64,000 nucleotides of DNA. It comes from Stappia sediminis (GTDB lineage: Bacteria; Pseudomonadota; Alphaproteobacteria; Rhizobiales; Stappiaceae). How positions within the stretch are numbered: the stretch's first letter is position 1; each line of letters starts with the position of its first letter. Where the stretch lies: positions 248,001-312,000 of the forward strand of contig NZ_WUMV01000003.1 of NCBI RefSeq assembly GCF_009826895.1. The letters run 5' to 3'. The notes under the pieces are model-generated. The model did not search any database and was not told the DNA's origin. It saw nothing but the letters and a program-made list of their open reading frames with translations. A program made the position numbers and the translations under genes. This document shows, piece after piece, positions 1-64,000 of the stretch.

Positions 1-245
1 GCATCATCCGGCGCGGTCTCGTCAACCTCGAAATCCGCTTCGGCGAAACTTTCGCCGGAGACGGCATCCACGCCTTCATCCGGCTCAGCGTCTTGGTCGG
101 GTTCGAGGATCTCGACCGGATCGTCGTCCGGCGATGCGTGCCACCGGTTTTCGCACCTTGTGCATTTCACCTGGCGCCCCGACTCGCCGAGCGACTCGGG
201 CTCGATGTCATAAGCGGTCGAGCAGTTTGGGCAAATGATCTTCAT
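1..245 (-). CDS. MJ0042-type zinc-ribbon protein (N-terminal part, runs off left edge)
   Basis: The first 81 codons of a gene whose 3' end lies outside the window. The protein opens with MKIICPNCSTAYDIEP and has a second Cys pair (KCTRCENRW), giving the CxxC-x(n)-CxxC zinc ribbon of the MJ0042 family. An acidic, Asp/Glu/Pro-rich linker follows and is probably disordered. In related rhizobia, proteins of this type usually carry a transmembrane segment and a DUF3426-like domain further on, which cannot be seen here. The gene is divergent from ftsE across a 318-base spacer, a familiar arrangement in Hyphomicrobiales. Its biochemical role is unknown. Confidence 0.8.
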   Translation of the reverse strand, partial: MKIICPNCSTAYDIEPESLGESGRQVKCTRCENRWHASPDDDPVEILEPDQDAEPDEGVDAVSGESFAEADFEVDETAPDD

Positions 246-563
246 CGCGGAAGACCCGATCCTCTTTGGCTGGATCGGTCGTCTCGGATCCGGGCGCGAT
301 CCGGAAGTCGGAATGCCGATCGCATATTGTATTCCAGTTCGTTCGTCCCACGTTCGCACAAGGGCCGGATGTAACGGGGCCTTTCGCCCACCATGCCCTT
401 TCGGCCGTTAACAGACGGCAAACCGAAGATTTGCCATTCGTTCGGGCGAGGTAGACCGATTCGGCCCCGGGACGAGGATTCCCAAAGCCATGACGCCTTC
501 ATATCATTAATGAAGTGTTAACGCGCCACCTCTAGGTTACGAAAATCTTAATGAGGACGCACA
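246..563. other. Intergenic region between zinc-ribbon gene and ftsE
   Basis: This 318-base divergent spacer holds no convincing gene; the small frames in it have no family features. It should contain both promoters. The part nearest ftsE is comparatively AT-rich and carries the CtrA-like site annotated separately. Confidence 0.5.
507..521 (+). promoter_or_regulatory. Candidate CtrA binding site upstream of ftsE
   Basis: TTAA at 507-510 and TTAA at 518-521 are separated by exactly 7 bases, matching the full CtrA consensus TTAA-N7-TTAA known from alphaproteobacterial cell-cycle promoters. The site ends 42 bases before the ftsE start. Its location before a division operon fits the CtrA regulon; binding itself is inferred. 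Confidence 0.55.
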
Positions 564-1223
564 GTGATTCGCTTCGAAAACGTCGGACTGCGGTACGGAA
601 TGGGCTCCGAGGTCCTGCGCGACCTGACATTCAATATCGAGCCGCAGTCTTTTCAGTTCCTGACCGGGCCGTCCGGTGCGGGCAAGACGTCGCTCATGCG
701 CCTTCTCTTCCTCTCGATGAAGCCGACCCGCGGCATCGTGAACGCATTCGGAAGGGATACTTCGGCCGTTTCCAAATCGGAGCTTCCGGGCCTGAGGCGC
801 CGAATTGGTATCGTCTTTCAGGACTTCCGCCTGCTCGACCATATGACGACTTATGAAAACGTGGCCCTGCCATTGCGCGTTCTTGGCCAGGAGGAAAGCG
901 ATTATCGCTCGGACGTGATAGAGCTATTGAAGTGGGTGGGTCTTGGAGAGCGCATGCACGTGCTTCCGCCTGTGTTGTCGGGCGGTGAGAAGCAGCGCGC
1001 GGCAATCGCGCGGGCGCTGATCACGCGGCCCGAGCTTCTGCTCGCCGACGAGCCGACGGGCAACGTCGATCCTCCTCTGGCGCGCCGGCTCCTGCGCCTA
1101 TTCATCGAGCTTAACCGGCTCGGAACATCTGTCGTCATCGCGACGCATGATCTTGCGCTGATGGAACAGGTCGACGCACGGCGCATGATCTTGAACGAAG
1201 GGCGGCTTTCGATCCATGACTAA
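564..1223 (+). CDS. ftsE: Cell-division ABC transporter ATP-binding protein FtsE
   Basis: 219 aa, the usual FtsE length. It shows Walker A GPSGAGKTS, a Q-loop (VFQDFRLL), the signature LSGGE, Walker B LLLADEPTGNVD and the H-loop ATHD. FtsE is the cytoplasmic ATPase that binds the membrane protein FtsX at the divisome and activates periplasmic peptidoglycan hydrolases through it. The start is GTG at 564. The 3' end overlaps ftsX by 8 bases, so the two are translationally coupled. A CtrA-like site lies just upstream. Confidence 0.95.
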   Translation: MIRFENVGLRYGMGSEVLRDLTFNIEPQSFQFLTGPSGAGKTSLMRLLFLSMKPTRGIVNAFGRDTSAVSKSELPGLRRRIGIVFQDFRLLDHMTTYENVALPLRVLGQEESDYRSDVIELLKWVGLGERMHVLPPVLSGGEKQRAAIARALITRPELLLADEPTGNVDPPLARRLLRLFIELNRLGTSVVIATHDLALMEQVDARRMILNEGRLSIHD

Positions 1224-2280
1224 GGCCGAAGAACCGCTGCGGGCCGAAAAGGAAAGCTCGGCCGTCCAGCCGGAAGGCCGGGCGAAGAAGGCGAATGCCG
1301 CGCGGTCGCGAAAGGGAGCGAAAGCCCCGCGTCCGCCGGTGTCGGCGGGTTCGCCCGGTGCCGGGCGCCGCAGAGGGGGCTTGCGTCCTCCCGCGGCCAT
1401 CGTGCCGCCTCAGGCCGTTGCCGGGCGTGCGCTGACGCTTGTGGTCGCCATCATGAGTTTTCTGGCCTGCATCACCGTTGGATCCGTGGCGATCGTGCGG
1501 GAGGCTGCCGACGACTGGGCAAATGAAATTTCCCGCGAGCTGACCATCCAGATACGTCCCGCGGACGGCGTCGACATGCTGCGCGAAATCGACAAGGCGA
1601 TCGCGCTGGTGCAGGAGTTTCAGGGAGTCGGCACCGTGCACGCTCTTTCCGACGCCGAGACGAGGGATCTGCTCAGGCCATGGCTGGGCGAAGGTCTGGA
1701 GCTGGATGCCCTGCCCGTGCCGCGCCTGATCAAGGTTTCGGTCGAGGATCCCGATACGCTGGATCTCGCCGCGCTGAGGCAAGCGGTTTCACGGGAGATC
1801 GCGGGCGGAAGTCTCGATGATCATTCCGCCTGGACGGGCCGGCTTGCCTCGATGGCGAACGCCGTGGTGATCGCGGGCTTTGCGATACTTGTTCTCGTTT
1901 TGTGGTCGATGGTGCTTTCGGTCGTTTTCGCCACGCGCGCGGCAATGTCCGGCAATCGCGAGGTTGTGGAGGTTTTGCACTTCGTCGGCGCGGAGGAAAG
2001 TTTCATTGCCCGCGAGTTTCAGCGCCATTTCTTGCTTTTGGGACTAAGAGGCGGGATGATCGGAGGTGCGATCGCCTGTGTTATTTTCATCGGGCTGGAT
2101 GTTTTGTCCGACCGGACTTCGGGACTGCCGGGCGTGGAGCAGGCAACGGTGCTTTTCGGAGGTCTGTCGGTCGGGCCGGCCGGTTATCTCGGTATCCTCG
2201 CCGTGGTATTTCTCGTGACTGTCTTGACTGCGGTCACATCACGTTACTCTGTACACATGCATCTCGCTCAGCTTGACTAA
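1216..2280 (+). CDS. ftsX: Cell-division protein FtsX
   Basis: 354 aa. The N-terminal ~65 residues are Lys/Arg/Ala/Pro-rich and cytoplasmic. A first membrane segment lies near residues 75-95 (LTLVVAIMSFLACITVGSVA), then a periplasmic domain of about 100 residues, then three hydrophobic segments toward the C-terminus (around 215-240, 270-295 and 320-345). This is the FtsX/MacB-like permease fold. FtsX transmits FtsE ATP hydrolysis to periplasmic amidase activators. The long basic cytoplasmic tail is typical of alphaproteobacterial FtsX. It overlaps ftsE by 8 bases. Confidence 0.92.
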   Translation: MTKAEEPLRAEKESSAVQPEGRAKKANAARSRKGAKAPRPPVSAGSPGAGRRRGGLRPPAAIVPPQAVAGRALTLVVAIMSFLACITVGSVAIVREAADDWANEISRELTIQIRPADGVDMLREIDKAIALVQEFQGVGTVHALSDAETRDLLRPWLGEGLELDALPVPRLIKVSVEDPDTLDLAALRQAVSREIAGGSLDDHSAWTGRLASMANAVVIAGFAILVLVLWSMVLSVVFATRAAMSGNREVVEVLHFVGAEESFIAREFQRHFLLLGLRGGMIGGAIACVIFIGLDVLSDRTSGLPGVEQATVLFGGLSVGPAGYLGILAVVFLVTVLTAVTSRYSVHMHLAQLD

Positions 2281-2348
2281 GGTCCCGATCCTGATGGTTT
2301 GATGCCGTTTTTAAGCCCGAATCACGTAGCATTGTCGGTCAACATCAG

Positions 2349-3119
2349 ATGCTTATGAAAAGGAACAGCGCAGAAGGCATGGCCGAACAGGGTGCCACTT
2401 CCGTGCCGGCGAACCACCAGATCGATGTTGGTTCGGCGGATGACGCGCGTGCAAGTGTTCCGCTTGCGCGCGGTAAGCGGCGCGCATCCGGCTTGCTGAG
2501 ATCTGCGATGGTGTTCTTGACACTGGCTGTTTTTCTGGGCGCCGGCCTTGTTGCAGGAAGTTTCTTTCGCTTCGCCTCCATGGTTTCGGAAGTATCGCCG
2601 CCCGCGGTTCTTTCGAGCGACGGAATTGTGGTCCTCACCGGCGGCAGCGACCGGATCACCCAGGCACTGCATCTATTCAAGGCGAGCGAGGCAAAACGCC
2701 TTTTGATAAGCGGTGTCCATCCGCAGACGACGCGCGAGCAGATCGTACGTACGACGGACAGCGACATGAAGCTGTTCGAATGCTGCGTCGATCTGGACCG
2801 CAAGGCGTTGAACACCACCGACAACGCGCGCGAAACGGCGAAATGGGCGCACCGCGAAGGCTTTTCGGAACTGTTGGTGGTGACCAGCTCCTACCACATG
2901 CCGCGATCGCTTCTGGAGCTTCAGGCGGCGATGCCTGACATAACGCTCGTGCCCTATCCGGTGGTGCGCGACGACCTAGATGTCAGCCATTGGTATGTCG
3001 ACGGGGCGACGACCCGGCTTCTATTGCGCGAATATGTGAAGTATATGGTCGCCAGGTTTCGCACGGAGGCGCGGTTCGACCTTGGCACGACCGCAGCGGC
3101 GTCCCTTGCCTCCGACTGA
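2349..3119 (+). CDS. YdcF/DUF218 family membrane-anchored protein
   Basis: 256 aa. A cytoplasmic N-terminus is followed by one membrane segment at about residues 50-75 (SAMVFLTLAVFLGAGLVAGS), then a DUF218 domain beginning with a VVLTGG motif and including RLLISG, NTTDNARE and TSSYHMPR. These are the conserved positions of the YdcF/SanA/ElyC family, linked in enterobacteria to envelope and lipid-carrier homeostasis. The gene lies 68 bases after ftsX and 24 bases before plsC on the same strand, so an envelope operon ftsE-ftsX-ydcF-plsC is likely. Substrate unknown. Confidence 0.85.
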   Translation: MLMKRNSAEGMAEQGATSVPANHQIDVGSADDARASVPLARGKRRASGLLRSAMVFLTLAVFLGAGLVAGSFFRFASMVSEVSPPAVLSSDGIVVLTGGSDRITQALHLFKASEAKRLLISGVHPQTTREQIVRTTDSDMKLFECCVDLDRKALNTTDNARETAKWAHREGFSELLVVTSSYHMPRSLLELQAAMPDITLVPYPVVRDDLDVSHWYVDGATTRLLLREYVKYMVARFRTEARFDLGTTAAASLASD

Positions 3120-3143
3120 TCGCGCTCGATTCCGGACCGCCTG

Positions 3144-3959
3144 ATGCTTGCTCTGCGTTCGCTTCTTTTCAACGCCGCCTTCTATCTTTTCACTTTGGTG
3201 CTGATGGTCGTCTGGCTGCCCGTGCTGCTGTTGCCGCGCCGGTGGAGCTGGCATGTCGTGCCCTTCTGGGCACGGCTGAATATCGCCGCGCTGCGGTGGA
3301 TCGCCGGCATCGAGGTGGAAGTGCGCGGGCGCGAGAATATCCCCGAGGGCGGCTTCATCGTCGCGGCCAAACATCAGTCGGCCCTGGAGACCTTCGCCCT
3401 CGTGCCCTTGTTTCGCGACCCGACGTTCATCCTCAAGCGCGAACTCCGCTATATCCCGATCTTCGGCTGGTACACCGCCCGCATGAAGCAGATACCGGTG
3501 GACCGGGGCAAGAAATCGAAAGCGCTCGCCTCCATGACGCGCCATGCGCGCGAAGCGATCGACGAAGGGCGTCAGATCCTCATATTTCCGGAAGGAACGC
3601 GCAGGCCGGCAGGCGCGGAGCCGCAGTACAAATACGGCGTCGTGCATCTCTACAAGGAACTGGGCTGCAAGGTGCTTCCCGTTGCTCTCAATACCGGGCT
3701 CTTCTGGCCGCGGCGCGGCTTTTTGCGATTTCCGGGAAAGGTCGTTTTCGAAATCCTCCCGGCGATCGAGCCTGGGCTTTCCCCGGCCGTATTTTCCGAA
3801 ACCCTGGTTCGCGATATCGAAACCGTCTCCGACCGTCTGATAGAGGAGGCCGCCGAAGCCAACCCGGATCTGCCGGTGCTCGAACGGGTCGCCGAAAGGT
3901 GGGAAGAGCGGGGAAAGGTTCCGTCGGCGGGTCATGTTCACGATGCCGCAGCCTCTTGA
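3144..3959 (+). CDS. plsC: 1-acyl-sn-glycerol-3-phosphate acyltransferase
   Basis: 271 aa. PlsC transfers an acyl chain to lysophosphatidic acid to make phosphatidic acid, the second acylation of phospholipid synthesis at the inner membrane. An N-terminal hydrophobic segment (residues ~10-30) precedes the acyltransferase core with block I KHQSALETF (the H-x4-D motif, here H-x4-E), and block III FPEGTR. Glu in place of Asp in block I is a conservative change also familiar in alphaproteobacterial members. It follows the YdcF-family gene closely. Confidence 0.9.
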   Translation: MLALRSLLFNAAFYLFTLVLMVVWLPVLLLPRRWSWHVVPFWARLNIAALRWIAGIEVEVRGRENIPEGGFIVAAKHQSALETFALVPLFRDPTFILKRELRYIPIFGWYTARMKQIPVDRGKKSKALASMTRHAREAIDEGRQILIFPEGTRRPAGAEPQYKYGVVHLYKELGCKVLPVALNTGLFWPRRGFLRFPGKVVFEILPAIEPGLSPAVFSETLVRDIETVSDRLIEEAAEANPDLPVLERVAERWEERGKVPSAGHVHDAAAS

Positions 3960-4081
3960 ATCGGCGGAAAAAGCCGCCACATGAACTGGGATCGAACGGC
4001 AAGACGTGTTAATCGTTGGCGGTTGTTCCTGTTTTGTTCTATAGTCGGGATCTTGACCTGAAAGACCCTCCGGCCCGCATC

Positions 4082-4495
4082 ATGGCCATCTTCGAGGAGC
4101 GACGAGCTTCGGTGAACGGGATGAGCGAACAAGCCTTGGAACTGTCGACAAGCGAAGAAAGGGACGAGGCGCCGCAGGTGGCGCGAATGCTCGGCCTTGG
4201 AGACCGCTATCGCTATTTCTATGGCGCTTCGGGGCGGCGATATCTGTTCTCCTCGGTGCCGGTGGAGACGATCGAGGATTATCGCAACGCCGTACTCGTG
4301 ATCGAAACGCATGCGGATGCAACGGCCAGAAACGGCAATCCCTGGATCGGCGAGATCGATCGCGACGGCAAGCGTCGAGGCGGAAGATCCTTCAACAGCA
4401 AGCTTGCCGATGCGCGCGCATATGTTCACCTTCTCGCCAGCGGCAAATCCGGCAGGAAGGCTGCGCTGGACGATCTCCTGAAAGCCTACGGCTGA
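4082..4495 (+). CDS. Conserved hypothetical protein
   Basis: 137 aa from the ATG at 4082. An upstream TTG start at 4016 is possible but would translate promoter-like sequence, and a further ATG lies at 4121. The protein is soluble, charged and has no signal peptide. It contains YFYGASGRRYLFSSVPV and VIETHADATARNG, and a basic, Lys/Arg-rich C-terminal half. I recognise it only as a rhizobial hypothetical without assigned function. Its last 10 bases overlap the convergent ChaC-like gene. Confidence 0.65.
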   Translation: MAIFEERRASVNGMSEQALELSTSEERDEAPQVARMLGLGDRYRYFYGASGRRYLFSSVPVETIEDYRNAVLVIETHADATARNGNPWIGEIDRDGKRRGGRSFNSKLADARAYVHLLASGKSGRKAALDDLLKAYG

Positions 4496-5064
4496 GCCTG
4501 GGGGCCATTGCCATCATCCCGGCCATTTGTCGCGGGCGCCGACAATTCCCGCGCAAGCCACGAAAGTACCGGATCGTGAATGCCGAGTTCGTCCAGGTGG
4601 TTGGCCGTATTGATCACGTACTCCGGGTTCGCGCCTGACTGGCCTTGCGCCTCCTTCACCACGTGCAGCAGATTCTCGCGCGGCAACACGCCGGCATATT
4701 GGTCGTGCTCTCGATCGACGAGAAATGTCAGCGCTTGCGTGCGCGTGGCGAAGCCATCCTCCAGCCTCAGCGCGCGGGTCGCCTCCTTGTAGATCATGGT
4801 CACCTGCTCGCGTTCGCGCAAGTAAGCGATCACATCGTCCCGGTTCCTGGCGGCAACGCGAAACGCCATGCCCTTGCAGGCCCCGCCCCGGTCGAGCCCG
4901 AGCACGAGGCCCGGCCGCTCTCGTGTGCCGCGATGCACCCAGGAGTAGACGCAAAGCGATCTGTGCGCGCCATGCAGCAGCGCCGGAACGGCTTCTTCAT
5001 AGGAAAATCCGGGCCGCCACATCAGCGATCCGTAACCGAAGACCCATAGATCCCGCATTCGCAT
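4486..5064 (-). CDS. ChaC-like gamma-glutamylcyclotransferase
   Basis: 192 aa. The protein begins DLWVFGYGSLMWRPGF, the YGSL nucleotide-like loop that defines the gamma-glutamylcyclotransferase fold, and has the ChaC features RGTRERPGLVLGLDRGG and YLREREQ, where the Glu matches the catalytic acid position. ChaC enzymes cleave glutathione to 5-oxoproline and Cys-Gly in the cytoplasm. Length fits the ChaC branch. It is convergent with the hypothetical gene to its left and divergent from the DUF2125 gene. Confidence 0.88.
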   Translation of the reverse strand: MRMRDLWVFGYGSLMWRPGFSYEEAVPALLHGAHRSLCVYSWVHRGTRERPGLVLGLDRGGACKGMAFRVAARNRDDVIAYLREREQVTMIYKEATRALRLEDGFATRTQALTFLVDREHDQYAGVLPRENLLHVVKEAQGQSGANPEYVINTANHLDELGIHDPVLSWLARELSAPATNGRDDGNGPQAQP

Positions 5065-5259
5065 TTCCCGATATCATGACGCCGAGCTTCAGGTGGTTGG
5101 GAGGTAGCAAGGGTGGGCGGTTCGTGCAATGGGCCAGCCCGTTCACGTCGACGATATAACGGCGGGCAACCTCCCGCTTGCATCCCGCCGCCCTCCATGC
5201 TTCTTCGCGGGGAAAGATGTTGTGAAAGCGTCGATGCCACGAAAGGCCGCGAAGCGCCC

Positions 5260-6309
5260 ATGTCCGAAAAAAGCCTTCCCCGCAAGCCGTCCCGCCGGGG
5301 CTATATTCTTCTGGGTCTCCTTGTGGCCGTCGTTGTCGGCGCGTGGACGACCTATTGGGCGGTCGCGCGTGGCGCGATCGTCGATGTGCTTGCAAACTCC
5401 AGGAAGGCGGCAAGCGCGAGCGGGGGCGAATTCGCCTGCGCAAATCAGTCGGTCGGCGGCTTTCCTTTCCGCTTCGAGCTTTCTTGCGCGCCACTCCAGG
5501 TGGGCAGTGCAGGCGGGGCGCGGGCGAACCTTGCCGGCCTCAGGGCGGCGGTGCTTGCGTATAATCCACGCCATCTGATTTTCGAGGCGGATGCGCCGCT
5601 TGAAGCCTCGGCCAGCGCGGCCGGAGACAACATCCCGGGCGTGTCATTGTCGGCAGGCTGGGATACGGCCAGAGCGAGCGTGCGCATCGAAGGGGATGCA
5701 CTCACACGGGCCGATACCGTCTTCGAAGCGCCTGAAATCGCGGTGTCGAATCCGGTTTTGGCGGACGGCACGCCTTTGAAAATCCGTTCGCAATCCGGAC
5801 AGCTGCACGTCCGCCGGGCGTCCGATACCGCGTCGGGCGTCGATGTGGCCCTGCGTCTGTCGCAAATAGTTGCGGGCGAGGGAATCGCGCCCGTGGATGC
5901 GGATGTGCTGATACATCTGCCCCACGCGGCGTCCCTTCTTGCCGGGCGTTTATCGGAACCGCCGGCCAATTTGCTCCGGGCGCCGGACGGCATCGGAATT
6001 ACGGATCTGAAAGTAAGAAGCGGAGATACGGCACTCTCCGGCAGCGGTTCGCTCGGGCTTGACGACGACGGCTTTTTGAACGGGACGCTTGAGCTTGCCG
6101 TGGCGGGAGTGAACCGTCTTGCCGAGGTCCTTCGCCCCGTCTTTCCGGAAGGGTCCAACATTCCGCAAAGCTTGCAAGGTGCCGTTCAGGGCTTTGGCGC
6201 GAAAACGGAGATCAATGGGGCGGAAGCCTCGAAAGTGACGGTCACATTCGATCGGGGCGCCGCCCGTGTCGGTCTTATTCCCCTTGGAAAGGTGCCGCCG
6301 GCTTTCTGA
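5260..6309 (+). CDS. DUF2125 domain protein, membrane-anchored
   Basis: 349 aa from the ATG at 5260; the longer frame from 5113 has no plausible start signal. After a short basic N-terminus comes one membrane segment (GYILLGLLVAVVVGAWTTYW, about residues 13-33), then a large extracytoplasmic beta-rich domain with the Cys pair and FPFRFELSC motif typical of DUF2125 proteins. This family is alphaproteobacterial and resembles lipid-transfer or AsmA-like proteins; function is unproven. It stands alone, convergent with the acetyltransferase at 6320. Confidence 0.8.
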   Translation: MSEKSLPRKPSRRGYILLGLLVAVVVGAWTTYWAVARGAIVDVLANSRKAASASGGEFACANQSVGGFPFRFELSCAPLQVGSAGGARANLAGLRAAVLAYNPRHLIFEADAPLEASASAAGDNIPGVSLSAGWDTARASVRIEGDALTRADTVFEAPEIAVSNPVLADGTPLKIRSQSGQLHVRRASDTASGVDVALRLSQIVAGEGIAPVDADVLIHLPHAASLLAGRLSEPPANLLRAPDGIGITDLKVRSGDTALSGSGSLGLDDDGFLNGTLELAVAGVNRLAEVLRPVFPEGSNIPQSLQGAVQGFGAKTEINGAEASKVTVTFDRGAARVGLIPLGKVPPAF

Positions 6310-6319
6310 AGTAGGCCTC

Positions 6320-6793
6320 CTACATGCCCGCCTGCTGCAGCGCCAGCCGATCGATCGGGATGATGTAGCCCTTCCAGCCGGCCGGTTCGGCGATCTTGTC
6401 GTAGAGCGTGACCGCGGGCTCGTTCCTGCCGGGTACGATCCAGCGCAGTTCCAGCCACCCGCGGCTTTGCCCTTCCGTGACGAGCGCTTCGATCATCCTG
6501 CGGGCGATGCCCTTGCGTCGTTCGTCGGGGGTTACGTAGATCTCGTCGAGTTGCCCGATCCTCAGTCCGGTGATGATTTCCGGCAGGTCGAAATAGATCG
6601 CGAAGCCGACGGCCAGCGGACCGTCGAAGGCGCCGATCATTTTCGCCGTCGGATCGTTCAGGATCCGCTCCGCGTAGTACTGGTCGGGCCGCCGTGGCGC
6701 TCCGCGCCTTTGTGCCTGCGCGTATTCGGCGATCAGCGGCGCCAGCGCCAGCGCATCGTCGGGACCCAGTGGCTTGATTTCGACGTGTGTCAT
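6320..6793 (-). CDS. GNAT family N-acetyltransferase
   Basis: 157 aa from the ATG at 6793. It has the GNAT acetyl-CoA pyrophosphate-binding loop in the form DERRKGIARRM preceded by the beta4 strand QLDEIYVTP, and ends with WKGYIIP. Substrate cannot be told from sequence. It is the last gene of a minus-strand series and is convergent with the DUF2125 gene 10 bases away. Confidence 0.85.
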   Translation of the reverse strand: MTHVEIKPLGPDDALALAPLIAEYAQAQRRGAPRRPDQYYAERILNDPTAKMIGAFDGPLAVGFAIYFDLPEIITGLRIGQLDEIYVTPDERRKGIARRMIEALVTEGQSRGWLELRWIVPGRNEPAVTLYDKIAEPAGWKGYIIPIDRLALQQAGM

Positions 6794-6900
6794 TGAAACT
6801 CCGAAGCGGAATGGTGAACCTTGCCGCAAGAGTGTCGGTATTGATCCGGCCAATCAAGTCGTCAAATCGGACCAGCCCGCGTTTCCCCGACGGTGTCTCC

Positions 6901-7326
6901 TTATTGCGCCCGCCTGTAGACCGCGGAATTCGAAATTCTGCCTTGGCCGGGAACTTCCACGGTCTGGTCAATCTCAAGAGTGCTGCCGTCGTCGGAGAGG
7001 GTCCTGCGCGCTTTCATGAGCGTCACGCCTTTTCGTTTCCCTTCCGAGGTCAGGGTCCGCTCGCCTTCGAAATAAAGCGACAGACGGTCGATCAGTCCGC
7101 TCTCGCTCATTCGCGTTTCCGGCCCGCCGGGCACGCCGGAAATTTCGGCTTCCATCTTCTCGCCATCCGCTTCCACGACGGTCATCAGGATGCGGATGAG
7201 GCCGAACTCCTCTTCGATACGGCAGGATGCGGATTGCGGTGGCGCGCTCTGGTCGAACTCGCTCTCGTCATGATCCAGCAGCCAGGTGCCGAGGAACGGT
7301 GCGATCTTTTCAACTGTGTCGGACAT
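6901..7326 (-). CDS. Conserved hypothetical protein (lipocalin-like)
   Basis: 141 aa from the ATG at 7326; the frame upstream of it runs through the leuB terminator hairpin and is unlikely to be translated. The opening APFLGTWLLDHDES and the alternating beta pattern (RILMTVVEADGEKMEAEI, ERTLTSEGKRKG) suggest a small beta-barrel of the lipocalin-like kind, an inference from pattern only. No signal peptide or membrane segment. It lies between leuB and the GNAT gene on the same strand. Confidence 0.6.
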   Translation of the reverse strand: MSDTVEKIAPFLGTWLLDHDESEFDQSAPPQSASCRIEEEFGLIRILMTVVEADGEKMEAEISGVPGGPETRMSESGLIDRLSLYFEGERTLTSEGKRKGVTLMKARRTLSDDGSTLEIDQTVEVPGQGRISNSAVYRRAQ

Positions 7327-7359
7327 GGATGCCTTGCTCGCATTACCCATAACGCAAGA

Positions 7360-7381
7360 AGCCCCGGCGCAAACCGGGGCT
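7360..7381 (-). terminator. Rho-independent terminator of leuB
   Basis: An 8-bp GC stem (AGCCCCGG / CCGGGGCT) with a 6-base loop lies 21 bases after the leuB stop. On the minus strand it is followed by TTCTTGCGTT, a short T-rich tail. Confidence 0.75.
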
Positions 7382-7402
7382 CCGCTCATGCTGTTATCTG
7401 GG

Positions 7403-8515
7403 TCAGGCGCTTAAGTTTTCGAGTTCGGCGACGATGGCATCACCCATCTCGGCCGTGCTGACCACCGCGTCGCCCTGCCCGGCGAGATCGCGCGTGCGCA
7501 GGCCCTTTTCGAGGGTGGCGGCGATCGCCCTGTCCACGAGGTCGGCTTCCTCGACCATCTCGAAGGAGTAGCGAAGCGCCATGCCGAAGGATGCGATCAT
7601 GGCGATCGGGTTGGCCGCGCCGGTACCGGCGATATCCGGCGCCGAACCATGCACCGGTTCGTAGAGCGCCTTTCGCTTGCCGGTCTTTCCGTCAGGCGCG
7701 CCGAGCGAGGCCGACGGCAGCATTCCGAGCGAACCCGTCAGCATCGCCGCGACGTCCGACAGCATGTCCCCGAAGAGATTGTCGGTGACGATGACGTCGA
7801 ACTGCTTCGGCCAGCGCACGAGCTGCATGCCGCCGGCATCCGCCAGCATGTGCTCAAGTTCGACGTCCTCGTAACCGCGCTTGTGTACGTCATCGACGAC
7901 CTCGTGCCAGAGCACGCCGGTCTTCATGACGTTGCGCTTTTCCATCGAGGTGACCTTGTTGCGGCGGGTGCGTGCCAGTTCGAAAGCCATTTTCGCGATG
8001 CGCTCGATCTCGTAGGTGTCGTAGACCTGGGTGTCGACGCCGCGCTTCTGTCCGTTGCCGAGATCGGTGATTTCCTTCGGCTCGCCGAAATAGACGCCGC
8101 CGGTCAGCTCGCGCAGGATAAGGATATCGAGGCCCTCGATGACGTCGTGTTTCAGCGACGACGCATCGGCAAGTGCCGGATAACAGATTGCCGGGCGCAG
8201 GTTTGCGAAAAGCTCGAGATCCTTGCGCAGGCGCAGCAGGCCGGCTTCGGGTCTCACTTCGTAATCGACGCCGTCCCACTTCGGACCGCCGACCGCGCCG
8301 AAGATCACCGCGTCCGCCGCAAGAGCCTTTTGCATGGCTTCTTCGGAGATCGCCTTGCCGTGGGCGTCGTAGGCCGCGCCGCCGACGAGGTCCTCCTCGG
8401 TCTCGAAGGTGTCGCCGCCGCGGGCGTTCAGCCACGCAATGACTTTCTTGACCTCGGCCATGATTTCCGGGCCGATGCCGTCGCCGGGCAGGAGCAGGAG
8501 CTTGTGGGTCGCCAT
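7403..8515 (-). CDS. leuB: 3-isopropylmalate dehydrogenase
   Basis: 370 aa from the ATG at 8515, the normal LeuB size. LeuB oxidatively decarboxylates 3-isopropylmalate with NAD+ in leucine synthesis. Visible features are [13 protein letters not shown] at the N-terminus, the substrate-binding loop with [10 protein letters not shown], the metal-binding segment [12 protein letters not shown], and [18 protein letters not shown] near the coenzyme site. The frame continues 24 codons upstream but LeuB homology begins at the chosen ATG. A terminator hairpin follows. leuCD are not in the window. Confidence 0.96.
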
Positions 8516-8600
8516 GGGTCGTCTTTCCGCGTTCGGGACTGTTGGTGTTCGACCCGTTCTGCTAAAGGCTCTCAGGCCTCTTGGCAAGATTGTAAGACAA

Positions 8601-9431
8601 TTACGCTACGGAGCAGACGAAATGCAGGTTGTAGCTGTCGGGAGCGAGGTCGCCGGCGTGTAGCTCCCTGCCGTCGATAGCGTAGGCGGATTCCACCTTG
8701 AAGCCTGACGATGCGAGCTGACGTTCCTGAGCTTCGCGGTCTATGCAATAGACGAGGCCGCTGCGGTGAATGGACCCGGTGACGATCGCGTAGTCGTCCT
8801 CAGAACGCTGGAATTGCGCCAGCCGATGGTGGTTGTTGAGCGCCCTCATCGCCTTCAGGAAGCGCCAGCCGTAGCGTGGCCAGCCGACGCGGGAGGTCTT
8901 GCGGGGCAGTTGCGGCGGCATGCCCGCCTTCGTCCAGGCGCGGTTGTGCGTGGAAAAGACGAAGCGCCCGCCAGGGCAAAGGCGATCACGGACGGCGCGC
9001 AGGAAGGATATCCGGTCGTCGTGCGTCAGCACGTCGATGGTGTTGTAGGCGATCAGGATGAAATCGAACGGAGGTTCGTCGAGTTGTCCGAGTTCGCGGA
9101 GATCCGAGACCATGAAGCGCGCTGACGGATGGCGTTTCATGGCGTGGGCGAGCATCTGCGGCGATATATCCGTGCCGAGATAGTCCCGGGCGTAATTCAC
9201 AAGCGGCCCGGTCGTGCGGCCCGAGCCGACGCCAAGGTCGAGGACGCGGCGGTTCTCGTATGCCTGCCTGTAGCGCTCGAAAATCACGGCTTCGGGTGGA
9301 GAAAGGCGCTCGCGGGCAAGTTTGGAGGCCACGCGCGCGCTCATGAAAGCCCGGGCCGTAAGGTCGGTCATCGGCGGGGTTTGGAAATCTGCCTGTATCT
9401 TGTGCGCAACCGCATTTGCAAGAGTCTTCAT
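8601..9431 (-). CDS. Class I SAM-dependent methyltransferase
   Basis: 276 aa. The SAM-binding motif [14 protein letters not shown] (residues ~63-75), motif [13 protein letters not shown] and the motif IV region [12 protein letters not shown] are clear. The rest suggests a small-molecule methyltransferase; the acceptor is unknown. Upstream on its coding strand is an AT-rich spacer that probably carries its promoter. It lies 85 bases before leuB on the same strand. Confidence 0.85.
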
Positions 9432-9562
9432 GGCCGGCTATCCCAATACTTTTGCCGAACCCATGGTAATGCATTAAGCCGCTGCGTAACTTTCGATTTT
9501 TCTAAAATTTAATATATGGTTTACGTAGCGATTATGATAATGATTTCAGCCTGATACCACAC

Positions 9563-9580
9563 TCGCGATTGAAATCGCGA
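9563..9580 (-). terminator. Hairpin after the serine/threonine dehydratase gene
   Basis: TCGCGATT (9563-9570) and AATCGCGA (9573-9580) form a near-perfect inverted repeat 16 bases downstream of the dehydratase stop. There is no strong T tail, so termination is only suggested. Confidence 0.4.
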
Positions 9581-9595
9581 ATGCTTGCTGCAGCT

Positions 9596-10528
9596 TCAAG
9601 CGGCGAGGGTCGATGGATCTACATTGCCCCCGCAGACGAGTACGCCTACCCTTTCGCCGGGCTGTGGCCGATAGGCATGCGAGGAGAGCGCGGCAAGCGC
9701 TGTCGCCCCGCCGGGTTCGGCGGCAATTTGAGCTTCCATCCAGAGGCGCGACTGGGCTTCGACGATGGCATCGTCGCCAACCAGCACGACACGGTCGATC
9801 CTGTCCTTGCAGATCGCATAGGCGATATCGCCGCATCGCTTCGAGCCAAGGCTGTCGGCGGCGACACTCTCCACGTCGACATCGACGGGGCCACCGGCAT
9901 CCAATGCCGCCTGCAATGAGCATGAGCCTACCGGCTCCACCCCCACCACTTTCACCTTGCCGTCGAACCATGTGGCTACGCCGGAGATCAGCCCGCCGCC
10001 ACCGACGGCGACCAGCACGGTATCGAGGTCCGGCACCTGTTCGCCCCATTCCAGGGCGACGGTCCCCTGACCGGCGATCGTTTCGACCGCGTCATAGGGG
10101 TGAATGTCGATCGCACCGGTCTCTTCACGGTGGCGTTCGCAAACCTCCGCTGCGTCCGCGTAGCGTTGTCCTTCGATGTGCAGGTTCGCCCCGAAGCTGC
10201 GGATCTTGGCGATCTTTGCTGGTGAGGATGTCTCGGGAACGAATATATCGGCTCGCTTGCCCAGTGCACGTGCGGCATATGCGACGGCCGCTCCGTGATT
10301 GCCTCCCGATGCGGCGGCAATGCCCGCGGCCGGCACCTCGCGCGACAGCAGGTTGTTGAAGGCTCCACGCGCCTTGAAGGAGCCCGAGTGCTGAAACAGT
10401 TCCAGTTTCAGCGAAACCGACCGGTCGAGGCCGAATGAGCCTGCACCCGATTCCATCACCGGCGTTCGGCGGACGTGCCGGTGAATGCGCCGGTAGGCGG
10501 TCGCGATATCTTCCGGGGAGACAAGCAT
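9596..10528 (-). CDS. PLP-dependent threonine/serine dehydratase
   Basis: 310 aa, fold type II PLP enzyme. The Schiff-base lysine sits in SGSFKARGA, the phosphate-binding glycine loop is VGGGGLISG, and the substrate loop is ASGGNHGAAVAYAA. These enzymes deaminate threonine or serine to the 2-oxo acid and ammonia. At 310 aa it lacks the C-terminal ACT regulatory domain of biosynthetic IlvA, so it is a short catabolic type; a racemase activity is also possible. It is 27 bases downstream of the TauE/SafE permease gene. Confidence 0.85.
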   Translation of the reverse strand: MLVSPEDIATAYRRIHRHVRRTPVMESGAGSFGLDRSVSLKLELFQHSGSFKARGAFNNLLSREVPAAGIAAASGGNHGAAVAYAARALGKRADIFVPETSSPAKIAKIRSFGANLHIEGQRYADAAEVCERHREETGAIDIHPYDAVETIAGQGTVALEWGEQVPDLDTVLVAVGGGGLISGVATWFDGKVKVVGVEPVGSCSLQAALDAGGPVDVDVESVAADSLGSKRCGDIAYAICKDRIDRVVLVGDDAIVEAQSRLWMEAQIAAEPGGATALAALSSHAYRPQPGERVGVLVCGGNVDPSTLAA

Positions 10529-10555
10529 ATTCGTGCCCTCGCCATAAATTCAGGA

Positions 10556-11317
10556 TCAGCTACCCGCCATTTCCAGCATGGCGCGCCATAGCAGATTGAG
10601 CGCAAGGACCGTCATAACGAGCTTGAAGCCCTTGCGAAACGTTTCTTCTTTCATATTCGTCAGGAGCCTGCTGCCAAACAGCGTTCCGAGGAAACCGCTG
10701 GCGATCATCGCGACGATCAGCCCGAGCCACGGCGCGAAGACAAAGCCGAGCAGTCCGAAGGCGACGATCTTCAGAACATGCGTGACGAGGGCGGTAACTG
10801 CCTGTGTCGCCACATAACCGTGTCGCGACAGACCAAGCTTCGAAAGCACGGCCCCGCCGATCGGACCCGAAGCGCCGAAGAACATGCTGAGCGCCGCCGC
10901 AACGAAACCCGTCGTTGCGATAACCCGTTTTGGAGCCTTTTCGAACCCGGGAACCTTTCCCCAGAGCATCCAGAGTATGAAAAGTCCGATCCCGAGCCGC
11001 AGGACCGGAGCGGGAAGCTCCACCGCGATCGATCCGCCGACGGCGGCCCCCGCGACCGCGCCTGCCGAGAACCAGGCGAGGATCGGCCAGTCGACATGAC
11101 GGATCTGGACGAGCGCGCGGCCGGCGTTGGAGCCCATCTGGACGGCGCCGTGAACGGGAACGAGTGCCGCAATGGGCATAAGGTTCGCCATGATGGCGAT
11201 GAGCGCGGCTCCGCCGCCAAGGCCGAGTGCGGCCGTGAGGGCCGAGGTGAAGAAACTTGCGAATATCAGGAAGGAACCGACGAGAGGGGAAATGCTTTCG
11301 GGAAAAAGAATGTCCAT
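10556..11317 (-). CDS. TauE/SafE (TSUP) family membrane permease
   Basis: 253 aa and very hydrophobic, with about 8 membrane segments. It has the two TSUP half-repeats, each with a Gly-rich helix: GLGGGAALIAIMANL near residue 33 and FGASGPIGGAVLSK near 148. Family members move small anions such as sulfite, sulfoacetate or taurine breakdown products; this substrate is unknown. It is followed by the PLP dehydratase on the same strand. Confidence 0.85.
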   Translation of the reverse strand: MDILFPESISPLVGSFLIFASFFTSALTAALGLGGGAALIAIMANLMPIAALVPVHGAVQMGSNAGRALVQIRHVDWPILAWFSAGAVAGAAVGGSIAVELPAPVLRLGIGLFILWMLWGKVPGFEKAPKRVIATTGFVAAALSMFFGASGPIGGAVLSKLGLSRHGYVATQAVTALVTHVLKIVAFGLLGFVFAPWLGLIVAMIASGFLGTLFGSRLLTNMKEETFRKGFKLVMTVLALNLLWRAMLEMAGS

Positions 11318-11343
11318 TTACGTATCCGTGCGTCCGGCACTCT

Positions 11344-11850
11344 TCATTCGGGCCGGGGCGTTAGTGGCTTTGCCATGGTGATCGTATCATCGGCGTAGCC
11401 CAGACGTTCGTAGAGCGCACGTCCGCGCACATTGTTTGCGAATACGGCAAGATTTGCGAGGCGATACCCCTGTTCGGCAGCCGCCGCCTCGAAAGCCTTC
11501 ACGAGCGCTCGCGCCACGCCCTTGCCCTCCGCATTTTTTGCTACGGCCAGAAGGCTCAGATGCGCCGTCGGCTCGTCTGTAACCTCGTCCGGGCGCTCTT
11601 CGGCCCCTGCAAAGCCCAGCCGCGTTCCCTTGCCATCTTCCGCGATCAGAAGCAGCCGATCTTCCGGCTGCTTCGCCAGGAATGAAGCGATATAGCGGTT
11701 CTGGAAATCGATCAGCGCTTCGTCCGTATACCAGGCAAGCCCGGCAACGCCGGCGAGACGCTGCGACAGGCTGAAGATGAAGCTGCGTTCGCCATCGCCG
11801 ACCTCGCCCACCTCGCGGATCGTGAATTCACTCGCGTCGATGTCAGTCAT
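11344..11850 (-). CDS. GNAT family N-acetyltransferase
   Basis: 168 aa. The acetyl-CoA-binding motif appears as AVAKNAEGKGVARALV, followed by the C-terminal strand-helix LANLAVFANNVRGRALYERLGY that is typical of GNAT proteins. Substrate unknown. It lies 26 bases upstream of the TauE/SafE permease gene and may be co-transcribed. Confidence 0.85.
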   Translation of the reverse strand: MTDIDASEFTIREVGEVGDGERSFIFSLSQRLAGVAGLAWYTDEALIDFQNRYIASFLAKQPEDRLLLIAEDGKGTRLGFAGAEERPDEVTDEPTAHLSLLAVAKNAEGKGVARALVKAFEAAAAEQGYRLANLAVFANNVRGRALYERLGYADDTITMAKPLTPRPE

Positions 11851-11919
11851 TAAATTCTCGCCGGTTGACGGATCCGGCGGGCGATGCCCGCCGGAAAACT
11901 GTTTCGCCCGCGAGAGGGC

Positions 11920-13089
11920 TCACTTTGCCGCAAGCGCGGTCTCCACGAGCTTCACCCAGTAGGAGCAGCCTACGGGGATAAGCTCGTCGTTGAAGTCGTA
12001 GGCCGGGTGGTGAAGCATGGCGCTGTCGCCGTTGCCGGCGAAGATGAAGGCGCCGGGGCGTTCCTCCAGCATGAAGGCGAAGTCCTCGCCGCCCATGGTC
12101 GGCGGAACGTTCAGCTCCACATTCTCCTCGCCGACGATCTGCGCGGCGATGGAGGCGGCGAATTCCATCTTCTCCGCATTATTGACGGTGACGGGATAAT
12201 CCCGGCGGTAGTTCACCGTCGCCGTCGCTCCATAGGCTTCGGCCACGGAGGTTGCGATGCGCTTGACGCGCTCCTCCGCCATGTCGCGCATTTCGGGCGT
12301 GAGCGTACGCACGGTGCCGCGCAGCGTCGCCGTCTGCGGGATCACGTTGTCGGTGAAGCCGGCGTTGAACATGGTGATGGAGACGACGACGGATTCCAGC
12401 GGATCGGCGTTGCGGCTTGCGATGGATTGCAGCGAATTGATGATCTGGCTCGCGACCAGGATCGTGTCGATGCCTTCATGCGGCTTTGCCGCGTGGCAGC
12501 CCTTGCCTTCCACCTCTATGTTCAGCCGGTCGGCCGCCGCCATCAGCGGGCCGGGGCGGATCGCGAAGGTGCCCACGGGTGCGCCCGGCATGTTGTGCAT
12601 GCCGTAAACTTCCTGGATACCGAAGCGGGTCATCAGGCCGTCGTCGATCATCGCCTTGGCGCCCGCGCCACCCTCTTCCGCCGGCTGGAAGATGACGACT
12701 ACCGTTCCGTCGAAGTTGCGCGTCTCGGAGAGGTATTTGGCGGCGCCAAGAAGCATTGCCGTGTGGCCGTCATGGCCGCAGGCGTGCATCTTGCCTGGCA
12801 CGGTGGAGGCATAGGGCTTGCCGGTCACCTCCTCGATCGGCAACGCGTCCATGTCGGCGCGAAGGCCGATCACCTTGCCGGAAGCGTTCGATTTTCCCTT
12901 GATGATGCCGACGACGCCGGTCTTGCCGATGCCAGGCACGACCTCGTCGAGACCGAAGGCCTTGAGCTTTTCCTCCACCAGTGCCGCGGTGCGATGCACA
13001 TCGTAGAGCAGTTCCGGATTGGCGTGGATGTCCCGGCGCCATTCGGTGATTTCATCTGAAAGATCGGCGAAACGATTTACGATCGGCAT
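11920..13089 (-). CDS. M20 family amidohydrolase (hippurate hydrolase/aminoacylase type)
   Basis: 389 aa from the ATG at 13089, which has an AGAGGA ribosome-binding site a few bases upstream. It has the M20D metal and catalytic motifs: WRRDIHANPEL at the N-terminus, LRADMDALPI, ACGHDGHTAMLLGA, and QPAEEGGAGAKAMI with the catalytic Glu pair. A dimerisation lid domain occupies the middle. Such enzymes hydrolyse N-acyl amino acids or hippurate in the cytoplasm. Exact substrate is not evident. Confidence 0.9.
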   Translation of the reverse strand: MPIVNRFADLSDEITEWRRDIHANPELLYDVHRTAALVEEKLKAFGLDEVVPGIGKTGVVGIIKGKSNASGKVIGLRADMDALPIEEVTGKPYASTVPGKMHACGHDGHTAMLLGAAKYLSETRNFDGTVVVIFQPAEEGGAGAKAMIDDGLMTRFGIQEVYGMHNMPGAPVGTFAIRPGPLMAAADRLNIEVEGKGCHAAKPHEGIDTILVASQIINSLQSIASRNADPLESVVVSITMFNAGFTDNVIPQTATLRGTVRTLTPEMRDMAEERVKRIATSVAEAYGATATVNYRRDYPVTVNNAEKMEFAASIAAQIVGEENVELNVPPTMGGEDFAFMLEERPGAFIFAGNGDSAMLHHPAYDFNDELIPVGCSYWVKLVETALAAK

Positions 13090-13230
13090 TACGGTCCTCT
13101 GTTTTTTATTTGCATCCACCCGCGAATATGGGACGGGCTATAAGGCGGGAAAACACGTATCTCACGCGGAACGGCTCGTCGGCGCAAGCCTTGTATCATC
13201 ATATTTTTCGGCGTCTGCCGTGACCCCGGT

Positions 13231-13253
13231 TGGGCGGGTCGGAACCCGTCATG
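13231..13253. repeat. Degenerate half-copy of a palindromic intergenic repeat
   Basis: The stretch reads TGGGCGGGTCGGAACCCGTC then ATG. It closely resembles the right arm of the bipartite repeat at 22820-22911, with a CGGGT-CGGA-ACCCG hairpin. It abuts the 3' end of the methyltransferase gene and supplies its stop codon. Confidence 0.4.
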
Positions 13254-13944
13254 ATAGAAATTTGAAAACGCTTGTCTTTTTTATCTCGGAGTCTTCCAGG
13301 GAACGGATCACCTGGATCTCGTAGGTTGCAAGACGCTCCAGGCGCTCCTTTGGAAGATAGGACCGGCCGGGATCGCCGATATAGACGGGAACGCCGCGCC
13401 CCGTCAGGCGATCGAGGAAAGCCGTGATACGGTCGGCCATCGACTTTTCGTAAAAGACATCGCCGCAGAACATCACCTCCGCCTCCGGGAGTTTGCCTGC
13501 GGTAATGTCCGTCGCAGCAGTCTCCAGCTGAACGCCGTTGAGCTCGGCGTTCAGCTCGATCGCGGCGATCGCATAGTCGTCGATCTCGCTCGCCGCCACA
13601 TTCGAGGCTCCCGCTTTCGCCGCCGCGATCCCGACGAGGCCGGAGCCCGCCGCGAAGTCAAAGACGCGCTTGCCCGCGACGATATCCGGATTGTCGAGTA
13701 TGTAGCGGGCGAGCGCCTGCCCGCCCGCCCAGGCGAATGCCCAGAACGGCGGCGGCAGGCCCATGGCGCCCAGTTCCTCTTCCGTCTTCTCCCACAGCGC
13801 CATCGCCTCGTCGGCAAGGTGAAGCCGTATTTCGGGCGCATGGGGTACGGGCAGGATGGCCGTTTCCGCCTTTATGAAGTTTTTCCGGTCGCCATGGGCC
13901 GGGATCAAGGATCGACCCCGCCCATCTCGCAGACGATCTTCCAT
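13249..13944 (-). CDS. METTL20-type protein methyltransferase (ETF-beta lysine methyltransferase-like)
   Basis: 231 aa, seven-beta-strand methyltransferase. Motifs are PPPFWAFAWAGGQALARY before motif I, VFDFAAGSGLVGIAAAKAGA, and post-motif II CGDVFYEKSMADR. The last matches the D-x-F-Y-[DE] signature of METTL20 (ETFBKMT), which trimethylates lysines of electron-transfer flavoprotein beta; a rhizobial homologue with this activity is known. The ATG at 13944 lies inside the EVE gene. A TTG at about 13909 overlapping the EVE stop is an alternative start. Membership of METTL20 is inferred from motifs. Confidence 0.75.
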   Translation of the reverse strand: MEDRLRDGRGRSLIPAHGDRKNFIKAETAILPVPHAPEIRLHLADEAMALWEKTEEELGAMGLPPPFWAFAWAGGQALARYILDNPDIVAGKRVFDFAAGSGLVGIAAAKAGASNVAASEIDDYAIAAIELNAELNGVQLETAATDITAGKLPEAEVMFCGDVFYEKSMADRITAFLDRLTGRGVPVYIGDPGRSYLPKERLERLATYEIQVIRSLEDSEIKKTSVFKFLS

Positions 13945-14324
13945 TCCTCTTCGGTAACAGGCTGGACGGAAAGCCGCATGCTGGTGACGAGCGCCATGTT
14001 CTCAAGTCTCGGCTCGGCCTTTACAGCGGCAAGCGTAACCGGCTTCGGCACGTCCTTCACCGCCTTGATGTCGACGCACTCCCAGCGCTCGTCGTCGGTC
14101 GTCGGATCGGGGTGGGCAAGCGCGCAAACCTCGACGATGCCGACGATCTCCTTGCCCTCGTTGGAATGGTAGAAGAAGCCCTGGTCGCCAATCTGCATGG
14201 CGCGCATGTTGTTGCGCGCCTGATAGTTCCTCACCCCGTCCCAGGGCTCGCCTTCCTCGCCCTTGGCCTTCTGCATTTCCCAGGACCATTTGAACGGCTC
14301 GGACTTGAACAGCCAATATTGCAC
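13905..14324 (-). CDS. EVE domain protein
   Basis: 139 aa, a single EVE domain (PUA-like fold). It begins MQYWLFKSEP and contains WDGVRNYQARNNMRAM, GDQGFFYHS and IVGIVEV, the standard EVE landmarks. EVE domains bind modified bases in DNA or RNA; in stand-alone proteins of this kind the target is unknown. It sits 5 bases after the YciI-like gene and overlaps the methyltransferase gene, so all belong to one operon. Confidence 0.9.
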   Translation of the reverse strand: MQYWLFKSEPFKWSWEMQKAKGEEGEPWDGVRNYQARNNMRAMQIGDQGFFYHSNEGKEIVGIVEVCALAHPDPTTDDERWECVDIKAVKDVPKPVTLAAVKAEPRLENMALVTSMRLSVQPVTEEEWKIVCEMGGVDP

Positions 14325-14329
14325 GGGCC

Positions 14330-14617
14330 TTACGCCTCCGGGTTCTTGACGACCCAGTTCCAGGGTCGGATTTCGACGCTTTCGAAAAGGTCGGCGCGGG
14401 CATAGGGGTCTTCTTGCGATACGGCGAGCGCTTCGTCCCGGTTTTCCGCTTCTATGACGACGAGAGAACCGGTCATGTTTCCTTCGTCGTCGAGGAAGGG
14501 GCCGGCGGCCTTCAGCCGGTTGCCCATGGCTTTCAGGAATTCCAGGTGCGCCTCGCGGTTGTCCTTGCGGATTTGCAGCGCATGCGGCTTGTCGGTGCAG
14601 ATCAGAGCGTAAAGCAT
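14330..14617 (-). CDS. YciI-like protein
   Basis: 95 aa. A YCII domain with MLYALICTDKP at the N-terminus, REAHLEFL containing the conserved His, and the DPYARADLFESVEI segment with the conserved Asp-Pro. YciI proteins are ferredoxin-fold dimers related to chlorodienelactone hydrolase active sites; the physiological role is unknown. The pairing with an EVE gene and gpsA is common in rhizobia. Confidence 0.88.
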   Translation of the reverse strand: MLYALICTDKPHALQIRKDNREAHLEFLKAMGNRLKAAGPFLDDEGNMTGSLVVIEAENRDEALAVSQEDPYARADLFESVEIRPWNWVVKNPEA

Positions 14618-14718
14618 CTTCGGGTCTCCTGTTTGCGCGGGAGGTTAGGGCGGGTATGGGGTAAAGACAATCGGAGAAAGGGACCCTCGCTCGGATTTGC
14701 GAACATGACCTGACAGTG

Positions 14719-15720
14719 TCAGTCGGTTTCCCGTTTCAGCGGACGCGTCATAAGGCTGGCAAGGGCCGTGTCGAGGTCGATTTTCTCTCTCAATACGGCA
14801 TCGACGGCGGTCGAAAGCGGCAGATCCACGGCATGGCGTTTGCCGAGGTCTACGGCAACACTGGCCGTAAAGATGCCTTCTGCAAGCTTGCCGCCGGACA
14901 TGAGGTTCTTGACGGGCGTACCGCGCCCGAGCGCCAGCCCGAAGGCGAAATTGCGCGATTGCGCGGAAGAACAGGTCAGCACCAGATCGCCCAGGCCGGA
15001 AAGGCCCGTCAGCGTATCGGGCCTTGCGCCGAGCGCGGTCCCAAGCAGCGTCATTTCGCGAAAGCCCCTTGCGGTCAGTGCGGCCTGGGCGCTTGCGCCC
15101 CAGCCGCGCCCCACGACCGCGCCGCAGGCGATGGCCAGGACGTTCTTCAACGCACCGCCGATCTGCACACCGGCCACATCCGTCGAGGCGTAGGGTCGGA
15201 AGCTTTCCGAAGCGAGTGCGGCGGAAAGCGCATCGGCGACCTCCCCTTGGCTAGCTGCGACGGTTACCGCGGTCGGCAGCTTTTTGGCGACATCGTCGGC
15301 AAAGCTCGGTCCGGAGAGAACGGCGGGCGTTGCTTGCGGGAGGCAATCCGCCAGAACATCGGCCAGCAGCGCGCCTGTCGAACGCTCGATACCCTTGGCG
15401 CAGAGAACCACCGGCGTGCCGGGCTCAATTGTCGAGGATATCGCCTTCGCCATTTCGCGGGTCGTCTGTGCGGGCGTGACGAGCAGGATCGCATCGCAGC
15501 CCGAGACAGCACCGCCAAGATCGCCCGTTGCCTGAAACGGCGCGTCGAAGGTTACGCCCGGCAGATAGGATGGGTTGGATCGCGTCTCGTTAATGGCCGT
15601 GACAGTACTTGCATCCCTCGCCCAGAGCAAGACATCGCGGCCCGCGCGCGCGGCCACCAGAGCAAGTGCCGTGCCCCAGGCCCCGCCGCCGAGCACGGCG
15701 ATTTTTTGAAGTCTCCTCAT
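14719..15720 (-). CDS. gpsA: Glycerol-3-phosphate dehydrogenase [NAD(P)+]
   Basis: 333 aa. GpsA reduces dihydroxyacetone phosphate to sn-glycerol-3-phosphate for phospholipid synthesis. The Rossmann motif VLGGGAWGTALALV is at the N-terminus, the catalytic lysine region is VVLCAKGIE, and a second conserved lysine lies in GGALKNVLAIACG. The start codon overlaps the NUDIX stop by 3 bases (ATGA), showing translational coupling. Confidence 0.95.
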   Translation of the reverse strand: MRRLQKIAVLGGGAWGTALALVAARAGRDVLLWARDASTVTAINETRSNPSYLPGVTFDAPFQATGDLGGAVSGCDAILLVTPAQTTREMAKAISSTIEPGTPVVLCAKGIERSTGALLADVLADCLPQATPAVLSGPSFADDVAKKLPTAVTVAASQGEVADALSAALASESFRPYASTDVAGVQIGGALKNVLAIACGAVVGRGWGASAQAALTARGFREMTLLGTALGARPDTLTGLSGLGDLVLTCSSAQSRNFAFGLALGRGTPVKNLMSGGKLAEGIFTASVAVDLGKRHAVDLPLSTAVDAVLREKIDLDTALASLMTRPLKRETD

Positions 15721-16229
15721 AATCGTTCGCCAATCCGTTTTCGGATCAAGTCGAGAGGCTCGGCGAAGCCTGCGAAGAAGAGCGACGGATCATGCGCCGT
15801 CCGCGAATGAAGGTCGATCCAGAACAGGCGGAAACGGATCGGGTCGCCTCCGGCGGATGGGCTCATCTCGTAGTGCTCCCATTCATGGCGTTCGATGCGG
15901 GCCGTTCTGCCATGATAGAGCCTGCGGCGGTGAAGGTCGCGCCCCGCGGAATTGTCGAAGAAGACGTCCTGGTCGATCAGCGGTTCGAGTGCGGAGGTCA
16001 GCGAAAGACCCGTTTCTTCCGTAAATTCGCGGCGTGCGCCATGCAGGTAGCTTTCGCCCGGATCGATCGTTCCGCCCGGAACCTGAAGCCCGATCTCCGG
16101 CTCGTCGGGCTGCGAGAAGACCAGCAGCCGGGTTCCGCAGGTCAGATAGACATAGGCCTTGTGCTTCAGGCCAAAGGGCGGAGAAGGCGGCGCATTCAGG
16201 ACCACGCCGTTCATGTATCGCTGGTCCAT
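15717..16229 (-). CDS. NUDIX hydrolase
   Basis: 170 aa from the ATG at 16229, which overlaps the tsaD stop as TGATG. The Nudix box is present as G-x5-E-x7-REFTEETGL (GESYLHGARREFTEETGL), the Mg2+-binding helix that cleaves nucleoside diphosphate linked substrates. Substrate unknown. Flanked tightly by tsaD and gpsA in one operon. Confidence 0.9.
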   Translation of the reverse strand: MDQRYMNGVVLNAPPSPPFGLKHKAYVYLTCGTRLLVFSQPDEPEIGLQVPGGTIDPGESYLHGARREFTEETGLSLTSALEPLIDQDVFFDNSAGRDLHRRRLYHGRTARIERHEWEHYEMSPSAGGDPIRFRLFWIDLHSRTAHDPSLFFAGFAEPLDLIRKRIGERL

Positions 16230-17377
16230 CAGGCCTTTGCCCCTTTCCGCCCCGATCCAAGTACGCTTTGCGCGCTCGCATCCAGCGGCCATCGCGGCCT
16301 CGGGCCGACGCGGCTGTCGTCCACCGGCCCGAGGCGCAGGCGCTCGACGCCGACCCAGCCGATCATCGCTGCATTGTCCGTGCAAAGCGCATGCGGCGGC
16401 GCGACAAGGCGTACGCCCGTTTCCCTTGCCAGTTCCGCCAGCTTTTCACGGATCGCGCTGTTTGCCGCGACACCGCCGGCGACGACCAGCACGGGCGGCT
16501 GGTCCGGATGATGCTCGCAAAAGATGTCGAGCGCGCGACGGCCTTTTTCATGCACCACGTCGGCAACCGCCTGCTGGAATGCGGCGCAGAGATCCGAAAC
16601 CGCCCGGTCCGACAGCGGGGCGGCGTTGTAGGCGGCGGTTCTGACTGCCGTCTTGAGGCCGGCGAACGACATATCGGTGCCCGGGCGGTCAAGCAGCGGA
16701 CGCGGCAGCGGAAATCGGGAAGGATTGCCGGACATGGCAGCGGCCTCCACGGCAGGCCCGCCCGGATAGGGAAGCCCCAGAAGCTTGGCCGTCTTGTCGA
16801 ATGCCTCGCCGATGGCATCGTCGATCGTCGTGCCGAGGCGGCGGTAGTCGCCCACGCCATTGACCATAAGGAACTGGGTGTGTCCGCCGGAGACAAGAAG
16901 CAGGAGATAGGGGAAATCGAGGCCGTCCGTCAGCCTTGCCGTTAGCGCGTGGCCTTCCAGATGGTTGACGGCGACAAGCGGCTTGCTCGCGGCTGCGGCA
17001 ATTGCGCGCGCTGTCAGAAGCCCGACGATGACCCCGCCGATCAGGCCCGGTCCCGCCGTTGCCGCGACCGCGTCGATATCGTTCCAGCCGACTTCAGCGT
17101 CCTTCATCGCGGCTGCGACGATCCCGTCGAGGATCTCGATATGGGCGCGTGCGGCGATTTCCGGCACCACGCCGCCGAATTCAGCATGTTCGGAGACTTG
17201 CGAACGGATGACATTCGAGAGAATCTCGCCCGGCCCGGAAGCGGTTCCGCGCACGACCGCCGCCGCCGTCTCGTCGCAGCTCGTCTCGATGCCGAGCACC
17301 GTGAACGTCGGCGACGTGCTGGCCGATCCGGTTTCGCGTGCATTGGCCAAGGGCTTGAGAGTGTCTATCATCGCCAT
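16229..17377 (-). CDS. tsaD: tRNA N6-threonylcarbamoyladenosine synthase subunit TsaD
   Basis: 382 aa, or 380 aa from the alternative ATG at 17371. TsaD transfers the threonylcarbamoyl group to A37 of ANN-decoding tRNAs. The ASKHA-fold motif [14 protein letters not shown], the metal-binding HLEGH motif, the phosphate loop LVSGGHTQF and [13 protein letters not shown] are all present. It is divergent from hemC, with 39 bases between starts, the classic alphaproteobacterial arrangement, and heads the operon tsaD-NUDIX-gpsA. Confidence 0.95.
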
Positions 17378-17416
17378 CCGTAATTTTTAGTTCGCCTATC
17401 ATCAGGACCGCGATCC

Positions 17417-18352
17417 TTGCAAACGAAACATCCCGAAAAGACGATCCGCATCGGTACGCGCGGCAGCCAGCTCGCGCTTGCCCAGGCTCATGAAACCCGC
17501 TCGCGCCTGATGGAAGCGCATGGCCTTTCCGAAGACAGGTTCGAAATTGTCGTCATCAAGACGTCCGGCGACATGATACAGGATCGGCCGCTTTCCGAAG
17601 TCGGCGGCAAGGGGCTTTTTACCAAGGAAATCGAGGTCGCGCTGCTCGACGGTTCGATCGATCTCGCCGTGCATTCGTCAAAGGACATGCCGACCGTCCT
17701 GCCCGAAGGGTTGGAAATCTCGACGTTTCTGCCGCGCGAGGACGTTCGCGACGCCTTCATTTCGCCAAAGGCCGCAACGCTTGCCGATCTTCCGGAAGGT
17801 GCGGTCGTCGGCTCTTCATCGCTTCGCCGGCAGGCAATGATACGCCGCCTGAGGCCCGATATCTCCGTCGTCACATATCGCGGTAACCTGCAGACAAGGC
17901 TCAGAAAACTCGAGGAAGGCCAGGTCGATGCCACGTTGCTTGCCGCCGCTGGCCTGAAGCGGCTCGGGCTCGATGAGGTTGTAACGTCGCTGCTTGAGAC
18001 GGAGGACTTCCTGCCCGCCGTCGGCCAGGGGGCGATCTGCATCGAAACCAGGCAGAACGACCGCGAAACGCTCGAACTCCTGAGCGCGATCCACGACCGG
18101 CAGACGGAAATCTGCCTGCTTGCAGAACGAGCCTTTCTCAAGGAGCTCGACGGGTCCTGCCGCACGCCTATCGGCGGGCTTGCGCGCCTTGAAGGCGGCA
18201 GGATCAGCTTCCGTGGCCTGATCCTGAAGCCGGACGGCAGCGAGGTTCACGAGACCTCGCGTGAGGGGGACGCCGAGGATGCGGCAGCCCTTGGCGCAGA
18301 TGCCGGGCAGGAGCTGAAGGCACGGGGCGGGCCGGATTTCTTTGCGCATTGA
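17417..18352 (+). CDS. hemC: Hydroxymethylbilane synthase (porphobilinogen deaminase)
   Basis: 311 aa. HemC polymerises four porphobilinogens into hydroxymethylbilane for heme and related tetrapyrroles. It has [34 protein letters not shown], and the cofactor-binding Cys248 in [11 protein letters not shown]. The start is TTG at 17417 with AGGA about 9 bases upstream. hemD follows after 9 bases. Confidence 0.95.
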
Positions 18353-18361
18353 GAGGTTTGA

Positions 18362-19060
18362 GTGCGGCTTCTTGTCACCCGTCCAGAGCCTCAGGCTTCG
18401 AAATCCGCGGCAAGGTTGCGCGCGCTCGGTCATGATGTCGTCGTCGCGCCGCTTTTGAACATAAAAGCGATTGAAAACGCCGATATTCCGCGCGCCGGGC
18501 TCGGTGGCGTGGCGGTGACGAGCGCCCGCGCGATCGACGCCATGTCGCGCCGCGAGGAGTGGAACGAGCTGAAAAACCTGCCGTTTTTCGCGGTGGGCGA
18601 GAAATCCGCAAGGGCTGCGAAGGGCGCCGGCGCTGCCAATGTCACCGCAGGTGCGGGAACTGTTGGCGATCTCGCCGCGCTTATTGCCAGATCCGGAGTA
18701 GGCGGAACAGTGCTCTATCTTGCCGGACGGGAACGCAGCGGCGATCTTTCGGGAGATCTCGCAAATCTCGGCATCGACTGCGAGACGGTGGAGGTTTACC
18801 AAGCGGACGCCGCGTCACGATTGCCGGAAGATATCGCGGCGGATCTTCAAGCGGGCGATATCGACGCGGTGCTGATCTATTCGCGGCGTACGGCGGAGGT
18901 TTTCGCTCAAGTCACGAAAGCATTGAAATTACCCCGCGATTTCAGTGTATTGTCGATTTCAAAGCACGCGGGCGAACCGCTCGAAGGGCGATTTGAAATC
19001 ATTTCGGCGCGCGAGCCGAACGAAGAGGCGGTCTTCGCGCTTCTGCCGCCGCCGTGCTAA
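18362..19060 (+). CDS. hemD: Uroporphyrinogen-III synthase
   Basis: 232 aa, GTG start at 18362. HemD cyclises and inverts ring D of hydroxymethylbilane. The family is poorly conserved; visible landmarks are LLVTRPEPQA at the N-terminus, AVTSARAIDAM, FFAVGEKSARAA and VLIYSRRTAEVF. Position directly after hemC supports the call. The next gene starts 75 bases later. Confidence 0.9.
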   Translation: MRLLVTRPEPQASKSAARLRALGHDVVVAPLLNIKAIENADIPRAGLGGVAVTSARAIDAMSRREEWNELKNLPFFAVGEKSARAAKGAGAANVTAGAGTVGDLAALIARSGVGGTVLYLAGRERSGDLSGDLANLGIDCETVEVYQADAASRLPEDIAADLQAGDIDAVLIYSRRTAEVFAQVTKALKLPRDFSVLSISKHAGEPLEGRFEIISAREPNEEAVFALLPPPC

Positions 19061-19135
19061 AGAACGAAGTGGAATCGAATTCGGGTTTCGCGATAAAGCG
19101 ATAACCCGCCGGCCGCGTTTCAGGAGGACGAGTCG

Positions 19136-20992
19136 ATGGCAGCCGACAAGGGCAAACCGGGCAAAAACCAAGGTTCCGGGCCGCAACGTTCAGGATCCTA
19201 TTCCGGCGGGGCGCGCAAGCCGGTGACGATCGACCTGGAGGCGAAAGAGGTGAATAAAGCCGCTGCCGAGGGTAAGGAGAATTCCAAAAAGGCGGATGAG
19301 AAATCCTCCGGTGGTGCTTCACCTGGCCCCGGCGCGAAGGCCGCCACCTCGCCTTCAGCTACGTCGCAATCGGCATCGGCATCCGCCAGCAAACCCGGAA
19401 CCGCATCGGCGTCCTCCGGCAAGACGGCGGACACGAAGCCCGATGCCGCCAAGGAAGCCGCGAAACCTGCCGAGACGAAGGCTCCTCCCTCATCCGCCGC
19501 AACCTCTGCGGCAAGCGCCAGTGCTTCCGCCGGCAAGGATACGCCAAAGGGGGTGGGCGGGGATAAACAGGACAAGCCTGCCGACGCCAAAGCGGCGGAT
19601 GCCAAAACCGCCACCTCCTCCACCAAACCGGACGAGAAGGCTGCCGCTGCGTCGGGTGTGAAGTCGGGCACGGACACCGCGGCCAAGGCGGAGGACAAGG
19701 CGAAAGGCGCGCCTGCCGCTTCCGCGCTTCCCTCGCCTAAGACGGAGCAGAAAGCGGAGCAAAAGGAAGGCGTGGGCTTCGGCAAGCTGATCGCAGCCGG
19801 TGTCATCGGCGCGGTTCTGGTCGCGGGCGGGGGCTATGCGCTCAACCGCGCGGGCGTGCTGAACCTTTCCGCGCAAAGTGTCTCCGAAGACATGCGTGCT
19901 GCGCTGGAAGCGGCGCAGACGCGGGTGGAAACGCTTGAGAACCGGATTGCGGAACTCGCGCAAAGCGCTTCGTCGGGTGGCGAGCCGAGCGAGGCCATGA
20001 GCGCGCTTCAAACCCGCGTTTCAGCGCTTGAGGAAAGCGCATCCTCTGCCGGTTCGGAAGCGGGAGAGGCGGTTTCAGGCGAAATCGAGAGCCTGAAAAC
20101 GGGTCTCGCGGAGCTGCGCCGCTTCGTCTCCTCGGGAAGTGCCGGGGAAAGTGCCGGTCTTGCGGCGCTGGAAAAGCGGCAGCAGGACACGGCTGCCACG
20201 CAGGGCGAGATATCATCGCGGCTCGATGCGCTCGCCCCGGAGATCGAAACGCTGAAGGCGCTGCCGGGCCAGATCGAAACGCTCGGGTCGACGCTTGACG
20301 AGCAGTCGAAAACGATCGCCTCGCTTTCGCAGACGCTGAATACCGCTACGGAAGCCAACAAGCAGGCGCTTGCGGGCTTGCAGGAGAGCGTTACGGCCCT
20401 GCAGTCCGATCTCGCGGAAGTGAAATCGCGGCTTGAACCGATCGAAAGCCGGCTCGGCGATGCGACGGCGCGCGAGACGGCGGCACGCGCCATTGCCGTT
20501 TCCTCGCTGAGTTCGGCCGTCGACGAGGGCCGTCCGTATGAGACGCAGCTTGCCGCCGTCAAGGGCGTGCTTCCCGCCGACACCGACCTTTCCGCCTTGC
20601 AGGAACATGCGGCAGGCGGAATCCCGACGCGCGCGAGCCTGACCGCGCAGTTTCCCGCGGTCGCCCGCGCGATGACGGCGGCGCTCGACCAGCCGCCGCA
20701 GGACGGCGATCTGGTCGACTCGTTCCTGTCCAACGCCCGCTCGCTCGTCAGCGTGCGCACGCCCGGCGAAAGCGATGCGGCGACACCGGCCGCCGCCATC
20801 GGGCGGATGGAGGCCCGCGTCGGGGCGGGCGACTTCAAGGGCGCGATCGCCGCCTACGGCGAACTGCCGGAAAACGTGCAGGCGGCGGGCGCGGATTGGG
20901 TCGCCGCGGCAAAGGCGCGGGTTGCGGCTGACGTACTGGTCGCTAAGGTAACGGACAGTGTCCTGAAGGAATTGGCCAAATCCGGCAGTTGA
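19136..20992 (+). CDS. Mitofilin/Mic60-like inner-membrane protein (COG4223)
   Basis: 618 aa. Residues 1-210 are Ala/Lys/Ser/Thr/Pro-rich and disordered. One membrane segment follows (LIAAGVIGAVLVAGGGYAL, about 220-240), then a long coiled coil (about 255-450, heptad-like with AALEAAQTRVETLENRIAEL) and a C-terminal mitofilin-type domain. This layout and the place between hemD and hemY define the alphaproteobacterial homologue of mitochondrial Mic60, which shapes cristae and in bacteria intracytoplasmic membranes. The linker is low-complexity, so its alignment is poor, but the order of parts is clear. Confidence 0.88.
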   Translation: MAADKGKPGKNQGSGPQRSGSYSGGARKPVTIDLEAKEVNKAAAEGKENSKKADEKSSGGASPGPGAKAATSPSATSQSASASASKPGTASASSGKTADTKPDAAKEAAKPAETKAPPSSAATSAASASASAGKDTPKGVGGDKQDKPADAKAADAKTATSSTKPDEKAAAASGVKSGTDTAAKAEDKAKGAPAASALPSPKTEQKAEQKEGVGFGKLIAAGVIGAVLVAGGGYALNRAGVLNLSAQSVSEDMRAALEAAQTRVETLENRIAELAQSASSGGEPSEAMSALQTRVSALEESASSAGSEAGEAVSGEIESLKTGLAELRRFVSSGSAGESAGLAALEKRQQDTAATQGEISSRLDALAPEIETLKALPGQIETLGSTLDEQSKTIASLSQTLNTATEANKQALAGLQESVTALQSDLAEVKSRLEPIESRLGDATARETAARAIAVSSLSSAVDEGRPYETQLAAVKGVLPADTDLSALQEHAAGGIPTRASLTAQFPAVARAMTAALDQPPQDGDLVDSFLSNARSLVSVRTPGESDAATPAAAIGRMEARVGAGDFKGAIAAYGELPENVQAAGADWVAAAKARVAADVLVAKVTDSVLKELAKSGS

Positions 20993-21068
20993 TCCGGATC
21001 CGGCAAAATGAAGACAGCCGCCGGATCACGGCGGCGGGGAAGCGCGCGATGGGCAGGAGAGCTCAGTC

Positions 21069-22775
21069 ATGATCCGAGTATTGATCTTCATGGGCGTCGT
21101 ATTCGCCCTTGCGCTGGGCGCAGCCTGGGTGGCGGAACGGCCGGGCATCATCTCGCTCGACTGGCAGGGTTACCGCATCGAGATGGGAGTGATGACAGCA
21201 CTCGTCATCATCGCGGCCGCCTTCGTCGTTGCGCATATCCTGTGGGGTATCCTGCGAACCGTGATGCGCTCGCCCGACATCGCCTCGCGCTTCTGGCGCA
21301 GGCGCAAGAAGGACCGCGGCTATGACGCGCTCTCCAAGGGGCTCGTGGCGCTGGGCGTCGGCGATGCGCCGTCGGCGAAGCGATATGGCGCGGAAGCGGC
21401 CAAGCTGCTGAAAGGCGAGCCGGCGGCGAAGCTGCTGCTTGCCCAGACCGCGCAGCTTTCCGGCGACCGCGAGGAGGCGCGCAGGCGCTTCGAGGACATG
21501 CTGGAGGACCCGCGCCTGAAGGCCGTCGGCCTGCACGGGCTCTTCATCGAGGCCGAACGTCTGGACGAGCCCGTGGCCGCGCGCCACTATGCGGAGGAAG
21601 CGGCCGAACTCGTACCCGGCCTGCCCTGGGCGGGGCGGGCCGTGCTTGGCTATCAGGCCATGGGCGAGGACTGGGAAAAGGCGCAGCGCACGCTTGAGCG
21701 CAACTATGCCGCCAAGCTCATCGACAAGAAGACCTTCCGCCGCCACAAGGCCGTCATCATGACTGCCCGGGCCATGGAGCTGGAAGGCCGCGACCCGGAT
21801 CAGGCGCGCCAGCTCGCCTATGATGCGCACGGACTTGCGCCCGATCTGGTGCCTGCTGCCGCCCTTGCCGCCCGGCTCTTCACGCGCCGCGGCGAAATCC
21901 GCAAGACGCTGAAGATCGTCGAGGCAACGTGGAAGGTGAAGCCGCATCCCGACCTGGCCGAGGCTTACGCCCATGCAAGGTCCGGCGATTCCGCGCAAGA
22001 CCGCCTCGCCCGCGTGAAGTCGCTCGCGGCCTTGAGACCCAACAGCACGGATGGCGCCCTTGCGGTCGCCATCGCGGCGATAGAGGCGTCCGACTGGGGG
22101 CTGGCGCGCGAAAAGCTTGCGGCCGTCCTGCGCTCCAGCCCGACGCGCCGCGCATGTTTGCTGATGGCGGAACTGGAGGAGAAGGAAAACGGCGACAGGG
22201 GCCGCGTGCGCGAGTGGCTTTCCCGCGCAGTCCGGGCGCCCGCCGACCCGACCTGGGTGGCGGATGGTATCGTTTCCGACGAATGGGCCCCGGTTTCGCC
22301 GCTGAGCGGGCGTCTCGACGCTTTCGAATGGACGCAGCCCCCTGCCGCCCACCCGGAAGACGAGCTGGAAACCATCGACGAAAATCTGCTCGCCGCCTTG
22401 CCGAGCCTGCCCGAGAAAAAGCCCGAACCCGTGGCGCAACCCCGGGAGGAAGCCGCTTCGAAGCCGGAAGCCCCAAAGGTGGAGGCGAAGCCAGAGCCCG
22501 AGCCCGCAAGGGAGCCTGCTGAAACTGCGGCGGCCGCGAGCGAGCCCGTGACGGGCGAGATCATCACCCCTGAAAAGCCGGCGGAGAAGGCCGAGGCGGC
22601 GAAGGAAAAGCCCGCTGAAAAAGCACAGGCCTCCGGCGACGGGCCACAACGCGCGAAGGCGGAATCCGCGAAGGTGGAGACGATCGATTTTCCGCTGAAA
22701 CACATGCCGGACGACCCGGGCCCGGAGGATAAGGAAGAAGCGGCCGCGAAGGGCGGATTCCGGTTCTTCAATTAG
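21069..22775 (+). CDS. hemY: HemY-type tetratricopeptide inner-membrane protein
   Basis: 568 aa. Two N-terminal membrane segments (residues ~2-20 and ~40-65) carry the HemY N-domain motif WVAERPGIISLDWQGYRIE. TPR-like helices then extend to about residue 430, followed by an acidic, Ala/Pro/Glu/Lys-rich tail. HemY of this type (not protoporphyrinogen oxidase) is linked to heme synthesis at the membrane. It directly follows the mitofilin homologue. The tail of ~130 residues is disordered. Confidence 0.9.
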   Translation: MIRVLIFMGVVFALALGAAWVAERPGIISLDWQGYRIEMGVMTALVIIAAAFVVAHILWGILRTVMRSPDIASRFWRRRKKDRGYDALSKGLVALGVGDAPSAKRYGAEAAKLLKGEPAAKLLLAQTAQLSGDREEARRRFEDMLEDPRLKAVGLHGLFIEAERLDEPVAARHYAEEAAELVPGLPWAGRAVLGYQAMGEDWEKAQRTLERNYAAKLIDKKTFRRHKAVIMTARAMELEGRDPDQARQLAYDAHGLAPDLVPAAALAARLFTRRGEIRKTLKIVEATWKVKPHPDLAEAYAHARSGDSAQDRLARVKSLAALRPNSTDGALAVAIAAIEASDWGLAREKLAAVLRSSPTRRACLLMAELEEKENGDRGRVREWLSRAVRAPADPTWVADGIVSDEWAPVSPLSGRLDAFEWTQPPAAHPEDELETIDENLLAALPSLPEKKPEPVAQPREEAASKPEAPKVEAKPEPEPAREPAETAAAASEPVTGEIITPEKPAEKAEAAKEKPAEKAQASGDGPQRAKAESAKVETIDFPLKHMPDDPGPEDKEEAAAKGGFRFFN

Positions 22776-23315
22776 GGTAGGTGAATCCTCGAAGTTTGTT
22801 CGGCTGTATCTTCCCGATCGTCATCGCCGGGCGAAGACCCGGCGACCCATAGAAGAACTTGCTGCAAGCGGCGGCCCTGAATGGGTACGCGGGTCGGAGC
22901 CCGCGCATGACGAAGGGAAGGCAGTGCCCTCATCGATGGCTTCGCGGAAGCGATTCCCCGATTATTGCTGGCATTCGTCCCGGTAGAGCGCTTCCGCGAA
23001 CCAATCGAATACGCGGAACCTTTGGCTGTGTGGATTGGGTCTTCGATCAGGTCGGCGGCGAAGGCGCATTGAGATTGCTGGCGCTCCGGGAAAAAGTTTC
23101 CCTTCCCTTGCTTCCACAAGCCGAATTCGCGTATCAAACCCTCTTGCGTTGCCGGGCCGCCTCGGCTATCAAGCGCTCACTTCGGCATCGGTGGAAAGAT
23201 TTCGCCTATTGCCGCGCCCGATTTCGCCGGCTCGGCCTGTTTTCCAGGTTGAACTTCAAATGCGGATCGGTGAAGTTCGATACATAGCGGGGCGCTCCGC
23301 CCCTGCGTTTGGTAG
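22776..23315. other. Intergenic region between hemY and tRNA-Thr
   Basis: 540 bases without a convincing gene. The left part carries a bipartite palindromic repeat (22820-22911, listed separately). The rest has short reading frames in several phases with no family features, and presumably includes the tRNA promoter. Confidence 0.5.
22820..22911. repeat. Bipartite inverted intergenic repeat
   Basis: The left arm (22820-22850) starts GTCAT and ends ACCCAT, and contains the hairpin CGCCGGG/CCCGGCG. The right arm (22881-22911) begins ATGGGT and ends ATGAC, and contains CGCGGG/CCCGCG. The arms are imperfect reverse complements of one another around a 30-base centre. This is the form of dispersed palindromic elements seen in alphaproteobacterial intergenic regions. 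Confidence 0.6.
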
Positions 23316-23391
23316 GCCGCTTTAGCTCAGTTGGTAGAGCACATCATTCGTAATGATGGGGTCGCGTGTTCGAGTCACGCAAGCGGCACCA
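23316..23391 (+). tRNA. tRNA-Thr (anticodon CGT)
   Basis: A complete 76-base cloverleaf. The acceptor arms GCCGCTT/AAGCGGC pair, the D arm is GCTC...GAGC, the anticodon stem CATCA/TGATG encloses TTCGTAA with anticodon CGT at 23349-23351, and the T arm is GCGTG-TTCGAGT-CACGC. CCA is encoded. It reads the ACG threonine codon. Confidence 0.97.
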
Positions 23392-23401
23392 CTTTCCCAC
23401 C

Positions 23402-24439
23402 TCACAATTCATCACTGCCGACAAGTTCGAAGACCGTCTTTTCGCCGAAGCCGCGGATAACGGTGGGGCCGATTTCCTTCGCGACGAAGCTTCTGTCGAG
23501 GAGCTTGCGGAATTCCTCATGCATGAGGATTTGCATGGGTTCCGCCAGGGATTCAAGCCGTGCGGCGAGGTTCATTCCGGGCCCGAAAAGATCGTAGACG
23601 TATTTCTGGACGCCGACGATGGAGCCGACGACCGGGGCTGAAGCAAGGCCCATGCGGCAACGCCAGGTCTGGTGATGGGTCACGTTTCTCCGATCAAGGA
23701 AGTGGAGGACGCGCAATGCGACCGCGGCTATGTTGCTGGCGTGATCGGGCGAGGCTTCCGAAATGCCGGAAACCGCGATATAGGCGTCGCCCACCGTTTT
23801 CAGGCGCTCGCAGCCGAATTGCTCCACGATACGGTCGAACGAGGTGAAGATGTCGTTGAGTTCCGATATCAGCGCCGGCGGGTCTTCTGTCACCGCCATA
23901 TCGGTGAAGCCGGCGAAGTCCAGCATCAGGATTGATACATTGTCGTAGCGCTGGGGTGCGGTGACGCCGAACTGCTTCCACTCGTCGTAGATCGTCTTCG
24001 GCATGATGTTGAGCAGGACCTTCTCGACGCGCTCCTTCTCGCGGCGAAGCTCGCGGTTCTGCTTTTCGACCATGCTGGAGTACGACTGGATCATATACTC
24101 CATCTCCTTGATCTTCGTGACGTTCTGGCACTCGACCATGAGGACGGAGAGGTCGTTCCTGCTGTGGCGGCTGATCTTGGCGGCAAGGCTGATCTTGCGC
24201 TTGCCCGATGACGCCGCGACGTCGAGCAAGTAAGGTTTTTCCGCAGCCAGGCGCTTTTCAAGCCGCTCCGCGTCGAACTCGGGAAAGACCTCGGGCAGAA
24301 ACGCGCTTTTATCGCCGCGGCCGAACCAGTCGTCCCAGCAGTCGTTCGTGACGAGTATTTCGAAGGTCCCGGCATCGGCAACGGCAAGGCCGACGCCGAT
24401 CGACTTCAGCAAGAGCTCGTTGAAACGTTCGAGGTTCAT
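23402..24439 (-). CDS. PAS-linked class III adenylate cyclase
   Basis: 345 aa from the ATG at 24439. Residues 1-110 form a PAS-like sensor, 110-145 a signalling coiled coil, and 165-340 the cyclase catalytic domain. Key residues are metal-binding Asp174 and Asp218, ATP-selecting Lys214 and Asp283, and transition-state Asn290 and Arg294 (GPGMNLAARLE), so it should be an active adenylate cyclase. No membrane segments. A truncated globin gene lies 31 bases upstream on the same strand, suggesting gas- or heme-dependent control. The 3' end is next to the convergent tRNA-Thr gene. Confidence 0.9.
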   Translation of the reverse strand: MNLERFNELLLKSIGVGLAVADAGTFEILVTNDCWDDWFGRGDKSAFLPEVFPEFDAERLEKRLAAEKPYLLDVAASSGKRKISLAAKISRHSRNDLSVLMVECQNVTKIKEMEYMIQSYSSMVEKQNRELRREKERVEKVLLNIMPKTIYDEWKQFGVTAPQRYDNVSILMLDFAGFTDMAVTEDPPALISELNDIFTSFDRIVEQFGCERLKTVGDAYIAVSGISEASPDHASNIAAVALRVLHFLDRRNVTHHQTWRCRMGLASAPVVGSIVGVQKYVYDLFGPGMNLAARLESLAEPMQILMHEEFRKLLDRSFVAKEIGPTVIRGFGEKTVFELVGSDEL

Positions 24440-24470
24440 ACCCGGTTCCGCCGGAAAGGGCCGCGCGCGA

Positions 24471-24830
24471 TCATGGATGCACCACGAGAGCGCGCCGCCG
24501 CCTGAATTCATGCATGACCGTAGCGACATCTTCCGGCGAGCAATCGAAGTCTTCAAGCGTTTCCTGAAGCAGTTCGGCCATATCGTCGAACGCCTGCTCG
24601 CTGATTTCCAGGGGCTCGTGAATGCGCTGCAAGGTGGCGTCGTCATAGCTCGCCGGCCCGCCCATAAGGCTTGCAATGAACTTCGTCTGATGGTCGATCA
24701 GCCGCCCCATCTCCACGTCTTCGAAGTATTCGGCGAGATCCTCGGACTCCTCGACCTTGTGGTAGAAAAGCAGGACGATCTTGCTCACCGGAGCGAAGCC
24801 GCCCAGACGTTCGAAAAGCGGTAACGCCAT
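24471..24830 (-). CDS. Group 1-like truncated hemoglobin
   Basis: 119 aa from the ATG at 24830. It follows the truncated-globin pattern: LFERLGGFAPVSKIV helix A/B, Tyr23 at the B10 position, FEDVEMGRLIDHQTKFI, the MGGPASY turn, and His71 in LQRIHEPL as the likely proximal heme ligand (F8). The C-terminal half is short and divergent. It could bind O2 or NO and signal to the cyclase encoded 31 bases downstream. Heme binding is inferred, not shown. Confidence 0.8.
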   Translation of the reverse strand: MALPLFERLGGFAPVSKIVLLFYHKVEESEDLAEYFEDVEMGRLIDHQTKFIASLMGGPASYDDATLQRIHEPLEISEQAFDDMAELLQETLEDFDCSPEDVATVMHEFRRRRALVVHP

Positions 24831-25141
24831 ATTCCGCGTCTCCTTCGTCCGCCGCATGCGCGTCCGCGGACGTTCCTTTGTATTTTCATGCCGGTAGCTA
24901 GTAACTCACGATACGTTAGTATTACGAGTTCTGCCATAGTTGCTTCGGAGAAAAGCAAAAGCCGCAGTCGAGGAAAGCCGTATTGCGGCAGTCATCCGGG
25001 CGGAAACGGACGCGTGTCGTGTCAGGTTCTTCTTCCTCGTCGGGAATTACCGAAAAGGGCGCGATCCCGAGCGCATAAGCCTCGAAAAATCTACGAATGG
25101 TCTTAGAATTCGCCGGTCGGCTTCGGGTGGGTCAATCGGAC
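24831..25141. other. Intergenic region between globin and SDR genes
   Basis: 311 bases between divergent genes with no convincing reading frame. It includes a locally AT-rich stretch near 24890-24945 that could hold promoters, but no operator or terminator stands out. Confidence 0.4.
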
Positions 25142-25906
25142 ATGCTGGATCGCTTGAAAGGCAGGGTCATCCTGATTTCGGGTGGTGCGTCGGGCATCGG
25201 CGCGGCATGCGCGTTGCGTTGCGCGGACGAAGGGGGCTTCGTCATCCTCGCCGATGTGAACGTGGAGGCGGCGGAGGAAACGGCGCTGGATATCGGCCCG
25301 CAGGCCACGGCGATATCGCTCGACGTGCGCGACGAAGACAACTGGATCGCGGTCTTCGACGAGATCGAGGATACGCATGGCCGGCTGGACGGGCTCGTAA
25401 ACGGGGCGGGCTACCTGGAGGCGGGAACCGTCGAGGAGACCGATTTCGAAACCTGGCGGAAAGTTCTCGCCGTCAATCTCGATGGCACGTTTCTGGGCTG
25501 CAAGCACGCCATTCCGCTGATGCAGGACACCGGCGGCGGCTCCATCGTCAACATGAGCTCCGTCTCCGGGTTGATCGGCGGGCACAACCTTGCCGCCTAT
25601 AACGCCTCGAAAGGCGGCGTGCGCCTGTTGACGAAATCGGTCGCGCTTTACTGTGCCAGATGCAAGAACGGCGTGCGCTGCAATTCGGTGCATCCGACGT
25701 TCGTCGACACGCCCATGGTCGACGATCTCGTCGGCGATGCCGAAGATCCGTTGCGCGCCCGCGCGTCGCTGGAGCGGCAGGTGCCGCTCGGCCGGATCGC
25801 AAGGCCTGAGGAAATCGCGGCGATGGTCGCCTATCTGCTGTCGCCGGAATCCGCCTTCGTGACGGGCTCGGAAATGGTGATCGACGGCGGCGTTACCGCG
25901 CGCTGA
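25142..25906 (+). CDS. SDR family NAD(P)-dependent oxidoreductase
   Basis: 254 aa from the ATG at 25142. Classical short-chain dehydrogenase: coenzyme motif SGGASGIGAAC, NGAGYLEAG (NNAG equivalent), catalytic Ser in VNMSSVSG and Tyr-x3-Lys in YNASKGG, and the C-terminal GSEMVIDGG. An Asp at the end of the second strand (LADVN) predicts NAD+ preference. Substrate unknown. It is convergent with the glutamate-synthase-like gene. A role in the nearby sugar-acid locus is possible. Confidence 0.9.
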   Translation: MLDRLKGRVILISGGASGIGAACALRCADEGGFVILADVNVEAAEETALDIGPQATAISLDVRDEDNWIAVFDEIEDTHGRLDGLVNGAGYLEAGTVEETDFETWRKVLAVNLDGTFLGCKHAIPLMQDTGGGSIVNMSSVSGLIGGHNLAAYNASKGGVRLLTKSVALYCARCKNGVRCNSVHPTFVDTPMVDDLVGDAEDPLRARASLERQVPLGRIARPEEIAAMVAYLLSPESAFVTGSEMVIDGGVTAR

Positions 25907-25921
25907 GAGATATCCGCCGTC

Positions 25922-27610
25922 TCACACGCGCTGGAAGCCCGGAAGGCCGGTCGCGCGATGGGCTTCGGCCACATCGCTCGCCATCGCGAATGTGTCCGGA
26001 TCGGAGGCCTCCCACCACAGATCGTAAGGGGTTTCCTCCGGCGCCTCGACAAGCTGATTGGCGCCGATGAACGGATAGATCCGGTCGACGGTGCGCGCCT
26101 CCGTCGGGCTGATGCGGTGGAAGAAGTGGTGCGGCTCCAGATCGTGAATGCGCGCCAGGCCTGCCGCACCCGCGATATGGTTGGCGGCAGCCACCGTCTT
26201 GCGGTGGAAACGGGCGACCTGCACCGCCTTTTCGGCAACGACGAGGCCGCGCTGGCGGCGCTGGTCCTGGGTCGCGACGCCCGTGGGACATGTGCCCTCG
26301 TGACAGCGCATGGACTGAATGCAGCCGGCGGAGAACATGAAGGCGCGCGCGGCATTGGCCCAGTCCGCACCCAGCGCGATCGTCTGCGCGATGCCGGTGC
26401 CGGAATAGACCTTGCCGGAGGCGCCGAGGCGTATCTTGTCCTTCAGGCCCGAGCCGACAAGCGCGTTCCTCATGATCACAAGACCGTCGTAAAGCGGCTG
26501 GCCGACGTAGTTGGAAAGTTCGACGGGGGCAGCCCCCGTTCCGCCTTCCGCACCGTCCACGACGATGAAATCGATATAGATGCCCGTCGCCAGCATCGCC
26601 TTCATGACCGCGAAGACCTCATGCGGATGCCCGACGCAAAGCTTGATGCCGACGGGCTTGCCGCCGGAAAGCTCGCGCAGGCGCGCGGCGAATTCCACCA
26701 TCTCGCGCGGCGTCGAAAAAGCGCGGTGCGCCGCCGGGGATATGCAGTCCTCGCCAACGGGAACGCCGCGCGTCTCCGCGATCTCCTTCGTCACCTTGGC
26801 GGCCGGCAGGATGCCGCCGTGGCCGGGCTTCGCGCCCTGGCTGAGCTTTATCTCGATCATCTTGACCTGATCGTCACAGGCCGCGTCCTTGAACTTTTCG
26901 GGATCGAAGTTCCCGTCTTTGGTGCGGCAGCCGAAATAACCCGAGCCGAGTTCCCAGATCAGGTCGCCGCCGCCCTTGCGATGGTAGGGGCTTATCGACC
27001 CCTCGCCCGTGTCATGGGCGAAGCCGCCCATGCGCGCACCCGTGTTCAAGGCCTCTATGGCGCGCGCCGACAATGAACCGAAGCTCATCGCCGAAATGTT
27101 GAGAATCGAGGATGAATAAGGCCTTGCGCATTGCGGCCCGCCGATATCGAAGCGCGGATCCTCGCTTTCCGGCTCGACCGGCGCCATTGAATGCCCGAGC
27201 CAGCGGTATTCCGACTGGTAGACGTCCAACTCCGTCCCGAACGGGTGGTTGTCCTCCTCGTTGCGGGCGCGCTCATAGACGAGACTGCGCTGATCCTGGT
27301 TGAAGGGACGGCCTTCCAGGTCGCCCTCCACGATGTAGGAGCGCAAGTAAGGCCGGAGCGCCTGGAACAGATAACGGATCCAGCCGGTGACCGGATAATT
27401 GCGCAGGACCGCATAGCCGCTCTGCCGAACGTCATGCAGCGCTACGGCGAGGACCGCGAGGCAAACGAGAAATCCGATCCACCAGCCGGCGTGGAAAAAA
27501 CCGGCGATAAGAAACACGACGCCGGCGACGATCGCGGCGAGCGGAGCGATGCCGCGCCACATGCCGTTTCGTCCGGAAAAGGCGGCAAGCACGCTTTCGG
27601 GGTCGTTCAT
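25922..27610 (-). CDS. FMN-binding glutamate synthase-like protein
   Basis: 562 aa. An N-terminal hydrophobic region with two membrane segments (residues ~20-60) is followed by the FMN-barrel of glutamate synthase large subunits. Visible are NISAMSFGSLS, KMIEIKLSQGAKPGHGG, the FMN site DGAEGGTGAAP and GCIQSMRCHEGTCPTGVAT, which supplies the Cys residues of a 3Fe-4S-type cluster. It lacks the amidotransferase and GXGXG domains of full GltB, so it is a stand-alone, probably membrane-associated oxidoreductase of uncertain reaction. Confidence 0.88.
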   Translation of the reverse strand: MNDPESVLAAFSGRNGMWRGIAPLAAIVAGVVFLIAGFFHAGWWIGFLVCLAVLAVALHDVRQSGYAVLRNYPVTGWIRYLFQALRPYLRSYIVEGDLEGRPFNQDQRSLVYERARNEEDNHPFGTELDVYQSEYRWLGHSMAPVEPESEDPRFDIGGPQCARPYSSSILNISAMSFGSLSARAIEALNTGARMGGFAHDTGEGSISPYHRKGGGDLIWELGSGYFGCRTKDGNFDPEKFKDAACDDQVKMIEIKLSQGAKPGHGGILPAAKVTKEIAETRGVPVGEDCISPAAHRAFSTPREMVEFAARLRELSGGKPVGIKLCVGHPHEVFAVMKAMLATGIYIDFIVVDGAEGGTGAAPVELSNYVGQPLYDGLVIMRNALVGSGLKDKIRLGASGKVYSGTGIAQTIALGADWANAARAFMFSAGCIQSMRCHEGTCPTGVATQDQRRQRGLVVAEKAVQVARFHRKTVAAANHIAGAAGLARIHDLEPHHFFHRISPTEARTVDRIYPFIGANQLVEAPEETPYDLWWEASDPDTFAMASDVAEAHRATGLPGFQRV

Positions 27611-27702
27611 CGGTGATCCGTCCCTTGTGTGACTGCGTGGCGATTCAATCGCACGGGGACATCAGACACAAGAAAACCTTGCGTAAGAATTACATGCCGC
27701 CA

Positions 27703-27751
27703 GAGCATATTCCGTTCAGATTGAATCAAACTGAACGGCAAGAATATGCTC
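27703..27751. repeat. Palindromic intergenic element, first stem
   Basis: GAGCATATTC (27703-27712) and GAATATGCTC (27742-27751) pair exactly, and an inner CGTTCAG/CTGAACG (27713-27719 and 27731-27737) extends the pairing. This resembles the GAGCATG-type palindromes scattered in rhizobial genomes. It lies between the promoter side of the glutamate-synthase-like gene and the 3' end of the dehydratase operon. Confidence 0.6.
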
Positions 27752-27780
27752 AAGGTATAGAAGCTGAAGCGATTTCTTGT

Positions 27781-27804
27781 CGATCGGGTGTTTCAACCCG
27801 ATCG
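27781..27804. repeat. Palindromic intergenic element, second stem
   Basis: CGATCGGGT (27781-27789) and ACCCGATCG (27796-27804) form a perfect 9-bp stem with a 6-base loop. It is 30 bases from the first stem and probably part of the same composite repeat. It may also act as a transcription stop for the minus-strand operon to its right. Confidence 0.55.
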
Positions 27805-27837
27805 GAAAGCGCTTTAAGGGAGATCGACCAACGCATA

Positions 27838-29040
27838 TCAGTCGAGCCTGCCGCTGAGCCGCCTTTTCATGTCGGGACGCTCGAAAACGTCATCGCGGAA
27901 GTCCACGCCGTGGCCGGGCGCCTCCGGGATCGTGATGAAGCCCCTTTCGACCGTCGGAAGGCCCGTCGCCACTTCCGTGTACCAGCCAGTGTAAAGCGCG
28001 CGCACGGATTCCTGTATCAAAGCGTTCGCCGCGTGGAGCGAAAGCTGGCAGGAAGCGGCATAGACCACCGGCCCGGTGCAGTCGTGAGGGGCGATGGGCA
28101 CCTTGTAGGCTTCCGCCATGGCGGCGATCTTGCGCGCCTGCGTGATCCCGCCGCACCACGATAGGTCGAGCATGACGACGCCCGCCGCCCCGCTTTCCAG
28201 GTATTCCCGGAAGGCGTGGGTATAGGCGAGCGTTTCGGACGCGCAGACGAAAGCCTGCGACGCGGCGGCGTAGTCCTTCAGGTCGGAGATATTGTCGAGG
28301 CGGAACGGGTCCTCGTGCCAATAGGTCTTGAAGGGGGCAAGCTCGCGGGCGAGCTTCTTCGCCATGGGCAGGGACCAGAGGGAATGAAACTCGACCATGA
28401 TGTCCATGGCCTCGCCCACCGCTTCGCGGATCTGCACGAAGGGCTTCATGGCCGCCCTGAGTTCGTCAGGTGAAATATCGAAGCCGCCGGTACGCTCCGC
28501 CGCGATGTCGAACGGCCATATCTTCATGGCCGTGATACCCTCTTCGAGAAGGGACTGGGCAAGAGCGCCTGCATCCGTCAAAAAGGCTTCAAGGTCCTCG
28601 TAAGGGCCGTCCGTTTCGCCCGCGTGCCAGTTGGCGACGGTTTGCGCACTCGCGTCACGCACGTATTTGTAGCCCGCGCATGTGTTGTAGGTGCGGATGG
28701 AGTTGCGCGATCTGCCGCCCAGCATGTCGGCGATAGGCCGCCCGTGCGCCTTGCCGAAAATATCCCAAAGAGCGATGTCGACCGCCGAATAGGCGCGGGT
28801 CTCGACGCCGGCGCCGCGCCAGCCGAGATAATCCGTCATCTCGTTGGCGCGCGCCTGGATGGCCAGCGCGTCTCGCCCGATCAGCTTCGGCGTGCACCAG
28901 TCGTGGATATAGGCCTCGACCGCGCTTGCGCCGAAGAAGGTTTCGCCAAGCCCGACGATGCCGGCATCGGTCGCGATCCGCACCCAGACGAGATTGGGAA
29001 ACTCGTCAAGGCGGATCGTTTCGACGCCGGTGATATTCAT
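27838..29040 (-). CDS. Enolase-superfamily sugar-acid dehydratase (mandelate racemase/muconate lactonizing family)
   Basis: 400 aa. It has an N-terminal capping domain and C-terminal barrel. Metal ligands appear to be Glu217 (VEFHS), Glu243 (HEDPF) and Glu269 (ASETL), with His219 next to the first ligand and His319 (PHDCTGP) as likely acid/base residues, the pattern of galactonate/mannonate-type dehydratases. It begins 3 bases after dctM, so it is the last gene of the TRAP operon. Likely role: dehydration of an imported sugar acid to a 2-keto-3-deoxy acid. The exact sugar is not readable. Confidence 0.87.
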   Translation of the reverse strand: MNITGVETIRLDEFPNLVWVRIATDAGIVGLGETFFGASAVEAYIHDWCTPKLIGRDALAIQARANEMTDYLGWRGAGVETRAYSAVDIALWDIFGKAHGRPIADMLGGRSRNSIRTYNTCAGYKYVRDASAQTVANWHAGETDGPYEDLEAFLTDAGALAQSLLEEGITAMKIWPFDIAAERTGGFDISPDELRAAMKPFVQIREAVGEAMDIMVEFHSLWSLPMAKKLARELAPFKTYWHEDPFRLDNISDLKDYAAASQAFVCASETLAYTHAFREYLESGAAGVVMLDLSWCGGITQARKIAAMAEAYKVPIAPHDCTGPVVYAASCQLSLHAANALIQESVRALYTGWYTEVATGLPTVERGFITIPEAPGHGVDFRDDVFERPDMKRRLSGRLD

Positions 29041-29043
29041 TGC

Positions 29044-30369
29044 TTACCGCCCTGTTATGCCCGGGAAGACAATGAGGATAGCCACGGCCAGGACCTGCAG
29101 GCAAATGAAAGGCCAGAGCGACTTGAAAATATCGCCGAGGGAGATGTTCGCCGGGGCGACGCTCTTCAGATAAAAGGCCGCCGGCCCGAAGGGTGGCGAG
29201 AGGAACGAGACCTGCATGTTCATGCAGAAGAGCACCCCGAACCAGACCGGATCGAACCCGAGCTGCGTGATGATCGGCACGAAGATGGGCATGGTGAGAA
29301 GCGCGATGCCCACCCAGTCGAGGAACATGCCGAGCACGAAAAGCACCAGCATCATGAAAAGCAGGACGACCGTGGGGCTGTCTGAAAGTCCGGCGAAGAG
29401 GCTGGAAACAAACTTGATGCCACCCATCAGGTTGAAGACGCCGACGAGCGCGCTGGCGCCGATGCCGATCCACACGATCATCCCGCAGGTGGCAAGCGTC
29501 TGAAGCGCGGCATCCTTCATCAGCGCCAGGGAGAACTCCCGCCTGAGAATTGTCGAGATCGTGACGCCGAAGACCCCTATGGCCGAGGCTTCGGTGACCG
29601 AGGCGATGCCGCCGTAGATCGACCCGAGCACGAAGCCGACGACCATGAGCGGCAGGACGAGGCCCTTCAGCAGCGCTATCTTTTCGGAGAAGGGAACATC
29701 GTCCGGCTCCGGGATCGGCGCGACTTTGGGATTGAGATAGGAGCGGATGAGAACATAGGCGACGTAAAAGCCCGCCAGCATGAGCCCCGGCACGAAGGCG
29801 GCGGTGAACAGGTCGCCGATGGAAACGTTCGCCGTCAGCCCGTAGATGATGAGTACGATGGACGGAGGCACCATCGTGCCGAGCGAGCCGCCCGCGCAGA
29901 CGACGCCGATGGCCAGATTGCGGTCGTAACCGAGGCGAAGCATCTGCGGCAGGGCGATCAGGCCGAGAAGCACCACCTCGCCGCCGATGATGCCGCTCAT
30001 GGCGGCGAGGATAACGGCGACGAAGATCGTCTGGATCGCCACGCCGCCGCGAAGCCGTCCGCCGACGAGGCGCATGGCGTCGAAAAGATCGCGCGCAATC
30101 CCCGACCGGTCGAGGATCGCCGCCATCAGCACGAACATCGGCACCGACACGAACACGAAGGACGAGACGAAGGAAAACACCCGGCTGGTGATCAGCGGCA
30201 CGGCGAGAGGGCCGAACCAGCCAAGCGTGAAAATGAGTGCGACGAGAAGCGTGACGAAGGCGAGCGGCATGCCCGTCAGAAGCAGGGTCAGCAGCATGGC
30301 GAACATCGCCAGCGTGCCGTACTCGATGCCGAGGTCCTTCAGGCTGAAGCCGAGGTCGAGAAAATCCAT
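29044..30369 (-). CDS. dctM: TRAP transporter large permease (DctM)
   Basis: 441 aa, about 12 membrane segments. It is the ion-coupled transport subunit of a tripartite ATP-independent periplasmic transporter. Family features include GMPLAFVTLLVALIF near the N-terminus, SGSA-like SGIIGGEVVLLGLIALPQM, and LGTMVPPSIVLIIYG. It starts 3 bases after the dctQ stop and is followed by the dehydratase gene. Confidence 0.93.
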   Translation of the reverse strand: MDFLDLGFSLKDLGIEYGTLAMFAMLLTLLLTGMPLAFVTLLVALIFTLGWFGPLAVPLITSRVFSFVSSFVFVSVPMFVLMAAILDRSGIARDLFDAMRLVGGRLRGGVAIQTIFVAVILAAMSGIIGGEVVLLGLIALPQMLRLGYDRNLAIGVVCAGGSLGTMVPPSIVLIIYGLTANVSIGDLFTAAFVPGLMLAGFYVAYVLIRSYLNPKVAPIPEPDDVPFSEKIALLKGLVLPLMVVGFVLGSIYGGIASVTEASAIGVFGVTISTILRREFSLALMKDAALQTLATCGMIVWIGIGASALVGVFNLMGGIKFVSSLFAGLSDSPTVVLLFMMLVLFVLGMFLDWVGIALLTMPIFVPIITQLGFDPVWFGVLFCMNMQVSFLSPPFGPAAFYLKSVAPANISLGDIFKSLWPFICLQVLAVAILIVFPGITGR

Positions 30370-30372
30370 GGA

Positions 30373-30972
30373 TCAGGCTTTGTCTTTATTGGCGCGCTGG
30401 CCGCGGGCGTAGTTCCAGGAAAGAACGAGAAACTGGAGGGCCATCACGCCCATGACGATCAGCAGGAAGATTTTCAGCAGCGCGGGCGTGGGCGGGTTCC
30501 AGGCGCTGCCGCTCGTTTCCAGCCGGAAGCTGCCGTCCGGCAGGAGGACGGCCTTCTCGACCATCAGCACGCTGGCGTAGGCGAAGAAGAGCGCGGCCAC
30601 CATGCAGGCGAGCGATATGCAGACGTCCAGCACCCGGCGAACGGACTTCGGCACGTAGTCGTAAACGAGGACGACGCGGATATGGCTGTCGCGCGCCGCG
30701 CTGTAGAGACCGCCGTAGACGAAGGCGATCGCGCAAAGGAAGATCGTGGTTTCATGCGCCCATATGGTCGGTGCGTTGAATGCGTAGCGCAGCACCACTT
30801 CCATGATCAGGATGGCCATGGCGGCGACGATGCCGAGGGCGAAGACGATGCCCAGCCGGTCGATCGCCCTGCCGATCAGGCCTGCCTCGGGCACGGCACG
30901 CTTGATCTCGCGCTCGCCCGCCTCCCCGTCCGCCCCCCTGTCCACCGGCGGGCGCGTTTGCGGGTCGCTCAT
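30373..30972 (-). CDS. dctQ: TRAP transporter small permease (DctQ)
   Basis: 199 aa with four membrane segments, the third and fourth toward the C-terminus. The segment MEVVLRYAFNAPTIWAHE has the conserved R-Y/F-x-F-N and Trp-x-x-Glu of DctQ proteins. It stabilises the large subunit and helps receive the substrate-bound DctP. A Pro/Arg/Glu-rich cytoplasmic extension of ~35 residues precedes the first segment. Confidence 0.9.
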   Translation of the reverse strand: MSDPQTRPPVDRGADGEAGEREIKRAVPEAGLIGRAIDRLGIVFALGIVAAMAILIMEVVLRYAFNAPTIWAHETTIFLCAIAFVYGGLYSAARDSHIRVVLVYDYVPKSVRRVLDVCISLACMVAALFFAYASVLMVEKAVLLPDGSFRLETSGSAWNPPTPALLKIFLLIVMGVMALQFLVLSWNYARGQRANKDKA

Positions 30973-30998
30973 GATCGCATTCTCCCTTTTTCGAAAAA

Positions 30999-31024
30999 GC
31001 CGGCGGCGATGGTGCGCCGCCGGC
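30999..31024 (-). terminator. Hairpin between dctP and dctQ (partial terminator)
   Basis: A perfect 10-bp GC stem (GCCGGCGGCG / CGCCGCCGGC) with a 6-base loop follows the dctP stop by 28 bases. On the minus strand it is followed by TTTTT. It probably lets only part of transcription continue into dctQ-dctM, keeping the binding protein in excess. Confidence 0.75.
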
Positions 31025-31052
31025 CTGTCGTCGTCGTTCCGGTTTTTCCGGA

Positions 31053-32072
31053 TTACAGGAGGCCCTGCTCCGTCAGGTACTTGGTCAGAACGTCATAGAC
31101 CTTCTGAGCGTTGTCGGAGCGGGAGGCGACCTTTTCCCACTGCGCCTTGGCGATCGCGCGGAATTTCGCACGCTCCTCGGCCGACCAGTTGTGAATGGTG
31201 ATGTCGCCGCCCTTGCGCGCCTCGGCCACCGCCACGAGATCCTTCATGGCGAGCTGCGAGGTCATGTCGCGGGCGAAATCGCGTACCGACACCTCGAGGA
31301 TCGCCTTGAGATCGTCGGGCAGCGCGTCCCACTTGTCCTTGTTCATCGACACTTCGACGAGCGGCATGGAGTGGAAACCCGGGTAGACCGGATGCCTGGC
31401 AACGTCGTGCATGCCCTGTGCCTGGTTGGTGGAGAAGACGGTATAGTCCGCGGCCTCGATGACGTTCTTGTCGAGCGAGGTGAAGACTTCCGAACCCGGC
31501 AGGTTGACCGGCGCGGCGCCCGCGGCGGCGAAAACTTCCTGCACGAGGCCTTCCGGCGCACGCATCTTCAGGCCCTTGAGGTCGGCCACTCCGTCGAGCG
31601 GCTTCTTGGAGATGAAAGCCTCGAGCCCCGGCGTCGTCGCGCCGATGAAATGCAGGCCGCGCGGTTCCAGAAGCTCGTTCATCAGCTCCTTGCCGCCGCC
31701 GTATTCGACGAAACGCAGCATCTCGGAGGGGTCGGACCAGGCGCCGACCGGATTGGCGATCAGGCCGAAGGCGGGATCCTTGCCGGCGAAGTAGCTGGTG
31801 TCGGTGATGTGGCCGTCGAGAATGCCGGCGGAAACGGCGTCCTGCGTCTCGTTGTGCTCGACGACGGAGCCGACCGGAAGCATCTCGATTTCCAGGCGAC
31901 CGCCGGACATGGCCTTGACGCGCTCGGCCCAGTCCTTCTTGAGTTCGAAGTTCGGATTGCCGGCAGGGTCGCTCGACTGGAACTTGAAGCTGAATTCCTG
32001 AGCGATCGCTCCGGACGTGATGGACAGTGCCGCCGCGCCAACGAGGGCGAACCTGGCGAGGGATTTCAACAT
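31053..32072 (-). CDS. dctP: TRAP transporter substrate-binding protein (DctP)
   Basis: 339 aa. A signal peptide ends near residue 25 (SITSGAIAQ). The DctP domain includes the substrate carboxylate-binding Arg in LKMRAPEG, the GSVVEHNETQDAVSAG segment and NVIEAADYTVFSTN, where the family conserves an N-x-x-E-x-x-D/N pattern. It captures a carboxylate, here probably a sugar acid, in the periplasm and delivers it to DctQM. It is first in the operon, facing the LacI-type regulator. Confidence 0.92.
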   Translation of the reverse strand: MLKSLARFALVGAAALSITSGAIAQEFSFKFQSSDPAGNPNFELKKDWAERVKAMSGGRLEIEMLPVGSVVEHNETQDAVSAGILDGHITDTSYFAGKDPAFGLIANPVGAWSDPSEMLRFVEYGGGKELMNELLEPRGLHFIGATTPGLEAFISKKPLDGVADLKGLKMRAPEGLVQEVFAAAGAAPVNLPGSEVFTSLDKNVIEAADYTVFSTNQAQGMHDVARHPVYPGFHSMPLVEVSMNKDKWDALPDDLKAILEVSVRDFARDMTSQLAMKDLVAVAEARKGGDITIHNWSAEERAKFRAIAKAQWEKVASRSDNAQKVYDVLTKYLTEQGLL

Positions 32073-32292
32073 GGGCTTACCTCCTGTTTTCGTATTTGCC
32101 GCGTTGCGGGCACTGAAACCTGCGGTGGTGGCCGGGCGAATTCCGCCCGACCGGAAAGAGGGCTGTCAGCCGCAAAATCCGTTCGCTTCAAATGCCATTC
32201 GGATGCAAGGCATTGACGGGAATGGAATTTCTTACCCAGCGTTAATTTCAGGGTCCGCCCCGACCGGGCTGGCATCCTGCAACCCAAACAAG

Positions 32293-32308
32293 ATGATAGC
32301 GCTATCAT
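32293..32308. promoter_or_regulatory. Candidate LacI-family operator
   Basis: ATGATAGCGCTATCAT is a perfect 16-bp palindrome with a central CG, the form bound by LacI/GntR-family repressors. It lies 220 bases before dctP and 47 bases before the regulator start, so it could control the regulator and the divergent TRAP operon. Confidence 0.7.
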
Positions 32309-32355
32309 TGTCAATCGGTTTTGAGTAAAATGATGAGGCAGGATGGGCGTTGGTG

Positions 32356-33381
32356 ATGAATAAACGGCGGAAAAGCGGCCGCGTGACCCTTTCGGATGTC
32401 GCTAGGAAAGCGGGGGTCAGCCCGATCACGGTCTCACGCGCGCTGCGCAATCCGGACATGGTCTCAAGCGATGTCGTCAAGCGCGTTCAGCAGGTCGTGG
32501 GCGAATTGGGCTATGTGCCCGACCCGGCTGCGAGGGCGCTTGCTTCCCAGCGCACGGACGTGATCGGCGTCATCATTCCTTCCGTGACGAACAATGTGTT
32601 TTCCGACGTCATGCGCGGCATATACGCATGCGTCGAGGAAACGAACTATCGCGTGCAGCTCGGCAATTCGCGCTACTCGGAACGAGAGGAGGAAAAGCTC
32701 CTCCAGACTTTCATAAGCCAGCGCCCGGCCGGCCTGATGATCTCCGGCATCGATCAGTCGCACGCGGCGCGCCTGCTTCTGGAAAGCGTTTCCTGCCCGG
32801 TCGTGCAGATCATGGAGACGGGTCCCGACCCCGTCGACATGATGGTCGGCTTTTCGCATCGCGATGCAGCGAGGACGGCGACGGAGCATCTGATCGCGCA
32901 AGGGTACGAACGCATCGGTTTCATTGGCGCGCGGATGGACCCGCGAACGGCACGCCGCCTCGAGGGATATGGCGACGCCTTGCGCGCGGCGGGCCGGTAC
33001 GACAAGGGGCTGGTGCGAACCACAAGGCAACGTTCGACCGTCACCCTCGGCAGCGAGATGCTTCTGGAACTCAAGGCGGCGCGGCCCGATCTCGATGCCG
33101 TGCTTTGCAACAACGACGACCTTGCGCTGGGCGCGCTGTTCGCGTGTCGGCGCCAGGGCATCGACGTTCCGGGTGAACTGGGCATATGCGGCTTCAACGA
33201 TCTTGAAATGATGGCCGCGGCCTGCCCTTCAATCACAAGCGTGCGGACCTGCCGCGAGGAAATGGGCGAGCGCGCAACGGGCATGCTGATCCGGGCGATC
33301 GAAGGCGAAAGGCCGGCCGAGACGGCCGTCGACCTCGGCTTTGAGGTGATTGCGCGGGAAAGCACCGCAAGGCGCGGATAG
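32356..33381 (+). CDS. LacI family transcriptional regulator
   Basis: 341 aa from the ATG at 32356; a TTG at 32350 and a GTG at 32353 in the same frame are alternatives. The N-terminal helix-turn-helix and hinge VTLSDVARKAGVSPITVSRA are typical LacI, followed by a periplasmic-binding-protein-like effector domain (VIGVIIPSVTNNVFSDVM, ICGFNDLEMM). Divergent from the TRAP-dehydratase operon, which it probably represses until a sugar acid is present. The palindrome at 32293-32308 is its likely operator. Confidence 0.93.
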   Translation: MNKRRKSGRVTLSDVARKAGVSPITVSRALRNPDMVSSDVVKRVQQVVGELGYVPDPAARALASQRTDVIGVIIPSVTNNVFSDVMRGIYACVEETNYRVQLGNSRYSEREEEKLLQTFISQRPAGLMISGIDQSHAARLLLESVSCPVVQIMETGPDPVDMMVGFSHRDAARTATEHLIAQGYERIGFIGARMDPRTARRLEGYGDALRAAGRYDKGLVRTTRQRSTVTLGSEMLLELKAARPDLDAVLCNNDDLALGALFACRRQGIDVPGELGICGFNDLEMMAAACPSITSVRTCREEMGERATGMLIRAIEGERPAETAVDLGFEVIARESTARRG

Positions 33382-33439
33382 GCGGATGAAACCGGCTGTA
33401 GTGATCGCCGAAGAATTGCCAAAAACGGTTCGTGAATGA

Positions 33440-33610
33440 CGCAGGTAGTTGGTCAATAAAGTTGACATTACTTTGTGTAATAAAAACCTGTATTACAATC
33501 CAGGGTATATGCATTATATATTCAAGAATAATGAATTAATGTGGTTTTCATTGCGATAATATTTGAGTTATCGAAGAAATTTCTCGTTTTTGAGTGTTTT
33601 CCGTATTAGT
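33440..33610. other. AT-rich intergenic stretch
   Basis: This stretch is markedly AT-rich compared with all flanking DNA. It contains a consensus-like TTGACA at 33462-33467, but no well-spaced -10 box is clear. It probably holds the promoter of the FAD oxidase gene. Confidence 0.4.
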
Positions 33611-33675
33611 GTTCCATGGTTGTCCACACACAGGTCAGGTCTTCAATGGATCTCCAGAAAGGGGGAGGCCGAACC

Positions 33676-35115
33676 ATGACTCTTGTTACGAAGTCGCTGA
33701 ACGGCGGCCAGAAATCAGTACCCGACGAAGCTTTGGAGGCATTAAGGGGCGCGCTCAGGGGAAGTGCTCTCCTGCCCGGCGAGCCCGGTTACGACGATGC
33801 GCGCACGATCTGGAACGCGATGGTCGACCGCAAGCCGTCGCTCGTGGTGCGGGCGCTCGGCGCGAACGACATCAGGCAGGCCGTGAATTTCGCGCGCGAC
33901 AATGAGCTTTTGATGAGCGTGCGCTCCGGCGGGCACCAGATCGCCGGACATGCCGTCGTCGACGGCGCGATGATGCTCGATCTCTCGCTCATGAAGTCGG
34001 TTCACGTCGACCCGAGATCGAGGACCGCCAGGGCGGAACCCGGCGCGACGCTGGGCGATCTCGACCGCGAGACGCAGGCGCATGCGCTGGCCGTTCCCGT
34101 CGGCATCAATTCAACGACAGGCATCGCCGGCCTCACGCTCGGAGGCGGCTTCGGATGGATCACGCGCAAGCACGGAATGACGATCGACAATCTGAAATCC
34201 GCGGACATGGTTCTCGCCAACGGCGACATGGTGCGCGCGAGCAATAGCGAACATCCCGACCTCTTCTGGGCGATCCGTGGCGGCGGCGGCAACTTCGGCG
34301 TCGTGACCTCGTTCGAATTCGAGGCGAAGCCCGTCGGGCCGGAGGTGCTTTCCGGGTTGATCGTGCATCCGTTCGAGGATGCGCCGGCGCTGCTGCGCGA
34401 ATACCGCAGGATCGCGCGGGAAGCCCCCGACGAACTGACAATCTGGACGGTCAGCCGCAAGGCTCCGCCCCTGCCGTTCCTTCCCGAGGAATGGCACGGC
34501 AAAGAGATCTTCGTCTTCGCCGCCTGCTATTGCGGCGACATGAAGGAGGGCGAGAAGGCACTTGAGGAGCTGCGCTCGCTCGGCAATCCGATCGCAGACG
34601 TGATCAGCCCGCATCCCTTCGTGGGCTGGCAGACGGCATTCGATCCGCTGCTGACGCCCGGCTCGCGCAACTACTGGAAGAGCCACGACTTCGTCGATAT
34701 CCCGGATGGCTTCATCGACATCCTGACGAAGGCGATCCATGCTCTTCCCGATCCTGGGTGCGAGATTTTCGTCGCCCATCTTGGAGGTGCGATGGCGCGC
34801 GTCGCGGATGACGCGACCGCCTTCCCGCAGCGCAAGTCGCACTACACGATGAACGTGCACACGCGCTGGGAGGACCCCGCGAAGGACGAAGCCTGCATCC
34901 GCTGGGCGCGGGACTTCTTCAAGGCGGCGGAACCCTATTCCGTCGGCAGCGTCTACGTGAACTTCATGCCCGACGACGAGACCGACCGCGTCGGCGGCGC
35001 CTATGGCGGCAACATGATGCGCCTTGCCGACATCAAGGCGAAATACGACCCGAAGAACCTGTTCCGGGTCAATCACAACATTCCGCCACATGCCATGTCG
35101 CATGCAGCTGAATAG
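33676..35115 (+). CDS. FAD-linked oxidase, berberine-bridge-enzyme type
   Basis: 479 aa from the ATG at 33676, which has a strong GGGGGAGG ribosome-binding site; the frame opens earlier at 33616. The FAD-binding type 4 (PCMH) domain shows RSGGHQIAGHAV, where the first His is the usual covalent FAD ligand, and TTGIAGLTLGGGFGWITRKH. The C-terminus NLFRVNHNIPP is the BBE domain. No signal peptide. Such enzymes oxidise sugars or alkaloid-like alcohols with O2. Substrate unknown; a sugar is possible beside the TRAP locus. Confidence 0.88.
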   Translation: MTLVTKSLNGGQKSVPDEALEALRGALRGSALLPGEPGYDDARTIWNAMVDRKPSLVVRALGANDIRQAVNFARDNELLMSVRSGGHQIAGHAVVDGAMMLDLSLMKSVHVDPRSRTARAEPGATLGDLDRETQAHALAVPVGINSTTGIAGLTLGGGFGWITRKHGMTIDNLKSADMVLANGDMVRASNSEHPDLFWAIRGGGGNFGVVTSFEFEAKPVGPEVLSGLIVHPFEDAPALLREYRRIAREAPDELTIWTVSRKAPPLPFLPEEWHGKEIFVFAACYCGDMKEGEKALEELRSLGNPIADVISPHPFVGWQTAFDPLLTPGSRNYWKSHDFVDIPDGFIDILTKAIHALPDPGCEIFVAHLGGAMARVADDATAFPQRKSHYTMNVHTRWEDPAKDEACIRWARDFFKAAEPYSVGSVYVNFMPDDETDRVGGAYGGNMMRLADIKAKYDPKNLFRVNHNIPPHAMSHAAE

Positions 35116-35137
35116 GCGCCGGTAGCATTCAGCCAGA

Positions 35138-35167
35138 GGGTCGGCGGGTAAAACCGCCGGCCCTTTT
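35138..35167 (+). terminator. Rho-independent terminator after the FAD oxidase gene
   Basis: A 10-bp stem (GGGTCGGCGG / CCGCCGGCCC, one wobble pair) with a short A-rich loop is followed by TTTTCTCTT. Confidence 0.85.
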
Positions 35168-35177
35168 CTCTTGCGGC

Positions 35178-35639
35178 CTATCGTGACGATGCTATCCGCT
35201 TGGCCGCGCGCACGGTCGATTCCATGGCGTTCAGGTACTTCGATCTGTCGGCCCTGGAGAAGGACGGCCCGCCCTCACGAATGACACCGGCCTCGCGCAG
35301 TTCCGTATTCAGGTTGCGCATGGCAAGGGCCATGCCGATACGGTCCTCGCTGAACGCCTTGCCTGTCGGCCCGATCACCAAAGCGCCCGCCTTGACGCAG
35401 CGTGCGGCAAGCGGCACGTCGGCAGTCACGACCACGTCGCCCGCGCACGCTTCCCCGGCAATCCAGTCGTCGGCCTTGTCCGGGCCTTCCGCGACGATGA
35501 CCCGCTCCACGTCCCGCCCGTCGGGCAGGCGCATCCAGGCGTTGGAGACGAAGAATACCTTGAGCGCATGCCTGTCGGCCACGCGAACGGTCTCCTCCTT
35601 GACCGGACAGGCATCGGCGTCGACGAAAACTCGCGTCAT
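35178..35639 (-). CDS. YaiI/YqxD family protein (DUF188)
   Basis: 153 aa from the ATG at 35639; the longer frame upstream is not supported. It has the family hallmarks FVDADACPVKEE at the N-terminus, VVTADVPLAARCVKAGA and GPTGKAFSEDRIG. The Asp-rich motif suggests a PIN-like nuclease fold; function not established. It is convergent with the FAD oxidase gene. Confidence 0.92.
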   Translation of the reverse strand: MTRVFVDADACPVKEETVRVADRHALKVFFVSNAWMRLPDGRDVERVIVAEGPDKADDWIAGEACAGDVVVTADVPLAARCVKAGALVIGPTGKAFSEDRIGMALAMRNLNTELREAGVIREGGPSFSRADRSKYLNAMESTVRAAKRIASSR

Positions 35640-35990
35640 TTTGTTCGTATTCAATTGAGCTTGCCCCTTGCAAAGGCGTTGGCTTCGGATAATCCATCCA
35701 CTCGTGCTTCCGGTATATCCAAACGGCTTCGGGTTCAAACGCCCGGCGGATCCGGAAGGCGGCGTGCGGTGTGGCCGCGCCGGTGCTTTATTCGGAAAGA
35801 GCTTTTCCAAAGGCCGGTTGTGCCCATGACTGCCGAATTTGCACGAAAATGAGGCGCTAAAAAATTGAATCGGCAACAAAACGACCGAAGTTCGCCGCAT
35901 TTTTCTCAAATCCGCAGCTTATACCGCACATTGAGAACAAGAGCGCCGACATGTGCTTGGCGCAAACAAACTGACGACAGGGAAAATGTA
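35640..35990. other. Intergenic region upstream of opgG
   Basis: 351 bases between divergent genes. No convincing gene is seen. The 120 bases nearest opgG are AT-richer and should contain its promoter; GACAGGGAAA just before 35991 is the likely ribosome-binding region. Confidence 0.4.
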
Positions 35991-37568
35991 ATGGATCGCC
36001 GTGCCTTTCTGGCGAATTGTTCTGCGATTATTGGATTAATTTCCGCGGGAAACGTCATTCGTGTTCCTGCCGCGCATGCAATTGAAAATTTTTCCGCGGG
36101 CGGATTCGATTTTTCCTGGGAATGGCTGATCGAACGCGCCCGCGAGCGTGCGAGCGAGGCCTATGAGCCGCCATCCGCGGAAATTCCCGAGCAGATCGCG
36201 AACCTTTCCTACGATCAGCACCGCGCGATCCGTTTCCACCCGCAAAACGCCCTGTGGGGCGAAAGCGATGCGAATTTCGAGCTGCATGCCTTCCATCCCG
36301 GCTGGCTGTTCAAGACGCCGGTCAGGATCTTCGAAGTGGAAGGCGGCACCGCCCGGCGGCTGATGTTTACTGAGGCCGACTTCGAATATCGCAAGCCGCT
36401 GGACGAAAAGGCTTTCGACGGACTGAAGCTGCCCGGCGTTGCGGGTTTCCGCCTGCATTACCCGCTGAATACCACCGACTATCGCGATGAGCTGATCGCC
36501 TTCCTTGGCGCGAGCTATTTCCGCGCGCTCGGCCGCGGCAATGTCTATGGCCTGTCGGCGCGCGGCCTTGCCATCGACACGGCGGCGGGGACCGAAGAGG
36601 AATTTCCCAAGTTCACGCGGTTCTTCGTCGAAAAGCCGGAAACCGGCGCGCGCGAGATCAGGATCTTTGCCGAGCTGGAAAGCCCCAGCGTCGCCGGCGC
36701 CTATTCCTTCGTGGTTTCGCCGGGCGCGGAAACGACCGTCGACGTGGATGCCCGCCTCTTCCTGCGCGACGATGTCTCGCGCCTCGGCATTGCGCCGCTG
36801 ACGTCGATGTATCTCTTCGGCGAAAACGACGATACGGGCTTCGACGACTATCGGCCGGAGGTGCACGACAGCGACGGCCTGGCGATCCTGCGCGACGACG
36901 GCAAGCGGATCTGGCGTCCGCTGTCAAATCCGCGCAAGCTGAGCCTTTCCTTCTTCGGCGAAATGAACGTTCGCGGCTTCGGGCTCCTGCAGCGCGACCG
37001 GGCTTTCGACAGCTACCTGGATACCGAAGCGCGCTACGAAAAACGCCCCTCGCTGTGGATCGAGCCTATCGGCGACTGGGGCGCGGGCACGATCATGCTG
37101 GCCGAAATCCCGTCGGAACGGGAGATCAACGACAATATCGCCGCATTCTGGATCCCGCAGAAAGCCGCCGAGGCGGGGGCGGAATTCACCTTCCGCTACA
37201 GGATGACCTGGGCGGGCGACGTGGAAGGCGACACGACGAAGGCGCGTGTCGTGAGGACAAGAACCGGCCACGGCGGCACCGCTGCTTCGCAGACCGATCC
37301 CGACCATCGCAAGTTCGTCGTGGAATTCGCGGGCGGCGGGATAGAAAAACTCGGCATAGACAGCCCGCTGGAGGCGAAGACCGAAGTAAGCGGCGCCGAG
37401 ATCCGCCATCAGGATCTGCAAAAGCTCGAGCAATCGGGGAACTGGCGGCTGATCGTGGACGTTGAAAGGGAAGATACGGACACGCCGGTGGAGCTTCGAA
37501 GCTGGCTGTTGCTCGACGACAGGCTGGTTTCGGAGATCTGGTCCTATCAGTGGAATGGAGAAGTATGA
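35991..37568 (+). CDS. opgG: Periplasmic glucan biosynthesis protein OpgG/OpgD
   Basis: 525 aa from the ATG at 35991. The N-terminus MDRRAFLANCSAIIGL carries a twin-arginine-like motif and a cleavage site near AAHA, so export may be by Tat. The MdoG domain follows: GFDFSWEWLIERARERA, QHRAIRFHPQNALWG, FRLHYPLN, and a C-terminal Ig-like domain. It acts in the periplasm on osmoregulated glucan backbones made by OpgH. The stop overlaps the next start (ATGA). Assignment to G rather than D rests on the operon position. Confidence 0.92.
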   Translation: MDRRAFLANCSAIIGLISAGNVIRVPAAHAIENFSAGGFDFSWEWLIERARERASEAYEPPSAEIPEQIANLSYDQHRAIRFHPQNALWGESDANFELHAFHPGWLFKTPVRIFEVEGGTARRLMFTEADFEYRKPLDEKAFDGLKLPGVAGFRLHYPLNTTDYRDELIAFLGASYFRALGRGNVYGLSARGLAIDTAAGTEEEFPKFTRFFVEKPETGAREIRIFAELESPSVAGAYSFVVSPGAETTVDVDARLFLRDDVSRLGIAPLTSMYLFGENDDTGFDDYRPEVHDSDGLAILRDDGKRIWRPLSNPRKLSLSFFGEMNVRGFGLLQRDRAFDSYLDTEARYEKRPSLWIEPIGDWGAGTIMLAEIPSEREINDNIAAFWIPQKAAEAGAEFTFRYRMTWAGDVEGDTTKARVVRTRTGHGGTAASQTDPDHRKFVVEFAGGGIEKLGIDSPLEAKTEVSGAEIRHQDLQKLEQSGNWRLIVDVEREDTDTPVELRSWLLLDDRLVSEIWSYQWNGEV

Positions 37569-37906
37569 TCGTGCTTGCAGAAAAGGCATTGCCGGTGCAT
37601 CTGGGGACTTCGCAGTCGCAGGCCTTCAACCTTGCGCGCGCCGAGTTTGCCCGCCCCGATCTGTCGGATGAGGAAATCGGCGCGGCCATCGGCCAGGCGC
37701 TCGAGGCGCTCGGATCGCCCTGTTCCATTTCCGAACTGGTCGAGGGCGATACCGATCCGGAGCTTCGGGAGTGGGTCTATTCGATAGTGTGCCTGCCGCA
37801 GCCGCGCGCGCCGCTTGCCATGCCGGTTCAAAGCTTTCGGCGTGCCGAGGGTGCCGGGGCGCTCTCGCGGGTGCTTTTGACGATCCGCAGGATCGTGGCG
37901 AGCTGA
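37565..37906 (+). CDS. opgI: Small OpgI-like protein between opgG and opgH
   Basis: 113 aa from the ATG at 37565, coupled to opgG by an ATGA overlap. No signal peptide or membrane segment. The N-terminal half is acidic (LSDEEIGAAIGQALEALG) and resembles a small helical domain; the C-terminal part is Pro/Arg-rich. In Rhodobacter sphaeroides an opgGIH operon has a small opgI gene in the same place. The name is by position, not by sequence comparison, which I cannot make here. opgH follows after 8 bases. Confidence 0.6.
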   Translation: MIVLAEKALPVHLGTSQSQAFNLARAEFARPDLSDEEIGAAIGQALEALGSPCSISELVEGDTDPELREWVYSIVCLPQPRAPLAMPVQSFRRAEGAGALSRVLLTIRRIVAS

Positions 37907-37914
37907 GGCGGAAG

Positions 37915-39696
37915 ATGTACTTTGTCCCGCCGTCTCCCGTTCTCGCCCTGGCCGAGCGGATTCGCATTCCGAGCAGGCGTATCGGCGCGATATTGCTCGC
38001 CGCCGGCCTGACCTTCGGCGCGGCGGCGATGTTCGGCACGGTCGTGGTTGCGGACGGGTTCGACTGGCTTGACGTGGTGCGCGTCGCACTGGTCGCTGTT
38101 ACCGGTTTCTGGCTTGCGTGGGGCGGCTGCACGGCCTTTCTCGGCCTTCTGTTCGACAGCGACAAGGTGGCGCGCATCGAGGGGCGGCCCAAGGGACGAA
38201 CGGCGATACTCTTTCCCGTTTACAACGAGGATGGCGAAGCGGTGTTCCGCCGCCTGGAGGCGATGTACCGCTCTCTCGACCGGCTCGGCGTCCTCGATCT
38301 CTTCGATTTCCACGTTCTTTCCGATTCCACGAAACGCGAAAACGCGGAAACCGAAAAAGAGCTTTACCGGCGTTTCGTCGTCCGCATGGCGGCGGGCGGG
38401 TGCCTCTACTATCGCCACCGCTCGCCGAACGTAGGCCGCAAGGCAGGCAACCTTGCCGAATTCATCCGCCATTCCGGCGGCGCCTACGACTACATGCTGG
38501 TGCTCGACGCCGACAGCCTTATGCGTGGCGAAACGATCCTCGAAATGGTGCGGCGGATGGAAGCCGAACCGAAACTGGGCCTGCTTCAGACCGTGCCGCA
38601 GATCCTTGGCCGCCGGACCCTCTTCGGACGGACGCTTCAGTTTTCCGCAAGTTTCTATTCGCCGGTCTTTTCGCGCGGGGTCGCCGCGCTGCAGGGGGGC
38701 GAAGGCCCTTTCTGGGGCCACAATGCGCTTGTGCGCACGCGCGCCTTCGCCGCTTCATGCGGCATGCCCTCTCTTGCCGGCAAACCGCCGTTCGGCGGGG
38801 ATATCCTGAGCCACGACACCGTGGAGGCGGCCATGCTGGCGCGCGAAGGCTGGATCGTGCGCCTCGACCCCGATCTTGAAGGCTCCTACGAGGAAGCGCC
38901 GTCGAACGCCATCGAATATGCCAAGCGGGACCGCCGCTGGTGCCAGGGCAACCTTCAGCACGCGCGCGTGCTGGGCGCGGCCCGCTTCAGGATGTGGAGC
39001 CGGATTTCGATCCTCCAGGGCATATTCGCCTATCTTTGCTCGCCGCTCTGGCTTCTGTTCCTGCTGGCGAGTGTCGCAGCCCCCCTCTTCGCCCCGCCGC
39101 CGGTCTATTTCGACGGCAGGTCGCCCTTCCCGGTCTTTCCCCATCCCGAAACGGAAATGGCGCTCGCCCTGCTTTTCGGCGTCGTCGCGCTGCTTATCCT
39201 GCCGAAGGTCCTGCTTGTCGTGCGTGCCTTCGTTTCGGGCTCCGGCAAGGCATATGGAAACCCGGTGCAGGTCGTCGCCAGCGCCTTCTCGGAGCTGGTG
39301 CTGACCTCGCTTCTGGCGCCCGTCCTGATGATGTTCCAGAGCCGTTCGGTCGTGCAGGTGCTTCTGGGGGCCGATTCCGGCTGGCCGAGTACGGATCGCG
39401 ACGACGGTTCGCTGTCGCTGAGGGAAAGTTTCCTCGGCACATGGTGGATGAGCGTTTTCGGCGGCGCGATGCTTTATTTCGCCCACACTTATGTACCGGA
39501 ACTCGTTTACTGGCTCCTGCCGATCGTGTTGCCGCTCCTGCTTGCGCCCGTTCTCGTCTGGGCGACCGCCTCGGTCGCGATCGGCGATGCGTCGCGCCGT
39601 CTTCGCCTTTTCCAGGTGCCGCAGGAACGCGAACCGGAGCCGATCGTCCGTTTCGTGGCGGACAAGGCGACGATGCCGCGGCAGGAAGCGGCCTGA
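37915..39696 (+). CDS. opgH: Glucan glucosyltransferase OpgH
   Basis: 593 aa from the ATG at 37915, much shorter than the ~850 aa enterobacterial enzyme because it lacks the long cytoplasmic N-terminal extension. Family 2 glycosyltransferase with LVLDADSLM (the D-x-D), GGDILSHDTVEAAML (catalytic acidic residue) and RRWCQGNLQH (the R-x-x-W type motif). Two membrane segments precede the catalytic domain and about five or six follow. It polymerises glucose from UDP-glucose into the OPG backbone while passing it across the inner membrane. Confidence 0.93.
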   Translation: MYFVPPSPVLALAERIRIPSRRIGAILLAAGLTFGAAAMFGTVVVADGFDWLDVVRVALVAVTGFWLAWGGCTAFLGLLFDSDKVARIEGRPKGRTAILFPVYNEDGEAVFRRLEAMYRSLDRLGVLDLFDFHVLSDSTKRENAETEKELYRRFVVRMAAGGCLYYRHRSPNVGRKAGNLAEFIRHSGGAYDYMLVLDADSLMRGETILEMVRRMEAEPKLGLLQTVPQILGRRTLFGRTLQFSASFYSPVFSRGVAALQGGEGPFWGHNALVRTRAFAASCGMPSLAGKPPFGGDILSHDTVEAAMLAREGWIVRLDPDLEGSYEEAPSNAIEYAKRDRRWCQGNLQHARVLGAARFRMWSRISILQGIFAYLCSPLWLLFLLASVAAPLFAPPPVYFDGRSPFPVFPHPETEMALALLFGVVALLILPKVLLVVRAFVSGSGKAYGNPVQVVASAFSELVLTSLLAPVLMMFQSRSVVQVLLGADSGWPSTDRDDGSLSLRESFLGTWWMSVFGGAMLYFAHTYVPELVYWLLPIVLPLLLAPVLVWATASVAIGDASRRLRLFQVPQEREPEPIVRFVADKATMPRQEAA

Positions 39697-39814
39697 TATC
39701 CGGGCACGCAATGCGACAATTTTTGTCGACCCGGTACCGGACGTCTGGTGATAGCCTTTCCCGATCCGATTTAACCTTCACCTCTGCCTGCGTGGAGTTG
39801 GGATTGCCCGGATC

Positions 39815-42532
39815 ATGGATCAGGAACTGAAAGCTCCCTTCGCGCTGGAAGTGGAGGAAGTGGCGGGGAAGCTTGCGACCGCACCCGAAATCGGCCTTTC
39901 CGCGGGCGAGGTCGAAAAGCGGCGCGCGATTTACGGGCCCAACCAGCTGCGTCGCGAGGACGTGAAAAGCGCGTTCGCGATCCTCGCGAACCAGTTCAAG
40001 AGCATTATCGTCTGGCTTCTCGTCGCTGCCGCCGGGCTTTCATTCCTTCTCGGAGATCTGGCGGAAGGCATCGCGATTGCCGTCGTCCTTGTGCTCAACG
40101 GCGCGATCGGGTTTTTCACCGAATTGCGCGCGGTCCGGTCCATGGAAGCCCTGATGCGCCTGACCGAGGTGCGAACGCGCGTGCGCCGGGAGGGAATGCT
40201 GCGCGAGGTCAATGCGCACGACCTCGTGCCCGGCGATATCGTCGTGCTTGAAGCGGGGGACATCGTTACCGCCGATCTGCGTCTTGTCGAGGCGTCGAAC
40301 CTTCGTTGCGACGAATCCCTTCTTACCGGCGAATCCGTGCCCGTAACCAAGAGCGTTTCGAGCGTGGCCGCCGACACGATCATCGGCGACCGGGTGAACA
40401 TGGCCTTCAGCGGGACCGCCGTTACCCAGGGCACGGGCGCGGGCATTGCCGTCGCCACCGGGATGGAGACCGAACTTGGCCGCATCAGCGCGCTGGCGCA
40501 AACGGCGGATTCCGATATCTCTCCCCTTGAAAGACGGCTCGACAGGCTGGGCCGCAGGCTGGTGTGGCTGACCCTCGCCCTCGCCGCGCTGACCAGCCTT
40601 GCGGGCATTCTGCGCGGGCATGCGGTGGCCGATATGATCCAGACCGGAGTGGCCCTCGCGGTTGCCGCGATCCCCGAGGGATTGCCCGTCGTCGCCACGC
40701 TCAGCCTTGCCCGCGGCATGTGGCGCATGGCGGCGCGAAACGCGATCATGACGCGCCTTTCTTCCGTGGAAACGCTTGGCGCGACGACGCTCATCGTGAC
40801 CGACAAGACCGGAACGCTCACCGAAAACCGCATGACCGTGACCGGATATCTTCTAGCCGAAGGGGATGTGAAGGCCGAAAACCGCGATGGAAGCACAGGT
40901 TTTTCAGCCGGGTCGAGCCCGCTTGATCCCGGTGAGGATGCGGCCCTTGGATGGGCGCTTTCGATAGGCGCTCTCTGCAATACGGCAGGACTGGGGGACG
41001 GTTCGGGCGCCGCCGCCACCGGCGACCCCATGGAGATCGCGCTGCTGAAGGCTGCGAGCGGAGCCGGCATGTCACGTGCCGCCCTGGAGGAGCGTTCCAG
41101 GGAGGTGAAGCGCCATGCCTTCGACCCGGACCGCAAGATGATGGCGACCGTTCACGCTTGCGATCATGGTTTTCTCTATGCGGTCAAGGGCGCGCCTGAA
41201 GCGGTGATCGAGGCATGCGACGCAGAATTGACCGGCGAGGGGGAAAGGGCCGTCGACGACGCCGGCCGCGAACGCTGGATCGAACGCAACAGCCGGGCTG
41301 CGAAGGATGGCCTGCGCCTGATCGCGCTTGCGATGAAAACCGCGAAGTCGGATGCGGAATCCCCTTACGAGGGGTTGACCCTTGTCGCGCTCGTCTGCTT
41401 TCTCGACCCGTTGCGAAAGGATGTGCCGGACGCGATCAGGGCGAGCCGGGAAGCCGGCGTGCGCGTTGTGATGTTGACGGGCGATCACGCGGAAACAGCA
41501 GCGAATATCGCGAAGCAGTCGGGCCTCGCTTCGCCCGAAATGTCCGTCTTCGCGGGCCGCGAACTGGCCGATCTCGACCCGCAAAGCGCCGATCCGCAGT
41601 TGCGCCGACGCTTGCTGGAAGCGGATGTTTTCGCCCGCGTCGCGCCGGACACCAAGCTGAAGCTCGTAAAGCTTTTCCAGGATAGCGGCCATGTCGTGGC
41701 CATGACCGGCGACGGGGTGAACGACGCGCCGGCGCTGAGGAAAGCCGATATAGGCATCGCCATGGGCCAGCGCGGAACGCAGGTCGCGCGCGAGGCCGCC
41801 GACATGGTCCTGAAGGACGACGCGTTTTCGACAATTATCGCGGCGATGCGTCAGGGCCGCATCATCTTCGAAAACATCCGCAAGTTCGTCGTCTATCTGA
41901 TGTCGTGCAACGTGAGCGAGGTGCTGCTCGTCGGCATCGCCGTCGGCGCCGGGCTTCCCGTGCCGCTGCTGCCGCTGCAGATTCTGTTCCTCAACCTCGT
42001 GACCGACGTTTTCCCGGCTTTCGCCCTCGGCCTCGGGCGGGGGGAAGAGGACGTCATGCGCCAGCCGCCGCGGGATCCGCGCGAGCCCATCGTCGACGGA
42101 AAGCGCTGGCTGCTGATAGGCGCGCTTGGCGTGACGATCATGGCGGCGACGCTTGGCGCATTCGCCGTCGCGCTATTTGAACTTGGCCTTGAGCCGGCGG
42201 AGGCCGTGACGGTCGCCTTCCTGACGCTCGCGCTGGCGCAGCTCTGGAACGTCTTCAACGTAAGGCGTGCGTCCCAGGGCGTCTTTTCAAACGACATCAC
42301 GCGCAACCCTTACGTCTGGGGTGCGCTCGGCCTTTGCCTGGGTCTGATTGCGCTTGCGCTTTACCATCCGGGCCTTTCCTCCATACTCGGGCTTCCATTG
42401 CCAAGTGCCGCAGGACTGTTGCTCGCGGGCGTCATGAGCCTAGTTCCCCTGATCGCGGGGCAGGCCGGCCTCATTTTGTCTTCGGCCTTTAGGTCCCGGG
42501 CAGCCGCAAAAATTGAATCTTCCAGTGCGTGA
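39815..42532 (+). CDS. P2A-type (Ca2+-like) cation-transporting ATPase
   Basis: 905 aa. It has the A-domain TGES (171-174), the phosphorylated Asp330 in DKTGTLT, GDGVNDAPAL, and about ten membrane segments. Ion-binding residues match Ca2+-ATPases: Glu288 in the M4 motif AAIPEGLP, Asn and Glu in the M5 CNVSEV, and Asn-x-x-Thr-Asp in the M6 NLVTDVFPA. The M8 Glu of SERCA looks replaced by Gln, suggesting a single-site, PMR1-like Ca2+ or Mn2+ pump. Monocistronic or followed by the SH3 gene after 104 AT-rich bases. Confidence 0.9.
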   Translation: MDQELKAPFALEVEEVAGKLATAPEIGLSAGEVEKRRAIYGPNQLRREDVKSAFAILANQFKSIIVWLLVAAAGLSFLLGDLAEGIAIAVVLVLNGAIGFFTELRAVRSMEALMRLTEVRTRVRREGMLREVNAHDLVPGDIVVLEAGDIVTADLRLVEASNLRCDESLLTGESVPVTKSVSSVAADTIIGDRVNMAFSGTAVTQGTGAGIAVATGMETELGRISALAQTADSDISPLERRLDRLGRRLVWLTLALAALTSLAGILRGHAVADMIQTGVALAVAAIPEGLPVVATLSLARGMWRMAARNAIMTRLSSVETLGATTLIVTDKTGTLTENRMTVTGYLLAEGDVKAENRDGSTGFSAGSSPLDPGEDAALGWALSIGALCNTAGLGDGSGAAATGDPMEIALLKAASGAGMSRAALEERSREVKRHAFDPDRKMMATVHACDHGFLYAVKGAPEAVIEACDAELTGEGERAVDDAGRERWIERNSRAAKDGLRLIALAMKTAKSDAESPYEGLTLVALVCFLDPLRKDVPDAIRASREAGVRVVMLTGDHAETAANIAKQSGLASPEMSVFAGRELADLDPQSADPQLRRRLLEADVFARVAPDTKLKLVKLFQDSGHVVAMTGDGVNDAPALRKADIGIAMGQRGTQVAREAADMVLKDDAFSTIIAAMRQGRIIFENIRKFVVYLMSCNVSEVLLVGIAVGAGLPVPLLPLQILFLNLVTDVFPAFALGLGRGEEDVMRQPPRDPREPIVDGKRWLLIGALGVTIMAATLGAFAVALFELGLEPAEAVTVAFLTLALAQLWNVFNVRRASQGVFSNDITRNPYVWGALGLCLGLIALALYHPGLSSILGLPLPSAAGLLLAGVMSLVPLIAGQAGLILSSAFRSRAAAKIESSSA

Positions 42533-42636
42533 GAATTTCGTTTTGCTATAATTTTGAAATACTTGAATCCATAAATACTGTTTACGACGTTGAGGAACTT
42601 GATAGAGTTTATTTAAAAGAATTTGGAGGTGAGGTC

Positions 42637-45216
42637 ATGCGCAAGTTCATCGCCATCGTCGTTTCCAATGCCCTTGCCCTTCAAACGGCATTCGCCGCAC
42701 CGGCCGTGACGACGGCCAACGTAAACTTCCGCGCCGGACCCGGAACGGGCTTCCAATCCTTCGGAACCCTGCCGGAAGGCACCGAGGTCGACCTCGGCGA
42801 CTGCGACGAGACGGGCGCCTGGTGCTCCGTCACCTATCAGGGCAACACGGGCTTCGTCAGCGGCAGCTACCTGCACATGACGGAAGATCAGGGCGATGAC
42901 GACGAGCAGGGCTGGCCGCGCACCTACACGACCGACAAGGGCGCGACCCTCATCCTCTATCAGCCGCAGGTCTCCGACTGGGAGAACTTCCAGACGCTCG
43001 ATGCCCTCGTCGCCGCCGAATATGTGGCGAAGGAAGGGGCGACGCCCGTATTCGGGATCATCGGCCTCACCGGCAAGACCTATGCGGATCAGGAGGAAGG
43101 CGATGTCCTGATCGAGGACCTCACGGTTACGGAACTGAACTTCTCCGCCCTCGATCGCGAGGCGATGACGGATCTGTCGCTCCAGGTCGGCAAGCTCGTG
43201 CCCACCGGGCCGATCACCGTCAAGGAAGAGCGGATCACGGCAAGCCTTGCCGAATACAAACGCATGGACGATGTCTCCGATCTCGGTACGGATGCGCCGC
43301 CGATCTTCGTCTCCACCAGGCCGGCGATCCTCGTCCAGACGGATGGCGAAGCGATCTTCGCGCCGGTGAAAGGCGCAAGCGGGCTTTCCTTCGTGGTCAA
43401 CACGAACTGGGACATGTTCAAGGTGGACGATGGCGGCACACTCTACCTGCGCAACGACAAGTCCTGGCTTACCTCGTCCGATATTTCCTCGGGCTGGCAG
43501 GAGACGGACGCCCTGCCCGAGCTCATCAACAATCTGCCGGACGACGAGAACTGGGCGGATGCGAAGGAGGCCATTCCGCCGAGCCCGCCAGAGGACGGAG
43601 CGGCACCTAAGATTTTCTATTCCGACAAGCCCGCCGAGATGATCGTCTTCGAGGGCGAGCCGAAGCTTGAAGCCGTGCCCGGAACGCGCCTCGAATGGGC
43701 CTCGAACACGCAAAGCGACGTCTTTTATCTCGCCGAGACGAAGACCTGGTACATCCTCGTTTCGGGCCGCTGGTTCAAGTCGGCCTCGCTTGACGGACCG
43801 TGGGTCTTTACAACGCCGGACTTGCCCGACGATTTCCGGAATATCCCCGAGGACGCCTCCTATTATTCCGTGCGCGCCTCCGTGCCTGGAACGTCGGAGG
43901 CCGATCAGGCGCGCCTGAAGGCGAGCATCCCGCACACCGCGCGTGTGGAGGAGGGAACGGTGAGCGCCGATGTCGCCTATGCGGGCGACCCGGATTTCCA
44001 GCCGATCGAAGGCACGCAGATGTCCTACGCCGTCAACACCAGCGACCAGGTGATCAAGGTCGGCGGCAAATACTACGTGCTGCAGGACGGTGTCTGGTTC
44101 GTCGGCGACAACCCGAACGGCCCCTTCCAGGTCGCAACATCCGTGCCGGACGAGATCTACACGATCCCGCCTTCCTCGCCCGTTTATAACACCACATACG
44201 TGCGCGTTTACGAGACGGAGCCGGGTGCTGTCTGGTTCGGCTACACGATGGGTTACCTCGCGGGCTTCCTCGCCTGGGGCACGATCGTCTACGGGACCGG
44301 CTGGTACTACCGGCCCTGGTACAACCGCCCATGGTACAGGCCGGGGATCTATTTCCCGAGGCCCGTGACCTACGGCATCGGCGCCTATTACAACCCCGTG
44401 CGCGGACTTTACGGACGCTACGGATATGCCTACGGCCCCTATCGCGGGATCGCGGGCGGCGCGATCTACAACCCCCGCACCGGCGGCTATATCCGCGGCG
44501 GGCGCATCTACGGCCCGCGCGGCTCGGCAGGTTTCATCGCGGCGTATAATCCGGTCACGGGCCGGGGCGGCGTCTACGTCGGCGGGCACGGCATCTACGG
44601 TTCCTGGAAGGGCGGCGGTGTCACGCGCGGTCCGGAGTGGGCACGTGCGCGCGCGACGGGGCGCGATGCGGCGGCGAACCGCTGGCAGAGAGCGCAGGCG
44701 GGGGACCGCGTGGCCAACCTTGGCCGGCGTGGCGATGTGTTCGCCGGGCGTGACGGCAGCGTCTATCGCCGGCAGGGCGACAATTGGCAGAAGTTCGACG
44801 GCGGGCGCTGGTCGGGCGTGGACCGCCCGTCGCGCGAGCAGCTGCGCGACCGCGCGGGTGGCGCGGCGGCGGCCATCGGCGGCGCGGGCGCGGGAGCGGC
44901 AATAGCCAACCGGCCCGGCAGGGACCGTCCCGCGACGACGCGTCCCGCGCAAAGGCCCTCGGCGGAACGCCCGGCCCAGCGGCCCGCGCAAAGACCCTCC
45001 GCCAGCCGGCCCCAGCAGCGGCCTTCGGCAAGCCGCCCGGCACAACGCCCTGCGGCGAGGCCGGCACAGGCGCCGTCGCATCTTTCGCGCGACAACCGGG
45101 CAAGGCAGGCCGGCAACCGGCAGGTCAACCGCAACCGCGCCGCAACGCGCCGTCCGCCATCCGGCGGTGGCCGTGCGAGAGGCGGTGGCGGGCGGCGCGG
45201 CGGAGGGCGCCGTTGA
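42637..45216 (+). CDS. Exported SH3-domain repeat protein with Gly/Tyr-rich and Arg/Pro-rich tail
   Basis: 859 aa from the ATG at 42637, with a strong GGAGGTGAGG site upstream. A signal peptide ends near AFAAPAV, followed by an SH3-type domain (residues ~22-85, ANVNFRAGPGTGFQ and WCSVTYQGNTGFV). Three related ~100-residue units follow (about 225-330, 330-435, 445-535), each with a short beta strand plus W-[FY] turn such as SGRWFKSASLDGPW and DGVWFVGDNPNGPF. Then come a hydrophobic/Tyr-rich GYTMGYLAGFLAWG segment, Gly/Tyr repeats, and a basic tail of RPA/RPS units ending in Arg-Gly repeats. Probably envelope-associated; function unknown. Confidence 0.8.
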   Translation: MRKFIAIVVSNALALQTAFAAPAVTTANVNFRAGPGTGFQSFGTLPEGTEVDLGDCDETGAWCSVTYQGNTGFVSGSYLHMTEDQGDDDEQGWPRTYTTDKGATLILYQPQVSDWENFQTLDALVAAEYVAKEGATPVFGIIGLTGKTYADQEEGDVLIEDLTVTELNFSALDREAMTDLSLQVGKLVPTGPITVKEERITASLAEYKRMDDVSDLGTDAPPIFVSTRPAILVQTDGEAIFAPVKGASGLSFVVNTNWDMFKVDDGGTLYLRNDKSWLTSSDISSGWQETDALPELINNLPDDENWADAKEAIPPSPPEDGAAPKIFYSDKPAEMIVFEGEPKLEAVPGTRLEWASNTQSDVFYLAETKTWYILVSGRWFKSASLDGPWVFTTPDLPDDFRNIPEDASYYSVRASVPGTSEADQARLKASIPHTARVEEGTVSADVAYAGDPDFQPIEGTQMSYAVNTSDQVIKVGGKYYVLQDGVWFVGDNPNGPFQVATSVPDEIYTIPPSSPVYNTTYVRVYETEPGAVWFGYTMGYLAGFLAWGTIVYGTGWYYRPWYNRPWYRPGIYFPRPVTYGIGAYYNPVRGLYGRYGYAYGPYRGIAGGAIYNPRTGGYIRGGRIYGPRGSAGFIAAYNPVTGRGGVYVGGHGIYGSWKGGGVTRGPEWARARATGRDAAANRWQRAQAGDRVANLGRRGDVFAGRDGSVYRRQGDNWQKFDGGRWSGVDRPSREQLRDRAGGAAAAIGGAGAGAAIANRPGRDRPATTRPAQRPSAERPAQRPAQRPSASRPQQRPSASRPAQRPAARPAQAPSHLSRDNRARQAGNRQVNRNRAATRRPPSGGGRARGGGGRRGGGRR

Positions 45217-45225
45217 AGACGCCCG

Positions 45226-46242
45226 CTACCTGTCCGCGAAGATCCGGTTCCAGTCGTCCTTCATGCTGATGACGCGCCAGCCCTTGTCCTTTGCCTCGTC
45301 CATGAGGTCCTGCGGGAAGGCGCCGAAGTGGGTGTCGGGCAAGCCGTTGGCGGGGCCGTAGGCGTATTCGCGGTCGGCGTCGTCGTGAAAGACCAGCATC
45401 ATCAGTCGCGCACCGCCGCCCGCGCCGGTCCATTCCAGCATCTGGCGGTCTCCGGCCGAATTGCCGAATGCGGCGATCGGGCGCTTGCCGATGAACTTGT
45501 TGATGCCGACGGGCTTGCCGGCCTTGTCGTCGATGAAATCGATCTCGGCCTCGCGCATCAGGACGGGCGTGCCGTTTACCTCTTCGTATTTGGTCTTGAT
45601 GGACGAGCCGATCACCTGCTGGGCCGGAATGCCGTAGACCTCAAGCGTCATGGGCCGCATGAATTCCACGCCGCCGCCCGAGACGATGTAGGTCATGAAG
45701 CCGTTGTCCCGCAGGTACTCCAGGAGCTCGACCATCGGCTGGTAGGCAAGTTCAGTATAGGGCCGGTCGAAGCGCGGATGCTTCGCGGTCTTGAACCAGT
45801 CGGTCACGATCTTCTCGAAATCGGCCGTGCTCATGCCCGCGTGGCTGGCCATGACAAGCTCCACCAGCCCCTTCTCGCCGATCTTGCCCAAGGCTTCCAT
45901 GTCGTTGTCGAGCACGGCCTTGAAGGGCTGCGTCGTTTTCCACTCGGGATGGTCCGGCGCGAGCGCCTTTACACGGTCAAGCGCGAACGCAAGCTGGGTA
46001 TAAATCGGGTGCTCGACCCACAGCGTGCCGTCATTGTCGAATGTCGCTATCCGGTCGGCCGGCGCCACGAAATCCGCTCCGCCGTCGGTGGTGACGGCCT
46101 CGACGAATTCAACGATCGCCTGTTTGCTCGCGCCGTCGTTCCAGGACGGCAGCGGATCGTCCTGCGCCAGCGCTGCGGATGCGAAGAAAAAGGCGCCTAT
46201 GACGCCTGCGGAGAGTATCGAAGTGAAACGGGGTATCCGCAT
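45226..46242 (-). CDS. Exported HAD-family phosphatase
   Basis: 338 aa from the ATG at 46242. A signal peptide (ILSAGVIGAFFFASAALAQ) indicates export. HAD motifs are FDNDGTLW (nucleophile Asp and acid/base Asp), motif II VSGGG, and motif IV FGNSAGDRQML. Phosphoserine-phosphatase-like; substrate unknown. It follows the sulfatase gene on the same strand, separated by a strong terminator, so both may serve scavenging of phosphate or sulfate esters. Its 3' end is 9 bases from the convergent SH3 protein. Confidence 0.87.
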   Translation of the reverse strand: MRIPRFTSILSAGVIGAFFFASAALAQDDPLPSWNDGASKQAIVEFVEAVTTDGGADFVAPADRIATFDNDGTLWVEHPIYTQLAFALDRVKALAPDHPEWKTTQPFKAVLDNDMEALGKIGEKGLVELVMASHAGMSTADFEKIVTDWFKTAKHPRFDRPYTELAYQPMVELLEYLRDNGFMTYIVSGGGVEFMRPMTLEVYGIPAQQVIGSSIKTKYEEVNGTPVLMREAEIDFIDDKAGKPVGINKFIGKRPIAAFGNSAGDRQMLEWTGAGGGARLMMLVFHDDADREYAYGPANGLPDTHFGAFPQDLMDEAKDKGWRVISMKDDWNRIFADR

Positions 46243-46269
46243 GTTACCGATCTCCTCAAAAACCGGGCT

Positions 46270-46307
46270 GCAAAAAACAGTTCGCCCCATCGTGAAACGG
46301 GGCGAAC
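46270..46307 (-). terminator. Rho-independent terminator of the sulfatase gene
   Basis: GTTCGCCCC and GGGGCGAAC (46280-46288 and 46299-46307) form a perfect 9-bp stem. On the minus strand it is followed by TGTTTTTTGC, a classic tail, 22 bases after the sulfatase stop. Confidence 0.9.
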
Positions 46308-46329
46308 CGGAGCTTGCACAAGCCGCCGC

Positions 46330-48003
<1,674 letters not shown>

Positions 48004-48063
48004 GATGTCCTCCGATTTGTTTTTCAGTGAGGCTTTCGCCGGGCTTACATGGGATGGCTCGTC

Positions 48064-48318
48064 TCAAGGGTGTCGAGAGGGGGTGCCCGGACGGTCGAGG
48101 AGGGTGAGGATTTCCGCCTCCAGCTCGCCGACGAAATTGACGTATTCAGCGACCTTGTCGTTTCCGGTCGTGGAAGCCGCCTGCCAATAACGCAGCGCGA
48201 TTGCCGCTTCCCCATAGTCCTCGCATACCGATTTGAAGTGAGCGTCTTCAGCGCAGCGCTTGCGAATTTCAAACTCGCGCTGCGGGAAACGAACAACGAT
48301 CGAATGGATCTCCTTCAT
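48064..48318 (-). CDS. Small conserved hypothetical protein
   Basis: 84 aa, predicted mostly helical with charged residues (REFEIRKRCAEDAHFKSVCEDYGEAAIALRYW is split by a short loop). No signal or membrane segment. It contains two Cys residues (22 and 32) in a potentially redox-active spacing. I do not recognise a named family. It lies 60 bases upstream of the sulfatase gene on the same strand and may be co-transcribed with it. Confidence 0.6.
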   Translation of the reverse strand: MKEIHSIVVRFPQREFEIRKRCAEDAHFKSVCEDYGEAAIALRYWQAASTTGNDKVAEYVNFVGELEAEILTLLDRPGTPSRHP

Positions 48319-48595
48319 GGCAGCCGTCCGGTTGCGGCGACCGGATCGCCGGCGCTCCGCGCTATGCTTCTTCGATTATCGATTAGGGAGTATAGTGGTC
48401 CTTCCGTAGGGTTTTTGTAGTGTGCGAACATGTACGAACATGTTCCCCAAAGTGTTCTACCGCTTCGATTTGTTGGACGAAGCGAATGATAACAGGCTGA
48501 TATGCATCAATGACGGGATGGATGCAGCCCGGTAGACCCGATGCAGTGCTGAACTGCCTCGTTTTCCCGATTTGATTCAGTAACTTCACGTGTCC

Positions 48596-50425
48596 ATGGT
48601 CGAGGGTATTGCAGTGCAGAGTACTGATACCGCTGCGAGTGGTCAGAGTTCCCGGCCGGACCCGTCAGAGGATGACGTGGAGGAGGAACTTCGGCGCATC
48701 CTTTCGAATCCCGAATTTCAGGCGAGCGCGAAGCGGCGGGCGTTCCTGCGTTTCATTGTCGAAGAGGCGCTGGCGGGCCGGGCGGCCAGGCTCAAGGGTC
48801 ATGCGGTGGCGGTCGCCGTGTTCGGGCGCGACGAGACGTTCGATTCCCAGTCCGATCCGGTCGTGCGTCTCGAGGCGCGGCGGCTGAGGCGCGATCTCGA
48901 CTGCTACTACGTCGAAGCGGGCAGCCATAACCCCGTGCGCATCTCGATCCCGAAGGGCTCATACGTCCCGCGCTTCGAATGGCACGAGCCGGTGCAAGCC
49001 GCGGATACCTCCAGGGGCGGCGAAACCGAGCCCGGCGGTTCGTATGCGCAAAGCGAAGCGCCGGGCGCAATTTCCCATTCGCCGAGCGGTGCCCGGCTCT
49101 CCATGAAAAGCCTGGTTGTCGCGTTTGCGTTGATCGCTGCACTCGGCGCCGCGGTTGCTGCCGGCTGGTATCTCACCGCCGGCAAGGAAAATGTCGTTGC
49201 CGGCAGCTATGCGAACGAGCCGGCGATTGTCGTCCTGCCTTTCGAGGCTCTGACCAGGGATGAAGACAATAACCACCTTGCGGAGGGCATTCGCCAGGAA
49301 CTCATCGGCGATCTGATGCGGTTCGCCGGCTTCCGGGTCTACTCGCCACCGGTCGGCGGCGAAAAGGCGGCAACCGCCGAACCGGTAAAGCTCGCGCGGG
49401 ATCTCGGCGTGGCCTATGTGGTGACCGGCAGCCTGCGCACAGGCCCCGGTGAACTGCATGTCGCAACGCGGATGTTCGACGCCGCCACCGGCCAGGTGCT
49501 GTGGTCCGGGACCTACAATCGCGCATTGACGCCGGAGTCGCTCATTCGCGTGCAGGACGACCTCGCAGGCGAAATCGCAAGCGTTCTCGGCCAGCCCTAT
49601 GGAGTGGTCGCAGGCGACCTGAAACTTCGCGCGGCAACGCCGGCGGTGTCGAGCATGAAGAGTTACATGTGCGTTCGGCGCGCCTACGGTTATCGCCGGG
49701 GCTTTTCCCGCGCGGAGTTCGAGCCGGTTCTCGGCTGCCTAGAGGAGGCCGTGCGCCGCGATCCCGCCTACAGCGATGCCTGGGCCATGCTCGGCTGGCT
49801 CCACCTCGATGCGGGCCGGTTCGAGTTTTTCGGTGCCGACAAGCTTCAGGATGAATATCAAAAGGGCTTTCAGGCTGCATCGAAGGCGCTGGTCCTGGAG
49901 CCTGACAACACTCTGGCGCTGAAGGCGCTTTCGTCGATCAACCACTATATGGGGCATTACGAGGAGGGCGAGCGCCTTGCGCGCCGCGCGGTGGAACTCA
50001 ACCCCCATGATCCCGATACGCTGGCGCAGCTTGGCTGGCGGCTGGCGGTGCGTGGAAATTTCGACGAAGGCATTCCGATCCTCAATCGGGCGATCGAGCG
50101 CACGGTGAACCCGCCGGGTTGGTATTTCCACCTCATCGCGGTCGACCTGCTTCTCAAGGGCGATTTCGAGCGAATGCTTCAGGTGGCTCAACGTTCGGCG
50201 GTGAACGGATCGGCCGTCAGCCAGGTGCTGATCGCCATTGCCGCGACTGAGTTGGGGCAGCGCGATACCGCGAAAGCCGCGCTTGAGGAGTTGCCGGAGT
50301 CCGGCCCGATCGCACGCGACGCCAAGGCTTTTTTCCGCCGTCATGGCTCGACCGACGAAATCGTCGATGCCATCGAGGCGGGGCTGGCGAAAGCCCGTCA
50401 GGCTGCATCGACCCCCGAGGATTGA
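48596..50425 (+). CDS. Membrane TPR regulator with FlgO-like domain
   Basis: 609 aa from the ATG at 48596; a GTG at 48590 is an alternative. Residues ~28-125 form a cytoplasmic helical domain (SNPEFQASAKRRAFLRFIV, SDPVVRLEARRLRRDL) seen in rhizobial TPR and cyclase-like regulators. One membrane segment lies near 172-195, then a FlgO-like alpha/beta domain (IVVLPFEAL, AYVVTGSLR, GQVLWSGTYNR), then TPRs (about 375-520). No catalytic cyclase residues are present. Convergent with the subtilase operon and similar in its C-terminal two-thirds to the cyclase at 53793, hinting at a shared origin. Confidence 0.78.
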   Translation: MVEGIAVQSTDTAASGQSSRPDPSEDDVEEELRRILSNPEFQASAKRRAFLRFIVEEALAGRAARLKGHAVAVAVFGRDETFDSQSDPVVRLEARRLRRDLDCYYVEAGSHNPVRISIPKGSYVPRFEWHEPVQAADTSRGGETEPGGSYAQSEAPGAISHSPSGARLSMKSLVVAFALIAALGAAVAAGWYLTAGKENVVAGSYANEPAIVVLPFEALTRDEDNNHLAEGIRQELIGDLMRFAGFRVYSPPVGGEKAATAEPVKLARDLGVAYVVTGSLRTGPGELHVATRMFDAATGQVLWSGTYNRALTPESLIRVQDDLAGEIASVLGQPYGVVAGDLKLRAATPAVSSMKSYMCVRRAYGYRRGFSRAEFEPVLGCLEEAVRRDPAYSDAWAMLGWLHLDAGRFEFFGADKLQDEYQKGFQAASKALVLEPDNTLALKALSSINHYMGHYEEGERLARRAVELNPHDPDTLAQLGWRLAVRGNFDEGIPILNRAIERTVNPPGWYFHLIAVDLLLKGDFERMLQVAQRSAVNGSAVSQVLIAIAATELGQRDTAKAALEELPESGPIARDAKAFFRRHGSTDEIVDAIEAGLAKARQAASTPED

Positions 50426-50459
50426 TACTCCGCCCCTCCTGCGGATGCGAAGGCCCGCT

Positions 50460-52508
50460 TCATGCCTTCCGGTTGGGGCCGAAGCGGACGATGCGGTCCA
50501 TCCTCCCGCCGCCGACGCGGGGCAAGGCCGGTTTGGGCGGAGGAACGAAGCCCGGGTCGTCGGCCGCTCCTTTCGCGTTCACGGCCACCCTGTTGCCACT
50601 GAGGCCACCCGCGAGCCTTCCCGCCATCCAGCGTGCGGCCTGTGGCGCGGCAACGCTCGTACCGTTCAGCGCCACCAGCGAACCGTTGCGCGAACCGGCG
50701 CTCAAGATGCCGTGCAACACGCGCGTATCGTCGCTTACCGCTGCCGCATCCGGGCCTGTTCGCGTCGGATGCGAGGCGCCGCAGGCGGTGGTGATCGGGC
50801 CGGCCGCCGAATAGATTGCCAGCTCGCCGCTGGATTCGACGAAGCCTGCCAGCACCGCCGGGCGTTCGCCGCAGGCAAAACCGCTGAGCGTGCCGGCGCG
50901 GCGCACGACACAGGTCGAGCCCGGAGGGTCGATCGGCAACGGGGCGCCAAAGGCATTGAACCGGTCGTAGCAGTCATTGTCGAAATAGGATTGCCGGCCG
51001 AAGCGGGGGAAGCCGGGCAGTGTCTCGTCGCGGCGAACCCAGACCTCCACACTGTCGACAGGGGTAAGGTTCAGGTTCCTGATCCTGATTTTCCAGACAC
51101 CCGAGGGCGCGACGTCTGCCGGGTTGTCGTGAGAAAAGGTTGGTGCGGCGCTAACCGTGATGAGCCCACGGTCTGTCGGCGACGGCTGAAAGGCGTACCA
51201 CAAGCGCCCGACGACCAGGTTCTGATCGGTTTCAAGGACCTGCATGGAACCGGCCGTCGTCGTGACCGGATCGCTTTCAGGCCCGCCCGCCGGTTCCACC
51301 GTGACTTCGACCAGGTTATCCGGGTCCTCTACGCACGGCATCCAGATCTCGACATAGCTCGCCGTGAGATCGTCCGGCGGCAACCGCCAGTGCAGTTCCA
51401 CTTCATCGCCTTCATCGCCGGGGGGTTCCAGCCTGACCCGGGCATGCGAGCGGGCCAGGTTGCCGTTGCCGGCGGGCAGCGCGAGTTGCCTTTCGCGATT
51501 GGGCAGCGGCCTGAACTTCCGGTCCAGCATTTTCTCCACGATGCCGGTACCGTCATGCGGGCCGGCGAAATTGCCGTAGCTGAAGTTGACGACCAGCGGA
51601 ACCCGCTTGCCCGGATCGCTCTGGTAGCGGAACCGCTTCGCCATCTTCTTGATGAACACCGTGGCCAGGGCAAGAGAGGGCAAAAGATCGGCGCCGCTCA
51701 CATCCATCGTCACATCGGTCGGCAACTGTACGCAGATTATGGGGTTCGTATCGTCCACGGTGCCGGGTTCGCTCCCCGCCGCAAGGCCCATGACATGCGT
51801 GCCGTGGGAGACGCGCAGCGCTGCCTGTTTCACGCCCGGCCAGGCGAAATCGATCAGCCCGGCCTGATGGTAAAACGTGTCCTCGTCGAGGAGGCCGGCC
51901 GCGGTGTTGTTTGCCAGCAGCATGTCGATTTCGTCATTGGCCAGCGCCCGTCCCTGGCTGACCGGCACCGTGCCCGCGCTTGCCGAAGGATCGGCATCCA
52001 TGATCCATGCGAACGCCACGCGGGATTTCGTTGGGTCCGTTTTGCGAAACAGTTCATGCGCGAAGGCTATGCCGTTGTCGATGACCGCGGTGACGACCGA
52101 CCCGTCCGGAACCAGAATGTTCGGAAGGGCGGCGGGCCATCTGCCTGCTCCGAAGTCGAGCACGGCGTCCGGGACGATCGTCCCGCACAAGAGCCGCTTA
52201 ACGCCCAGGGGATTGTCCCTGATATTGGCCGCGTTCAGGAACGCGCTCGTCGCATAGACCGTGGGGTACTGGATTTCCTCTCGATCCCGGTCTTCGTCGC
52301 TGTAAAGGTTCGGGATAATCACTGTGCCTTCAAGGCCGGCGTTCCTGGCGTTTTCGAGAAGGTCCTTCAGCGAAAGGTCCTCAAGCTCGAGAATCGCGCT
52401 CCACCATTGCTCCGTCACGCCGCTGCGCGCGACGATCTCAAGGCGGAATGCCATGATCGGGTCGATGACATCCGCGGGTGTGTCCTTGTACCAGTTCAAC
52501 ATTTTCAT
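50460..52508 (-). CDS. S8 subtilisin-like serine protease
   Basis: 682 aa; the second ATG at 52502 sits at a better distance from GGAGGG and may be the true start. The triad is Asp144 (AVIDNGIAF), His235 (SHGTHVMGLAAG) and Ser618 (NGTSVAAPQ). Residues 1-125 form an N-terminal domain without a signal peptide, and a long insert (about 360-560) with beta-rich sequence splits the catalytic core before the Ser. Lack of a signal suggests a cytoplasmic or unconventionally exported protease. Last gene of a three-gene operon, 54 bases after the haloperoxidase-like gene. Confidence 0.88.
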   Translation of the reverse strand: MKMLNWYKDTPADVIDPIMAFRLEIVARSGVTEQWWSAILELEDLSLKDLLENARNAGLEGTVIIPNLYSDEDRDREEIQYPTVYATSAFLNAANIRDNPLGVKRLLCGTIVPDAVLDFGAGRWPAALPNILVPDGSVVTAVIDNGIAFAHELFRKTDPTKSRVAFAWIMDADPSASAGTVPVSQGRALANDEIDMLLANNTAAGLLDEDTFYHQAGLIDFAWPGVKQAALRVSHGTHVMGLAAGSEPGTVDDTNPIICVQLPTDVTMDVSGADLLPSLALATVFIKKMAKRFRYQSDPGKRVPLVVNFSYGNFAGPHDGTGIVEKMLDRKFRPLPNRERQLALPAGNGNLARSHARVRLEPPGDEGDEVELHWRLPPDDLTASYVEIWMPCVEDPDNLVEVTVEPAGGPESDPVTTTAGSMQVLETDQNLVVGRLWYAFQPSPTDRGLITVSAAPTFSHDNPADVAPSGVWKIRIRNLNLTPVDSVEVWVRRDETLPGFPRFGRQSYFDNDCYDRFNAFGAPLPIDPPGSTCVVRRAGTLSGFACGERPAVLAGFVESSGELAIYSAAGPITTACGASHPTRTGPDAAAVSDDTRVLHGILSAGSRNGSLVALNGTSVAAPQAARWMAGRLAGGLSGNRVAVNAKGAADDPGFVPPPKPALPRVGGGRMDRIVRFGPNRKA

Positions 52509-52562
52509 ACCCTCCGGTTCGCGCGCTTCTGCCTGCGCGTTCCGTACCTGTTTCCAAGCCGG

Positions 52563-53756
52563 CTAAATATCGAGCCACTCGCTCTTGGCTTGATTCCAAA
52601 GCCACGCGAGCGAGGCGGACTGGAGGGCATTCGCATCGAGGGCCGTGACGGTTTGCGTCGCCCATGGCGCCTGCGGCGTCTGGGATTGCGTCGCCACGTC
52701 GTAAAGCAGCGTCCAGTTGAAGTCGTCGTTGGAGGGGTATTGCGCGCCGTCGAAGGTCCATCCGTTCAACTGGTTCGCGCCTGTGCATCGGCCCACGAAA
52801 TAGGCGCCAAGCGTCAGGCCGAGGATCGCGCCCGCCACGCTGTCGACCGGAAAATGCACGCCCGCGACCGTTCGGTTGATGGCGATGCGCGCTGCCTGCC
52901 GCATCATCATCTCGCCCCAGACATCATCGCTGTAGGGCACGACCCCGGTATCGCGCAGCAGCAGCCAGAGAACGCGGGCGAGAGTGAAGGATTCCGTCGA
53001 ATGTCCGCTCGGAAGGGAGCCGTGCGTCGGCGTCAGGATCATCGGCTGGATCTGCGGTGAAAACTCCATCGGCCGCTTGCACGCCAGCGCGTATTTCATC
53101 CTCATCTCCACCAGATTGGCGAGACCGTGGGCCACCGACAGAAGCTCGATCGTGAACGGCGTGCGCGACGGGTTCATATAGGCGATGGAGCGCAGGAACT
53201 CGGTCGGCGTGCCGAGCTGGGCGATGACTTCCGCCGCCCGGTCTTGCCTGAGGTCGGCATAGTTCGCCACCAGATCGAGCTGATTCCTGAAGATGGCGAC
53301 CGTCGGACGGACCATCGTCGCAAGCGGCTTGTAATCCGTGTCAGGCGGGACCACGCCATTTGCGCCGGATGTCAGTTCCAGATGCCAGACATGGCCCGCT
53401 CTCGGGTTGTTTCCTGCGGGATCGAAGGTAAACCCCAGTCTGGATGCCAGTTCGAAGCCGAAAATGCTGCCCCGGACCGCTGGCGACAGCCGCGCCAGAT
53501 AGGCCGCTGTTTCAAGGTTGTTTTCCTGGATGGCGGCCGTCACCGGCTGCCATGTCCCGGCGATGCCGTCGCGATTGGCGATCAGGGCATTGACGAGGAG
53601 CGGCTGATCGGACGGCGATATGCCGCCAAACCCGCCGAAGCCCCCAAAACCACCGAAACCACCGAAACCACCGAAGCCGCCGAAGCCGCCGAAGCCGCCG
53701 AAACCACCGAAGCCCCCAAATCCGCCTTGCTGAAGCGTCGTCTCTGGAAATGTCAT
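52563..53756 (-). CDS. Vanadium-dependent haloperoxidase/PAP2 superfamily protein with GGF-repeat N-terminus
   Basis: 397 aa. After ten residues come 11 Gly-Gly-Phe units (residues 11-43). The catalytic signature is complete: Lys221-x6-Arg228-Pro, Pro-Ser250-Gly-His252, and Arg295-x5-His301-x3-Asp305, matching the vanadate/phosphate pocket of vanadium chloroperoxidases and PAP2 acid phosphatases. The soluble, membrane-segment-poor chain favours the haloperoxidase branch, but a phosphatase is not excluded. No signal peptide. Middle gene of the cyclase-haloperoxidase-subtilase operon, starting 36 bases after the cyclase stop. Confidence 0.85.
   Translation of the reverse strand: MTFPETTLQQGGFGGFGGFGGFGGFGGFGGFGGFGGFGGFGGFGGISPSDQPLLVNALIANRDGIAGTWQPVTAAIQENNLETAAYLARLSPAVRGSIFGFELASRLGFTFDPAGNNPRAGHVWHLELTSGANGVVPPDTDYKPLATMVRPTVAIFRNQLDLVANYADLRQDRAAEVIAQLGTPTEFLRSIAYMNPSRTPFTIELLSVAHGLANLVEMRMKYALACKRPMEFSPQIQPMILTPTHGSLPSGHSTESFTLARVLWLLLRDTGVVPYSDDVWGEMMMRQAARIAINRTVAGVHFPVDSVAGAILGLTLGAYFVGRCTGANQLNGWTFDGAQYPSNDDFNWTLLYDVATQSQTPQAPWATQTVTALDANALQSASLAWLWNQAKSEWLDI
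53628..53726 (-). repeat. 11 x 9-bp tandem repeat encoding Gly-Gly-Phe
   Basis: Eleven in-frame 9-base units of GG.GG.TT(C/T) sequence encode (GGF)11 and are followed by GGI. Synonymous changes (GGCGGC, GGTGGT and GGGGGC forms) occur between units, so it is not a perfect microsatellite. Confidence 0.95.
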
Positions 53757-53792
53757 GGCACAATCCCTCCGGTTAAAAATTTCGGTCAGACT

Positions 53793-55595
53793 CTAATCAG
53801 GCGGCAGCCCCGCTTGTCGCAATGTCTCGGCGAATTCACGCCCGACACTGTAGGGCGCGCTCGGCGAATTCTGGAGCCAGCGCGCGACGGTCAGGTCCGG
53901 TTGCCGTCCGAGCAGCTCCTCGATCGTTCGCCTCGCCTTCCCCCTTTTGCCAAGCCGCATTTCCGCGACTGCCTTGGCCCTGAGCGTCGATGTATGCGCG
54001 CGGTTCAATCTCAGCGAACGATCGGCAAGTTCCAGCGCGCGCTCGTAATTCTCTCCGGCAATGCAGGCCGAGGCGGCGAGCGACAGATAGAAATACCGGT
54101 ACGGGTCGATCGGCGAGAGATGCAGCGCAAGCTCCGTATCGTGCATCGCGGCATCGCCGATCCCCTTGAAGGCGTAAAGCGTGCCGCGCAGCAGCCTGCC
54201 CATCGCGTAATTCGGGTTGTATTCAAGCGCCATGTCGTAGCGCTGCTCGGCTTCGTCCAGCTGATGCGCCAGGTTTGTCAGCGCGAACCCTTCGGCGACC
54301 AGCGCGGTGACGTTGGTCGGGTCCTGATCCAGAGCGGTTCTGGTGCACTGAAGCGCAAGGGCGGTCTCGCGGGCGGGGGAATCCGTCCAGCCCTGCTGTA
54401 CGGCAAGCACATGCCACTTGGCCTTCCAGGCAAGTGCGGTGGCCGGCGGGCTCGAAGAACGGGTGATCAATTCGTCCAGCAATTCCGCGGCATAGTCGAA
54501 ATGGCGCGGCGAAAGCCTGTAGATGAGGCCGATGGCGCTCATCAGCAGCGAATAGGCGTCGAGCGTCTGCTTCCGGCTTGAGAGCGCCATCTGGATTTCC
54601 GTCCGCAGGATCGCCGACTGGCAGTCCTTGGCAATCCGGTGGATGGCCGACGGGTCCTGAAGAATGGCCGGCACGTCTTCACTGACGCGCTCGGACCAGA
54701 TTACGCGTCCGCTTTTGACGTCCGCGAGCTCGATGTCGAGGCTGACGTGCCTTTCATCGCCGCTGTAGGTTCCAGATAGGATGAAATCAGCCTTCAGGGT
54801 ATCCGCGATCTTCGCCAGCGAGCTTCCCCGCATGCGAAAACCGGTCGTCGAAAGGCGGGAAATCACATTGATCTCCGAGGAGCGCGACAAGGCGACGATC
54901 AGTTCCTCGGCAAGCACCTCGCCAAGCGTGAAGTGATCTTTTGATCTGCTGCGCGGGGTGAACGGTATGACCGCGATCGTCGGCAGCAGGTCCTCGTACC
55001 GCAGCAGGGGAACGACTTTCGGGTGGGTGCCGAAAGGATGGACCCGGAATGCGCGCACCGGCTCGGCTATGTTTTTCAGATGGCACTCGCCGATATCCTC
55101 GAACTCCCCGTCAAGCTCGTTCGAAAGGGCGTCGCGCACCTCTGCCGTCGCCACGATCTCGCCGGGACGGGCCAGTGTCATCAACCGGGCGGCAATGTTT
55201 ACGTGATAGCCGTAGAGGTCGTGATCGTGTGTCGTGATCACGTCGCCCGTGTCGATCCCGATGCGCAATTGCATTGCGCGTTCGGGCGGAAGCCCGGCAT
55301 TGACCTTCGCGAGTTCGCGGGGCATCGCGATCGAAAAGCGGACCGCGTCCGCGACGTCCTCGAATTCCACGAAAACCCCGTCGCCAAGCGTCTTGACCAT
55401 GCGGCCGTCATGGCTTGGCAGCAGGCTGTCCTTCAGAAAGTCGACGAACGCCAGCCAGGCGCGAACGGTATCTTCTTCGCCGGATTTGAACAGCCGGGCC
55501 GACCCGACGACATCGGCAAAAAGCATAGCCTTGGGCCGGCTCTCCAGATTGTCGAAGAGCCCGGGATCCTTCCCGTTTGCAGGGGGCATGTGCAT
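53793..55595 (-). CDS. Class III adenylate cyclase with FlgO-like and TPR domains
   Basis: 600 aa; an ATG at 55589 is also possible. Residues ~20-190 are the cyclase domain with metal-binding Asp28 and Asp72, ATP-type Lys68 and Asp126, and Asn133/Arg137 (HVNIAARL), so activity is expected. Residues ~205-320 form a FlgO-like domain (TIAVIPFTP, ADFILSGTY, GRVIWSERV). Residues ~350-590 are TPRs. No membrane segments. First gene of the operon with the haloperoxidase-like enzyme and subtilase, suggesting it regulates or senses their activity. Confidence 0.9.
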   Translation of the reverse strand: MHMPPANGKDPGLFDNLESRPKAMLFADVVGSARLFKSGEEDTVRAWLAFVDFLKDSLLPSHDGRMVKTLGDGVFVEFEDVADAVRFSIAMPRELAKVNAGLPPERAMQLRIGIDTGDVITTHDHDLYGYHVNIAARLMTLARPGEIVATAEVRDALSNELDGEFEDIGECHLKNIAEPVRAFRVHPFGTHPKVVPLLRYEDLLPTIAVIPFTPRSRSKDHFTLGEVLAEELIVALSRSSEINVISRLSTTGFRMRGSSLAKIADTLKADFILSGTYSGDERHVSLDIELADVKSGRVIWSERVSEDVPAILQDPSAIHRIAKDCQSAILRTEIQMALSSRKQTLDAYSLLMSAIGLIYRLSPRHFDYAAELLDELITRSSSPPATALAWKAKWHVLAVQQGWTDSPARETALALQCTRTALDQDPTNVTALVAEGFALTNLAHQLDEAEQRYDMALEYNPNYAMGRLLRGTLYAFKGIGDAAMHDTELALHLSPIDPYRYFYLSLAASACIAGENYERALELADRSLRLNRAHTSTLRAKAVAEMRLGKRGKARRTIEELLGRQPDLTVARWLQNSPSAPYSVGREFAETLRQAGLPPD

Positions 55596-55848
55596 CGCTT
55601 GACTCGCAACGGGTGCGCCAGACCCGAAATGGCGAATATTGTCAAATTATACCGGGCTTTTGGGTTTCCCGCGAGTCTTGCCGCAGTACGCCAACCGTCT
55701 TCACCCCGGTGGACAGGCGCCGGGCGCTTTTTGTTGGAGCGCATAAAGTTACGCTACGATATGTTTGTAAGGCCGCGCGGACGGCCGAGCGTTGGGAACC
55801 GGCGTTCGCAAGAAGCGCTTGCGTTGAAGTCGTCGAACGGGGTGCGCG

Positions 55849-58800
55849 GTGCTGAGCGGGTTCTTCATCAATCGGCCGATATTCGCGACGGTGCTTGCGA
55901 TCGCCATCGTTCTGGTGGGATCGGTCTCCATGCCGTTTCTGCCCATTGGGCAGTATCCGCCGATCTCCCCGCCGACAGTGGCCGTCTCCGCGACATTCAC
56001 CGGGGCCAACGCCCGCGTGGTGGAGGCAAGCGTGACCAGCCCCCTGGAAGAGCAGATCAACGGCGTGGAGGGCATGGTCTACATGTCCTCCGTCAGCGCG
56101 GATGACGGCACGGTCACGATCACCGTGACCTTCGAGACGGGCTACGATCTCGATATTGCCGCCGTCGACGTGCAGAACCAGGTCGAAATCGCCGAATCCC
56201 AGCTACCGGCCGAAGTGGTGCAGGCCGGGATCACCGTCACGAAACAGTCGAGCGATCTCACCATCGTTCCCAACCTTTATTCGCCGGACGGGCGTTACGA
56301 CTCTCTGTTCATCAGCAACTACATCAATATCCACGTGCTCGACGTCCTGAAACGCATCCCCGGTGTCGGCGAAGTCAACATTTTCGGCGAGCGCAAGTTC
56401 GCCATGCGCATCTGGCTCGACCCCGAAAAGATGGCGAGCCTCGGTGTGACCGTCGAAGACGTCTCGACCGCGATAAGCGAGCAGAACCAGGTCGTTGCCG
56501 CCGGATCCCTCGGCCAGCCTCCGGCGCCAAAGGATCAGGTGTTCCAGTTCGCGTTGACGACGCTGGGCCGCCTTGAAACGGCCGAGCAGTTCGCGGAAAT
56601 AATCGTGCGCGCCGAGCCGGACGGAAGGATCGTGCGCATCGGCGATATCGGCCGCGTCGACCTTGGGGCCGAACTCTACGACGAAACGGCCAACGTCAGC
56701 GGCGAACCGGCCCTGCCGATCGGCCTGCTCCAGTTGGCCGATGCAAACTCGATCCGGCTGGCGGACCAGGTCGTGGCCGAAATGGACCGTCTGTCCAACA
56801 GGTTTCCGGAAGGCCTGGAGTACGAAATCATCTACGACACGACACGCTTCGTTCGCGCGTCGATCAAGGAGGTGCTGACGACGCTCGCGATCGCCATCGT
56901 GCTGGTGATCTCCGTCATTTTTGTGTTTCTGCATGGTATCCGCACGACGTTGATCCCGGTAATTACCATCCCCGTCTGCCTTGTGGGCACGCTTGCCGCC
57001 TTGCTGGCGCTCGGGTTTTCGATCAACACGCTGACGCTGTTCGGCCTGGTTCTCGCCGTGGGGCTTGTGGTCGACGATGCCATCGTGGTCGTGGAAAACG
57101 CCGTCCGTCACATGCAAAGCGAGACCATCGATGCCCGGCTCGCCGCCGCCAACGCCATGAAGCAGGTGACGGCACCCATCATCGCGACGTCCCTGGTGCT
57201 TATGGCGGTCTTCGTTCCCGTCGCCTTCACGCCCGGGATAACCGGCAAGCTCTACGAGCAGTTCGCGCTTACGATCGCCTTTGCCGTTGCGATATCCGCC
57301 TTCAACTCGCTGACCTTGAGCCCGGCGCTTTGCGGCGTGCTGCTGCGTGCCGAAAACAAGCGGCAGGGCGCGCTTTCCCGGAGGTTCGATGCCGGCTTCA
57401 TGCGCCTCGGCAAGGGGTATGAGCGCGTCGTCGGCTATCTGGTGCGACGGTGGGGCATCGTCGTCGTCCTGTTCGTGCTGGCGCTCGCCGGAACCGGATA
57501 CCTCTTCAAGACGGTGCCGACCGGCTTCGTGCCGCCCGAGGATCAGGGCTATTTCATCGTTTTCGTACAGACCCCGGAAGGCACGTCCCTGCAGCGCACA
57601 CAGAAGGTGGTGGACCGGGTCGAGAAGGAGCTGATGGACACGCCCGGAATGGAGCATGTCGTCACCTTCGGCGGCTTCAGCCTGATCAATTCGAATTCGG
57701 CGCCCAATGTCGGCACGCTGTTTCCCGTCCTCAAGCCATGGTCCGAGCGCCGGCGCGCGGATGAGCAGCTTCTCACGCATATCCTGCCGGCCCTGAACGC
57801 CAAATTCTCGCAGATCCCGGACGCGGAGATCGTCGCCGTCAACCCCCCGGCGATCCCCGGCCTGAGCGCCACGGGAGGATTTACGTTCGAGCTGCAGGAT
57901 TATTCGGGCGGCTCGCTTACGGAACTTGAAACCGTCGCAGGGGAATTGATCGCGGAAGCCTCCAGGAGACCCGAACTCGCCGGCCTGTTCACCACATTCT
58001 CGGCCCGTACCCCGACTTACCGTATCGACCTCAACCGCAACAAGGCGCTCAGCGAGGGTGTCTCGCTCGATCAGGTATTCGCCGCGTTGCAGACCTATCT
58101 TGGCGCTTATTATGTGAACGATTTCAACAAATTCGGCCGTGTCTACCGGGTCTATGTGCAGGCCGAGGCGGACGCCCGCGCAACCGTTGAGGACATTTCG
58201 AGGATCCATGTGCGCAATGCCGCCGGGGACATGGTTCCCCTGAGCGGTCTCGTCAGTCTTCATGAAGAGGTCGGCGCTCGCAATATCACGCATTACAACC
58301 TCTTCCGGTCCGCCCCGATCAATGGCGAACCGGCACCGGGCTTCAGCTCCAGCCAGGCCATCCAGGCCATGGAGGAGGTGGCGGAAAAGGTGCTCCCGGA
58401 CACCATGGGCTTCGAGTGGACGGGCAACGCCTATCAGGAGATCAAGGCCGGCAACGTCCTTCCCTATATCTTCGCCCTGGCGCTTGCCTTCGTCTTCCTG
58501 TGCCTTGCCGCGCAGTACGAGAGCTGGTCCATGCCCTTCATGGTCATTCTGGCGGTGCCGCTCGCCATGCTCGGCGCGCTTGGCGCACAGGCCCTGCGGG
58601 GACTGGAAAACGATATCTACTGCCAGATCGGCCTCATCATGCTGATCGGCCTTGCGAGCAAGAACGCCATTCTCATCGTCGAGTTCGCCCGCCGCCGGCG
58701 CGCAGAGGGGCTAGGCATTGAAATGGCCGCGATGGAGGCTGCAAGGATCCGGCTCCGGCCGATCCTGATGACCGCATTGGCCTTCATCTTCGGCGTGGCG

Positions 58801-58968
58801 CCTCTGGTCTTCAGCAGCGGAGCGGGCGCGGGCGCGCGTCATTCGCTCGGCACCGCCGTATTCGGCGGTATGTTCGCAGCCACCCTGCTCAGCCTCTTCG
58901 TGGTGCCGGTATTCTATGTGCTGATCGAACGGTTCAGGGCGCGCCGCGACCGTGTATCGGAGGGCTGA
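55849..58968 (+). CDS. RND efflux pump inner-membrane permease (HAE1 family)
   Basis: 1039 aa with GTG start at 55849, normal for AcrB/MexB-type permeases. It begins LSGFFINRPIFATVLAIAI, has 12 membrane segments and the two large periplasmic loops. The TM4 proton-relay LVVDDAIVVVENAVRH carries the paired Asp residues, and GFVPPEDQGYFIV is a porter-domain landmark. It pumps drugs or lipophiles out with a membrane-fusion protein and an outer-membrane channel. Its fusion partner is encoded convergently next door, which is unusual. No TolC gene is visible. Confidence 0.95.
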   Translation: MLSGFFINRPIFATVLAIAIVLVGSVSMPFLPIGQYPPISPPTVAVSATFTGANARVVEASVTSPLEEQINGVEGMVYMSSVSADDGTVTITVTFETGYDLDIAAVDVQNQVEIAESQLPAEVVQAGITVTKQSSDLTIVPNLYSPDGRYDSLFISNYINIHVLDVLKRIPGVGEVNIFGERKFAMRIWLDPEKMASLGVTVEDVSTAISEQNQVVAAGSLGQPPAPKDQVFQFALTTLGRLETAEQFAEIIVRAEPDGRIVRIGDIGRVDLGAELYDETANVSGEPALPIGLLQLADANSIRLADQVVAEMDRLSNRFPEGLEYEIIYDTTRFVRASIKEVLTTLAIAIVLVISVIFVFLHGIRTTLIPVITIPVCLVGTLAALLALGFSINTLTLFGLVLAVGLVVDDAIVVVENAVRHMQSETIDARLAAANAMKQVTAPIIATSLVLMAVFVPVAFTPGITGKLYEQFALTIAFAVAISAFNSLTLSPALCGVLLRAENKRQGALSRRFDAGFMRLGKGYERVVGYLVRRWGIVVVLFVLALAGTGYLFKTVPTGFVPPEDQGYFIVFVQTPEGTSLQRTQKVVDRVEKELMDTPGMEHVVTFGGFSLINSNSAPNVGTLFPVLKPWSERRRADEQLLTHILPALNAKFSQIPDAEIVAVNPPAIPGLSATGGFTFELQDYSGGSLTELETVAGELIAEASRRPELAGLFTTFSARTPTYRIDLNRNKALSEGVSLDQVFAALQTYLGAYYVNDFNKFGRVYRVYVQAEADARATVEDISRIHVRNAAGDMVPLSGLVSLHEEVGARNITHYNLFRSAPINGEPAPGFSSSQAIQAMEEVAEKVLPDTMGFEWTGNAYQEIKAGNVLPYIFALALAFVFLCLAAQYESWSMPFMVILAVPLAMLGALGAQALRGLENDIYCQIGLIMLIGLASKNAILIVEFARRRRAEGLGIEMAAMEAARIRLRPILMTALAFIFGVAPLVFSSGAGAGARHSLGTAVFGGMFAATLLSLFVVPVFYVLIERFRARRDRVSEG

Positions 58969-58974
58969 GCGTGC

Positions 58975-58996
58975 ACCGGCTTCTTTATTAGCCGGT
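58975..58996. terminator. Hairpin between convergent RND genes
   Basis: ACCGGCT (58975-58981) and AGCCGGT (58990-58996) form a 7-bp stem with an 8-base AT loop, lying in the short gap between the two convergent stop codons. It may terminate transcription from both sides; the T-rich tail is weak. Confidence 0.6.
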
Positions 58997-60180
58997 TAAT
59001 TTGCTTTCGGCTTTTCGCCGGCAGGCGCGGCTTGCGCTTTGCCGGCACCGGCTGAAGGCGCCTTCGCGATCTCCACATGCTCACCGCCGCGGATTTTCTG
59101 CAGGCCCTCGATGACGACCTTTTCGCCCGCCCTGACCCCTTCTTCGACGATGTAGCGACTTTCATGAGCCGGACCCAGCTTGACGTTTCGCCGTTCGGCC
59201 ATCCCGTCTTTGCCGACGACGAAAAGGTAGTGACCGGCCTCGTCTTCGGCGATCGCCTCCGCCGGGACCAGTATCGCATCGTGGTTGTCCGCGAGCGTCA
59301 CGCTTACTTCCACATATTGGCCGGGCCGTTGCGTCTTGTCCGGATTCGGGATGACCGCGCGCATCTTGATCGTGCCGGTGCCGGCGTCGACCTGATTGTC
59401 GACGAAGTCGATGGTCCCCTCGTGGGGGTACGCAGCGCCGGATGCCAGTTTTATGGAAACCTTCAAGGGGCCCTTCGCATGATAAGGGGCCATTTCCTGG
59501 TAAATCGCTTCACTCGGGCTGAAATAGACGTGGAGCGGGTCCAGCTGGACAAGCGTGGTCAGCAACGTGTTCTCCGCGCTTACCAGATTGCCGATATTGA
59601 CCTCGGTGTTGCTGATGCGGCCGTCGATCGGCGCGGTGATCGTCGTGTATTCGAGATCGAGCCGGGCATTCCTCAACGCCGCCTTGCTGGCCGCAACCTC
59701 GCCAGCCGCCTGCAGGGCCTCGCTCTGCGCGGATTCGTATTCCTGGACGGAGGCGAAACTGTCTTTTTGCAGCTTTCCATAGCGGTCGAGCTGCTGCTGG
59801 GCGAACTTCAGCCTTGCCTGATCCTGCTCCAGATCCGCCTCGAATTTTTCGACTTCGGCATGATAGGGCCGCTGATCGATGACGAAAAGGACATCGCCTT
59901 TCCTGACATCCGCTCCTTCGGTAAAAGGCCTCTCCTGCAAGTAGCCCTGCACCTTGGCGCGAATTTCGACAAGTTTCACCGCTGCCGTTGTCCCGACGAA
60001 CTTGCGCATCAGCGGAACCCGCGCGGCCTCGGCCTCGGCAACCTGCACCACATGCTTCGGCGGCTGTTTGCTCTCGGGCTTGCTTTCGTTGCAGCCGGCC
60101 AGGAGCGGCGGAACGCAGATCAGGATCAAGGCCGGTCCGCGAATGGAAATCATCCAATCACGTCGATTGTTCGTTTCCAT
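58996..60180 (-). CDS. RND efflux membrane-fusion lipoprotein
   Basis: 394 aa; an ATG at 60153 (MISIRGPALI) is an alternative start that fits the signal peptide better. Lipoprotein signal with lipobox LLAGC. The HlyD/AcrA layout follows: half-lipoyl (FVGTTAAVKLVEIRAKVQGYL), a coiled-coil hairpin (about 95-165), second half-lipoyl APIDGRISNTEVNIGNLV, beta-barrel, and a membrane-proximal domain ending in an Ala/Pro/Lys tail. It links the RND permease to an outer-membrane channel. Confidence 0.92.
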   Translation of the reverse strand: METNNRRDWMISIRGPALILICVPPLLAGCNESKPESKQPPKHVVQVAEAEAARVPLMRKFVGTTAAVKLVEIRAKVQGYLQERPFTEGADVRKGDVLFVIDQRPYHAEVEKFEADLEQDQARLKFAQQQLDRYGKLQKDSFASVQEYESAQSEALQAAGEVAASKAALRNARLDLEYTTITAPIDGRISNTEVNIGNLVSAENTLLTTLVQLDPLHVYFSPSEAIYQEMAPYHAKGPLKVSIKLASGAAYPHEGTIDFVDNQVDAGTGTIKMRAVIPNPDKTQRPGQYVEVSVTLADNHDAILVPAEAIAEDEAGHYLFVVGKDGMAERRNVKLGPAHESRYIVEEGVRAGEKVVIEGLQKIRGGEHVEIAKAPSAGAGKAQAAPAGEKPKAN

Positions 60181-60506
60181 GGTTCGTGTCCTCGACTTGC
60201 GCTCGAACGCTTTCGTGGCAGGCGCTCCGGATTCAATATGCTCCAGACGATCCTGCGGCGGTTCGGTTGCCCGGGCGTCGGGCTTTTCGGCGCATGCGGT
60301 TTTTCATTGTGGCCGGCCTTTCCACCCATGCCGTGTTGCCGCAAGGGCATTATGCCAAAAAGCCGGCTCAGCCGCTGCCGAAATCAGGAGTATGCAAATC
60401 GGGTCGGGCAAAAGCCGGATCCGCGGGCGGGACCGCAATTCGCTGCAGCCTATCCGCCTTTCGGGTATGTTGATCGGCCAGATGCGAGGGACGGCGCGAG
60501 GCCTGC
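60181..60506. other. Intergenic region between fusion-protein and membrane-protein genes
   Basis: 326 bases between divergent genes, no supported gene. One short plus-strand frame starting near 60306 begins with a hydrophobic stretch (MRFFIVAGLSTHAVLP) and ends within 60 codons; it may be a gene remnant but has no visible ribosome-binding site. Confidence 0.35.
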
Positions 60507-61166
60507 ATGAAACCGTCACGAATCCTGCTGATCGGTATCCTGGCGACCGGCGCTTTCTACGTCGCCGGATTTGTGGCGTTGGGCGCTTCTTTTCCGACCG
60601 TGGATTCGACCGGAAAAGAGGTCATCGAATGGTTCTCGAATAACGGTGCGAGGGCGCGGCTCTATGCCTGGACGGCCGCGTTCGTGTCGGCAGGCCTTGC
60701 TGTTTTCGGCGGACAGGTTTCGGCCCTGCTTCCCGTGCCACATCGCTATATCTTCATGGCCGGCGTGCTTGGATTCGCAATAACGGCGCAGGTTCAGGCC
60801 TGGTTCTGGGCGGGGCTGGCGCTTTATCCGCAAGATCTCGATGCTGCCGCTGCCCGCACAATCTTCGTCATACCCGCTTATTGGGGCCCGCTGGTCAACG
60901 GATCGACAGTCACGATGGCACTCCCGATAGCGGCTTTGGGGCTAGGCGGTTCGCCTATCGTTCCACGCTGGCTTGTCTGCTTGAGCGCCCTGTTTTTGCT
61001 CGAACAAGCCGTTGAAACGGTCACCGTCTTCGGACGGACGGGGTTCATTGCGCCGGGTGGCACGATGAATGTCTATCTTGGCGGGACCATCGGGTTTGTG
61101 TGGGTCGGCGGGATCGTCCACTGGGCGATCGGCCGCCTTGAGCGGGCCGATCAGGGATCGGGGTAG
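60507..61166 (+). CDS. Integral membrane protein of unknown function
   Basis: 219 aa, ATG at 60507. About six membrane segments, starting with ILLIGILATGAFYVAGFVAL, and short loops. The pattern resembles DUF4386-like membrane proteins, an uncertain match. No catalytic motif is seen. It is isolated: divergent from the fusion-protein gene and convergent with the sulfotransferase-like gene. Confidence 0.7.
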   Translation: MKPSRILLIGILATGAFYVAGFVALGASFPTVDSTGKEVIEWFSNNGARARLYAWTAAFVSAGLAVFGGQVSALLPVPHRYIFMAGVLGFAITAQVQAWFWAGLALYPQDLDAAAARTIFVIPAYWGPLVNGSTVTMALPIAALGLGGSPIVPRWLVCLSALFLLEQAVETVTVFGRTGFIAPGGTMNVYLGGTIGFVWVGGIVHWAIGRLERADQGSG

Positions 61167-61181
61167 CGGCTGCCGCGCGCA

Positions 61182-62195
61182 TCATTTTCGGCCGCGGTTT
61201 ACCCAGAGATGGCGCGCAATTGCGTAAATATCCTCTTTGGACAGGTCCGCGTCTTCCGCAATAGGCACGTCTTTCATGTCGAAAAGCGGGCCTTCGTCAT
61301 CCGGGAAATACTCATTCTTCAGTATTTCATAGCTATCTGCATAATATTCTCGAATTGAATTCGCGGCAACTGGCGAAAGATTGAATCTCGATTCGCATGG
61401 AAAAGTCGCAAGTGTGTCGACTATATTTCCCCGTTGCGGATTGAATTTACCATTCTCGATCCTTGGGAGTATTTTGTTCATCTCCCTGAGAAAGAGTAAC
61501 GACTTGAGCCCCATCGACTCGTTCTTTTGCTGAGGCTTTATGGAATTTTCGTATTCCAGGCCGGTAATCGCGCAGAAGTCGGCTATGACATCGCCGTCAA
61601 AAAGATGTTTTCGGTCATAGCGGCGCAATGTCACCGCGTCGCGTCCGAATACCTCGGCCCAGCGCCGCACCATCGACAGCCAGTCGGCCATGTTATACAG
61701 CCGTGGCGATGGTTTTCTGGGAAATTCGCTTTTGCCGCCACTCTTGATTACGGTTGAATACCAGCTCGCGAAGAATTCCGCTGGCTCGCGAATGTAAAGA
61801 ATGATGCGAATATCGTCTGTAAATCTGGATAGAAGATCTCTAAGCCGTTCTATTTCTTCGATAGTGGACAAGCGCGAGCTGCAATGTTCGTTGCAGAAGA
61901 TTATCCGGCTCGGGTCCGAGGTTTCTATTTCGTTCAGCAGTTCGTTCTCGAAATTCAGGCGGAAAGCGGAGACGCTTTCGAACTTGCTCGCGCCGCACGT
62001 AATGCGCAGTTCTTCCATTCCCCTGCCGGCATCCAGGGCATAGGCGGACAGGGCGACGTGGTTGACGTTTCCCGGCGCTTTGGGAAACGAAATTCCCTGA
62101 AGCGCCAGCAATTCCCGGTTCGCGCTCAACCAGTACTGAAGAGATGTCGTTCCCGTCTTTTCCGCACCGATGTGCAGCCATATACATTGCACCAT
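61182..62195 (-). CDS. Sulfotransferase family protein
   Basis: 337 aa from the ATG at 62195; the frame extends to 62399 with no better start. The N-terminus has the PAPS 5'-phosphosulfate loop IGAEKTGTTSLQYWL, and IRIILYIREPAEFFASWYS carries the 3'-phosphate-binding Arg/Ser region, the usual pair for sulfotransferases. No signal peptide. Likely sulfates a carbohydrate or lipid. Base composition is visibly lower in GC than flanking genes, suggesting recent acquisition. Unlike the sulfatase at 46330, this one would add sulfate. Confidence 0.8.
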   Translation of the reverse strand: MVQCIWLHIGAEKTGTTSLQYWLSANRELLALQGISFPKAPGNVNHVALSAYALDAGRGMEELRITCGASKFESVSAFRLNFENELLNEIETSDPSRIIFCNEHCSSRLSTIEEIERLRDLLSRFTDDIRIILYIREPAEFFASWYSTVIKSGGKSEFPRKPSPRLYNMADWLSMVRRWAEVFGRDAVTLRRYDRKHLFDGDVIADFCAITGLEYENSIKPQQKNESMGLKSLLFLREMNKILPRIENGKFNPQRGNIVDTLATFPCESRFNLSPVAANSIREYYADSYEILKNEYFPDDEGPLFDMKDVPIAEDADLSKEDIYAIARHLWVNRGRK

Positions 62196-62737
62196 TGCCT
62201 GTTTGCTCAGCAGTTTGTTGACCCAACCAGGGTCCAGGCCCCGAGCCCCGGATGCCTTTCGGTGGATCGCGCCGAACGCTTCGCACAATGCCCGCGTTGC
62301 CGCCCGCTTTCCGCCGAAGCGCAGCTGCGGCTTCGTCGTGTTCAAATGCTCCGCCACACAGTCAAAGGGTTCTTTTTGGCATTTTTGGTACAGGCGCATT
62401 TCCTCGCGATCGCGCTAGCCGGCGGCGTTGCCGCTTACGCAAAAGTCGGCGAGGCGGTGACCGACGTCGAAATCGGGTCGCTCGCGGGCCATGCGAAGGT
62501 GGGCGCGCTCGGGCGTGTCGGCCTGGCGCCGAATTGTAATCGTACCGGTTTCACAAACGACATGAAGACCGGTCGGCGATGTGTTGGCGCGTGAGCCAGT
62601 AGCAGGAACGCAATGTTGGATGCCTTAGGGGAAGTTAACGTATTGAGTCGAGCGCCCAAAGCGGGTAAGCCGGATAAAAGAAAAGCGTCGTAACGGCTTC
62701 AGGGTTGGGGGAGTGAATTCATAAGGGAGGAAATATC
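62196..62737. other. Intergenic region upstream of the ABC importer
   Basis: 542 bases without a supported gene, except that the sulfotransferase frame continues to 62399 and could start there. Two minor frames (62435-62659 minus, and the tail of a plus frame) lack recognisable features. AAGGGAGGAAAT before 62738 is the ribosome-binding site of the next gene. Confidence 0.45.
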
Positions 62738-63787
62738 ATGGGCAAGACTATCTTCCAGTGTTGCGCGCGCAACAGTATTGCACGGCTGATCGCCAGCGCG
62801 GTTGTCGGCACAACACTTCTCTTCGCGGCTCCGGGAATCTCGCATGCGGGCAAAATTACAGTTTACACCTCCTACGAGGAGGATGAGCTGGCGGCATTCC
62901 TCGACGCGATGAACAAGGACTTGCCGGATGTCGAGGTCGACGTTCTGCGCCTGTCGACCGGCGATCTCAGGGCCCGCATGTTGGCCGAGGCCGACAATCC
63001 CAAGCATGATGTCATTTGGGGATGGGCTGCGACCTCGATGGTCGACCCCCGCATTATGGAGATGCTCGAACCTTATTCGCCGGAAGGTATCGACAAGGTG
63101 CCGGCGCGCTTCCGCGACAAGGACGGCTACTGGTTCGCCACCACGGGCTACATGGGCGCGTTCTGCGTCAACAACGAGGAGATGGCCAAGGACAATCTGG
63201 CGATGCCATCGTCGTGGCAGGACCTGATCAAGCCCGAATACAAGGGCAAGCTCGTAATGCCGAACCCGGCAAGCTCGGGCACCGGTTATCTGCATGTCGC
63301 CTCGATCCTGCAGATGATGGGAGAGGAGAAAGGCTGGGCCTATCTCGACGAACTCGACAAGAACATGGACCAGTACATCAAGTCCGGCTCGAAGCCCTGC
63401 AATGCGGCAAGTGCCGGCGAAAATGCCATCGGCATCTCCTTCGCCTTGCGCGCCATCAAGAACATAGACGAGGGTTATCCGATCACCATGGTGATCCCAA
63501 GTGAAGGGGCCGGCCACGAGCTGGAAGCCAATGCGCTGATGAAAACCTCGCAGAACAAGGAAGACGCAAAGAAGTTTCTTGACTGGACCGTCTCGAAGAG
63601 CGCCGAGGCCGAATACAACAAGTGGAAGTCGATCGTGACGATGCAGGGCCGGGACATGCCGGAGAAGTTCAAGAAGGCGGGTCTGCCTGACGATATCTCC
63701 ACGGTGCTGTTCGAGGTTGACTATGCCTGGGCTGCGGAAAACCGCGACCGCATCATTGCCGAGTGGCAGAAGCGCTACGAGAAGTGA
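62738..63787 (+). CDS. ABC transporter substrate-binding protein (2-aminoethylphosphonate/iron(III) type)
   Basis: 349 aa, with AAGGGAGGAAA upstream of the ATG. A signal peptide ends near GISHAGKI, and the mature protein opens KITVYTSYEEDELAAF, the type of binding protein used for ferric iron or 2-aminoethylphosphonate. Landmarks are LLSTGDL-like VLRLSTGDLRARML, DVIWGWAATSM, KGKLVMPNPASSGTG and GISFALRAI. The phosphonate-type assignment is from general family likeness. A hairpin and an ABC ATPase gene follow. Confidence 0.8.
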   Translation: MGKTIFQCCARNSIARLIASAVVGTTLLFAAPGISHAGKITVYTSYEEDELAAFLDAMNKDLPDVEVDVLRLSTGDLRARMLAEADNPKHDVIWGWAATSMVDPRIMEMLEPYSPEGIDKVPARFRDKDGYWFATTGYMGAFCVNNEEMAKDNLAMPSSWQDLIKPEYKGKLVMPNPASSGTGYLHVASILQMMGEEKGWAYLDELDKNMDQYIKSGSKPCNAASAGENAIGISFALRAIKNIDEGYPITMVIPSEGAGHELEANALMKTSQNKEDAKKFLDWTVSKSAEAEYNKWKSIVTMQGRDMPEKFKKAGLPDDISTVLFEVDYAWAAENRDRIIAEWQKRYEK

Positions 63788-63794
63788 GATGATC

Positions 63795-63820
63795 GGCGGG
63801 GCGGCGCGAGCAGCCCCGCC
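63795..63820 (+). terminator. Hairpin between binding protein and ATPase genes
   Basis: GGCGGGGC (63795-63802) and GCCCCGCC (63813-63820) form a perfect 8-bp stem with a 10-base loop and are followed by TTGCC. It is likely to reduce read-through so that the binding protein outnumbers the membrane complex. Confidence 0.6.
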
Positions 63821-63838
63821 TTGCCATTGGGGGTCTCC

Positions 63839-64000
63839 ATGTTCCTGAGCCTGCGCGGCGTCACCAGGCGCTTTGGCTCTGTGTTGGCGGTGGATCACGT
63901 CGACCTCGACCTTTCCGAGGGCGAATTCGTCTGTTTTCTGGGGCCGTCAGGTTGCGGCAAGACGACCTTGCTGCGTCTTGTCGCCGGGCTGGAGATACTG
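63839..64000 (+). CDS. ABC transporter ATP-binding protein (N-terminal part, runs off right edge)
   Basis: 54 codons from the ATG at 63839. It begins [19 protein letters not shown] and contains Walker [19 protein letters not shown], the spermidine/iron/phosphonate class of importer ATPase. It is the energising subunit for the binding protein just upstream. Permease genes presumably follow outside the window. Confidence 0.9.

Follow-up and report, generated by a model that had tools for sequence, protein, structure and literature searches.

Peptide-binding TPR domains have their ligand groove on the concave faces of helix A. Repeat-core precursors, such as those of yeast alpha-factor (with Kex2), ustiloxin and borosin, are processed by a subtilase or carry a fused enzyme. 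Among subtilases, CspB activates a zymogen. The RRNPP receptors (Rap, Rgg, NprR, PlcR, PrgX, AimR) bind short peptides through TPRs and are encoded beside their peptide partner, according to PMC10075063. An operon of Stappia sediminis shares this adjacency of a TPR protein and a candidate peptide source.

In the window (the whole stretch of 64,000 nucleotides of contig NZ_WUMV01000003.1 that was analysed), the open reading frames confirm the three minus-strand genes, separated by gaps of 36 and 54 bases, reported in a first-pass annotation (Table 1). They encode a FlgO-TPR regulator (CYC), a PAP2/vanadate-pocket enzyme (VHP) and a subtilase (SUB). That annotation had made its proposal depend on the three families being neighbours in other genomes and on the lack of separate promoters and terminators between the genes, and neither point was found to refute it. 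Among 80 named loci, the best of at least 559, 77 have the same gene order, and 77 also have the CYC homologue co-directional and immediately upstream of VHP. Consensus scanning, the only method used here, found no sigma-70-like promoter and four terminator-like sites, none of them within either gene junction. This recurrence rules out a chance neighbourhood; as judged from gene order, the three genes form a real, conserved cassette. Among loci with flanks of ~1.5 kb, six short ones (L151-L156) have the array described below and the TPR partner with no SUB match within reach, and 14 ordinary PAP2 loci (L157-L170) have neither array nor CYC or SUB match. PADLOC anti-phage models matched neither VHP nor SUB and gave only a weak Pycsar-cyclase match to the cyclase domain of CYC (E 1.2e-4); a reading of the cassette as an anti-phage defence system was discarded for this lack of PADLOC support. 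In a search for an empty site that would speak for mobility, the flanking genes were only 45-58% identical in the nearest genomes searched.

Table 1. Features of the operon, in positions of the window.
Feature	Coordinates	Strand	Description and basis
CYC	53793..55595	(-)	600 aa; ORF + Pfam; class III cyclase domain aa 23-175, FlgO-like part 206-301, TPR domain about 395-568, C-terminal cap helix
Putative TPR ligand domain of CYC, aa 395-568	53892..54413	(-)	V399, F437, N441, L468, A475, S509, A540 co-vary with array unit
Codon of CYC F437, residue tied most strongly to unit position 1	54285..54287	(-)	z 11.3; 9/9 informative pairs
CYC V584-F588, C-terminal, tied to unit position 3	53832..53846	(-)	1st and 2nd of 1184 columns; less secure than F437
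VHP	52563..53756	(-)	397 aa; PAP2/vanadate-phosphate-pocket enzyme with N-terminal repeat tail; Pfam PAP2, AlphaFold
Tandem array encoding (GGF)x11, VHP residues 11-43	53628..53726	(-)	Codon listing; Tandem Repeats Finder 53622-53726
PAP2 domain of VHP (K221, R228, PSGH 249-252, R295, H301, D305)	52797..53135	(-)	Pfam + alignment
SUB	50460..52508	(-)	682 aa; Csp-like subtilase, D144, H235, S618

The composition first assigned to CYC is upheld: Pfam matches Guanylate_cyc (E 9.9e-15), FlgO (2e-5) and TPR, and the window sequence contains D28, D72, K68, D126, N133 and R137, which we take to be the metal-binding Asp pair, the base-binding Lys/Asp and the Asn/Arg of class III nucleotidyl cyclases. 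Pfam detected TPR_2 in 26 of 28 CYC partners, the cyclase domain in 20 and Trans_reg_C in seven; in nine further partners, chosen for a winged-helix-like look or a divergent placement, no cyclase domain was found, a count to be read bearing in mind that Pfam may miss worn-down cyclase domains. The cyclase appears to be often replaced by DNA-binding domains in these regulators. The TPR register of CYC was checked through positions 8, 20 and 32.

VHP matches Pfam PAP2 (E 6.6e-13) and has the full vanadate/phosphate pocket ascribed to it, including the K-x6-RP, PSGH and R-x5-H-x3-D motifs of vanadium-dependent haloperoxidases. Residues K221, R228, H252, R295, H301 and D305 are identical in 115/115 loci, the variants elsewhere in the motifs being Gly to Ala in PSGH (15 loci), a changed Ser in the same motif (two) and Pro to Ala in RP (six). 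The haloperoxidase-like label, on the contrary, is not supported over acid phosphatase by the predicted structure: in the Foldseek search acid phosphatases rank first, the iodoperoxidase 4cit appears at rank 28, and the fold was not found to be closer to haloperoxidases than to phosphatases. No signal-like start was seen by eye among the inspected VHP N termini. For SUB (AlphaFold mean pLDDT 91.8), the match to Pfam Peptidase_S8 (E 3e-4, 20.6 bits) lies slightly under the 21.8-bit cut-off and that to NCBIfam CspBA (E 1.4e-6) far below the family cut-off, while the Asp-His-Ser triad proved intact, as first noted, and is conserved across the aligned loci (D144 in 105/106, H235 in 106/106, S618 in 91/91). 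Its best solved folds are CspB, CspA and CspC, with ranks 1-11 all being Csp proteins, and superposition on 4i0w gives TM 0.76 by target length and 0.53 by query length, in agreement with the overall Csp fold. Here again, no signal peptide was seen by eye.

The N-terminal tail of VHP is predicted to be disordered (AlphaFold pLDDT <50 at residues 1-50, for a whole-protein mean of 86) and consists largely of a perfect tandem array. Perfect arrays, every one of period 3, are found in 76 of 81 VHP ORFs of relatives, their unit being uniform inside one gene and different between genes; the repertoire so far comprises 84 tripeptides together with units of two, four and five residues, and a tree built from 98 VHP cores records at least 51 unit changes. 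In the second VHP copy of locus L112, an in-frame GS run lies upstream of the start first picked. In 20 stretches around cyclase genes of the window's own genome, 14 CYC paralogs were counted and arrays of at least four copies were found in none of the genes, and in 33 stretches examined for arrays none was found at the start of a protein except in VHP genes; these two surveys rule out the array as a general feature near such regulators. Runs outside VHP in the 33 stretches are an internal GH run (L051), nine D inside the SUB of L051 and a run of X from N bases (L041). Neither the GGF array nor its match to the TPR groove had been mentioned in the first-pass annotation.

Co-variation between the array unit (positions X1 to X3) and the three proteins was evaluated in 115 of 131 loci, after dropping ten in which no perfect period-3 array reaches four copies, four lacking an adjacent CYC, L150 and L171; earlier omissions were L036, L037, L038 and L152 (duplicates), L061-L063 (distant), and L049 and L052 (VHP missed in gene picking). 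The rotation of each array followed a size rule, which is doubtful for polar units. At the level of sequence, the alignments demonstrate that unit position 1 and CYC F437 change together: X1 is Gly for 66 of the 67 proteins with Phe437, the association is seen in all 9 informative pairs of 14 independent ones (p 0.004), and its z of 11.3 was reached by none of 21,183 matched simulated columns, which gives p <4.7e-5, a bound practically level with the Bonferroni threshold for 1184 columns (4.2e-5). All z values are inflated because the simulation is a single homogeneous model. For X1, the highest z in the other two proteins is 5.2 (VHP E217), with SUB columns reaching at most z 4.3. CYC V399 (0/16,986) and VHP V94 (0/17,503) are likewise left unmatched by simulation.

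Other TPR-groove residues tend to follow the unit too, as far as the alignments indicate. For the identity of X3, the top two of the 1184 columns are CYC F588 and, after it, V584, with p values above the Bonferroni line, and no column passes that line for either X2 or X3; in two-state tests of these two positions, SUB and VHP columns are about as strong as those of CYC. W588 is paired with Ala units in 18/18 cases, and among sister pairs with GGV and GGI units it is kept in three and changed in two. The CYC sites that co-vary are enriched on the concave side of TPR helix A (p 1.5e-4), with the register and the concave set having been fixed after the sites were seen. A hold-out set of 56 was drawn from 100 loci, some of which repeat earlier ones or each other, leaving out 12 redundant at ≥95% identity, seven with CYC residue 437 unalignable and 25 in which no perfect period-3 array reaches four copies (21 with arrays of other period, L267 mixed, L210 and L287 degenerate, and L282 with none seen). 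Here, F437 occurs in 12 of 24 loci with X1 = Gly and in 0 of 32 others (p 4.8e-6), so that 12/12 F437 proteins have X1 = Gly; in 10 of the 12 X1 = Gly loci without F437, the CYC end is unalignable. The link between Tyr units and Asn584 seen in the first set did not recur, N584 being found with 0/3 Tyr units and with four other units.

Considering these observations, we propose, with a probability of roughly 60% and on comparative sequence grounds, that the three genes specify a regulator whose TPR domain would bind peptides, an enzyme whose multivalent peptide tail would be the docking ligand of that regulator, and a protease that would cut the complex. Binding of the VHP repeat tail by the CYC groove from the same operon, so that the regulator would recognise its own enzyme, is probable. 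As all units are alike, the tail would offer many equal sites, and it could thus gather two or more regulators or grip one tightly whatever the register. Winged-helix regulators, like class III cyclases, function as dimers, which makes it plausible that tail-driven gathering switches the output domain, a suggestion that we make tentatively. The Csp-like subtilase would end or release the complex by cleaving within the disordered tail or linker; we see the chance that it acts on the tail as only slightly short of even. It may also cut elsewhere than the array, and its maturing or degrading the enzyme, as first envisaged, is possible. Being private, the unit would prevent cross-talk among paralogous cassettes of one cell. 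The pairing of array and TPR domain points to an undescribed private recognition system. In its full extent, the homogeneous, hypervariable array would be the ligand of its own TPR regulator, with the groove tracking it residue by residue in a partly readable code, the protease cutting the link, and a separate word keeping each of several cassettes in a cell apart from the others; this complete picture is conceivable, its odds being somewhat below even.

Alternatively, the array might be a precursor holding many copies of a short peptide signal, cut by the protease into identical peptides for which the TPR regulator is the receptor, in the manner of RRNPP systems. The TPR protein adjoining the peptide source, the fast diversification of the unit and the co-encoded subtilase suit such a reading, as do the receptor with TPRs and the adjacency of receptor and peptide genes (77/80 named loci, best 80 of at least 559), which belong to the RRNPP criteria of PMC10075063. 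Nevertheless, the cassette departs from two of the five criteria given there, since a 397-aa enzyme carries the array in place of a propeptide of 10-100 aa and the receptor has 600 aa in the window instead of 250-500 (79 CYC ORFs range over 491-851 aa, a single one being ≤500). On a third criterion, a propeptide secreted by Sec, the inspected N termini showed no signal-like start by eye. This lack of a signal peptide by eye, the fusion to an enzyme whose active site is invariant, the array-bearing short loci with no SUB match and the SUB columns not leading for X1 also speak against it, rendering it unlikely. For the last two reasons we also rejected the idea that the array encodes substrate choice for the subtilase. 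The cAMP-producing module of the first-pass annotation, which would control a halogenating enzyme or phosphatase inside the cell that its own protease matures or degrades, and in which the tail has no role, retains its conserved, co-oriented arrangement of regulator, enzyme and protease, with cyclase residues, pocket and triad all intact. What is not supported is cAMP as such, Pfam having found no cyclase domain in 8 of 28 and in 9 of 9 partners scanned, and with the array and its co-variation left unexplained this module is very improbable.

The tail could also be a self-assembly element (a polyglycine-II-like bundle, condensate or amyloid), its co-variation with the TPR domain arising indirectly or from common ancestry. 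Self-pairing would suit uniform repeats of small residues whose unit drifts, and VHP V94 and E217 follow X1 too; however, charged or polar units (RAQ, EGH, DAR, SGR) are unlike one assembly type, and the F437 link, stronger than any matched simulated column, is seen again in every informative pair, which leaves this reading improbable. Finally, 9-base tandem DNA repeats can grow by slippage. The close pair L082/L085 preserves much of the codon order copy by copy, which opposes the arrays being functionless products of it, as does the recurrence of array position and presence across bacterial classes (as given in record titles). Synonymous variety within 60 arrays is on average 0.224, against 0.232 from codon usage (24 of the 60 falling under expectation, some clearly), while amino acids stay uniform. 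Codon variety matching the expectation on average, the comparison shows uniformity to be maintained at the protein level, and functionless slippage, ruled out by this variety, is hardly credible.

A perfectly repetitive region with an ever-changing word is hard to explain, and here its likely reader is encoded next door. If the proposed docking of the tail in the TPR groove is true, it would provide dozens of natural peptide-receptor pairs with a partly visible code, a new way, found chiefly in Alphaproteobacteria, of controlling cyclases and transcription factors, and an initial foothold in a large family of PAP2 enzymes that are still unassigned. Among the papers listed by word searches of open PubMed Central, with subscription papers and preprints outside their scope, nothing was comparable to the array/TPR cassette.

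Regarding described systems, VHP shares with acid phosphatase 7f17 and vanadium haloperoxidases 4cit and 1qi9 a common PAP2 fold core of ~180 columns and the complete pocket, but adds an N-terminal region and the array tail, lacks a visible signal peptide and reaches a TM of only 0.36 by query length. SUB, despite its Csp-like fold, is only 13-18% identical to the germination subtilases over the fold matches, and these belong to different hosts. As in alpha-factor/Kex2, ustiloxin and borosin, identical short tandem units occur with a subtilase nearby or an enzyme fused, whereas here the units have no spacers, SUB does not lead in tracking them and some arrays have no nearby SUB. In contrast to RRNPP pairs, the peptide is the uniform tandem tail of a 400-residue enzyme and not a small propeptide, the regulator has ~600 residues with a cyclase or winged-helix output, and the cassette is found mostly in Pseudomonadota, not Firmicutes. 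Human OGT provides the solved TPR nearest to CYC by sequence, and relative to OGT and other peptide-binding TPR domains the groove of CYC is distinguished by varying in step with a co-encoded repeat unit.

The genes of the cyclase/FlgO/TPR regulator (CYC), the PAP2/vanadate-pocket enzyme (VHP) and the subtilase (SUB) are arranged head to tail, separated by 36 and 54 bases, in agreement with the first-pass annotation, which had proposed a cAMP module acting with a haloperoxidase-like enzyme and its own protease. The left neighbour of the set is convergent and the right one divergent, and scanning found no promoter-like site, nor any terminator-like site inside either of the two junctions. The vanadate/phosphate pocket described for VHP is kept in all 115 loci compared, and the best fold matches of VHP are acid phosphatases, a bacterial iodoperoxidase appearing at rank 28. 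SUB has a Csp-type fold and, as annotated, an intact catalytic triad. The output domain of CYC partners differs, with Pfam assigning a cyclase domain to 20 of 28 and Trans_reg_C to seven, and no cyclase domain to nine further partners. Regarding the second TPR gene to the left, its relative in a related genome carrying the cassette (G065) is ~4 Mb distant.

Features of the cassette and its left flank, in window positions
Feature	Positions	Strand	Description
CYC	53793-55595	minus	class III cyclase, FlgO-like part and TPRs
VHP	52563-53756	minus	PAP2 fold
VHP V94	53475-53477	minus	site tracking X1
VHP E217	53106-53108	minus	site tracking X1
SUB	50460-52508	minus	subtilase
Second TPR protein	48590-50425	plus	weak FlgO match, N-terminal domain unlike that of CYC; convergent to SUB, 34 bases off its end
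Arylsulfatase-like protein	46330-48003	minus	by eye; left of cassette
HAD-like protein	45226-46290	minus	by eye; left of cassette

Searching 151 related genomes with VHP gave matches in 72, many of them short and fitting ordinary PAP2 enzymes. Among 29 loci chosen from long or split-long matches (L032-L060), SUB adjoins VHP on the same strand in all 29 and a CYC-like protein in 25, the remaining four having a divergent gene of 535-583 aa directly upstream, with weak TPR or Trans_reg_C Pfam matches in three. A scan of species genomes yielded at least 559 VHP relatives, and in the best 80 of these the grouping seen by the first-pass annotation recurs, CYC, VHP and SUB being adjacent and co-directional in 77; a contig end cuts two exceptions (L094 and L140), and CYC is divergent in the third (L143). 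Record titles for these best 80 point mostly to Rhodobacterales, Microvirga, Bradyrhizobium and other Alphaproteobacteria; Burkholderiales, a single Chromatiales record and one metagenome bin each titled Anaerolineae and Planctomycetaceae also appear, and the two bins may be mis-binned. Evenly drawn genomes gave matches at E <=1e-40 in 71/295 from one family of the window's class, their loci resembling named Rhodobacteraceae ones, and in 20/347 from the window's order.

VHP starts in the window as MTFPETTLQQ(GGF)11, an array absent from the first-pass annotation, and its AlphaFold model displays residues 1-50 as disordered (pLDDT <50), followed by a confidently modelled enzyme. Across the 80 loci, perfect tandem arrays close to the start, with four or more copies and always of period 3, occur in 76 of 81 VHP ORFs. 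The remaining five comprise two ORFs truncated by a contig end, two whose arrays are degenerate, and the second copy in L112, where a GS dipeptide run lies in frame ahead of the chosen start. Units in these loci include GGF, GAF, GSL, GGV, GGI, GGL and GGA, as well as NAY, SAY, TGW, EGL, RAQ and SGD. In 100 further loci the perfect period-3 array was found in 75, the rest showing another period (21 loci, e.g. GGSH, GGAH, SGGE, GGGH, QG, GS, GGGGA), a mixed array (one), degenerate arrays (two) or none visible (one). Over all sets there are 84 distinct tripeptide units with rotations collapsed, a number that near-duplicate loci leave unchanged, although they do affect the count of arrays (184). 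Ordinary PAP2 genes picked up by the same searches (L157-L170, L026-L031) lack an array, and their short flanks gave neither a CYC nor a SUB match.

Other arrangements were also observed. Short VHP versions (~270-360 aa) in L151-L156 and L062 bear arrays such as TGN, AGN, DAR and DGM, have a CYC partner and no SUB match nearby, and are possibly a simpler form of the system. More distant PAP2 genes lie beside TPR regulators in L061, L063, L185 and L186 and contain dipeptide runs (MT, NK), located away from the very start in the last three. L112 and L264, which have equally long contigs and are probably one record, hold two cassettes side by side on one contig with the words SAY and GS, and a 728-aa protein near the L051 cassette (L051:4204-6390, minus strand), with an RTX-like start by eye, has 13 copies of an internal GH dipeptide.

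At least 51 changes of unit are needed across a tree of 98 VHP cores bearing 36 units, and the unit differs between close relatives such as L077, L075, L083 and L089 (GGF, GGL, SGF and SGL, respectively) or L047 and L048 (GGV vs GGI). The mean codon difference inside 60 arrays is 0.224, vs 0.232 expected from codon usage alone, with 36 arrays at or above expectation and 24 below it, L071 and L083 clearly so; L082 and L085 largely share their synonymous-codon order, copy by copy. Since codons are on average as varied as expected and units are alike, selection seems to keep the units alike at the protein level while the word drifts. A single GGV amid the GGI units of L079 and L080 is a possible intermediate of such a change.

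Alignment columns of CYC, VHP and SUB were compared with the unit, written X1-X2-X3 with the array rotation set by a size rule (bulkiest residue last). CYC F588 was most prominent in an initial scan that used no tree. Relative to columns simulated on the concatenated tree (115 loci), the top columns were CYC F437 for X1, CYC F588 and V584 for X3, and CYC S509 and L468 for X2, the X2 pair being closely followed by a SUB and a VHP column. For X1 = Gly vs the rest, CYC F437 reached z 11.3, with 0/21,183 matched simulated columns equally strong, followed by CYC V399 (z 5.3, 0/16,986), VHP E217 (z 5.2), VHP V94 (z 4.75, 0/17,503) and CYC N441 (z 4.6); the null model being simple, comparison with VHP and SUB columns outweighs any single z. 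Phe437 occurs in 66/75 loci with X1 = Gly and 1/40 with other X1, Gln occupies the site in 7/9 with X1 = Asn, and nine of 14 independent pairs were informative, Phe going with Gly in all nine (p 0.004). V94 and E217 of VHP also track X1, so contact between the tail and the enzyme domain of its own protein is possible as well.

No X2 or X3 column passed Bonferroni correction in the 115 loci, and two-state tests for these positions did not separate CYC columns from SUB and VHP ones. Trp588 was paired with Ala units (18/18), Asn584 was confined to Tyr units in the 115-locus set (13/16), and in GGV/GGI sister pairs V588 changes to A588 in two while W588 is kept in three. Such links of CYC to X2 and X3 are suggestive only.

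A hold-out of 56 loci was obtained from 100 loci of the evenly drawn genomes (both the family and the order) after removing 25 that lacked a perfect period-3 array, 12 as redundant and seven as unalignable. Phe437 was present in 12/24 with X1 = Gly vs 0/32 others (p 4.8e-6). The rule that Phe437 implies Gly first was true in 12/12, and its converse failed in 12/24, the CYC end being unaligned in 10 of these; where that end aligns, a subset picked afterwards (n=20), the values are 12/14 vs 0/6 (p 7e-4). The Tyr-Asn584 link was absent from the hold-out (0/3 Tyr units, Asn584 occurring with four other units).

Helix A positions 2, 5, 9, 12 and 13 point to the ligand in TPR-peptide complexes. Using positions 8, 20 and 32 to set the register places F437 and S509 at position 9, N441 at 13, V399 and L468 at 5, and A475 at 12. 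For register and ligand-facing set chosen after the co-varying sites were seen, the mean of best z was 1.94 at ligand-facing vs 0.56 at other TPR positions (p 1.5e-4), and ligand-facing positions made up 7/13 sites with z >=2.5 vs 23/156 positions. Human OGT is the nearest solved TPR by sequence. Fourteen same-genome CYC paralogs beside no array had no common residue at the co-varying sites in a rough alignment. The window's whole genome matches the class III cyclase domain in 38 places, and 20 stretches taken from it contain 14 CYC-like paralogs.

The VHP tail is most likely the ligand of the adjacent TPR regulator. Through identical units, every register would be equal along the tail, several regulators could occupy one tail, suiting dimer-forming outputs, and SUB would cut the regulator-tail complex. 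To our knowledge, no described system combines a uniform, hypervariable array tail with a matching receptor, and none was found in the open papers searched, whose coverage is limited. Alternatively, the array might act as a peptide signal with a TPR protein as its receptor, like the receptor/peptide pairs termed RRNPP. The cassette and RRNPP-type peptide signalling have a common logic. Of the five criteria published for such pairs (PMC10075063), the one on secretion was assessed by eye, with no signal-like start among the N termini inspected, and two others are failed by the cassette.
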